From positions 1-36,696 of the forward strand of contig JAIXYV010000120.1 in the NCBI GenBank assembly GCA_027490055.1: a DNA stretch of 36,696 nt, read 5' to 3'. Below, piece after piece: positions 1 through 36,696 of this stretch (position 1 is its first letter; each line of letters starts with the position of its first letter). The stretch comes from Bacteroidota bacterium. Lineage in GTDB: Bacteria; Bacteroidota; Bacteroidia; NS11-12g; UBA955. The position numbers and the translations under genes were made by a program. The notes beneath the pieces are model-generated. The model was not told the origin of the DNA, did not search any database, and was given only the letters and a program-made list of their open reading frames with translations.

Positions 1-2461
1 GTTGTATTTGATTGGGTCCCAGTTTCTGCTCGACATTGGCGAGAATATACAATGGCACCGTTCCACCGTTAGCAGTAGGCACCATAAGGTTTCTAACATC
101 CTCGAGGTCTTTTCTGCCTTCATCTTTCAGGCGCAAGACCATATCAAAGCGGCGTTCACCTTCAAAAACCTGACCGGCACTTTGCCCGGCGAAAGCGGTA
201 TTGACGACTTTATTGACATCATCGATATTAAGACCGTATTGAGCAATTACGGCACGGTTATATTCAATAATAATTTGCGGAATACCAGCGACAGGTTCTA
301 CATAGACATCTTCAGCACCCTCAACCTCTGCAGAAAGTTTACCGAGTATAGAAGCGTATTTAGTGAGGGTATCCAGATTTTCGCCAAATATCTTACAGAC
401 AACATCTTGTTTTGCGCCGGTCATGAGTTCATTAAAACGCATCTGAACAGGATATTGAAAGCCAAAACTCACACCAGGAACATTTTCAAGTTCCTTACCC
501 ATTTTATCCGCCAGTTCTGGAAAGGTTTTGGCACTGGTCCACTCCGACTTATCTTTAAGAATGATCATTAAATCCTGAGCATCTATAGGCATCGGATCTG
601 TAGGCACTTCGCCACTTCCAATTTTAGCCACTATCTTTTCTACTTCAGGGAATTTTTTCATTAATATTTCTGAAGCATCTTTAGAAGCCTTTAGACTCAC
701 ATTGAGATTACTTCCGGGCAGCACTCTGGTTTCGAGCGCAAAATCGCCTTCTTCCAGAGCAGGAATAAATTCGCCGCCCAATTGGGTTAAGACAATGATA
801 GCCGCTACAAAAAGGAATGTCACGACGGCAAGCGTAGCATTTTTAAACTTCAAAATTACCTTTAACATTTTCAGGAAACCCTTTTCAATGGCCAACATCA
901 TACGGTCAGAGATATTCGGTTTATGCTTGGTATTTCTGCTTAAGAACATACTGCTCATCATCGGGATATAAGTAAGAGACAGCAAGAATGCACCAACCAA
1001 AGCAAAGGCAACAGTCTGAGCCATTGGTTTAAACATCTTACCCTCTATACCCTGAAGAGAGAAAATAGGAAGATAAACAATCAGGATAATGATTTGACCG
1101 AAGACGGCGCTGTTCATCATACGCGAAGAAGACCTGGTGACTTCTTCATCCATTTCTTTGACCGATAATCTATTGATGGATGCATAGTGTTTGTTATGGG
1201 TTAGAGAGTGCATCACAGCTTCAACAATAATCACAGCCCCATCGACAATCAATCCAAAATCGAGCGCCCCCAGACTCATCAAATTACCACTGACACCAAA
1301 GGTATTCATCATGATAATGGCAAACAGCATCGCTAAAGGAATCACAGAAGCAACGATTAAACCAGCACGGAAATTACCGAGGAAAAGCACCAGAATAAAT
1401 ATAACAATGAGTGCGCCTTCCAACAGGTTTTTCTCGACCGTACCGATAGCGTTATTCACCATTTTAGTTCTGTCAAGGAATGGTTCTATTATAACCCCTT
1501 CAGGCAGCGTTTTTTCAATCTGAGCGACACGTTCTTTTACATTTTTAATAATCTGATTGCTGTTGCCTCCTTTTAGCATCATCACAACCGCACCAGCCAC
1601 TTCGCCTTTATCGTTATAGCTCATAGCGCCATATCTGACAGCTGAACCGATTCTGACATCGGCCAGATCGCGCACCAGCACCGGACTACCATTATCGAGC
1701 ATTTTAACTTTGATGGCTGCTATATCCTCAAGAGAGGCTACTAAACCTTCGCTTCTGATATAGAGAATACTTGGACCTTTTTCGATATAGGCACCACCCG
1801 TATTTGAGTTATTCAGACTGACGGCATCGTATAATTCAGAAATACTGACATTGAGTTCTTTCAGTTTTTCAGGTTTGATAGCAATTTCGTATTGTTTGAG
1901 CAGACCGCCGAAGCTACTGACATCAGCGACACCTTTAACACCGAGGAGTTGGCGTCTGACAATCCAGTCTTGAATGGTTCTGAGTTCGGTTGTGGAATAG
2001 AGGTGTTCGTATCCTTCTTTTGCTCTAACAACGTACTGATAGATTTCTCCGAGACCAGTTGTAACAGGACCCATTTCTGGGACTGCAATACCCGGCGGAA
2101 TAACGGATTGTACTTTTTGAAGACGCTCTGCCACCTGTTGTCGGGCCCAGTATACATCCACATCATCATCAAAGACAATGGTTACCAAAGAGAGACCGAA
2201 CCTGGAGAAACTTCTGATTTCGTGGAGACCCGGAATATTATTATTAGCCTGTTCAATTGGAAAAGTAACGAGGCGTTCTATATCTGTAGCACCCAGAGAA
2301 GGCGCAACAGTAATCACCTGAACCTGATTATTAGTGATATCAGGAACAGCATCGATGGGCAATTTTGTCACCTGATAGGCACCGTAGACAATCAGGGTAA
2401 GCGTAAACAGACCAACGATCAGTTTGTTCTTAATGGAAAACTTAATAATAGCGTTGAGCAT
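1..2461 (-). CDS. CzcA/CusA-type heavy-metal efflux RND pump (partial, C-terminus outside window)
   Basis: Inner-membrane proton-driven RND pump that would export metal cations (Cu/Ag or Co/Zn/Cd) through a tripartite complex with a periplasmic adaptor and an outer-membrane channel. The ATG at 2461 opens a frame that stays open to the window edge (820 codons, against about 1040 or more in the family). Visible marks are the first membrane helix, LPIDAVPDITNNQVQV near residues 34-49, a long porter domain, and DFGLIVDGAV near residue 400, whose acidic residues form the proton relay of the heavy-metal subfamily. It starts 3 nt after the stop of the four-helix membrane gene, so the two are probably co-transcribed. 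Adaptor and channel genes would be expected beyond the left edge. Copper-type and zinc/cobalt-type pumps cannot be told apart from what is visible. The apparent plus-strand frames here are shadows. Confidence 0.95.
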   Translation of the reverse strand, partial: MLNAIIKFSIKNKLIVGLFTLTLIVYGAYQVTKLPIDAVPDITNNQVQVITVAPSLGATDIERLVTFPIEQANNNIPGLHEIRSFSRFGLSLVTIVFDDDVDVYWARQQVAERLQKVQSVIPPGIAVPEMGPVTTGLGEIYQYVVRAKEGYEHLYSTTELRTIQDWIVRRQLLGVKGVADVSSFGGLLKQYEIAIKPEKLKELNVSISELYDAVSLNNSNTGGAYIEKGPSILYIRSEGLVASLEDIAAIKVKMLDNGSPVLVRDLADVRIGSAVRYGAMSYNDKGEVAGAVVMMLKGGNSNQIIKNVKERVAQIEKTLPEGVIIEPFLDRTKMVNNAIGTVEKNLLEGALIVIFILVLFLGNFRAGLIVASVIPLAMLFAIIMMNTFGVSGNLMSLGALDFGLIVDGAVIIVEAVMHSLTHNKHYASINRLSVKEMDEEVTRSSSRMMNSAVFGQIIILIVYLPIFSLQGIEGKMFKPMAQTVAFALVGAFLLSLTYIPMMSSMFLSRNTKHKPNISDRMMLAIEKGFLKMLKVILKFKNATLAVVTFLFVAAIIVLTQLGGEFIPALEEGDFALETRVLPGSNLNVSLKASKDASEILMKKFPEVEKIVAKIGSGEVPTDPMPIDAQDLMIILKDKSEWTSAKTFPELADKMGKELENVPGVSFGFQYPVQMRFNELMTGAKQDVVCKIFGENLDTLTKYASILGKLSAEVEGAEDVYVEPVAGIPQIIIEYNRAVIAQYGLNIDDVNKVVNTAFAGQSAGQVFEGERRFDMVLRLKDEGRKDLEDVRNLMVPTANGGTVPLYILANVEQKLGPNQIQ

Positions 2462-2464
2462 AAC

Positions 2465-2911
2465 TTAGTTTGTTGGGATAAGCGTCATCAAATGATGAGA
2501 AGAACCGGAAACAGACGTCTGATATTTGCGTTCATTTTCTATGTTAGCATATTGCTTACTGGCCACTTTGATATAGATATCGAAGCTAATCAGCATAAAG
2601 AGCATCGCTGGAAGGTGCAATAAATGCAAGGTTTGTTTCTTTCCTGAGAGGAGGACTACAGCGAGGCAAAGAATAGCAGCTGCAATAAGGCAGATAAGCG
2701 CAACATTGAGTATACCAGCGGACAAGAGGAAGCTAATTTTAGAGTGAAACACCTTGAGCATGAAAGCAGCGGTAAGCAGCAGTATAAGGGTGACTGTGCC
2801 ATGCATGGCAGCAGACTTGCGGACAATAGCGGTGATGATGAGTCCGATGCTTAACAACAGACTGCATACCGGAATCAATTCCGGCATCATAAGAATAATA
2901 TTCTGATACAT
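2465..2911 (-). CDS. Hypothetical four-helix membrane protein before the RND pump
   Basis: A 148-residue protein of unrecognised family. Four hydrophobic stretches can be seen at about residues 8-30, 38-55, 62-90 and 98-115, followed by a polar C-terminal tail. The tail has a few histidines but no CxxC or other obvious metal motif. It lies between the His-rich small protein (66 nt upstream) and the czcA-like gene (3 nt downstream), so it is probably part of the same efflux operon and may be an accessory membrane protein. That role comes from position only. Translation from the ATG at 2911 is the only good start. Confidence 0.7.
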   Translation of the reverse strand: MYQNIILMMPELIPVCSLLLSIGLIITAIVRKSAAMHGTVTLILLLTAAFMLKVFHSKISFLLSAGILNVALICLIAAAILCLAVVLLSGKKQTLHLLHLPAMLFMLISFDIYIKVASKQYANIENERKYQTSVSGSSHHLMTLIPTN

Positions 2912-2976
2912 TAATTTATTTATAATTTTGATTGTCCCGGCATTTATGTCTGCGGGACGACAGACCCGATAGTGAA

Positions 2977-3354
2977 TCAGGCCTGAGGCGGTTGCCAGAT
3001 AGAGGCAACATTTTCAGAATTATAAAATCCAGGCACCAGTTCAGGCTTTTTAGCACTTTTCTGGGCAAATAGAGCATGATTAAACGCCGGATGGTAGTCC
3101 ATTACCATTAACTGGGAGAAACCCTGGCATTCGTGAGATTTAAAAGGAAGATCGTGGTGCTTGCTATCCTGGTCGTTATGACTGAAGTCGGATTGGTAGT
3201 GAAGCACGATAAAACTTACAAAAGATAGGTTCTTATCAGAGGCTTTGTGTTCGAGGAAATGCGAGATAAGAGCAGGGACTTTAACCAATTGGTCAAATTC
3301 AGAGCTACTAAAGAGCATAACAGCGAGCAACAATATGGAAACAATCTTTTTCAG
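2977..3354 (-). CDS. Small exported His-rich protein heading the metal-efflux operon; non-AUG start
   Basis: About 125 residues. A signal-like N-terminus (KKIVSILLLAVMLFSSSE) leads into a soluble region rich in His and Asp (HYQSDFSHNDQDSKHH, then LPFKSHE). As I recall, small proteins with a Lys-Lys signal and an LPFKSH motif often precede CusA/CzcA genes in Bacteroidota, so a periplasmic metal-sensing or metal-buffering role is plausible but unproven. There is no ATG near the N-terminus. By analogy with such proteins the start is the CTG at 3354-3352 just before the two lysines. In-frame TTG codons at 3390 and 3381 would add a poor, Cys-containing leader and lie upstream of the predicted transcription start. 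The next in-frame ATG would remove half the signal peptide. The frame is convincing; the exact start is not. Confidence 0.7.
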   Translation of the reverse strand: MKKIVSILLLAVMLFSSSEFDQLVKVPALISHFLEHKASDKNLSFVSFIVLHYQSDFSHNDQDSKHHDLPFKSHECQGFSQLMVMDYHPAFNHALFAQKSAKKPELVPGFYNSENVASIWQPPQA

Positions 3355-3359
3355 TAGTA

Positions 3360-3390
3360 CAAATTTACGGCATTGAAACAAAAAAAGCAA
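3360..3390 (-). promoter_or_regulatory. Bacteroidota promoter for the metal-efflux operon
   Basis: On the minus strand a TTG (3390-3388) is followed after 20 nt by TAAATTTG (3367-3360), an exact TAnnTTTG -7 box. The -33 element lies inside the arm of the actF terminator hairpin. The transcript would begin about 3-5 nt after the box, almost at the proposed CTG start codon. Confidence 0.55.
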
Positions 3391-3416
3391 ACACCTGGAG
3401 GTGTTTGCTTTTTTAA
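3378..3416. terminator. Bidirectional intrinsic terminator after actF
   Basis: A perfect 9-bp stem (GCAAACACC with GGTGTTTGC, loop TGGA) at 3387-3408 is flanked by an A tract on one side and a T tract on the other. On the minus strand it lies about 20 nt after the actF stop and closes the ACIII operon. Confidence 0.85.
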
Positions 3417-3434
3417 TATTGTGAAAATTAAGGA

Positions 3435-4829
3435 TTAAATACCCACGTCGTGGTGAGCACTTTCCTGAATATACGGATGGTTAACAGGGATCAGACCGCG
3501 TTTGCTTAGAGCAGTTAATACCCAGTACATAAACAGACCAGCGAAGGTAAGCGTCATACCGATTTCAAGGGCACCGATACCAGCCTGGTGATCAATTGTA
3601 CCTGGCATGAACATTAAGTATAAGTCGTTCCAGTGACCGATTAGGATAACGATAGCAACAAAGGTTAAAATTCTAGGATTACGTTTGTTGTTTCTGGTCA
3701 TTAACACCAGGAATGGCACTAAGAAATTCAGAATCAGGTTCGCGAAGAAATTGATTTTGAAAGGCATTTCCCAACGTTTGTAGTAGTATACACTTTCTTC
3801 AGGGATGTTAGCGTACCAGATTAACAGGAACTGTGATAACCACAGGTAAGTCCAGAAAATCGAGAAGGCGAACATAAATTTACCTAAGTCATGGATATGT
3901 TCATCAGTTACGATAGACAGGTAACCGTTTCTTCTAAGGTAAAGCACAAACAAAGCAATGATAGATAAGCAACTTACCCAACCAGTAGCGAAGTTGTAGA
4001 TAGAGAAGATGGTACTGTACCAGTGAGCATCAACTGACATTGTAACAACCCAGCTAAGGATAGACAATGTGAAAGCGAACACAAAGGTAAAGGCTGCACC
4101 GTAGGTGATAGATTTCTTGAAGAAAGTAAGACCACCTTCAGCATCTTCTTTATAAGAAAGACCTCTTAGTTTTTTACCGAACAGGAACCAAACGATTGGA
4201 ATACCGATAAGGAAACCAAGCGCCATTTTAGAGTTCAGGAACCAGGATTTGTTATCGAGGATTGGATCGAAACCAGGATTACCTTTGGTAATGTGCTGGT
4301 GTTCGTAGTGTAACCAGTGGTAGATGTTCTGACCATCCATTAAGAATACGAAAAGGATAATGATAGCACCTATAGGGAAGATGGTACTCATTGCCTGAGG
4401 GACTCTAAGGATAGAAGTAGCCCAACCAGCGTTTGCGATGTATTGCAAAGCGAAGAAGAACAGACCGCAGACAGAGATTAGGAGCAGGAAGTAACCATTG
4501 ATCAACAGATTCACGTAGATTCTGGTGTACCATGGCTTTTCGTGTTCAACCTTTACTGGGTATACTTGTTCGTCGCTGTGACCAACGTCAACACCATTGA
4601 TATTGATACCAGGGTGCACTGTTTCAGCAGCAGCGGCATCATGAGAAGCGTGAGTAGCGGTTTCAGCTACAGAAGCCTCATTGTGGTGTGTTGTATTTCT
4701 TGGAATTGTGAAGATACCTATAACTGTAAGTACGATACCAATCACTAAAAGAGATAAGCTAAGGGTTTTTGCTTTACCTGTAAACTTGTAATTCTCCTGA
4801 TGAATATGAATGTCGTGTCCGTGGCTCAT
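3435..4829 (-). CDS. actF: Alternative complex III subunit ActF (integral membrane)
   Basis: 464-residue polytopic membrane protein of quinol:cytochrome c oxidoreductase (alternative complex III, ACIII). ActC and ActF are paralogous quinone-site-type membrane subunits. The protein has a His-rich cytosolic start (MSHGHDIHIHQENYKF), a first helix at about 20-42, a polar loop, then about nine further helices. The segment with WLSQFLLIWYANIPEESVYYYKR is typical of ActF. The ATG at 4829 lies 1 nt after the actE stop, so translation is probably coupled. It is the last gene of the operon and is followed by a terminator. In relatives such as Flavobacterium johnsoniae, oxidase genes are linked to the act operon; here they are not in the window. 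Confidence 0.93.
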   Translation of the reverse strand: MSHGHDIHIHQENYKFTGKAKTLSLSLLVIGIVLTVIGIFTIPRNTTHHNEASVAETATHASHDAAAAETVHPGININGVDVGHSDEQVYPVKVEHEKPWYTRIYVNLLINGYFLLLISVCGLFFFALQYIANAGWATSILRVPQAMSTIFPIGAIIILFVFLMDGQNIYHWLHYEHQHITKGNPGFDPILDNKSWFLNSKMALGFLIGIPIVWFLFGKKLRGLSYKEDAEGGLTFFKKSITYGAAFTFVFAFTLSILSWVVTMSVDAHWYSTIFSIYNFATGWVSCLSIIALFVLYLRRNGYLSIVTDEHIHDLGKFMFAFSIFWTYLWLSQFLLIWYANIPEESVYYYKRWEMPFKINFFANLILNFLVPFLVLMTRNNKRNPRILTFVAIVILIGHWNDLYLMFMPGTIDHQAGIGALEIGMTLTFAGLFMYWVLTALSKRGLIPVNHPYIQESAHHDVGI

Positions 4830-4830
4830 T

Positions 4831-5538
4831 TTACTTATTTTTTTTAGGTTCTGATTTAGTTGAGTTCATTGGCATTGCAGCGGCGGCAGTATCAACTACA
4901 GCAGCACCTTTAATACCGTTAATTACCTGAATTGGGGGAACCATACCAGTGCTATCCATTAAACTTAAACGTTTAACATAGGTGGCAACGCTCCATCTTT
5001 CTTTAGGGGTTAATGCATAGGCATAGCTACCCATGCTATTTTTACCATAAGTGACAACGTGGTAAATTTTACCGATTGGCAGGTTCTGGATGTATTTGTC
5101 CTGGTAGTTAGCCCAGCTTGGTTTCAACACTGCTTGTTTTTTAGAAACAGCACCGTCGTTACCACCTTGAGCACCGTGACAAGGAGAGCAGTAGATAGCG
5201 AATAATCTTTCGCCTTCCAGTTGATCTTTCTCATCCAGGGTAATATTCATGCTGTTAGCAGCAGAAGCTTCGTAACCTTCAGGGGTATTATCGTAAGGAT
5301 ATTGGTAATCTAACTGACCCATAGCAACTGTACCTTCAACTGGCTCTCTCATGGTCATGAAATAAGGGTTGTAACGGTATTTGCTAGAATCTGAGAACTG
5401 ACTCATTGGCTCATAACCTTTGGAGTAGTACATATCAGGGGCATATTCTATACCCGGATCATTGCCACCCGCTTTCCACCAGCAAGATGAAAGTGACACG
5501 ATGGTCAAAGCACTGATGATAAATATTGATTTCTTCAT
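4831..5538 (-). CDS. actE: ACIII subunit ActE, monoheme cytochrome c lipoprotein
   Basis: 235-residue periplasmic cytochrome c subunit that would pass electrons from the ActA/ActB relay to the oxidase or a carrier. A lipoprotein signal ends in LSSC with Cys19 as the acylation site. The heme motif CSPCH is at residues 117-121 and a probable axial Met lies in YGKNSMGSYAY near 169. The C-terminal tail is rich in Ala, Asn and Lys and is low-complexity. It starts 18 nt after actD and is separated from actF by a single base. Length and order match the act operon of Bacteroidota. Confidence 0.92.
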   Translation of the reverse strand: MKKSIFIISALTIVSLSSCWWKAGGNDPGIEYAPDMYYSKGYEPMSQFSDSSKYRYNPYFMTMREPVEGTVAMGQLDYQYPYDNTPEGYEASAANSMNITLDEKDQLEGERLFAIYCSPCHGAQGGNDGAVSKKQAVLKPSWANYQDKYIQNLPIGKIYHVVTYGKNSMGSYAYALTPKERWSVATYVKRLSLMDSTGMVPPIQVINGIKGAAVVDTAAAAMPMNSTKSEPKKNK

Positions 5539-5556
5539 TTTTTGCTTACTCCTTAA

Positions 5557-6171
5557 TTAGTGATTTGAACTATTATTAGATGAACTACCAGTAGCGATAA
5601 CAACATCGGTGAAATCATCGTAACCATGATTGGTTCTCTCTTTCACTTCTACTGCACCACCATTAATTAACATATTGCTCAATTCTGATTTATTAACACC
5701 TTCGCCGTCAGTAGCAATAGCTATTACCATTCTGTCGTCGGTTTGTCTTAAATCAACAAGTTCAGATGGCATTTTACCATGCAACATTTTACTTCTGGTA
5801 AAGAACATGATGGCCATACCGAAGGCTGTGAACAGAACACTCATTTCGAATAATACAGGCACGAAACTCACACCAATTGTCGGTTTGTTACCGATGATAA
5901 TTGGCCAGTCGAAGTGCATCATGTACAACTGAATGGTTGCAGCAGTGATAAAGCCTAAACATCCACTCATGAAAGCACCTACTGGTAACAATGAACGTTT
6001 TAAACCCATTGCTTTTTCTATTCCGTGGATAGGATAAGGTGTGTAACAATCGATGATGCTGGCACCTTTTTCATGCACATGAGCAACTGTTTCTAAGAAC
6101 TTATCAGAATTTTCAAAAATTCCGAACATTACTGTTTTGTTCTTGTCAAGATATAATTTACTGTCTATCAT
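5557..6171 (-). CDS. actD: ACIII subunit ActD (DUF3341 family)
   Basis: 204-residue membrane subunit of ACIII. It has a short soluble start (MIDSKLYLDKNKTVMFGIFE), a region with YTPYPIHGIEKAMGL that is characteristic of DUF3341, two transmembrane helices at about 80-100 and 118-142, and a polar C-terminal domain. No cofactor motif is seen; in solved ACIII structures ActD is a structural subunit. It lies between actC (20 nt) and actE (18 nt). The Ser/Asn-rich tail is variable and uninformative. Confidence 0.92.
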   Translation of the reverse strand: MIDSKLYLDKNKTVMFGIFENSDKFLETVAHVHEKGASIIDCYTPYPIHGIEKAMGLKRSLLPVGAFMSGCLGFITAATIQLYMMHFDWPIIIGNKPTIGVSFVPVLFEMSVLFTAFGMAIMFFTRSKMLHGKMPSELVDLRQTDDRMVIAIATDGEGVNKSELSNMLINGGAVEVKERTNHGYDDFTDVVIATGSSSNNSSNH

Positions 6172-6191
6172 TTATCTGTTTATTGAAATGA

Positions 6192-7544
6192 TTATTCTCT
6201 GTTTTTCAAAATACCCTTCACTTCAGCCATGTTAATCACGGGCAGGAATTTGCTGAATAAGAAGAAACATGTGAAGAAAAGCCCGAATGTACCTAAGAAT
6301 AGGCCGATCTCAACCATTGTTGGAGAGTACATTACCCAACCTGATGGCAGGTATTCTCTGTGTAGAGAGGTTACGATAATTACGAAACGCTCGAACCACA
6401 TACCTACGTTTACAACGATTGACAACATGAAGATGAACCAAGGTGTAGTACGCGCCCATTTGAACCAGAACACCTGAGGTGCAATAAGGTTACAGGTCAT
6501 CATACTCCAGTAGGCCCACCAGTATGGTCCGGTTGCTCTATTGATGAAGGCATACTGTTCGTATTCAACACCAGAATAAGCTGCAACGAAGAACTCAGTG
6601 ATATAAGCCAGACCAACCATGGTACCGGTTAACATTACCACTTTACACATAGCTTCTAAGTGACCGATGGTGATGTAGTCTTGATAGTTCATTACTTTTC
6701 TGGCGATTACCAGAAGGGTTAACACCATACCGAAACCAGAGAAAATCGCACCGGCAACGAAGTATGGAGGGAAAATGGTGGTGTGCCATCCCGGTACAAC
6801 CGAGGTAGCAAAGTCCATTGATACAATGGTGTGAACCGATAGTACCAGTGGCGTAGAGATACCAGCAAGGATCAGGGAAACAACCTCATATCTGTTCCAG
6901 GTTCTAACTGAACCAGTCCAGCCCATTGAGAAGAAGTTATACCAGAATTTTCTTCCAGCTGTTGTAGCTCTGTCTCTCACTGTAGCGATATCCGGAATTA
7001 AACCCAGGTACCAGAACACTAATGATACAGAGAAATATGTAGAGATCGCGAACACGTCCCATAGCAATGGAGAGTGGAAGTTCACCCATAAAGAACCGAA
7101 AGCATTTGGCAATGGGAATACCCAGTAGCCACCCACCCAGATACGACCCATGTGAAACAGTGGGAAGATCGCGGCGCACATAACGGCAAAGATGGTCATA
7201 GCCTCAGCAGATCTGTTAATGGACATTCTCCATTTTTGTCTGAACAACAATAAGATCGCAGAGATTAAAGTACCAGCGTGACCGATACCAACCCAGAATA
7301 CGAAGTTGGTGATATCCCAACCCCATTGTACTGATTTATTTAAACCCCAGGTACCAATACCGAATGCAAGGGTGATACCTAATGTTAAACCTAATATACC
7401 CAGGAAAATAACAGAAAGGACGAAGCCTACTTTCCAGGAAGTTGAAGGTTTATTTTCAATTGGACGACAAATTTCGGTGGTAACATCATGCAGAGTTTTA
7501 TCGCCTGTTACCAACTGTGGTCTTATGACTGAATCGTGAATCAT
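6192..7544 (-). CDS. actC: ACIII subunit ActC, NrfD/PsrC-like quinone-binding membrane protein
   Basis: 450-residue polytopic protein of the NrfD/PsrC family with about ten transmembrane helices. In ACIII it carries the quinol oxidation site next to the ActB iron-sulfur domain. Visible features are an N-terminal cytosolic stretch, a first helix at about 40-62, a conserved [11 protein letters not shown] segment after the third helix, and FEMW-type ends near [19 protein letters not shown]. It starts 23 nt after the actB stop. The length and the actA-B-C-D-E-F order leave little doubt. Confidence 0.94.
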
Positions 7545-7567
7545 TTTTGATTTGTTATTTTAGGTAA

Positions 7568-10500
7568 TTATGCTTTTGCGTTTTCGATATCCCTTACTTT
7601 CACCATGTATTTAACGGCAGTCTGGGTGTTTAATTCTTCTAGTATGCGGTAAGAACGTTCGTTTTTGAACAGTTTGTGTACTTCGCTGTTAGGATCGTTA
7701 ACGTCACCGAACACGATAGCACCAGCTGGACAAGCTCTTTGACAAGCTGTTTTTACTTCACCATCTGTCAACTTGCGTTTCTCACGTTTAGCTTTGGTTT
7801 TAGCACCTTGTATGCTTTGAACACACATAGAGCATTTTTCCATCACCCCTCTGGTTCTTACAGTAACATCAGGATTGATAACCATTTTACCTAAGTCGTT
7901 ATTGAAATGGAAGTCGAACTTATCATTGTCGTTGTATCTGAACCAGTTGAATCTTCTTACTTTATACGGGCAGTTGTTTGCGCAGTATTTAGTACCGATA
8001 CAACGGTTGTAAGTCATTTGGTTTAGACCTTCAGAACTGTGCGTGGTAGCAAGTACCGGACAAACAGTTTCGCAAGGTGCCTGACCGCAATGCTGACACA
8101 TCATTGGCTGGTGAACTACTTTTACATTCTCCCAGTGTGTGAATTCGCCTTTAGCCTGAGCTTCGCGGTTATCTAAAGCTTCTAATCCTTTTTCTTTAGT
8201 AACGTTCTTTCCTTCGTAATCGCGAGACAAGAATAAATCGTCGGTGTAATCCACCATTTTACGATTTTCGAAAGTGAAATATCTGTCGATTCTCATCCAG
8301 TGCATTTCTCTTCTTCTTCTTACTTCCGCTCTACCTACTACTGGAACGTTGTTCTCGATGCTGCAACTTACAACACAAGCGCTACAACCTGTACAAGAGT
8401 TCAAGTCGATTGCCATAGCCCAATGGTGATTTGGAGCACCATCTTTTTTGTACGCTTTAGTTTCCCATAGCGTATATAGGTGTGGCGTTGCTTTATCGTT
8501 ACCTGCTTTAGGATTCTTTTTGATATCCTCCAGAGTCGTTTCTCTCACTAAGTCTCTGCCCTCGATAGAGTGGTGAGTCTGAGTTTGAGCTAACTCGTAG
8601 TTACCGTCGATTTTGGTGATTTTAACACCGTTTACTACAGTATTATAAGTACCATTCTGAACTTTCAGGAATGGATACGCATTTTTACCAATTGATTCGA
8701 ACAGACCTTTTTCGCCAGCTTTACCCATTCTGCCATAACCAACTGCCAAACCAACGGTTCCGTTAGACTGACCAGGCTGAACAAATACAGGCATGCCATT
8801 TAAAGATACTTTATCGTAGCTGATGTTTACTAAGTCGCCATTCTTGATACCTTCTTTTTCAGCAAGGGCTTTCGGTAATGACACATAGTTATCCCAGGTT
8901 ACTTTACTCATTGGATCCGGAGTTTCCTGAATCCATGGGTTATTGCTTAAGCTACCATCTTTTACTGATACACTTTGGTACAATACCAGATCGATACCTG
9001 TTGAGTTACCGATAGTAGATTGTAGATCAGAAACGATAGCGTTTAAGCTAACAGCCATAGCAGGCACGACTGCAGCTTTCGCTGGCGCCATATGCACACC
9101 ATCATGTAAAGCTTTATTGAATGCCTCGTCACCACTTACACCCATCGCAGCCCATTTAGACTTGATGTATAGGTAGTAAACAGAAGCAGATAATTTTTGG
9201 TTATAGATACCTTTGTTAGCGAAAGGATCAGCCGTTTTAGCGGCTAAACCAGCCCAGGTTAATAATGACTCCTGAGCTTGACGGGTAGTGAAGACTGGAG
9301 AAATTGTAGGCTGAGTTAACTGGAACAAACCAGCTTTAGGTTCAGCATCATTCCATGATTCCAGGTAGTGGTTATCTGGAGCGATGTACTGACAAAGCTT
9401 AGCTGTTTCGTCGGCAGTACCAGCAAATGATACTGACAATTTAGTTTTCTTCAAACCTGCAATAATATCAGCAGAAGCAGGAGAAGAGTATACCGGATTG
9501 CTGTTGTAGAACAATACCGCAGCGTATGCACCATTTTTCAAATCATTGGTGAAGCTTACCATATCGGTATCTAAACCTTTGTATTGATTAGAGTGGTTAT
9601 CCAGATCGATGGTAGTGCCATAGTTACCAAGTAACATGTTGATACCATTGATGACTAATTGAATTTTCGGATCATTAGAACCAGAGATAACCATAGAGTT
9701 ACCTTTTTCTTTCCAAAGAGCAGTAGCAGTTTGCTTGATTGCATCACCAGCTAATTCACCAGACTGAGCAATCTGAATGGCAGGCTGACCAGCTAATTTA
9801 GCGATAGCGTTGTAAAGAGATGTTACATATACTGCCTCCTGAGAAGATTTCATTGGGAATCTGTAATCGGCATTAGTACCGGTTAGAGACAAGTTACTTT
9901 CGAAGATAATGGTTTTTAACACCTTAGAATCTGCAGAAATACCATCCACTTTTCTTCTGTCAGCCCATGCTTTAGTAAATTCTACCGGCGAAATCCAGGT
10001 ACCAAGGAAGTCGGCACCAAAACTTACAACCACATTAGATTTAGCAAAACTATATGAAGGAATAACTTGTTTGCCAAAAGCATCGCGGTTGGCTATCAAT
10101 ATACCACTATAGCTCATGGCATCATAAGTGATGTGAGTTGTATTGGTATATTTAGTTTTGAAGTCGTTGATAACGGCTAAAGTAGAAGGACTGTGAACAG
10201 TGCCTGAAACGATAGCAATTTTACCACCTGCAGTTTGAATAGCATTTAACTGAGTGCTTACTTCAGTGTCTAAGGTAGCCCAATCGATATTGGAAGTAGA
10301 ACCATTAGATACTTTTTTAGGACCGTCTAAACGCTCAGTGTCGTATAAGCCAAGAATTGAAGCCTGACCAGTGGTACAAAGACCGCCACCAGAAACTGGT
10401 GATAGTGCATTACCATCCACTTTAATCGGACGACCTTCTCTTGTTTTTATAGTGATACCGCAACCTGTAGAGCAGGCGCCGCAAGTTGAGTTGTAGTAAT

Positions 10501-10774
10501 TGGCAACCCCTGGAGTGATTTCTTCAGGTTTAACCAAGTAAGGCACAACGTTTCTTACAGAAGTAGAGTTACAGGCTGCAAGCGAAACCGCTGCAACGCT
10601 GAAACCAAAGAACTTCAGGAAATCTCTTCTGTTTGCATTCAAACCAAGATTGTTTTCGCTGAACACTTCATCTAAAGGCAATGCTTCGTTGAATTCATTC
10701 TTTTGGGAAGCCAAAAATTCTTTGGTTCTCAATAATTCGTCTTCGCCTTTCCAGTATAATTGTTTTTTTGCCAT
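7568..10774 (-). CDS. actB: ACIII subunit ActB, fused molybdopterin-oxidoreductase-like and four-cluster ferredoxin domains
   Basis: 1068 residues; the main electron-transfer subunit of ACIII. The N-terminus has a Tat-like RRDFLKFFG motif (Arg49-Arg50) followed by a lipobox ending at Cys68 (SLAAC). This suggests Tat export, and lipidation is an inference. Next comes a molybdopterin oxidoreductase-like domain with CGACSTGC near 96-103, which in characterised ACIII binds no molybdenum cofactor. The C-terminal third is a PsrB-like ferredoxin domain with Cys groups CTGCSACVVSC, CQHCGQAPCETVC, CIGTKYCANNC, CSMC and CQRAC, enough for four Fe-S clusters. The ATG at 10774 gives MAKKQLYWKG. It lies 35 nt after actA and 23 nt before actC. 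Confidence 0.95.
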   Translation of the reverse strand: MAKKQLYWKGEDELLRTKEFLASQKNEFNEALPLDEVFSENNLGLNANRRDFLKFFGFSVAAVSLAACNSTSVRNVVPYLVKPEEITPGVANYYNSTCGACSTGCGITIKTREGRPIKVDGNALSPVSGGGLCTTGQASILGLYDTERLDGPKKVSNGSTSNIDWATLDTEVSTQLNAIQTAGGKIAIVSGTVHSPSTLAVINDFKTKYTNTTHITYDAMSYSGILIANRDAFGKQVIPSYSFAKSNVVVSFGADFLGTWISPVEFTKAWADRRKVDGISADSKVLKTIIFESNLSLTGTNADYRFPMKSSQEAVYVTSLYNAIAKLAGQPAIQIAQSGELAGDAIKQTATALWKEKGNSMVISGSNDPKIQLVINGINMLLGNYGTTIDLDNHSNQYKGLDTDMVSFTNDLKNGAYAAVLFYNSNPVYSSPASADIIAGLKKTKLSVSFAGTADETAKLCQYIAPDNHYLESWNDAEPKAGLFQLTQPTISPVFTTRQAQESLLTWAGLAAKTADPFANKGIYNQKLSASVYYLYIKSKWAAMGVSGDEAFNKALHDGVHMAPAKAAVVPAMAVSLNAIVSDLQSTIGNSTGIDLVLYQSVSVKDGSLSNNPWIQETPDPMSKVTWDNYVSLPKALAEKEGIKNGDLVNISYDKVSLNGMPVFVQPGQSNGTVGLAVGYGRMGKAGEKGLFESIGKNAYPFLKVQNGTYNTVVNGVKITKIDGNYELAQTQTHHSIEGRDLVRETTLEDIKKNPKAGNDKATPHLYTLWETKAYKKDGAPNHHWAMAIDLNSCTGCSACVVSCSIENNVPVVGRAEVRRRREMHWMRIDRYFTFENRKMVDYTDDLFLSRDYEGKNVTKEKGLEALDNREAQAKGEFTHWENVKVVHQPMMCQHCGQAPCETVCPVLATTHSSEGLNQMTYNRCIGTKYCANNCPYKVRRFNWFRYNDNDKFDFHFNNDLGKMVINPDVTVRTRGVMEKCSMCVQSIQGAKTKAKREKRKLTDGEVKTACQRACPAGAIVFGDVNDPNSEVHKLFKNERSYRILEELNTQTAVKYMVKVRDIENAKA

Positions 10775-10809
10775 TGTTATAAATTAGCCTTTATATAGTA
10801 ATTGTGAGA

Positions 10810-12144
10810 TTAATAGTGACATTTTGAACATTCCAGACCGCCGTTTTGAGCAGGAGTAATGTTGATTTTTCCGTCTTTAGTAAAGTATTTGCCGTATTCA
10901 GAATTTTTGTTATTCTTCTCAGCTTTGATTTTTTCGTGTAATTCTTCGTAGTAAGGATTGTTTTCTACGTCGATTTTTCTTTCTCTGTGACAGTTGATAC
11001 ACCAGCCCATCTGAAGGGTTGAGTACTGCTGAACCACTTCCATTTCCTGAATCGGACCGTGACAAGTCTGACAAGTTACACCTGCACCTTTAGTGTGCAT
11101 GCTGTGGTTAAAGAAAGCGTGGTCAGGCAGGTTGTGAATTCTGATCCATTTGATTGGCTTTGGATTGTCACCATATTTCTGATTTTCAGCATCGTAATCC
11201 ATTGCTGCATAGATCTTTTTAATTTCCGGAGAAATCTCACCATCGTATTTATCTCTCAATTGAACCGCTTTGTGACAGTTCATACAAGTATTAACACTTG
11301 GAACACTTGCCTGCTTAGATTTCTCAGCAGTAGAGTGACAGTATTTACAATCGATCTGAAGCTCGCCTGCGTGCAATTTGTGAGAGTATTTGATTGGTTG
11401 CTCTGGCGCATATCCTTGCTGAACAGCTACTTCAGTTACACCAAAGTAGAATCCGTAAGAGGCCAATGCCAGAATAACTACCATACCAATCGCCATTTTG
11501 AAAATGGTTGGATTGATGCGCTTTTTCAAGTTCTCCATTTTTTCATTTGGAGCAGCAGCTTCTTCAGTTTCGCCAGACATTTCCTCATAAGATTTCTTTA
11601 AAGAATTCTTGGTTCTGCGTAAAATGTACAGAACAACCATCAGAATAACGATTAAGAAACCTAAGATATATAGGGTAGTTTCGCTGTAGAAACTTGTTTT
11701 TGATTCTGCACCTTCTCCGCCTTCAACTTTTTTCTTTACAGGAGGCGTCCACTCTTTGAAGTAAGTGATGATAGATTTTACCTGATCTTCAGTCAGTGAT
11801 TCAAAATTGTTCATCACAACTTTGTTGTACTCATTGAAGATGGCAATCGCATCTTTGTCGCCACTCGCTCTGAAAGCTTCGTTGTTTCTGATCCATTTCA
11901 ACAACCACTCTTCTGACCTTCTGTTGTGAACACCAGCTAAAGCCGGACCAGTGGCTTTGTTTTGCATCTCGTGACATGAGGTACAATTGGCTTTGAAAAG
12001 TTTCTCTCCTTCTGCAGCCTGAGCTGAAAGTTTAGCCTCTTGTGCTAAACCATTAAAGGAGAAGATTGAGAGGTTGAGTAAGGTTACAATCGTAAAAGCA
12101 ACTGCTCTTACTTTCAAATTTCTTTTTGTTAGGTGTTTAACCAT
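10810..12144 (-). CDS. actA: ACIII subunit ActA, monoheme plus pentaheme cytochrome c
   Basis: 444 residues from the ATG at 12144. A TTG eight codons upstream is less likely, because the ATG puts a normal signal sequence (VRAVAFTIVTLLNLSIF) at the N-terminus. A monoheme cytochrome c domain follows (CTSCH at 54-58), then a helix at about 158-176, a charged linker, a second helix at about 215-234, and a periplasmic domain with five CxxCH motifs (CKYCH, CMNCH, CQTCH, CINCH, CSKCH). That makes six heme sites. The five-heme part is the ACIII core ActA; the extra N-terminal monoheme domain is, as I recall, a variant seen in Bacteroidota. First gene of the operon, with a good promoter 39 nt upstream. 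Confidence 0.94.
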   Translation of the reverse strand: MVKHLTKRNLKVRAVAFTIVTLLNLSIFSFNGLAQEAKLSAQAAEGEKLFKANCTSCHEMQNKATGPALAGVHNRRSEEWLLKWIRNNEAFRASGDKDAIAIFNEYNKVVMNNFESLTEDQVKSIITYFKEWTPPVKKKVEGGEGAESKTSFYSETTLYILGFLIVILMVVLYILRRTKNSLKKSYEEMSGETEEAAAPNEKMENLKKRINPTIFKMAIGMVVILALASYGFYFGVTEVAVQQGYAPEQPIKYSHKLHAGELQIDCKYCHSTAEKSKQASVPSVNTCMNCHKAVQLRDKYDGEISPEIKKIYAAMDYDAENQKYGDNPKPIKWIRIHNLPDHAFFNHSMHTKGAGVTCQTCHGPIQEMEVVQQYSTLQMGWCINCHRERKIDVENNPYYEELHEKIKAEKNNKNSEYGKYFTKDGKINITPAQNGGLECSKCHY

Positions 12145-12182
12145 GTGTTTATGACTGAAAAATGACAATACTAATTAGTCCG

Positions 12183-12214
12183 CAAATATATTGAGATATT
12201 ATGCAATGTAAAAA
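12183..12214 (-). promoter_or_regulatory. Promoter of the actABCDEF operon
   Basis: An exact TAnnTTTG box (TATATTTG, 12190-12183) is preceded at about 21 nt by TTT as a weak -33 element. The predicted leader to the actA ATG is about 35 nt. A 10-bp direct repeat lies about 90-115 bp further upstream. Confidence 0.6.
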
Positions 12215-12280
12215 GTATTTATTAACAAATATTTTAATTTAGAATTGTTCTACTCAAATTTTACAATGAGTTGACTGGTA

Positions 12281-12304
12281 AATGTTTAAGGTATAATGTT
12301 TAAG
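12281..12304. repeat. 10-bp direct repeat upstream of the act promoter
   Basis: AATGTTTAAG occurs twice, at 12281-12290 and 12295-12304, with a 14-bp period, in the AT-rich stretch between the T9SS gene and the act promoter. It could be a regulator site or chance in AT-rich DNA. Confidence 0.4.
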
Positions 12305-12329
12305 TTTAAAAAAATGCAATGATTAACAT

Positions 12330-13229
12330 CTAATACAATAGAATTTTTTCTGTAAAATTCTTATTTCCTATTCTTATATTGATAAAATAAACGCCAGCGC
12401 TAAGTTCAGGCTTATAAGTCTGCAAGGTATGTGTTTCGCTGTAAGTGCAGGTATGTACTTTTCTACCACCAGCATCCATGATATCCATCTCGAAGGCATC
12501 GTTGCATCTTACAGTGTAGCCTTTCTGACTTGCTGCAAAGAAATATGGCTTCTCAATTGCTGACAGACTTGACCCGTTAATAGGAGACAAAGTGTAAATC
12601 TGTCCGTTGACCGGGTAAGTCTTAATACCATCAAAAGACATATCGGTCGCATCTGCCAGAACAGGATTGGCGGCACTACTGTCAATACCGTACACCGGAT
12701 CGCCATCGGTATCTAATACCCCTAAATAGAATTCTGAATACTGTCTGGAGCTAAATAAAGATGGTCCGAAATGGTACTCAATCTTATTGCCATTTTCATA
12801 TAACCATATCTGATTGTTCATGATATATTTAATACTGGTATCCGAGGTTTTCCATTCTCGTATATTATTATACTCTGCCATTAGGATACGATCGCCGACA
12901 TTACCCACAATATCAAACTTGATTTTCGACTTGGTATAATCCATATTCTCAGGTATTAACTCATCACTGCTGTAATAAATGTAATCTATCCCGGTATCCG
13001 TAAAATACACCCCATCAAAGGTGATGAATACATTGTTAAACTGTTTGCCAAAAAATTTGAAAGCAAATGGTAAAATAACTGTGTGAGAAGAATCCCAGGC
13101 CGCAACCGAAATATCTGTACCACCTGTCATAGGGGCATAAGTACCCGTCGATTTAGTTAGTCTGTAAAGCATCTGTGCCTCAATATTAAAGGCCATTAAA
13201 AGTCCTGCTAAGAGTAGAATTTTTTTCAT
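12330..13229 (-). CDS. Secreted protein with T9SS type A sorting domain
   Basis: 299 residues. The signal peptide MKKILLLAGLLMAFNIEAQ is followed by a beta-rich domain of about 190 residues with DSSHTVILPFAFKFFG near the start and a putative Ca-binding-like DTDGDPVYG. The last 80 residues have the pattern of a T9SS type A sorting domain: MDIMDAGGRKVHT, then LSAGVYFINI, ending in TEKILLY. It would therefore pass the outer membrane through T9SS and be attached to the surface or released. The middle domain is not recognised. It is transcribed away from the lipoprotein gene at 13348; a near-consensus TAATATTG box lies about 20 nt before its ATG. Confidence 0.85.
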   Translation of the reverse strand: MKKILLLAGLLMAFNIEAQMLYRLTKSTGTYAPMTGGTDISVAAWDSSHTVILPFAFKFFGKQFNNVFITFDGVYFTDTGIDYIYYSSDELIPENMDYTKSKIKFDIVGNVGDRILMAEYNNIREWKTSDTSIKYIMNNQIWLYENGNKIEYHFGPSLFSSRQYSEFYLGVLDTDGDPVYGIDSSAANPVLADATDMSFDGIKTYPVNGQIYTLSPINGSSLSAIEKPYFFAASQKGYTVRCNDAFEMDIMDAGGRKVHTCTYSETHTLQTYKPELSAGVYFINIRIGNKNFTEKILLY

Positions 13230-13325
13230 ATTGATGTAATATAATGCAATATTACTTCATTTTTTTGAAAAGTGTCGACTATTAAAAAATCAATTATCGA
13301 CAACTTATATCTACGATTTTTTTAC

Positions 13326-13333
13326 TTACTTTG
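13326..13333 (+). promoter_or_regulatory. Possible -7 box for the lipoprotein gene
   Basis: TTACTTTG matches TAnnTTTG at seven of eight positions and ends 14 nt before the ATG at 13348. No clear -33 element was found, so support is modest. Confidence 0.35.
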
Positions 13334-13347
13334 CATTAAATACTAGT

Positions 13348-13914
13348 ATGAAAACACCCTATTTCTATCTCACTCTATTGCTTCTTTTAATGGGTTCAGC
13401 ATGCAAAAGCAAAAAAGATGCTCTATCGACCTTCTCAACTGATTCATCCGCTAAAAACAAAGTCAGTTCTTCCAATCGCAATTATTTCCTTTTCAAACAA
13501 GATACCCTCGCCTACCTTATTCCAGCAAACACCGATACCTCAGGCTATAGCGGCCTCCTGAAAGTGGTTTTAAAAATGGAAACACTTTCCCTCGGTAAAA
13601 ACCTTTACAGCATTTATCAGACAAAAGAATTTGAATTAGACAGAGAATCAGAATTAATAAGTTTTAACCAACAGGTAGGCGTAAAATTCTTCAGAACCTC
13701 TATAAAAGAATACGGTCAGGTTAAAAATTACTACAAATACCAGTTATTTATTTTTGAAAAAGATCAATGGAAAATGTGCAGAGAATCTAATGATCTCACT
13801 TTACTAAGTATTACTAAAAAACGATCTTCCAATTTGACACGTGAGACCACTTCGGTGTCTTCTACATCTGAGGATGTATCTTTTGCAATGTCCTTCAGCT
13901 TTCTGAAGCCTTAA
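13348..13914 (+). CDS. Hypothetical lipoprotein
   Basis: 188 residues. The N-terminus MKTPYFYLTLLLLLMGSAC is a lipoprotein signal with Cys19, followed by a Ser/Lys-rich linker and a beta-rich domain of unrecognised family (FLFKQDTLAYLIPANTDTSG, then YYKYQLFIFEKDQWKMCRES). It is probably anchored on the outer-membrane side of the periplasm, since no inner-membrane retention signal is evident. Its TAA at 13912-13914 directly abuts the stop of the convergent large T9SS gene at 13915, so the two transcripts must overlap at their 3' ends. A 6-bp stem (CTTCAG/CTGAAG) at 13893-13908 lacks a T tract. Confidence 0.75.
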   Translation: MKTPYFYLTLLLLLMGSACKSKKDALSTFSTDSSAKNKVSSSNRNYFLFKQDTLAYLIPANTDTSGYSGLLKVVLKMETLSLGKNLYSIYQTKEFELDRESELISFNQQVGVKFFRTSIKEYGQVKNYYKYQLFIFEKDQWKMCRESNDLTLLSITKKRSSNLTRETTSVSSTSEDVSFAMSFSFLKP

Positions 13915-16900
13915 TTATTGCATCACTGTGACAGTGCCTTTCTGGGTATAGAATTTACCATCCCAGCCTTTATAAGTCACTATCCATACAAACACATCAT
14001 TTTGGGCGCCCTTCCCTCTTGTTGAGCCATCCCACTGATTGCCTTTGAAATCGTTGTCCCAGACTTTTTCACCCCAGCGATTGTATACCTGCATTCTAAA
14101 GTCCTTGACAAAGGCGTGTGATACCCCCCAAACATCGTTGGAATAATCATCGTTTGGAGAAAAGGCATTAGGGACAAATACCATTGGTGGCTGAATCAAT
14201 CTGATTTCATTCGAATAACTCTGAGCATCATACCCCTGCAGGCTGTCATTCAGGCCTTCGTGCGCTCTGACGGCATAATAATAGGCACCCCACCAAAGAT
14301 CGAGATCATCGTCTCTGTAAGTTCTCATTAAGTTGGTATTTACCAGTGAACGTAACATCCCTGTATCTACCCTTCTGATTAATTCATAATTTTTGACCCC
14401 TCCCACCCATTCGCGGTATGGCATCCAGTCGAGATCAAAAAACAAATGACCCACTTTTCCTGTGAGCACTATGTTACAAGCATCATTACTAGGCACACTG
14501 ATATGACCACACTTATCATTAATGCCAATTTTATAGCAATAACTTTTAGCAGCCACATTCACATTGTAATCGGTAAAGCTGGTATCATTCAGACCGTAAA
14601 TAGTTTTAATTTTCCTGTACCCTACAGAAACCCCATTGATATTATCGGCTCTGTACACATCGTAACTTTCAAAATCCTCTTCTTTACTTGGAAACCAGTT
14701 GACCTGCACAGCTCTGTTTTCGAAAACGGTAGCATAAGTCAGGTAAGTAGAATCGATAGGCGTGTTAAACTCTTTGGTGGTATTGATTCTAATACCGGCA
14801 TCATAAGGTTTTCCGCATATATTATAGCCTACCATAAAATAGGCCAGATTAATATCCCTGGCATCGAAACCAGGTTTATCTCTGAACTCACCCGCATTGG
14901 TATCAAACAAGGTATCCAGTACTTTTATACTGCCATTGGGATTGATTCTATTCAGCAATACATAACCAAAGAACCTGTTTTTGTCAAATGCTTTCCAGCT
15001 TAATTTAAGCGAGCCATCCTCATTAAAATTTAAACAGAAGGTTTCTGGTGTCACCGTCAGAGGTGGATCTTTAACAACAATTTTGATGATGGCCTGATTG
15101 CTATCCTGTGTCGGGCAACCCTGATCGTACACTTTAACTTTCAGACGAATGGTATCTCTTCCGGCGTGCAGGCAGTTAGGATAGAATACGATATTAGCCC
15201 TAATGGTATTTTTACCTGGCACCTTGGTGATACTTTTAATAAATGGCAAAGGCTGAGGGAAATTCTTATCATACATAAAATCACCGTCAAGCACGATCCT
15301 CAAACTATCTGTTAAATCCTGGTCAGACACTTCAATTGTAAAATTGAGGGTGTCGTTAGCCAAAAGCACAAACATGGAATCTTTGGCACTTGGCTTTCTG
15401 TTTAAATTTTCGAAATCGAATTTAAAAAGCGCATTGTTGCAATTATCAGAGTTATTGGTATTACTCCACACCCCAGGCGTTGTTGGGAATAAACTCTGTC
15501 CTCCACAACCCGCGCAAACCGACTGATAAACTACCCCTTTTTTGTCAAAGCGACTGGTTCCGCCATCAACATGTTCGTGAGCAGAGACCGTTAATGAACT
15601 TTTACCCCCGATATAAGTGGCGTACTGTAATTCGGAAAAGCTTTTACTAAATACGGCCAGATAAAAATCGTCGCCATCAGTGGTTTTCTGAAAAGCATTA
15701 TTAGTAACAGCCATACCAGAAGTACCTCCGCCATTGAATCCCCCTAAATCTATACCACCCCAGCCTGCAATAAAAATACGCTCGCATTCATCAATCATGA
15801 AAGCTGTTGGAGAAATATCGGGTTTAGATTTGGCAGAGCGACCGAAAGTTGTCTCCAGTTCGACAGTCGTTAACATGAAGTTAAACTTCTTTAAGAACAT
15901 TCTGGCATTGGGCGTGCCATAAACGTTTGGCGACATGTTGTGCTGACCTTCAGACTGGCCAAATATGAAAGGTTTTCCATATTTGTCAACTTTCACAAAG
16001 TAGCTTTGATCGTAAGCGCCAGTGCCAACAAAGGTGCTGGCCATTAAGTTTAGTGTATTAAGATCTATTCTTCCAATAAACCCATCGGCTCTTCCGCCGT
16101 TGGTTGAAGAGGACATGCCGGGAACTGAATATCCGAAAGAAGATGAGGTTGTTCCCCCGGTAATATATAGATCAGAGTGTGTTCCTAAATCCAGACCATA
16201 AGCTGCATCATCGCCACTGCCTCCAAGATAACTTGAAAAAAGCATGGTTGACAAATCGGCACTTAATTGAAACACACAGGCATCCTGACCACCACCATAG
16301 GTATTATCGAAACCAGAAACGATTGGGAAATTAGATGAGGTTGTAGTTGTGGCAACATAGACCACATCATTGGTATCAACTATTATCTCTCCTCTGAAAT
16401 CATCGGCATAATTATACAGCAGACTGCTAATGGCTCCAGAGGCTCTGTCGCCGTTCAAACCATCGAAACCAGATCCACCGACAAATGTACCCGCAATAAT
16501 ATCAGTACCATCTGAAGAGAACTTCACCACAAAGATATCAGAGCGTCCGTTGAAAGTAGCGTCGAAAGAGGGACTAATACCGATGGGAAAATCGGCCGAC
16601 TTAGTGGTACCCATTACCAGGAGATTGTTTAAAGAATCGACAATCATACTATGCGGCTGATCGTTGTTCATCGCCCCGCCGAGGTAGGTAGAAAACAACA
16701 GCGTTTTACCATCTTTCTCATATACAGTAATGCCACAGTCGCGTTCGATATAGCCAATTTGTCTGTTCTCCTCAAATCCACCGGCAAACGCAATCTGATA
16801 GGCGCCGGCAGTTGTTGGGAAACCGAAATCGAAGACAGTACCACCAGCTATCCCCCTACCCTTATGGTCGAAGGTAGCAGTATAACCAAAATTATCTGCT

Positions 16901-17643
16901 TGTGAGCCGCTATAGGTAGAGAACACCAATACTGGATCGATGACAACCACATTAGAATAAGCTCTTTTATTGCCCAGATTAAAACTGAGTACATTGTTTG
17001 TAAGCTGATAAGCCGAAGAAAGTATTTTATCACCTCCTTTGGTACTTTCGTAAACAATCGGTCTTTGCTCAGAAATATACCCAAATCGGGTTTTCACTTT
17101 CAGAACCCCATCAGAAATATACAGGGAATCCTGACCCGTGTAGGCCATTTGAATATCCTGAACATCGCCACCGGGCTTGACTATAAAATTATATTTTAAT
17201 CCGGCTTTATCTTCGAATAATTCAAAATCTATGTTCTTATAAATCCCGGTGATGTATAATTTTCTGTAACTGTAAACTTTCGATTGCCATTTGTCAGGCT
17301 GATTCCCTTTGTAAAAGTTGCTGTAATCCGAATAGGGATCTTGACCGCTGTATATGGCATCAGGATTAGCGTTTAAAAATTTAACCTTTAGCACATGAAC
17401 ATCCAGAGCAGAGTCGAACTGATGCTCGTGCTGAGCTTCTGCGAGTTTTCCGGCATCATAAAACAGATAAGTCAGTTCGGCGTTTGAGACAAATAGCTTG
17501 CAGGAACGGATGTCTGATTTAAATTTAACATTGTCGTCCCACTGACCCATATTGGGCGTAATTCTAAACTGTGCTTTAGATGTTAAGCATACGCCAAGCA
17601 CCGCGAGAACAAAGACGATAATATGTTTACCTTTAGGTATCAA
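13915..17643 (-). CDS. Large secreted protein: DUF7948-like N-terminus, SBBP-type repeats, T9SS type B sorting domain
   Basis: 1242 residues. A signal peptide ends near SKAQ. The N-terminal domain starts FRITPNMGQWDDNVKF, typical of DUF7948. Next are repeated beta-propeller-like units (VFSTYSGSQADNFGY, LFSTYLGG, LFSSYLGGSGDDAAYG, ATYIGG) of the SBBP type, then Ig-like or fibronectin-like modules. The last 90 residues contain FVPNAFSPNDDYSNDVWGV and YNRWGEKVWD, the gliding-motility-associated type B sorting domain used by T9SS. A cell-surface or secreted adhesin or enzyme is likely; no catalytic motif was recognised. There is no ATG: translation must start at TTG 17643, which gives IPKGKHIIVFVLAVLGV as the signal. 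An exact -7 box lies only 8 nt before that TTG. Confidence 0.9.
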   Translation of the reverse strand: MIPKGKHIIVFVLAVLGVCLTSKAQFRITPNMGQWDDNVKFKSDIRSCKLFVSNAELTYLFYDAGKLAEAQHEHQFDSALDVHVLKVKFLNANPDAIYSGQDPYSDYSNFYKGNQPDKWQSKVYSYRKLYITGIYKNIDFELFEDKAGLKYNFIVKPGGDVQDIQMAYTGQDSLYISDGVLKVKTRFGYISEQRPIVYESTKGGDKILSSAYQLTNNVLSFNLGNKRAYSNVVVIDPVLVFSTYSGSQADNFGYTATFDHKGRGIAGGTVFDFGFPTTAGAYQIAFAGGFEENRQIGYIERDCGITVYEKDGKTLLFSTYLGGAMNNDQPHSMIVDSLNNLLVMGTTKSADFPIGISPSFDATFNGRSDIFVVKFSSDGTDIIAGTFVGGSGFDGLNGDRASGAISSLLYNYADDFRGEIIVDTNDVVYVATTTTSSNFPIVSGFDNTYGGGQDACVFQLSADLSTMLFSSYLGGSGDDAAYGLDLGTHSDLYITGGTTSSSFGYSVPGMSSSTNGGRADGFIGRIDLNTLNLMASTFVGTGAYDQSYFVKVDKYGKPFIFGQSEGQHNMSPNVYGTPNARMFLKKFNFMLTTVELETTFGRSAKSKPDISPTAFMIDECERIFIAGWGGIDLGGFNGGGTSGMAVTNNAFQKTTDGDDFYLAVFSKSFSELQYATYIGGKSSLTVSAHEHVDGGTSRFDKKGVVYQSVCAGCGGQSLFPTTPGVWSNTNNSDNCNNALFKFDFENLNRKPSAKDSMFVLLANDTLNFTIEVSDQDLTDSLRIVLDGDFMYDKNFPQPLPFIKSITKVPGKNTIRANIVFYPNCLHAGRDTIRLKVKVYDQGCPTQDSNQAIIKIVVKDPPLTVTPETFCLNFNEDGSLKLSWKAFDKNRFFGYVLLNRINPNGSIKVLDTLFDTNAGEFRDKPGFDARDINLAYFMVGYNICGKPYDAGIRINTTKEFNTPIDSTYLTYATVFENRAVQVNWFPSKEEDFESYDVYRADNINGVSVGYRKIKTIYGLNDTSFTDYNVNVAAKSYCYKIGINDKCGHISVPSNDACNIVLTGKVGHLFFDLDWMPYREWVGGVKNYELIRRVDTGMLRSLVNTNLMRTYRDDDLDLWWGAYYYAVRAHEGLNDSLQGYDAQSYSNEIRLIQPPMVFVPNAFSPNDDYSNDVWGVSHAFVKDFRMQVYNRWGEKVWDNDFKGNQWDGSTRGKGAQNDVFVWIVTYKGWDGKFYTQKGTVTVMQ

Positions 17644-17651
17644 AAACTACT

Positions 17652-17682
17652 CAAATATACTATAAATTTCGCTATTCATAAA
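17652..17682 (-). promoter_or_regulatory. Promoter of the large T9SS type B gene
   Basis: TTT (17682-17680), 20 nt, then TATATTTG (17659-17652), an exact TAnnTTTG box. The start codon TTG follows after 8 nt, so the mRNA leader would be only a few bases. Confidence 0.55.
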
Positions 17683-17720
17683 GTTAGACGCTAAAATGCC
17701 TGTGAATGTTGCATTTAATC

Positions 17721-17752
17721 TTTAAAAATGACATTAAATACAAGTAATTTTG
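17721..17752 (+). promoter_or_regulatory. fmt: Promoter of fmt
   Basis: TTT (17721-17723), 21 nt, then TAATTTTG (17745-17752), an exact TAnnTTTG box. It lies downstream of the first in-frame ATG (17728) and 8 nt before the ATG at 17761, which argues for the second start. Confidence 0.55.
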
Positions 17753-17760
17753 CCGGGCAG

Positions 17761-18681
17761 ATGACTAAAAAAGATTTGAGAATTGTTTTTTTCGGCACAC
17801 CCGACTTTGCGGTAGCTTCTTTAAAGGCCATAGTTGAAGCTGGTTATCAAGTTGTTGCGGTTGTTACAGCTCCTGACAAAGCAGCAGGCAGAGGCTATCA
17901 GCTTCAGAGTTCGGCGGTTAAAAAAGCGGCTTTGGAATTGGGTTTGGATGTCTTACAGCCAGAGAAACTGAAATCCCCTGAATTTATCGAGACCTTAAAA
18001 TCGTATCAGGCGGACTTACAAATCGTTATTGCATTCAGAATGCTACCAGAGATAGTTTGGAACATGCCAGCTATGGGGACCTTTAACCTTCATGCCAGTT
18101 TATTGCCTGCCTACCGCGGTGCTGCGCCCATTAATCACGCCATCATTAATGGTGAGACAGAAACTGGCAATACCACCTTTTTCCTCAAACACGAAATCGA
18201 TACCGGAGCCATTATTCTTCAGGACAAAGTTAGCATACGCCCGGAAGACAATGCCGGCACACTGCATGATAAACTGATGTTGAATGGCGCTGAACTTGTT
18301 GTAAAATCACTGGATGCGATTATTTCTGGCAATTGTCAGTTAAGCGAGCAACAACATGGAGAATTCCCAACAGCACCAAAAATTTTCACGGAGACCTGTC
18401 AGATCAACTGGCATCAAACTGCGATACAAGTTCACAACCTCATTAGAGGATTATCACCCTACCCCGCTGCCTTCACTGAATTCATGGGCAAGAAATTGAA
18501 GATTTATGGCAGCAGCACAACGAACGAGGCAGCCAGTCAGCCTGGCCTCATAGAAGTTTTGGGTAAAGACCGATTAATTGCGCATTGTGGAGACTTCATT
18601 TTAAACATCACCGACGTGCAATACGAAGGCAAGAAGCGCATGCCTGTAAGAGATTTCCTAAACGGTCTGAAGACTACTTAA
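17761..18681 (+). CDS. fmt: Methionyl-tRNA formyltransferase
   Basis: Transfers the formyl group from 10-formyl-tetrahydrofolate to initiator Met-tRNA in the cytoplasm. From the ATG at 17761 it is 306 residues. It begins with LRIVFFGTPDFAVASL, then VTAPDKAAGRG, and carries the formyl-transferase signature FNLHASLLPAYRGAAPI with the catalytic Asn and His; the catalytic Asp is in EIDTGAI. The C-terminal domain (QINWHQTAIQVHNLIRGLSP) is also present. An ATG at 17728 would add 11 residues, but it precedes the predicted promoter box and family members usually begin close to the first beta strand. The 3' end overlaps the convergent thioredoxin-like gene by 8 bp. Confidence 0.96.
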   Translation: MTKKDLRIVFFGTPDFAVASLKAIVEAGYQVVAVVTAPDKAAGRGYQLQSSAVKKAALELGLDVLQPEKLKSPEFIETLKSYQADLQIVIAFRMLPEIVWNMPAMGTFNLHASLLPAYRGAAPINHAIINGETETGNTTFFLKHEIDTGAIILQDKVSIRPEDNAGTLHDKLMLNGAELVVKSLDAIISGNCQLSEQQHGEFPTAPKIFTETCQINWHQTAIQVHNLIRGLSPYPAAFTEFMGKKLKIYGSSTTNEAASQPGLIEVLGKDRLIAHCGDFILNITDVQYEGKKRMPVRDFLNGLKTT

Positions 18682-19171
18682 ACGACTTAAGGCTGCCATT
18701 CACCATGTCGATGATTTCGGCATTGTACCAATTGATACCCTCGACTTTTTTCACCAGAAGTTTTCCTTCTTTACTAAAAAGGAAAGTGGTTGGAAACGCT
18801 TTAACACCCAATTCACCTTTCAAACTTTTAGCAGAATGATAGATAGGCAAACCTGAATCATATTGTTGTTTAAACCCTTTCAATTTTTCTACTGGCTCAT
18901 CGCTCACCAATAAGATTTCGATATTATCGCCAAAGTGCTGTTTAAGCTGTTGCAACTGCGGTTGTTCTTCAATACAATCACCACACCAGGTCTGGAAATA
19001 ACTAAGGATATAGACTTTATTTTTAAGTTGGGCCGGATCATACACCTTGCCCTCCAGGTTGGTGAGCTCAGGAATTGCCGGAACGACAGCCGACTTCATA
19101 TTGCGGTATACTAAGAAAGTGATTATTACCGAAATCAGAAGCGTTAACAATAATAGAGGTTGCAGTTTCAC
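18674..19171 (-). CDS. TlpA-like thioredoxin-fold protein with WCGDC active site
   Basis: 165 residues. An N-terminal hydrophobic anchor (LLLLTLLISVIITFLVY) is followed by a periplasmic thioredoxin fold: IPELTNLEGKVYD, SYFQTWCGDCIEEQP with the CxxC pair, and KAFPTTFLF with the cis-Pro loop. It probably acts as a membrane-tethered thiol-disulfide reductase, for example in envelope redox control or cytochrome c biogenesis; the substrate is unknown. The usual WCxPC is replaced by WCGDC. The start is GTG at 19171, 5 nt after an exact TATATTTG box, and no ATG gives a complete anchor. It converges on fmt with an 8-bp overlap of coding ends. Confidence 0.85.
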   Translation of the reverse strand: MKLQPLLLLTLLISVIITFLVYRNMKSAVVPAIPELTNLEGKVYDPAQLKNKVYILSYFQTWCGDCIEEQPQLQQLKQHFGDNIEILLVSDEPVEKLKGFKQQYDSGLPIYHSAKSLKGELGVKAFPTTFLFSKEGKLLVKKVEGINWYNAEIIDMVNGSLKSFK

Positions 19172-19176
19172 GGACG

Positions 19177-19184
19177 CAAATATA
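19177..19184 (-). promoter_or_regulatory. -7 box of the TlpA-like gene
   Basis: TATATTTG on the minus strand is an exact TAnnTTTG. Only 5 nt separate it from the GTG start codon. The -33 element is poor (TTTCG further upstream). Confidence 0.5.
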
Positions 19185-19261
19185 TAGTTATGAGCACTAT
19201 TTTATCGAAAAAATTATATTACTGAGATAAAACCAATAAATTGCGTCCAAATTTTTATAAA

Positions 19262-21838
19262 ATGAAAAAGTCTCTATTAATTATTTGTTTATCAATCATC
19301 GGAATTAGTCCTGTTGCCCTACAGGCTCAAAGAAAAAAGGACAAAGATGCAGAAACTGTCAAGCCACCTGTTGTTCCCCCTGCAGCAGCTCCGGCAAGAA
19401 TTGAAGATAAAGTAAAAAAATGCAAGAAACTGGATGGTTTGTTTACACTTTACCGCGATACCACCAACGGTTCTTTGCTGATGCTGATTAAAAAAGAACA
19501 AATCAATAAAGAATTTATTTATTTCAGTTATGTCGAAAATGGCAATACCACTACCGGACATAACAAAGGCACCTTCAGAGACAATAAGATTTTCACCATC
19601 AAGAAATATTATAGCCAGATAGAGTTTATCACTCAGAACACCTCTTTTTACTTCGACCCAGCCAATGCGATTTCAAAATCTGCAGATGCCAATATTGCCA
19701 ATGCGGTAATGAGCAGCGAAAAAATAGTTGCGGCAGATGAGAGCAAAGGCGAATACCTGATTGAAGCGGACAATTTATTTTTAACAGAAACATTGTACCA
19801 GATTAAACGCGGAGGCATGTCAGCGCCAGGTGTTTTCAACTTAGGTATGCTGAGCAAAAGTAAAACCCGTTACGACAATATCCGCAACTATCCTGAAAAC
19901 ACGGACATAGTGGTGCGATATGTCTATGATGACCCTTCTTCGAGAGGAACAGGTAGCGAAGCGATCACAGATGGTCGATACGTAGACATCAGACTTCAGC
20001 ATAGTTTTATCGCCATGCCAGACAATGGCTTTACACCGCGTATGGATGACCCAAGAATTGGGTATTTCAGCACTCAGGTAAATGACATGACCACGACAGA
20101 TGCGCTAAACTACCGCGACTTGATTCACCGTTGGCGCTTAGTTAAGAAAGACCCTAATGCGGCAGTATCAGAGCCAGTTAAACCTATCGTTTGGTGGATT
20201 GAAAATACCACTCCAAAAGAACTGCGTCCAACCATTAAGGAAGCCATTTTACAATGGAATATTGCTTTTGAAAAAGCTGGTTTTAAAAATGCCGTTGAGA
20301 TTTACGAACAACCAGACGATGCGACTTGGGATGCGGGTGATATAAGATACAATGTATTGCGCTGGACCAGCAGTCCAGAGCCCCCATTTGGCGGCTACGG
20401 ACCAAGTTTTGTGAATCCACGTACAGGTGAAATACTCGGTGCCGATATTATGCTGGAATGGGTATTCATAACCAATAGATTGAAATCACAGAAAGTATTT
20501 GACAAAGCGGGATTAGAGTGGTTAATGGAATTAGAGCAAACGCCTTATGAAGATCCACATGGCTGTGCCGCCGGCGAACACATGCACATGCAGAATTTAC
20601 TGGGCTTACAATATCTGGCCATGAACAAAGCCGACGAAGTGGAAGTAAGCAATTTTATTAAAGAATCTCTTTACTATCTGGTATTGCACGAAGTTGGTCA
20701 CACAATGGGTCTGAACCACAACATGAAAGCCAGTCAGCTGCATTCTCCAGATGCTTTATATGACATAGCTAAAACCAGCGCTATCGGATTAACCGGCAGT
20801 GTCATGGATTATCCAGCAGTTAATTTTAGCAACCGCAAGGGCATGAAAACGCAGTATTATACAACCCGCCCGGGACCGTATGATTTGTGGGCTATAGAAT
20901 TCGGGTATTATCAGGAAAACGACGAATCAAGCGACAAAACCAGAAGAGAAACTATTTTGATGCGCAGTACAGAGCCTCAATTGTGTTTTGGTAACGATGC
21001 CGACGATATGCGTGCTCCAGGTAAAGCCATAGATCCAAGAGTTATGATTGGCGACATGAGTTCGGATGCTATTGGATTTGCTAAAGAACGTATAGGTTTA
21101 ATTAAAACCCTTCAAGGCAGTTTATTAAGCGAGTATGGCAAACAGAACAGAAGCTATCAGGAGCTGCGCAATAGTTATTTTGTGCTGACCTCTGAATGGG
21201 CTACTCAAGCGGGTGTTGTTTCAAGATACATCGGTGGCATCTATGTCGACAGAAGTTTCAGCAATCAAAACTCGACCGTAAAACCACTGACACCAGTTCC
21301 GTATGAGACACAGAAAAGTGCCATGAAATTACTAACAGATAATGTTTTCGCACCAAATGCTATGGAAATTCCGACCGACCTATTACCATACTTACAACAG
21401 CAGCGCAGAGGATTTAACTTCTTTGCCTCTGGCGAAGATCCGAAGATTCTGGACAGAGTATTGAATGTACAGAACATGGTATTGATGCATGTCTTACATC
21501 CGAACACCCTTCAGAGAATAAGCGATAGTAAATTGTATGGCAATAAATACGACCTAGGTGAAGTATTTAAAGATTTGAGCAATGCGATTTTTGCAGCGGA
21601 CATGAACGGAGATATCAACATGTACAGACAGAATTTACAGTCGATGTACATTCAATACCTCACTTTCATTGTTGAATCACCTGTTTACGACTTCATTAGT
21701 AAGGCAAAAGCACATAATCAGTTGATTAGTCTTCAGAAGCAAATCCAGTTAAGTTTACCTTCGTCGATAGGAAATGCCAAAGAACATAAGATTTATATAC
21801 TTTCGTCGATAAAAACCGCATTAGAGGGTAAGAAGTAA
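19262..21838 (+). CDS. Secreted zinc-dependent metalloprotease (DUF5117/DUF4953 type)
   Basis: 858 residues from the ATG at 19262; an in-frame TTG seven codons earlier is not needed. The signal peptide MKKSLLIICLSIIGISPVALQAQ is followed by a Pro/Ala-rich linker. The large N-terminal region resembles the DUF5118/DUF5117 modules of Bacteroidota metalloproteases (GLFTLYRDTTNGSLLMLIKK, RWRLVKKDP, PIVWWIENTTPKELRP). The catalytic motif HEVGHTMGLNH, a metzincin HExxHxxGxxH, begins near residue 476 and a Met-turn (GSVMDYP) lies near 514. It would act in the periplasm or outside the cell as a peptidase of unknown substrate. No T9SS sorting domain is seen at the C-terminus. It is isolated: the upstream gene diverges and the downstream gene has its own promoter. 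Confidence 0.92.
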   Translation: MKKSLLIICLSIIGISPVALQAQRKKDKDAETVKPPVVPPAAAPARIEDKVKKCKKLDGLFTLYRDTTNGSLLMLIKKEQINKEFIYFSYVENGNTTTGHNKGTFRDNKIFTIKKYYSQIEFITQNTSFYFDPANAISKSADANIANAVMSSEKIVAADESKGEYLIEADNLFLTETLYQIKRGGMSAPGVFNLGMLSKSKTRYDNIRNYPENTDIVVRYVYDDPSSRGTGSEAITDGRYVDIRLQHSFIAMPDNGFTPRMDDPRIGYFSTQVNDMTTTDALNYRDLIHRWRLVKKDPNAAVSEPVKPIVWWIENTTPKELRPTIKEAILQWNIAFEKAGFKNAVEIYEQPDDATWDAGDIRYNVLRWTSSPEPPFGGYGPSFVNPRTGEILGADIMLEWVFITNRLKSQKVFDKAGLEWLMELEQTPYEDPHGCAAGEHMHMQNLLGLQYLAMNKADEVEVSNFIKESLYYLVLHEVGHTMGLNHNMKASQLHSPDALYDIAKTSAIGLTGSVMDYPAVNFSNRKGMKTQYYTTRPGPYDLWAIEFGYYQENDESSDKTRRETILMRSTEPQLCFGNDADDMRAPGKAIDPRVMIGDMSSDAIGFAKERIGLIKTLQGSLLSEYGKQNRSYQELRNSYFVLTSEWATQAGVVSRYIGGIYVDRSFSNQNSTVKPLTPVPYETQKSAMKLLTDNVFAPNAMEIPTDLLPYLQQQRRGFNFFASGEDPKILDRVLNVQNMVLMHVLHPNTLQRISDSKLYGNKYDLGEVFKDLSNAIFAADMNGDINMYRQNLQSMYIQYLTFIVESPVYDFISKAKAHNQLISLQKQIQLSLPSSIGNAKEHKIYILSSIKTALEGKK

Positions 21839-21923
21839 ATTATCCACTAAATTGAGTAAACCTACATAACTAATTGATTGTCATTTTATTATATCGATAT
21901 TTTTAGGTTAAAAAAAATCTAAA

Positions 21924-21954
21924 TTTGGAATTGCAAGTCCAAAATTTACATTTG
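21924..21954 (+). promoter_or_regulatory. Strong Bacteroidota promoter of the RRM gene
   Basis: TTTG (21924-21927), 19 nt, then TACATTTG (21947-21954) matches the consensus -33/-7 pair exactly. The -33 TTTG is itself the end of a second TAnnTTTG (TAAATTTG, 21920-21927), so tandem promoters are possible. The leader to the ATG is about 25 nt. Confidence 0.75.
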
Positions 21955-21983
21955 TTTCCTATTAAACTTAATCGCTTATTGAA

Positions 21984-22265
21984 ATGAGAATTTACATTGG
22001 AAATCTTAACTACCGGTTGCGAACCGAGGAGCTAAAAAATGCCTTCTTACCTTTTGGTGAAGTCATTGGCGCTAAAATCGTTCGCGATCAGGAAACAAAA
22101 CGCAGCAAAGGCTTTGGATTTGTTGAAATGGCTAACGAAGCAGATGGATTAAATGCCATCGAAGCCTTAAACGGAACAGACCTGAATGGCAGAAACATGA
22201 TCGTTACTCAGGCTAAGCCTAGAGAGAACGTTACGCCATCAGACTCACAAACTTCAGAAAATTAA
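21984..22265 (+). CDS. RNA-binding protein with a single RRM domain
   Basis: 93 residues. One RNA-recognition motif fills most of the protein: RNP2 is IYIGNL at residues 3-8 and RNP1 is KGFGFVEM at 42-49, with the aromatic residues kept. A short Ser/Thr/Glu-rich tail follows. Such small RRM proteins occur in Bacteroidota and cyanobacteria and are thought to act as post-transcriptional regulators or RNA chaperones in organisms lacking Hfq; its targets are unknown. It is monocistronic, with a consensus promoter and a strong terminator, which suggests high expression. Confidence 0.93.
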   Translation: MRIYIGNLNYRLRTEELKNAFLPFGEVIGAKIVRDQETKRSKGFGFVEMANEADGLNAIEALNGTDLNGRNMIVTQAKPRENVTPSDSQTSEN

Positions 22266-22286
22266 TTTTTTTTTATTTCTCTCTTT

Positions 22287-22318
22287 AAAAGACAACTTTC
22301 GGGTTGTCTTTTTTTTTT
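22287..22318 (+). terminator. Intrinsic terminator of the RRM gene
   Basis: Stem AAGACAAC/GTTGTCTT (about 22289-22310) with loop TTTCGG and a run of T residues afterwards. It lies 22 nt after the RRM stop codon and, with the A-rich left flank, could also serve the convergent minus-strand gene. Confidence 0.85.
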
Positions 22319-22325
22319 GAGTAGT

Positions 22326-23105
22326 CTAGAGGTACTTCCTTTGAATTAAGAATTTAAGCATTTCTGTTAAATCTGCTTCAGAGGGCACTTTAAGAACATG
22401 GAATTTATTGTCCTTATAGGTCAGCAATCGCCAGTCGCGACTGTTTAAAGCCGATTCTGTGGCCGTACAAATCATCACATCTTTGGAGTTAAAAATCTTG
22501 TAATACCGGCAGAGTCCTTTTTGCCCTTCAAGAGTATCTACAGTAAATGAACCGATACGGATTTCATCTTGAAGAATATTATCGTCGTAGTAACTAATTT
22601 CAGCATAAATACTGCGCACAGCGATTGTAGATCTAAGACGGGTAACGGTATCCTGACGGGTTTTAACACCTTTTATTTCTGCCTCTGAAATTCGCCCTTT
22701 TAGAGTAGTGAAAATAAAGGCCTGATTGGTATCAACACCATACTGATTGATCAGATTGTACTGGCAAACAGGTTCGAAAGGATTAAAGCCTGGCGATTTG
22801 TGTTTGATGTCGCAGGCGATTTCAAGTCCGGGGAACTCATAATGCGTATAGAACACCACTTTATTATCGGGCGTTCGGTAGTTTAAAAGTTCGGTCACCA
22901 TTAAGACCTCTTTTCCTCCGGGTAAATAGATGGCTCTTGAGCTTGCACCTAATACCAAATTCTCTTCGATGACAGAAATTAGTGCGACAGCTTTATTGTT
23001 GCATAACAGTGTGTCATTTTTTACTGAAACACTTTGTTGAGCAGGCGACTGGGAGAAGACAGACCAGTTTCCCAGAAAGAGTAAAACAATTAGTATATAT
23101 CTCAT
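22326..23105 (-). CDS. Hypothetical exported protein
   Basis: About 259 residues from the ATG at 23105, with the signal peptide MRYILIVLLFLGNWSVFSQ. An upstream in-frame extension runs through the end of the ABC gene and is ignored. The mature part is beta-rich with no recognised domain; it has six cysteines, including CDIKHKSPGF and CQYN, which may form disulfides. It follows the ABC ATPase stop by 1 nt, so it is very likely coupled to it. There is no transmembrane helix beyond the signal, so it is not the missing ABC permease. Last gene of the scoA-mnmD-ABC unit. Confidence 0.7.
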   Translation of the reverse strand: MRYILIVLLFLGNWSVFSQSPAQQSVSVKNDTLLCNNKAVALISVIEENLVLGASSRAIYLPGGKEVLMVTELLNYRTPDNKVVFYTHYEFPGLEIACDIKHKSPGFNPFEPVCQYNLINQYGVDTNQAFIFTTLKGRISEAEIKGVKTRQDTVTRLRSTIAVRSIYAEISYYDDNILQDEIRIGSFTVDTLEGQKGLCRYYKIFNSKDVMICTATESALNSRDWRLLTYKDNKFHVLKVPSEADLTEMLKFLIQRKYL

Positions 23106-23106
23106 A

Positions 23107-23703
23107 TTAATTACCTGAAATTGACAAATTCTTATCTGTCCAATCGATCTCTGCACCTTGATTCCCTGCAACCAGACAGATTTTATCCTTTACTTCAGAA
23201 AGACAATTTTTGTACCATTTTTCTCCGGCTGCGTCCATATTAGTTAATGGCTCGTCGAGCAATATAATTGGCGCTACAGAATACAAGCAGAGCGCAGTTT
23301 TTAGTCGCTGTTGCATACCACTCGAAAAATGTTTGACAGGCTTATTGCCATCTTTTACAGAGAACATTGATTGCTCTATAAATTGGTCGTAAGACAGCGT
23401 TAACTTATTTAGATTACCATACAACTGGTGTAATTCTTTAATTGAAAATTCCATTGGCAGTTCCATATAAGGCGAAGAAAGCGACATCATGGCATGTGGC
23501 TCAAAATCGGCCTTGCCATCAATAAGAACCTGACCTTCAGAAGGCTGAATCAAACCATAAACCACCTGCATGAGGGTCGATTTACCGCTGCCGTTATGTC
23601 CTGTGATGGATAAACTTTGTCCAGATTGCAGAGACAGATTAATCTCTTTAAACAGCCAGTGGCCTTGGTATTTTTTTCCGATATTTTGTAAACTCAGTTC
23701 CAA
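23107..23703 (-). CDS. ABC transporter ATP-binding protein without adjacent permease; TTG start
   Basis: 198-residue single-domain ABC ATPase. Walker A is GHNGSGKS at about 35-42, the signature loop is FSSGMQQR in place of LSGGQ, and Walker B is IILLDEP at about 146-152. The usual H-loop His is replaced by Asn (AGNQ) and the Q-loop region reads SSPYMELP. As I recall, both traits are typical of a Bacteroidota group of CcmA-like short ATPases. No permease lies nearby, so it may pair with a distant one. The start is TTG at 23703; no ATG would keep the first beta strand (ELSLQNIGKKY). It begins 19 nt after mnmD. Confidence 0.88.
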   Translation of the reverse strand: MELSLQNIGKKYQGHWLFKEINLSLQSGQSLSITGHNGSGKSTLMQVVYGLIQPSEGQVLIDGKADFEPHAMMSLSSPYMELPMEFSIKELHQLYGNLNKLTLSYDQFIEQSMFSVKDGNKPVKHFSSGMQQRLKTALCLYSVAPIILLDEPLTNMDAAGEKWYKNCLSEVKDKICLVAGNQGAEIDWTDKNLSISGN

Positions 23704-23722
23704 TTCAGTGCAAGTATACTAT

Positions 23723-24415
23723 TTATAATTTGAAAGCGAGGGTCATTTCCCTTTTGCCATTAGCGCCCTGAGGATGTTCCAGTGCAAATCCGAGTTCTTT
23801 CAGATTCCTTTTAAACTGCCCCTGTGCGCAATAGGTAGTAAGCAATGCTCCAGCCTTCATCAATCGACTTACTTTTTCGAGAGACGACAAAGACCACATC
23901 TCGGGTTGCCTGGAAGGCGCAAAAGCGTCGTAAAAAACTAAGTCGAACGGTTTAACAGTATCCGGAACTAACTCATCCTCCAAATCCTGGAGTTTAGAGT
24001 CAGAAACCATCATCTGAAAATTGGGCTGGATGTTTTGCCAGACATTAACAGATGCGAGCATTTTATCAAGCAAAGACAAGTTAGGGGGTTGTTCTGAAAA
24101 TCCTTGATAATACGCCTGTATCAGTGATGTATCAAGTGGATAAGGTTCAAGACTGTAGTAGTTACAAGTTACATCCTTGGGTAAGTATTCGAGACTGAGC
24201 AAGGCATTCATTGCAGTACCGAAACCTATTTCAAGCACGTTAATCGCATTTCCAGCAACAGGCAATTGCTTTAACAAGCCATTTTTTATATAGACATGGT
24301 AGCTTTCGGACAGGGCGCCGTTAAGAGAATGGTAGGTTTCGTCGAGAGCAGGATCATACAGGGTGTTACTGCCATCGGCTGTCTTTTTAATTTGTATTGG
24401 AGACAGACTCGACAT
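23723..24415 (-). CDS. mnmD: tRNA 5-methylaminomethyl-2-thiouridine methyltransferase MnmD
   Basis: 230-residue SAM-dependent methyltransferase matching the MnmC N-terminal domain (DUF752), which makes the last methylation of mnm5s2U34 in tRNA wobble uridines. The SAM motif is LEIGFGTAMNALLSL near 61-75, and the family motif DLVFYDAFAPSRQPEMWS lies near 158-175. The FAD oxidase half of MnmC is absent, as in stand-alone MnmD proteins. Its ATG overlaps the scoA stop by one base (TAATG), so translation is coupled to a CoA transferase of unrelated function. Confidence 0.9.
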   Translation of the reverse strand: MSSLSPIQIKKTADGSNTLYDPALDETYHSLNGALSESYHVYIKNGLLKQLPVAGNAINVLEIGFGTAMNALLSLEYLPKDVTCNYYSLEPYPLDTSLIQAYYQGFSEQPPNLSLLDKMLASVNVWQNIQPNFQMMVSDSKLQDLEDELVPDTVKPFDLVFYDAFAPSRQPEMWSLSSLEKVSRLMKAGALLTTYCAQGQFKRNLKELGFALEHPQGANGKREMTLAFKL

Positions 24416-25113
24416 TAAGCCTTTTTTCTGATAGTTCTTTGCTCGATACGTTTTTCGTAATCGCTTCCCTGGAAGATGCGGTGCACGTATATACCAGGTG
24501 TATGAATATGATTTGGATCCAGTGTTCCAGCCGGCACCAGTTCTTCCACTTCGGCGATGGTGACTTTCCCGGCCATGGCCATCATAGGATTAAAGTTTCG
24601 GGCGGTATCTTTAAAGATTAGGTTACCGTGTGTATCGCCTTTCCAGGCTTTCACAATAGCAAAATCGGCATCGAAAGCATATTCCATCAGATAGGTTTTA
24701 CCGTCAAACACACGCGTTTCTTTACCTTCAGCTACTTCAGTACCCACACCAGCAGGGGTAAAAACAGCTGGCATACCATAACCTGCGGCCATGCAACGAG
24801 TAGCTAAAGTGCCTTGAGGAATGAGTTCTACTTCTAATTCTCCGGAGAGTAGCTGGCGTTCGAACTCTGCATTTTCGCCCACATAAGACGAAATCATTTT
24901 TTTCACTTGTTTGGTTTGCAACATCAGACCGATACCAAAATCATCTACCCCGGCATTGTTGCTAATGCAGGTTAATTGTTTGGTCCCTTTTTTTACCAGA
25001 GCAGTAATACAATTTTCGGGGATACCGCACAGACCGAAACCACCGAGCATTATGACAGCACCATCGTGTATATCTTTGATTGCTTCATCAGCATTGGCAA
25101 CAAGCTTATTCAT
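24415..25113 (-). CDS. scoA: Succinyl-CoA:3-ketoacid CoA transferase subunit A
   Basis: 232 residues. Alpha subunit of a 3-oxoacid CoA-transferase that moves CoA from succinyl-CoA to acetoacetate in ketone-body or short-chain acid use. Family marks are [17 protein letters not shown] near residues 17-33, then [42 protein letters not shown], and [16 protein letters not shown]. The catalytic Glu lies in subunit B, which is not next to it or anywhere in the window. The first gene of a four-gene minus-strand unit. A near-consensus -7 box (TATATTCG) ends 4 nt before the ATG. Confidence 0.94.
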
Positions 25114-25117
25114 GCTG

Positions 25118-25125
25118 CGAATATA
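25118..25125 (-). promoter_or_regulatory. Possible -7 box of scoA
   Basis: TATATTCG on the minus strand has one mismatch to TAnnTTTG and ends 4 nt before the scoA ATG. A TTTG (25145-25142) lies 16 nt upstream, shorter than the usual 19-21 nt spacing. Confidence 0.4.
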
Positions 25126-25213
25126 CTAATAAATTTAAATGCAAAGAGGAGCAGAAGCATCGAATTCGGACCATAAAAAAAGAAATTTAAAAAAAAATTA
25201 AAAATCCATGCAA

Positions 25214-25328
25214 CACTTTTGATCGAACTGGTGTCTTAATAAAAAAAGAAGATGTAGCGAGCGCTGATAAGTTTAAGTTCTCATGATTCAATAATGCAAA
25301 AAGCCCGGTTAAGCCCCGGGTTTTTTAT
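25214..25328 (+). ncRNA. Candidate small RNA or leader RNA with its own terminator
   Basis: This stretch lies between divergent genes (scoA on minus, the first repeat-protein gene on plus), yet it ends in a strong terminator on the plus strand, so something other than a listed gene should be transcribed into it. CACTTTTG (25214-25221) matches seven of eight positions of a -7 box, giving an RNA of about 100 nt. It contains a small AGCG/CGCT hairpin and the 13-mer GATAAGTTTAAGT (25266-25278), which recurs beyond the end of the paralog array. It could instead be a premature-termination leader of the gene at 25405. Confidence 0.35.
25298..25328 (+). terminator. Intrinsic terminator upstream of the paralog array
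   Basis: CCCGG (25304-25308) pairs with CCGGG (25316-25320), loop TTAAGCC. The stem is extended by A-T pairs, with a T tract on the plus strand and a weaker one on the minus strand. No annotated gene reads into it on either strand. Confidence 0.7.
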
Positions 25329-25404
25329 TTTTTACACAAAACTGGCAGCGTGAATTGCCAACAATGCGATATTTTTTCACGACTATTGTATAAACAAGCC
25401 TAAA

Positions 25405-27027
25405 ATGAAACACCTAATAAGTCTCTTTCTTTGCCTTATGACACTTAGTTCAGAAGGCCAAACACTGGTTAAAGAATTTACTCCCGGCGACTTCGGCTCT
25501 TATTTTTATTTCATGGGGAATACCCAAAAAGGATTTGTAATGAATGTGTATAATCCAACATTTGGAGTAGAACCCTGGATTTCTGATGGCACTAACGAAG
25601 GCACCTTTATGTTAAAAGACATTGGTCCGGGTGCCAGCAATTCCCTGTTTTCAAACGATGCTTTTTCAAACGATACAATATTGTACTTTTTCGCCTTCAA
25701 TGAAAACAACAACAATGTGATCAATTTGTGGCGCACGGATGGTAGCAGCAATGGCACTTATTTCATCGACTCACTTGGTCCTAACTACCCAAACAAATAC
25801 TACGAAGAAGCCACTTTTTATAAAGGTGAGTTTTACTATTTTATAAGCTCCCAAAGCTATAAATCATTGTACGCCACAGATGGCAGTCAAAAAAAACCCA
25901 GAAAGATTTATACATTTAACGACAGCAACTATAGTTCGCGTTCGAGCATCAAGGTCTTTAACAATCAATTGTACTTTTATGGCTACGACAAAGATCATGG
26001 CGCAGAATTGTGGACCTCTGACGGCACAAGTGCGGGCACAAAACTTGTTTTTGATTTAAATACCGGACCTAAATCGAGTATATACAACAATGGGCAAATG
26101 GCAAGGTGCCAAGACAAGCTGTTTTTTATAGCCCAACGGGACATCAAAGAAGGATATGAACTGTTTTACATCAGCACACAAACAGGTGGGCCATGGTTAT
26201 TTAACGACTATACTCCCGCCAGTAATGTTTCTTCTAACATCTATCTGATTGAAGGCAATGATTCCTTTTTCATGTTCAATGTCAATAATATTGTCCGCCC
26301 AACAACCTATGTTAGCGACGGCAACTGGAATAACACCCGTAAGTTTCATGAGCCGAAAGATCCTGACCCAAATGACTATTTCTACACCTACGGAGTACAT
26401 CAAACAAAAAACTTCACACTTGTAAGTTCATACACTTCGGTTACAGGGGCAGAATTATTTAAAAGCGACCAGCAGTTTAATAACCTGGGATTATTAAGAG
26501 ATATTAATCCGGGGATTGGGAACAGCATTAATGGCAACATAACTAAAATTTTTGAAGTCGGCAAAAAAGCTTACTTCTTAGGATTCAATTTTATGTTGGG
26601 CAATGATATTTGGGTGACTGATGGCACGAGTGACAGCACAATTTTATACCTTGAGTTTGCTGGCAACAACCAAAGTATGAGTGACATTTTACACCAATGG
26701 AATAACCGTTTGTTCTTTGCAGAAACGATAGACGTTAATATAGGTAAAGAGTTATATGAATTGAACATTAATCGCAGTTCCAGCATCGACCAGCAAAACC
26801 TGTTTAATAGTGGTGTACACCCCAACCCCGTTTCGGCCGGTCAAGTTCTATACTTCTCTAATCAAGCCTGCAGTTTTGAATTATACAATACCCTTGGACA
26901 GCTTGTGTGGCAGGGTGAATCAGTTGATGGCAAAAGTACTTTACCAGATAAGATCGACAAAGGCATTTACTATTTATCGGTAACAAAAGAAAGAAGTAAT
27001 ATCAGAACTAAAATTATCGTGCAATAG
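25405..27027 (+). CDS. Secreted DGT-repeat protein, paralog 1, T9SS type A sorting domain
   Basis: 540 residues. The signal peptide MKHLISLFLCLMTLSSEGQ is followed by a series of repeats of about 50 residues centred on (E/D)(L/P/I)W-S/T-DGT-x4-GT-x-KDI-PG. Examples are EPWISDGTNEGTFMLKDI, NLWRTDGSSNGTYF, ELWTSDGTSAGTKLVFDL and DIWVTDGTSDSTILYL. These probably form a beta-propeller-like fold. The last 75 residues are a type A sorting domain (VHPNPVSAGQVLYF, LYNTLGQLVWQG, DKGIYYLSV). It is a cell-surface or secreted protein of unknown function. Its N-terminal half is closer to paralog 2 than to paralog 3. A CTATTGTA box before the ATG recurs before paralog 2. Confidence 0.88.
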   Translation: MKHLISLFLCLMTLSSEGQTLVKEFTPGDFGSYFYFMGNTQKGFVMNVYNPTFGVEPWISDGTNEGTFMLKDIGPGASNSLFSNDAFSNDTILYFFAFNENNNNVINLWRTDGSSNGTYFIDSLGPNYPNKYYEEATFYKGEFYYFISSQSYKSLYATDGSQKKPRKIYTFNDSNYSSRSSIKVFNNQLYFYGYDKDHGAELWTSDGTSAGTKLVFDLNTGPKSSIYNNGQMARCQDKLFFIAQRDIKEGYELFYISTQTGGPWLFNDYTPASNVSSNIYLIEGNDSFFMFNVNNIVRPTTYVSDGNWNNTRKFHEPKDPDPNDYFYTYGVHQTKNFTLVSSYTSVTGAELFKSDQQFNNLGLLRDINPGIGNSINGNITKIFEVGKKAYFLGFNFMLGNDIWVTDGTSDSTILYLEFAGNNQSMSDILHQWNNRLFFAETIDVNIGKELYELNINRSSSIDQQNLFNSGVHPNPVSAGQVLYFSNQACSFELYNTLGQLVWQGESVDGKSTLPDKIDKGIYYLSVTKERSNIRTKIIVQ

Positions 27028-27181
27028 ATCAGCCTATACCTGTATTGAAAAAAGTGTTTAGCTCAAATGCATTACAAGGATACAAGACCCTGAGTTGCGG
27101 ATTGATAATTAATTTAAAAAATACTTAAAATTTGTAACGAAACATCAAAAAAACACGTCTATTGTAAAAGGAAACAAAATT

Positions 27182-28768
27182 ATGATCAAGAATATTACTT
27201 TATTTATTGTCTCACTTCTATGTTTTTCTGTGCAAGCTCAGCGTCTGGTCAAAGAGTTTTCTCCCGGCAAGGGCAGTTGTTTTATCAACCACATGGGAAA
27301 TCTGGATTCAGGTTTTGTTTTTGCCTCCTATACAAGTGAATTCGGATTAGAACCATGGATATCTGATGGCACCGCAAAAGGCACTCGTTTGATTAAGGAT
27401 CTTTTTCCGGGCGCGAGCAGTGGCATGGTTACTGACTTTATTTTCGAGGCTGATTCATTAATATACTTTATTTCACAAGATGGCGCCACCTATTTTTTAT
27501 GGCGGACCAATGGCACCTCAGAAGGCACTTTTAAACTCTTTGATTTTGGCATCGATATTCCAAGTAAATTTTACAATCAAGGCATCTTTTACAAAGGCAA
27601 ATTTTACTTCGATAATCAGAACGGCAAAAACAATAGTTTATGGTCGACCGACGGCACCTTAGCTGGCACAAAAATGGTCTACAATTTTAATGATTCTGGC
27701 TTGCAGAGCAGAGTTGTCTTAAATGAGTGGAAGGGACAGTTGTATCTTTTCGCAAGTGATCAGGAACATGGCACAGAGTTATGGACTTCAGACGGCACTA
27801 CTGCAGGCACTTTCCTGCTGAAAGATATATTTCCTGGGGTGAACAGTGGCGTCAACCTGGGTCAAATTAAAATGGAGGGAATTGGCAATCATTTATTTTT
27901 TACCGGCAGAAGCAGCGAAGAAGAAGGCTTTGAACTATACACAACTGATGGCACTGAAGCAGGCACCAAATTATTTAAAGATTTTGCACCCGAAATATTT
28001 ACCTCCTCTTATCCCTCAATCGTTAGAGGTAACGATTCTTTCATTCTAATTAACTCAACCACTAAAACATGGAAAAGTGATGGCACCTTAAAAAATACTA
28101 AGGAACTATATATTGACCCAAATGATAGCTTTGGTTACACGTTTGTTTTCGATGCCACCCCTTATAAAGGCAATTACATTCTTAATTTTTACAACAACCA
28201 AAGCGGCACGGAACTGTATCTGAGCGATAGACAATTCAATAATCTTACATTGATAAAAGACATCAATCCCGGGTTTTCCAGTAGCACCGGCGGTCGGCTC
28301 TACCTAAAGGGAGGCAAACTGTATTTCTGGGCATTTAACAATATGCTGGGAAGCGACATCTGGGTAACGGATGGCACATTCGACAACACTCTTGTTTTCC
28401 TGGAATTACCATTAAATCTTGGCAACGAAATCATCATAGAATGGAACAATCGTTTGTTTTTTGTTGGCACAATGGATCCTCAAATCGGCTCAGAGCTTTA
28501 CGAAATAATTTTCAAAGCCACAGAGATCAAAGACAATAGTATTGCGTCTTTCAAGCTCTACCCTAACCCGGTAAAAGTTGGCGCATTTCTGCATGTGTCG
28601 GATATTGAATCCAATATTGTGCTATACAATGTACATGGTCAGAAAGTTTGGGAAACCCCATCCTTAAATGGTATGGTTCAAATTCCAGACTACCTTTGCA
28701 AAGGTATTTACAACATTAGCATACGCACTTCCGAAAGCGAAACACATCATAAAATTGTCATAGAATAA
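27182..28768 (+). CDS. Secreted DGT-repeat protein, paralog 2, T9SS type A sorting domain
   Basis: 528 residues, same architecture as its neighbours. The signal peptide ends at SVQAQ. Repeats include EPWISDGTAKGTRLIKDL, FLWRTNGTSEGTFKL, SLWSTDGTLAGTKMVYNF, ELWTSDGTTAGTFLLKDI, ELYTTDGTEAGTKLFKDF and DIWVTDGTFDNTLVFL. The C-terminal sorting domain has LYPNPVKVGAFLHV, LYNVHGQKVWE and CKGIYNISI. It follows paralog 1 after 154 nt with no terminator seen, and a TTTG/GTCTATTGTA arrangement like that before paralog 1 suggests its own promoter. The degenerate repeat with the DGTLKNTKEL pattern shows ongoing divergence. Confidence 0.88.
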   Translation: MIKNITLFIVSLLCFSVQAQRLVKEFSPGKGSCFINHMGNLDSGFVFASYTSEFGLEPWISDGTAKGTRLIKDLFPGASSGMVTDFIFEADSLIYFISQDGATYFLWRTNGTSEGTFKLFDFGIDIPSKFYNQGIFYKGKFYFDNQNGKNNSLWSTDGTLAGTKMVYNFNDSGLQSRVVLNEWKGQLYLFASDQEHGTELWTSDGTTAGTFLLKDIFPGVNSGVNLGQIKMEGIGNHLFFTGRSSEEEGFELYTTDGTEAGTKLFKDFAPEIFTSSYPSIVRGNDSFILINSTTKTWKSDGTLKNTKELYIDPNDSFGYTFVFDATPYKGNYILNFYNNQSGTELYLSDRQFNNLTLIKDINPGFSSSTGGRLYLKGGKLYFWAFNNMLGSDIWVTDGTFDNTLVFLELPLNLGNEIIIEWNNRLFFVGTMDPQIGSELYEIIFKATEIKDNSIASFKLYPNPVKVGAFLHVSDIESNIVLYNVHGQKVWETPSLNGMVQIPDYLCKGIYNISIRTSESETHHKIVIE

Positions 28769-28814
28769 GAATCATTCTTTAATTCCTGATAATTTTTGTA
28801 ATATTGTTTTACCA

Positions 28815-30455
28815 ATGAAAACAATAGGTCTGTTTGCTTCCCTTCTTTTGTGCAGTCTCCTTCAGGCTCAGACTCTGGTGAAAGATATCAATACTGGAGC
28901 CGGCAATTCATCACCTGTTATGCTCGCCAGCTTAAGTCGCGGTTTAGTGTTTGCTGCAACTTCGCCAACATTTGGTGCCGAAATCTGGATTACCGACGGC
29001 ACATCTACCGGCACCTATATGCTCAGAGACATTCGCCCGGGATTTAGTTCTTCTTTAAATCAACTCAACATATTTGTCAGTGGCGATATGTTGTATATGG
29101 TTTTGATGGATTCTACTAATACCAATGCCAATAATTTATGGCGCACCGATGGGACGGTTCAGGGCACCATTAAAATGACGACTTTTTCGCAGTCTTGGCC
29201 TGTTCCATTTGCCTCTCAGAATCAAATCAGTGGCGTTAATGGCAAATGCATTTTTGTGTATGGCGACAATAACAATAAAGAGCTTTGGGTTTGTGATGGC
29301 ACAGCCAGCGGAACAAAACTCTTAAAAGACATTAAGCCTGGGAATACTGTAGGCAGTAATCCTTATAACCTTGTGGCTATGGGCGATCATGTCTATTTCT
29401 TTGCCGACGATGGCGTGCATGGTTATGAGCTTTGGCGCAGCGATGGCACCGATACCGGCACTCAACTCGTCAAAGATGTTTTTCCGGGTATCATTGGCTG
29501 TATTCAGAACCTCGCTCAAAACACCAACATGGTGGCCGGCACCGATAAAGTCTATTTTTCCGCCATTTCAGATGTCACTTTAGGTTTCGAACTATTTGTC
29601 TCTGATGGTACCGATAGTGGCACCCATATGGTTAAAGACCTTAATCCTCTACCCTTTGCCAATTCAGCTTTATTTATCGCTGGCGCAGCCGATAGTTTTG
29701 CTTTGGTATTTTACAGAAAAGGCAACATCAATTATTTATGTCGTACTGATGGCACCGAAGCGGGCACTTATGATTTACTCGATAGTTCGGCTTTAATTAC
29801 GACGATTCCAAACTTCAGGACTTTTGTCAATGCCGGCGAGCAGTTATACTTTAGTCACTTTACTCAGAGTGAGGGACAAGAATTATGGAGCAGTGATGGC
29901 ACTAAAGAAGGCACTGGTTTATTGCTGGATTTGGCACCAGGCACCGCAGCAGGCTTTTCAAATATCATGTGTGCTCACGAAGGCAAGGCTTATTTCGCCG
30001 GAATAAACAATCTGGTTGGTCGCGAACTATTTGTGAGCAGCGGTTATAAAGGCACTACCCAATTGTATTTAGATCTTTTTCCAGGGGTGTTTTTTGGCAA
30101 TTTAGCCTCCATGATGATACACGATAACAACTTGTATGTCTCTGCCAATACCAACAATGGCAAAGGGGTTGAATTATACAAAATAGATCCTAATAGTTTC
30201 CTTGGCATATCTAACATCTCTACGACTGATTTGTCCATTTGGCCTAACCCAGTTAGAGCAGGTGAATCCTTGTTTGTTTCTGATCAGGCTGACTTTGCCT
30301 TTACCCTACAAGATTTAAGCGGTCGTGCCATCTCTGAAGGCAATGGTTTCGAAAATCAAATTCAGATACCTTCTGACATCTCGTCTGGGCTATACCTACT
30401 GACAATACGTTCAGACAAAGGCATCTTTAACACAAAGATTCAGGTATCCAAGTAA
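28815..30455 (+). CDS. Secreted DGT-repeat protein, paralog 3, T9SS type A sorting domain
   Basis: 546 residues. Signal peptide MKTIGLFASLLLCSLLQAQ. About eight repeats are seen: EIWITDGTSTGTYMLRDI, NLWRTDGTVQGTIKM, ELWVCDGTASGTKLLKDI, ELWRSDGTDTGTQLVKDV, ELFVSDGTDSGTHMVKDL, YLCRTDGTEAGTYDLLD, ELWSSDGTKEGTGLLLDL and ELFVSSGYKGTTQLYLDL. They fit a 7-8-bladed propeller, which is an inference. The sorting domain has IWPNPVRAGESLFV, LQDLSGRAISEG and SSGLYLLTI. It lies 46 nt after paralog 2; a TAATATTG box (28799-28806) lies just before the ATG. It is the most divergent of the three, with the most regular repeats. Confidence 0.88.
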   Translation: MKTIGLFASLLLCSLLQAQTLVKDINTGAGNSSPVMLASLSRGLVFAATSPTFGAEIWITDGTSTGTYMLRDIRPGFSSSLNQLNIFVSGDMLYMVLMDSTNTNANNLWRTDGTVQGTIKMTTFSQSWPVPFASQNQISGVNGKCIFVYGDNNNKELWVCDGTASGTKLLKDIKPGNTVGSNPYNLVAMGDHVYFFADDGVHGYELWRSDGTDTGTQLVKDVFPGIIGCIQNLAQNTNMVAGTDKVYFSAISDVTLGFELFVSDGTDSGTHMVKDLNPLPFANSALFIAGAADSFALVFYRKGNINYLCRTDGTEAGTYDLLDSSALITTIPNFRTFVNAGEQLYFSHFTQSEGQELWSSDGTKEGTGLLLDLAPGTAAGFSNIMCAHEGKAYFAGINNLVGRELFVSSGYKGTTQLYLDLFPGVFFGNLASMMIHDNNLYVSANTNNGKGVELYKIDPNSFLGISNISTTDLSIWPNPVRAGESLFVSDQADFAFTLQDLSGRAISEGNGFENQIQIPSDISSGLYLLTIRSDKGIFNTKIQVSK

Positions 30456-30511
30456 ATATCATAATTCGGTCATTTTTTAGAAAGCATTAGATTATTACAA
30501 GTACTAATCTA

Positions 30512-30634
30512 TATGTTTGTAGTGTTGAATTAGATACCGCATGTTGTTCAGCAAAGCTAAAACGTGACGACGTGATGTTTCCCAATATTCGATAAGTTTA
30601 AGTAAAAGGAGCCGGTGTAATAGCCGGCTTTTTT
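30512..30634 (+). ncRNA. Candidate small RNA at the end of the paralog array
   Basis: An exact -7 box, TATGTTTG (30512-30519), lies in the 177-nt gap after paralog 3, with only a weak -33 (TTA). About 110 nt later comes a strong terminator. The stretch contains an ACGT/ACGT mini-hairpin and the 13-mer GATAAGTTTAAGT (30591-30603), shared with the candidate RNA before paralog 1. It may equally be only the 3' UTR of paralog 3. Confidence 0.35.
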
Positions 30635-30635
30635 A
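30608..30635. terminator. Terminator between paralog 3 and the CPBP gene
   Basis: AGCCGG (30610-30615) pairs with CCGGCT (30624-30629), loop of 8, followed by a T run on the plus strand. On the minus strand it immediately follows the stop of the CPBP gene, so it may work both ways. Confidence 0.8.
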
Positions 30636-31547
30636 TTGCCTGAACCAGTTGCCGATACATCCGCCTAACTCCATCAGCCAGGCTATTCCGGCATGTACCA
30701 TAATACCACCAAAAATACTTTTGCTGTGGTAGGCAATCACCCCTAAAATAGTCCCACCAAAAAATGAACTGATGGCCTCTCCCATCGGCTTGCCATAATG
30801 TATGCACAAATAAAACGAAGCCATCGGCAAAATTGCTCCCATACCGACATACCTTGTAAATGCCATCACCATAAAACCTCTGAAGAATAACTCAATCGAG
30901 CTAAAATCTATCCCATAAAAAATCTCGTACACCACTACCTTCCATGTCGCAGGCTGATAAGGATTCAACTTATTAAAGCGCGGATAATAGTCGAGGAAGT
31001 CGCTTAAGAAACTTGCTCCAACAATTAGCGGCACCATGCACAGCAACAAGTACCAGTATACCTTCGAGTGATGGTTCTTTAATGAAACCCCATAGAAAGG
31101 CTGATTGCGTCCGCTCAGGTACCACACTAAAAGGAGGGGCAAAACCAGGTACAGCCATCTGAAAACATCATTAAATACCATCCCGTTTAAGACAGCCTGA
31201 TCTGGTTCAGAGATTGCAGCAACCCAGTGATGGTGACGGTAAGTAACGGCTCTAATGGCGAAGATAAAAAAGCTGGAAAGCAAGAGTAAGACAAATCCGG
31301 GTTGTTTCCAGAAACTATAATTTTTAGTAAAGAGACTATAAAGCAGATAGGCAAAAACAGTGTGTACGGCATACAAGGCGACAAAAGCCAGATACTCATC
31401 GACACCATGGCAATTATCTATCATTTTTTGCATACCCAAACCGTAATTGATATAGACACTGATACTACAAAATAACAGCAGAATCAGCCAATGCGCCCAA
31501 TGCTGAGCCATTACAAAGGATTTTAATTGTTGGATAATGGTTTTCAT
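30633..31547 (-). CDS. CPBP-family intramembrane protease-like protein lacking the first motif Glu
   Basis: 304 residues with about eight transmembrane helices and a C-terminal half matching the CPBP/CAAX-protease (Abi) family. Motif 1 is SSIELFFRGF: the second Glu (219) and Arg (223) of EExxxR are present, but the first Glu is Ile. Motif 2 is YLCIH (His250) and motif 3 includes HAGIAW (His285). If the first Glu is the catalytic residue, as in archaeal Rce1, activity is doubtful, although hydrophobic replacements there are, as I recall, common in bacterial members. Its ATG overlaps the stop of the LuxE-like gene by 4 bp (ATGA), so the two are translationally coupled. The substrate is unknown. 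Confidence 0.83.
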   Translation of the reverse strand: MKTIIQQLKSFVMAQHWAHWLILLLFCSISVYINYGLGMQKMIDNCHGVDEYLAFVALYAVHTVFAYLLYSLFTKNYSFWKQPGFVLLLLSSFFIFAIRAVTYRHHHWVAAISEPDQAVLNGMVFNDVFRWLYLVLPLLLVWYLSGRNQPFYGVSLKNHHSKVYWYLLLCMVPLIVGASFLSDFLDYYPRFNKLNPYQPATWKVVVYEIFYGIDFSSIELFFRGFMVMAFTRYVGMGAILPMASFYLCIHYGKPMGEAISSFFGGTILGVIAYHSKSIFGGIMVHAGIAWLMELGGCIGNWFRQ

Positions 31548-32530
31548 ATGACTAATAAATTGCAGCCCCTGGTATCGCTGTAATCGATTCGACCAAGTAT
31601 TTCGAAACTTCCATCATCATATACTTTGCCTAAATCGGAAGTCGATATAAAGGCACACGACTGCAGGTTTGACAAATCGCAGACATTAACAGCACCATGT
31701 CTGTTAAGGAGAGGCACAGAGAACGGATCATTGATCTCTCTAACTGTAATGCGCATCTGAGGCGGACAGAGATAGCGACCATCAGCCAAGGAGTAGGCCT
31801 GAGACAATAGTTCCGTCATACCATACTCGCCCCCCACTGCTGAAACACCAAAAGCATTTTTAAGCACATCGTGAAGTTCGTGTCGGGTGATTTCTTTACG
31901 TCTACCTTTCATGCCACCCGTTTCGATGATGCGGGTATGTTTCAAAGGCAATTGAAACTGCTCTGCAAGATCCAGTAAAGCATAGGTTACGCCCCAAAGT
32001 ATGGTCGGAATTTGTTCAGCTTCATTGATCAACAACTGCTGATGCAAAGCTGCCATATCGTAGAGGTAAAAAGCAGATTGCGGATATTTACTATTGGCAA
32101 TGAAATGGTTAACCTGGTACACCAGAGAAGATTGCTGGCGTTCGAGATAAGAAGGCAAGAGCGCAAGATGGCAGTAGTTTGCAGAATTCCCAAGGGCGTG
32201 GGTAAAAGAGCGGACAAAAGCCTCCTCGTAGCGTTCGGTCGTATCCAGAAAATGCCGACTGACACCTAAGCCAGTGGTACTGCTACTTTCGAAGACCAAT
32301 GCAGGCTCGAAGGCATCCGTCTTAACCTCAAAATTTTTAAAAAACTCAATTGGCAGATAGGGAATCTCAGCCACTTTATTTACATTTGCTACATCTGTTT
32401 GCAGGTAGTTTAAAAACGACCGGTACACTTGGCAATGCTGACTCTGGTATTTGAATACTTCAAGGGCCACAGCGTCGAAAGTAGACTGATTGACAGTTTC
32501 CACCCAAGCTTTCAGACCTTTAATATCCAT
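31544..32530 (-). CDS. LuxE/PaaK-like acyl-protein synthetase or acyltransferase
   Basis: 328-residue protein of the adenylate-forming (ANL) superfamily, LuxE type. LuxE enzymes activate a fatty acid as acyl-AMP and pass it to a protein cysteine. Visible marks are FESSSTTG at 80-87 (phosphate-binding loop), GGEYGMTELLSQ (adenine/AMP motif), and DLGKVYDDGSFEILGRIDYSD, the A8-like hinge region near the C-terminus. No lux genes accompany it, so bioluminescence is not implied; such proteins are widespread in Bacteroidota with unknown substrate. It is coupled to the CPBP membrane gene. Its ATG (32530-32528) overlaps the ATG of the divergent lipoprotein gene, and a TATTTTTG box ends 4 nt upstream. 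Confidence 0.85.
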   Translation of the reverse strand: MDIKGLKAWVETVNQSTFDAVALEVFKYQSQHCQVYRSFLNYLQTDVANVNKVAEIPYLPIEFFKNFEVKTDAFEPALVFESSSTTGLGVSRHFLDTTERYEEAFVRSFTHALGNSANYCHLALLPSYLERQQSSLVYQVNHFIANSKYPQSAFYLYDMAALHQQLLINEAEQIPTILWGVTYALLDLAEQFQLPLKHTRIIETGGMKGRRKEITRHELHDVLKNAFGVSAVGGEYGMTELLSQAYSLADGRYLCPPQMRITVREINDPFSVPLLNRHGAVNVCDLSNLQSCAFISTSDLGKVYDDGSFEILGRIDYSDTRGCNLLVI

Positions 32531-33041
32531 GCTTCAAAAATATATCTTTTTACTTGTAATTGTATGGCTGTCGGGCTGTAAAACCGAAGATTTCGGATTT
32601 CCCGACGAACCTGTCATTACTTTTAAAAGCATGGAACAATACAAACTGAATGGCAGAGATTCGGCAGTAGTCATTGAATTTGATTACACAGACGGCGATG
32701 GCGACATAGGTTTGGAACCATCAGATTCACTGGCCCCGTTTCAGTTCGGCGGACCCTATTTTTACAATTTACAGATTACTGTTTGGGAGGTTGACAACGG
32801 CATTTCCAAACCTTTGTTAATTCCTTCAAGTACAGACACCATAAACTTTAACGACCGCATTAAAACACTCACTCCCAGCGGTAAAAACAAAGCCATTTAC
32901 GGCACCATAAAACTGAACCTTAACGCAAAACCCTATTTTAGTTTGAGTCCCGATTCGATGTTTTACAAAATCCGAATCACCGACCGCAAGCTGCACCGGA
33001 GCAATGAGATTAGTACGCCCGTAAAACCCTTTGTTTTTTAG
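32529..33041 (+). CDS. Hypothetical lipoprotein with DGDGDIG motif
   Basis: 170 residues from the ATG at 32529. The lipoprotein signal MLQKYIFLLVIVWLSGC has Cys17. The mature part has FDYTDGDGDIGL, a recurring motif in small Bacteroidota lipoproteins that looks like a Ca-binding loop, followed by beta strands ending in KIRITDRKLHRSNEIST. An upstream in-frame extension would read through the divergent gene and would bury the signal peptide, so the inner ATG is chosen. It is followed after 7 nt by the DHp-only membrane protein, probably in one operon. Function unknown. Confidence 0.8.
   Translation: MLQKYIFLLVIVWLSGCKTEDFGFPDEPVITFKSMEQYKLNGRDSAVVIEFDYTDGDGDIGLEPSDSLAPFQFGGPYFYNLQITVWEVDNGISKPLLIPSSTDTINFNDRIKTLTPSGKNKAIYGTIKLNLNAKPYFSLSPDSMFYKIRITDRKLHRSNEISTPVKPFVF
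32535..32542 (-). promoter_or_regulatory. -7 box of the LuxE-like gene, inside the divergent gene
   Basis: TATTTTTG on the minus strand is an exact TAnnTTTG. It lies within codons 3-5 of the divergent lipoprotein gene and 4 nt before the LuxE-like ATG, predicting a leaderless message. No good -33 was seen. Confidence 0.45.
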
Positions 33042-33048
33042 TTAGAGT

Positions 33049-33594
33049 ATGAGAAGTAGAAATTACCTGGTTATTATATTGTTGTTTATTGGTTTGAGCC
33101 CTCTAGTTGGACAAACCCCTCTTAACACCTATATCAAAGCCCCGGACACGGCAATCAAATATCCATCGGGACTGAAAAGCAGTGCCAACAACATCGTTTT
33201 GCAGAAAGCCCTGGAAGAAAAGAATAAGGAACTGGCCAGTATCAAAGTTCAGACACAGGCTGCCCATCTCGACGACCTGATGCACCATAAAGAAAGAGAA
33301 GTATTTGTTATTGGCATTGCATTATTGCTTGCACTGGTTCTGGTGATCTATTATTTATACAACAAACGTGCGCAGCTGCACAACAAAACACTTTCCAGTA
33401 TCAGTCAGTATCAATCGCATGAGTTGCGATCTCCACTTGTTAAAATTATGGGTTTGGTAGCTGAACTGAAAAAATCTGAAGCGATAAAAGATCCAGAGTC
33501 AAAGAAACAATTGCAAATGCTGGAAACCTCAGCAGAAGAGCTGGACAATGTCATCCATAAAATTGTAAGGAAATTGGGCGAAAATAGAGATTAA
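33049..33594 (+). CDS. Membrane protein with a histidine-kinase phospho-acceptor (DHp) domain but no ATPase domain
   Basis: 181 residues. A signal peptide (1-21), a periplasmic part with a coiled-coil-like segment (KALEEKNKELASIKVQTQAA, about 53-72), one transmembrane helix (about 85-104), and a cytoplasmic HisKA-like hairpin with the H-box SHELRSPL and His124. The protein ends right after the second DHp helix; no N, G1 or G2 boxes follow in any reading of the downstream DNA, which is repeat-rich and non-coding. It may be a phosphotransfer partner of another kinase, or the remnant of a TPR-type histidine kinase of Bacteroidota. The preceding lipoprotein gene is 7 nt away. Confidence 0.8.
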   Translation: MRSRNYLVIILLFIGLSPLVGQTPLNTYIKAPDTAIKYPSGLKSSANNIVLQKALEEKNKELASIKVQTQAAHLDDLMHHKEREVFVIGIALLLALVLVIYYLYNKRAQLHNKTLSSISQYQSHELRSPLVKIMGLVAELKKSEAIKDPESKKQLQMLETSAEELDNVIHKIVRKLGENRD

Positions 33595-33619
33595 TTGTTA
33601 TTGATTTTAGGTCCCACCC

Positions 33620-33640
33620 AATAACGATTAACCGATAACT
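33620..33640. repeat. Three diverged heptamers related to the array at 33763
   Basis: AATAACG, ATTAACC and GATAACT lie in tandem shortly after the DHp-only gene. A 9-bp direct repeat (GGCACCGAG/GGCACCGGG) follows directly. Confidence 0.5.
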
Positions 33641-33762
33641 GGCACCGAGGGCACCGGGCTATTTGTTTTTTTTATAAACAATGATTCTGGAATGCCGCGG
33701 GCATATCAAAGAACATACTCCTGCGCAAGCCCCCATTTCCTAATTCCTATATCCTAATTCCT

Positions 33763-33832
33763 ATTAACGATTAACCATTAACCAATAACCATTAACCAAT
33801 AACCATTAACCAATAACCATTAACCATTAACC
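33763..33832. repeat. Tandem heptamer array (ATTAACC/AATAACC), ten copies
   Basis: Ten consecutive 7-bp units from 33763 to 33832: ATTAACG once, then ATTAACC twice, then AATAACC and ATTAACC alternating through three rounds, then a final ATTAACC, followed by a partial AACC. The alternating part gives a 14-bp period. It lies immediately after the dcd stop. Just before it, a CCTAATTCCTAT unit is repeated at about 33738-33763. The whole 33595-33835 gap contains no ORF and also has the small palindrome ATGCC-GCG-GGCAT (33692-33704). Confidence 0.9.
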
Positions 33833-33835
33833 AAC

Positions 33836-34372
33836 CTAGAATTTATTCTTCCACATCATGCTCTCTACAGGACGAATGGTGCGGGTATTGTACTTGGCAT
33901 TTTTCTTTTTATTGTACATGGTTTTTACATCGCCGTTTACAACAAAATAGATAAGCTGACCGATAGGCATGCCGTAATAGATTCTAACTGGCTGGGCAAC
34001 GCTAATTTCCAGAGTCCATGTATTGCAAAAGCCCACATCTCCTTTACCTGCAGTAGCGTGAATATCAATACCTAAACGACCGGTACTGCTTTTACCTTCT
34101 AAGAATGGCACGTGAGCATGCGTCTCTGTGTACTCTTCAGTAACACCCAGATATAAAACACCAGGCTGAAGAACATACCCTTCCTGAGGAATTTCGAAAT
34201 GATCAATCTTATTGTGAGATTTAGCATCCAGAACTCTGTCTTTGTAGGTTGCCAGATACCTGCCCAAATGCACATCGTAGCTGTTGGTTCCTAAACATTC
34301 TGGTCGGTAAGGCTCAATTAAAATCGTTCCTTTTTCTATTTCGTCAAGTATTTGGTAGTCTGTTAATATCAT
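33836..34372 (-). CDS. dcd: dCTP deaminase
   Basis: 178 residues. Deaminates dCTP to dUTP in pyrimidine deoxynucleotide synthesis, or directly to dUMP if bifunctional; the two types cannot be told apart here. Signature regions are PECLGTNSYDVHLG near 24-37, FLEGKSSTGRLGIDIHATAG near 90-109 with the conserved Ser, Arg and His residues, and GFCNTWTLEIS with the catalytic Glu, then GMPIGQLIYF. Length and order match the Dcd/DUT trimer family. Its ATG overlaps the stop of the WD40 gene by 4 bp (ATGA), so it is translationally coupled to that gene. The stop codon is directly followed by the heptamer repeats. Confidence 0.95.
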   Translation of the reverse strand: MILTDYQILDEIEKGTILIEPYRPECLGTNSYDVHLGRYLATYKDRVLDAKSHNKIDHFEIPQEGYVLQPGVLYLGVTEEYTETHAHVPFLEGKSSTGRLGIDIHATAGKGDVGFCNTWTLEISVAQPVRIYYGMPIGQLIYFVVNGDVKTMYNKKKNAKYNTRTIRPVESMMWKNKF

Positions 34373-35247
34373 TTCTCTTGTATTTCAAAGCACTTTAGCG
34401 TGCGGTCATCACTGCACGAAATAATAGTGTTTTTATCAATCCACAAAATTTTATTCACTGAACTTGTGTGAGCCCCATATTTTTCGGCACTTATCACTTT
34501 CAACAGCTCGCCCGTCTTAGTCTCCCATAGCTTTATCATCTTATCCATTCCTGAACTCATTACCCAGCGACCATCTTCACTCATTGCAAGTCTGTGAATA
34601 TGCAGCAAATGTGCCTTCACTTCTCTGACACAATCTTTGCCTTTGTACCACTTTAAAACGGCATCTCTGCCACCACAAATCAACTGATCGCCACTTGCAT
34701 CATAACTCAAAGCAAACACCGAATTGTCAAAGGCCTCAATGATACCCTCAAGTTGCAGCGCATGATTCAGCAAATACACTTTGCCATCTGAAGCGCCTAT
34801 CGCATAGCCGTCTTTAACAGCAATGATAATGCGCAGAGATTTACTGCTCAATTGAATCTTTCTTTTGACGTCAAACGCCCCATCAACTTCATACAGACAG
34901 CCATCACCTGCTACAATTAAGGCGCCATCGGTAACTGGCACAACTTCAAAAATGGGCGCGTCGCATAATTGTAGATGTTTCTTCAATGAAAAATCTTCAA
35001 GAAAGAACACCGAGAATAAACCAGAACGGGTACCGGAATACAAGTACCTGTTATCGTTTGCCAGAGTGTACACCGCCTGATGATGCCTGATGACTAAGTT
35101 GCCATCCGCTTCGCCCATGTGCCAGCATACAATCATACCATCGCCTGCGCCGCTAAAAATTCTTTTAGCAGAATGTTCATAACACAAGGCATAAATGGCT
35201 TGGGAATGTCCGGCAAACTCGCGTATTTTTACAACTTCTACTGACAT
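34369..35247 (-). CDS. WD40-repeat protein coupled to dcd
   Basis: 292 residues, cytoplasmic, with no signal peptide. It is built of about six or seven WD40-like units, for example REFAGHSQAIYALCYEHSAK, GAGDGMIVCW, CGGRDAVLKWYKG, HLLHIHRLAMSEDGRWVMSS, GMDKMIKLWE and ISCSDDRTLKCFE, fitting one seven-bladed propeller. WD40 propellers are interaction platforms and no catalytic role is implied. It overlaps dcd by 4 bp downstream. Upstream, its ATG (35247-35245) overlaps the ATG of the divergent phosphopantetheinyl transferase gene. Confidence 0.88.
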   Translation of the reverse strand: MSVEVVKIREFAGHSQAIYALCYEHSAKRIFSGAGDGMIVCWHMGEADGNLVIRHHQAVYTLANDNRYLYSGTRSGLFSVFFLEDFSLKKHLQLCDAPIFEVVPVTDGALIVAGDGCLYEVDGAFDVKRKIQLSSKSLRIIIAVKDGYAIGASDGKVYLLNHALQLEGIIEAFDNSVFALSYDASGDQLICGGRDAVLKWYKGKDCVREVKAHLLHIHRLAMSEDGRWVMSSGMDKMIKLWETKTGELLKVISAEKYGAHTSSVNKILWIDKNTIISCSDDRTLKCFEIQEK

Positions 35248-35842
35248 GCCACTGATACTGGAACGACAAATCGGGACTGCAAAGAAAATAGGCGTTTGGC
35301 AAATAACCGAGCCAATTGATTTTTTTCTTGAACAACTTGTTCAGGCAGATATTCCTTCCATTAGTCGAAAGCGTTTGTTGGAGCAATCTTGTTCCGCTCA
35401 TCTGCTCAACACCCTGCTTAACAACACTGTTCATCATCACTTAGATAAAGACGCTAATGGCAAGCCTTTTTTAAAAGACCATTCGTATAGCGTCAGTTTT
35501 AGCCACTCTAAAGACATGGTGGCTTGTTTAATCGATACCGAAGGCGGACCAACCGGCATTGACATCGAACATACCAGAGAAAGTATACGGGCGATTGCAC
35601 CGAAATTTGTATCAGAAAAAGAAGGATTATTAGAAAAAGATTACTTGCATTTTCATCTTATTTGGGGAGCAAAAGAAGTTTTATACAAAATTTATTCACT
35701 AAAGGAACTCGACTTCCTGGAACATCTTTCAGTTGATTTTCAGAAAGATATAATTGGCCATATCCATAAAAACGGCTATTCTGCCTCTTACAAACTTCAA
35801 TTTGAAGAACTGAATAATTTTATTTTAGTATGGAACATTTGA
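35246..35842 (+). CDS. 4'-phosphopantetheinyl transferase family protein
   Basis: 198 residues from the ATG at 35246 (MPLILERQIGTAKKIGVW). Transfers phosphopantetheine from CoA to a carrier-protein serine. The Mg-binding motif GIDIEH is at 104-109 and WGAKEVLYK at 140-148, the two hallmarks of the Sfp/AcpT-type superfamily; YSVSFSHSKDMVACLI precedes them. It may serve as the holo-ACP synthase for fatty acid synthesis or for a specialised carrier; no carrier or synthase gene is near. An upstream in-frame extension (from 35195) lies wholly in the WD40 gene and is rejected. The start codon overlaps that of the divergent WD40 gene. Its TGA forms part of the downstream inverted repeat. Confidence 0.9.
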   Translation: MPLILERQIGTAKKIGVWQITEPIDFFLEQLVQADIPSISRKRLLEQSCSAHLLNTLLNNTVHHHLDKDANGKPFLKDHSYSVSFSHSKDMVACLIDTEGGPTGIDIEHTRESIRAIAPKFVSEKEGLLEKDYLHFHLIWGAKEVLYKIYSLKELDFLEHLSVDFQKDIIGHIHKNGYSASYKLQFEELNNFILVWNI

Positions 35843-35868
35843 ATATTAAGTAAAAATACTTAATATTG
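35838..35868 (+). promoter_or_regulatory. Promoter with operator-like inverted repeat in its spacer
   Basis: TTTG (35838-35841), 19 nt, then TAATATTG (35861-35868, one mismatch to TAnnTTTG). A perfect 11-bp inverted repeat, AATATTAAGTA (35842-35852) and TACTTAATATT (35857-35867) with a 4-nt A spacer, fills the space between the elements and runs into the -7 box. A dimeric regulator bound there would block the polymerase. Confidence 0.6.
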
Positions 35869-35917
35869 TAATGAAACTCATGCAACGAAAATTGTCATTC
35901 TCGCGTCTTAATACAAA

Positions 35918-36696
35918 ATGAAACACTTTAAAGCCATATTGCTGGTTTTTATCTTGATGAATTCTTATCAGAGTCTTCAAGCCTGTGATGTTATCAACGG
36001 CTCTGATATCAAGTTCATTCATATTAGCCGGTACAAATACCATGTAAAATTTATTCTGTATCATCAATGTGTGTGCAAACTAGGCATCATGCCAAAATTC
36101 ACCATTTCGTGTGATCAACATTTAATTACTATTGTACCACCCCGTACAAGTATCAGAGATATTACACCAGTTTGTAGTAACGGTCAGCCGCCATGCTCAA
36201 ACAGCGGCTACAGTGGAACAAGATATGGTATAGAAGAACATATTTTTGAAGATACGATTGATTTTGAAAAATCCCCTTTTAATGCTATATTAAATGGCAA
36301 TTGCTGCGAAGTTAAATTCAGAGTTGCTCAGCCATGGGGACTGGTTGGAACTACCACCGCAACCACTACTTATGGTGGTGAAGCGATGTTAAACCTTTGT
36401 ACTACAGGCAAAAAAGGCAACAACACTCCTACTTTATCGACCATCCCAATGTCGTTTATGTGCTGTAACCAGCCATTTACTTTTAATAACGGTGTATTTG
36501 ATGCCATCGATTCTGACTCCTTAACCTTCGAACTCGATGAGCCATTGAGTGCTACTTTCGGACCAGTAACCTGGATTGCACCTCTTAATAAAGACATTCC
36601 ATTAACACCCTATTGTCCACCAAATCCAGGAACGGTTAATTGCCGCGCTCTGCCAAATGCAAAACCACCAAGAGGTTTTTACTTTGATAAAGAAAC
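35918..36696 (+). CDS. Start of a large secreted cysteine-rich T9SS/gliding-type protein (partial)
   Basis: An open frame from the ATG at 35918 to the right edge (259 complete codons). The signal peptide MKHFKAILLVFILMNSYQSLQA is followed by CDVINGSDIKFIHISRYKYH and VKFILYHQC. These resemble the start of large Bacteroidota surface proteins that begin with a GGDITY..YRDC-type domain and often end in a type B sorting domain. FMCCNQPFTFNNGVFDAIDSDSLTFELDEP is also typical of that class. About twelve cysteines suggest disulfides. The C-terminus is outside the window, so the sorting type is not seen. A minus-strand frame at 35846-36067 is a shadow. Confidence 0.85.
   Translation, partial: MKHFKAILLVFILMNSYQSLQACDVINGSDIKFIHISRYKYHVKFILYHQCVCKLGIMPKFTISCDQHLITIVPPRTSIRDITPVCSNGQPPCSNSGYSGTRYGIEEHIFEDTIDFEKSPFNAILNGNCCEVKFRVAQPWGLVGTTTATTTYGGEAMLNLCTTGKKGNNTPTLSTIPMSFMCCNQPFTFNNGVFDAIDSDSLTFELDEPLSATFGPVTWIAPLNKDIPLTPYCPPNPGTVNCRALPNAKPPRGFYFDKE

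Follow-up and report, generated by a model that had tools for sequence, protein, structure and literature searches.

Excludons are divergent neighbours whose mRNAs overlap in antisense. Divergent genes that themselves overlap are strongly under-represented according to the available text of PMC2174442, where this rarity is ascribed to upstream regulatory elements, and our own arithmetic, by subtraction from the tables published there, implies that, of 331 divergent overlaps in 58 species, 57 do not exceed 4 nt, nearly all of them in the phase of CATG. Bidirectional promoters form another related class, in which transcription in both directions relies on a single pseudo-symmetrical sequence (Warman et al. 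2026, PMC12825309, available text). In Bacteroidota, sigma-ABfr promoters carry TTTG or TAnnTTTG (available text of PMC6847099 and PMC7366714), and in F. johnsoniae this −7 consensus, TAnnTTTG, occupies positions −12 to −5, with a −33 element reported as much less evident (PMC6847099, available text), so that an element whose first T stands 12 nt upstream of the ATG would mark a leaderless gene. Here we analysed a pair of divergent Bacteroidota genes that share their start codons, have no DNA between them and carry candidate −7 elements in each other's coding sequence.

Shared start codons and their conservation

The window (the whole stretch of DNA analysed, 36,696 nt) lies on contig C115 of the home genome, a 3.02 Mb assembly of 121 contigs. 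A single CATG at 35245–35248 supplies both start codons of a divergent pair, the ATG of a WD40-repeat protein at 35247–35245 on the minus strand and that of a 4'-phosphopantetheinyl transferase superfamily protein (PPTase) at 35246–35248 on the plus strand. This had been stated correctly in a preliminary description of the DNA, and the other CATG pair listed there, a LuxE-like and a lipoprotein-like gene, is real as well. The genes and the second shared site are as follows.

34369..35247, minus strand: WD40-repeat beta-propeller protein, 292 aa (Pfam PF00400)
35246..35842, plus strand: 4'-phosphopantetheinyl transferase superfamily protein (PPTase), 198 aa (PF01648 and catalytic residues)
31544..32530, minus strand: LuxE-like acyl-protein synthetase, 328 aa (PF04443, 36.4 bits, cut-off 24.9)
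32529..33041, plus strand: small lipoprotein-like protein, 170 aa (LSGC motif near the N-terminus)
32528..32531, no strand: CATG shared by the LuxE-like/lipoprotein pair, read directly from the sequence

The WD40 protein scores 86.4 bits against a PF00400 gathering score of 27. The PPTase reaches 23.0 bits with PF01648, slightly below the cut-off of 25, and its residues G104, D106, E108, W140, K143, E144 and K148 are invariant in 23 aligned sequences. GxDxE and W..KE...K, which we take to be the catalytic motifs of PPTases, are thus present as invariant columns. The lipoprotein-like protein matched nothing in Pfam or NCBIfam at E 0.001 and is called lipoprotein-like from its LSGC motif. A third pair, a hexapeptide-repeat protein (hexapep) and an amidohydrolase by their Pfam identities, is located on home contig C70 (L183:4838–6575, CATG at L183:5349).

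In the WD40/PPTase pair the opposite ATGs overlap by 2 bp and both reading frames encode conserved proteins that start there. From 35246 the PPTase has 198 aa, and the longest ORF in this frame begins 17 codons further upstream at ATG 35195, the start picked by our homemade gene caller. As M1 and P2 are nearly invariant among the 23 PPTases (alignment rows were cut at the homologous start codon and GTG or TTG there is shown as M) and an ATG at codon −17 is confined to the home genome (1 of 13 same-genus loci), the start at 35246 is favoured. In the home genome no in-frame start lies upstream of that of the WD40 gene, and the WD40 homology extends to residue 1 in most same-genus loci.

The search for orthologues covered 59 genomes, 17 of them from the same genus with the home genome included. 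An orthologue of the PPTase was found in 13 of these 17 (three gave no match, and one weak match was excluded), and 11 of the 13 loci have the WD40/PPTase CATG in common; the two others start at codons close by, in L005 with a WD40 ATG two codons upstream and in L008, by our reading of the junction, with a TTG. The LuxE/lipoprotein CATG is common to 12 of 13 same-genus loci, with four of the 17 genomes lacking a match, and that of the hexapep/amidohydrolase pair occurs in at least 11 of 16 loci, three more junctions being read as CATGATG and two as CATTATG. Across the genus the proteins of the start-sharing pairs average 40–72% identity to the home copy. In six relatives (G001, G002, G005, G008, G013 and G014) a single contig carries both pairs of the window, separated by about 1.9–2.2 kb, so the neighbourhood itself is conserved.

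Outside the genus, three of the six loci cut out from other genera of the family have the CATG in common (L019 and L024 from one genus, L025 from another). In the sister family the junctions read as [GT]TGCCAY, a GTG or TTG start of the PPTase overlapping the WD40 start, in nine of the ten loci with a WD40 gene. A scan of named genomes gave at least 80 PPTase loci, of which three belong to this genus and the other 77 were used. Among these loci as listed, 38 have a WD40 gene head to head within 500 nt of the PPTase gene, including Hymenobacter, Pontibacter, Rufibacter, Marivirga, Fulvivirga, Lacihabitans and many Saprospiraceae, and in the remaining 39 none was detected in this position, a few times owing to contig ends. 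The start-to-start gap of the 38 listed loci has a median of 103 nt, and only L136 and L157 have no spacer (gap −7, of the sister-family type). Since the head-to-head pair is widespread and elsewhere mostly has a spacer, the divergent neighbourhood seems to be old in Bacteroidota, and it is probably in this order that the spacer disappeared.

Several other features of the window were recorded. Co-directional overlaps of 4 bases, the usual length for stop/start coupling, occur at 31544–31547, where a CPBP protease-like gene follows the LuxE-like gene, and at 34369–34372, where a dCTP deaminase gene follows the WD40 gene. The CPBP-family protein (30633–31547) has as its best NCBIfam match the archaeomyxosortase model MrtA, with 55 bits and thus below the cut-off of 200. 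A 181-aa protein at 33049–33594 has a HisKA domain only (29.1 bits) and is apparently too short for an ATPase domain; it is apparently a truncated kinase or a phosphotransfer protein, and was matched in only one of the 13 same-genus LuxE loci scanned at the settings used. Between this kinase-like gene and the dCTP deaminase gene, an intergenic run of near-identical taaccattaaccaa units extends over 33765–33835.

Candidate −7 elements in the codons of the partner

In the home genome TAnnTTTG is found at 172 sites in 385 upstream regions (from genes preceded by 100 nt or more of free DNA) compared to 32 in shuffles, and no excess of Shine-Dalgarno sequences was found in the same regions (14 versus 18 in shuffles). 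In antisense coding windows of 60 nt the strict motif has a frequency of 1.9% (237 of 12,212). Within 60 nt upstream of the start it is present in all 13 LuxE loci (12 times at exactly −12), in 14 of 14 hexapep, 13 of 14 amidohydrolase and 10 of 10 sister-family PPTase loci. It is absent from this range in all 13 PPTase and all 13 WD40 loci of the genus and in the ten WD40 loci of the sister family, and occurs in one of the 13 lipoprotein loci. The only strict site within 150 nt at the WD40/PPTase junction is one for WD40 in L011, and one mismatch was allowed only once the strict search had failed at this junction.

With this tolerance TAnnTTTG was slid over the antisense strand of whole-gene codon alignments, and a match with at most one mismatch was required in every orthologue. 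Each of the six start-sharing genes has exactly one such position out of 500–1,217 tested, and all six lie within the first 150 nt and point out of the gene into the partner, at 16 nt (WD40), 34 nt (PPTase), 142 nt (LuxE), 6 nt (lipoprotein), 35 nt (hexapep) and 25 nt (amidohydrolase) from the ATG. The matches comprise 12 of 12 WD40 orthologues (L003 being cut by a contig end), 13 of 13 for PPTase, 13 of 13 for both LuxE and lipoprotein, all strict, and 14 of 14 for both hexapep (13 strict) and amidohydrolase (all strict), whose alignments hold 14 of the 16 loci; as the orthologues are related, 13 of 13 does not mean 13 independent events. If the strict motif is required in at least 90% of the orthologues, four of the six genes again give one position each, the same as before, and the WD40 and PPTase alignments give none. 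From one hundred permuted motifs, 0.64 matches in total are expected in the first 150 nt of the same six genes versus the six observed. Six control genes had no match in the first 150 nt in the same scan; elsewhere, two of the controls have an all-orthologue match on the antisense strand and one has a match on the sense strand. The elements of the two pairs in the window are listed below.

35224..35231, plus strand: candidate −7 element for the PPTase gene, TATTTTTA, one mismatch, in WD40 codons; predicted transcription start 35236, leader 10 nt
35280..35287, minus strand: candidate −7 element for the WD40 gene, TTTCTTTG, one mismatch, in PPTase codons; predicted transcription start 35275, leader 28 nt
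32535..32542, minus strand: −7 element for the LuxE-like gene, TATTTTTG, strict, in lipoprotein codons; T at −12, predicted leaderless
32381..32388, plus strand: −7 element for the lipoprotein gene, TACATTTG, strict, in the LuxE-like gene; predicted transcription start 32393, leader 136 nt

The element pointing towards the PPTase gene is found at −22 in all 13 same-genus loci, each time with one mismatch and in three spellings (TATTTTTA, TACCTTCG and TATATTTA). At the same WD40 position, all 12 loci of the sister-family type (ten of family f2 together with L136 and L157, assigned by their junctions) have a strict TAnnTTTG, also in three spellings. Only one of 18 spacer-bearing loci from other lineages, those with the shortest of 36 gaps above zero, comes within one mismatch there, and as these loci span a much wider diversity than the genus sets we take their lack of an all-row match as weak evidence. 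All 13 same-genus loci carry the element towards the WD40 gene at −40, always spelled alike, and none of 11 sister-family loci comes within one mismatch there. Given this invariant spelling and the absence from the sister family, this element could also be explained by conserved AKK codons and thus by protein constraint. The lipoprotein element, which lies at −148 and was found by the later whole-gene scan, matches strictly in all 13 loci, in three or more spellings, and in the home genome both elements of the hexapep/amidohydrolase pair are strict and lie within the codons of the other gene. Compared to the LuxE, lipoprotein, hexapep and amidohydrolase genes with their strict sigma-ABfr motif, the elements at the WD40/PPTase junction, with one mismatch each, are the weakest of the six.

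Leaders and transcript overlaps follow by arithmetic from the positions of the −7 elements. For the third pair of the home genome the predicted leaders are 19 nt (hexapep) and 29 nt (amidohydrolase), with a transcript overlap of 50 nt. The predicted PPTase and WD40 transcripts overlap by 40 nt (35236–35275) with both start codons inside, and the LuxE-like transcript is predicted to start at the gene's own A (32530, leader 0 nt) and to overlap that of the lipoprotein gene by 138 nt.

Synonymous conservation in codons 2–20 is in excess in five of the overlapped genes (p 0.0002–0.006; LuxE 0.29). The controls PfkB (0.0096), acyl-CoA dehydrogenase (0.011), dcd (0.0004) and an ABC gene, the PfkB partner (0.0038, resting on three columns and speaking against the promoter reading if counted), are also in excess, and an aminotransferase (0.52), LplA (0.50) and CPBP (0.78) are not; the histidine-kinase neighbour offered a single orthologue and the third control pair, L042, was left out. 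Since several control genes show the same excess, we keep the codon conservation near the starts as weak support for promoters.

Chance, compaction and start calling

Genes of the home genome were called with a homemade codon-based caller in 1,314,793 bases (44%), a non-random sample chosen by contig number and consisting mostly of contig starts, which led to 1,001 genes and 141 divergent pairs. CATG pairs were called four times, and three of them are credible (WD40/PPTase, LuxE-like/lipoprotein and hexapeptide protein/amidohydrolase), so that outside the window one further credible pair was found in 1.28 Mb sampled. The fourth (L043, an aminotransferase and a 2143-aa protein) was rejected as spurious: its plus-strand start is not conserved and the frame from the shared ATG soon meets a stop in several same-genus relatives. 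Pairs called in G013 and G008, from stretches partly chosen for holding known CATG pairs, were not counted as new as they resemble orthologues of the known three in size and place, and L091–L093, apparently duplicate records of relatives already included, were excluded from the counts. CATG calls were also made in the other Bacteroidota loci L130 and L144; at L144:9839 (Hymenobacter edaphi) a possible CATG would join the WD40 start to an extended PPTase start, where the spacer had otherwise been put at 127 nt.

At the 56 other feasible offsets between −30 and +30 there are 12 pair-offset combinations, and under a flat null across offsets the four called pairs, with 0.21 expected, would look remarkable. 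Because CATG fixes only four bases, as against six for every other non-overlapping ATG/ATG spacing, not 0.21 but 2.37 pairs are expected once this palindrome economy is considered (P(>=4) = 0.21, P(>=3) = 0.42). Relative to the mean CAT...ATG spacing, the frequency of CATG in this DNA is 10.1-fold overall and 11.1-fold close to divergent junctions. The preliminary description had taken its two pairs to suggest a genome-wide trait and not a single accident, and had proposed to count CATG pairs against chance. On 44% of the genome the result, three credible pairs and four called among 141, is no higher than chance, and the genome-wide trait has to be given up; what stands of the other statement is that both pairs are kept across most of the genus.

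Plain sequence economy is the alternative that survives best. CATG would then be a chance outcome of close divergent genes that is kept by the need for start codons, without any promoter significance, and the 10–11-fold frequency of CATG, the expected number of pairs and the short overlaps counted from the tables of PMC2174442 all agree with it. We accept this for the count, but it leaves unexplained why all six genes have a single conserved antisense −7 element, and as a full explanation we regard it as rather unlikely.

A trait of genome-wide compaction with leaderless starts, as proposed in the preliminary description, appears highly improbable to us. It is true that a leaderless-looking class exists, as TAnnTTTG peaks at exactly −12 in 14 of the 385 upstream regions, and at the motif level the LuxE-like gene is predicted to belong to it (−12 in 12 of 13 loci). 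However, the WD40 and PPTase genes have their one-mismatch sites at −40 and −22 (13 of 13 loci each) and none at −12. Only one of the six start-sharing genes is predicted to be leaderless, in line with the mostly leadered mRNAs of F. johnsoniae (87% of the leaders are over 10 nt, PMC6847099, available text) and B. thetaiotaomicron (about 3.7% of the 5' UTRs are under 10 nt, in the published text as available). Against compaction also stand a CATG count at expectation and divergent gaps with a median of 149 nt, only 14 of 141 being 30 nt or shorter.

That one gene of the pair begins internally and no genuine overlap exists was true for L043, and one study judged all 75 divergent overlaps longer than 60 bp to be annotation errors (PMC2478687, available text), but with the nearly invariant M1 and P2 of the PPTases and a WD40 homology up to residue 1 we give mis-called starts hardly any weight here.

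Proposed arrangement and comparison with known systems

For six genes we have found a shared and conserved CATG together with one fixed 5'-proximal antisense −7-like element in all orthologues examined, and each gene's promoter appears to be written in the 5' codons of its partner. We therefore prefer, and consider probable, a head-to-head pair without intergenic DNA, in which the starts are locked in a palindromic CATG and each sigma-ABfr-type promoter lies inside the partner's 5' codons. The −7-like elements would be working promoters, and RNA polymerase on each strand would start inside the partner gene, giving leaders of about 10 nt (PPTase) and 28 nt (WD40), 5' ends that are complementary over about 40 nt across both start codons and a translation initiation that may be independent of Shine-Dalgarno sequences. 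Such a pair may have arisen from the old divergent Bacteroidota neighbourhood, which usually has a spacer, by loss of this spacer in the order, after which the promoters would have come to rest in coding DNA. As the cheapest arrangement, CATG would have been reached by chance, and it might then have been retained through the mutual protection of the two start codons and the constraint that each promoter puts on the partner's codons.

It could also be that start-sharing pairs are zero-spacer miniature excludons with complementary first 40–138 nt, in which transcription of one gene shuts the other via polymerase collision between face-to-face promoters and pairing of the leaders. We consider this distinctly unlikely, but if true, a protein's codons would dictate how its neighbour is expressed, a heritable constraint on protein sequence that is of regulatory origin.

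Promoters within the partner's codons, the reading we prefer, suggest a way round the room that upstream control elements need, as both would be stored in the 5' codons of the other gene. If the promoter claim is true, the pairs show cleanly how regulation can constrain coding sequence, and CATG together with an antisense TAnnTTTG might serve as a rule for finding more of them. The null model for start-codon overlaps is corrected as well, with CATG in this DNA outnumbering the average other spacing 10–11-fold. In the literature searched, as far as its available text extends, we recognised no description of CATG-sharing pairs with promoters in the partner's codons.

Among the known systems, the excludon is similar in the antisense overlap of divergent neighbours' mRNAs, which is predicted here, and differs in that the predicted overlaps of 40, 138 and 50 nt lie in coding DNA without a spacer and without a long 5' UTR, save for the lipoprotein gene. 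The short divergent overlaps of phase 123:213 in PMC2174442 include, by our own reading of its available text, the 2-base overlap of start codons; unlike the overlaps described there, the present ones have candidate regulatory elements located in the partner's codons and conserved in the genus. The −7 consensus is the one used by sigma-ABfr promoters (PMC6847099, PMC7366714, available text), although here it runs antisense in coding sequence and has one mismatch in each element of the WD40/PPTase junction. As in bidirectional promoters (PMC12825309, available text), two opposed transcription starts, predicted in our case, are placed on short DNA where polymerases could compete, but instead of a single sequence there are two separate facing −7 elements, whose first Ts are 63 bp apart and whose predicted transcripts overlap.
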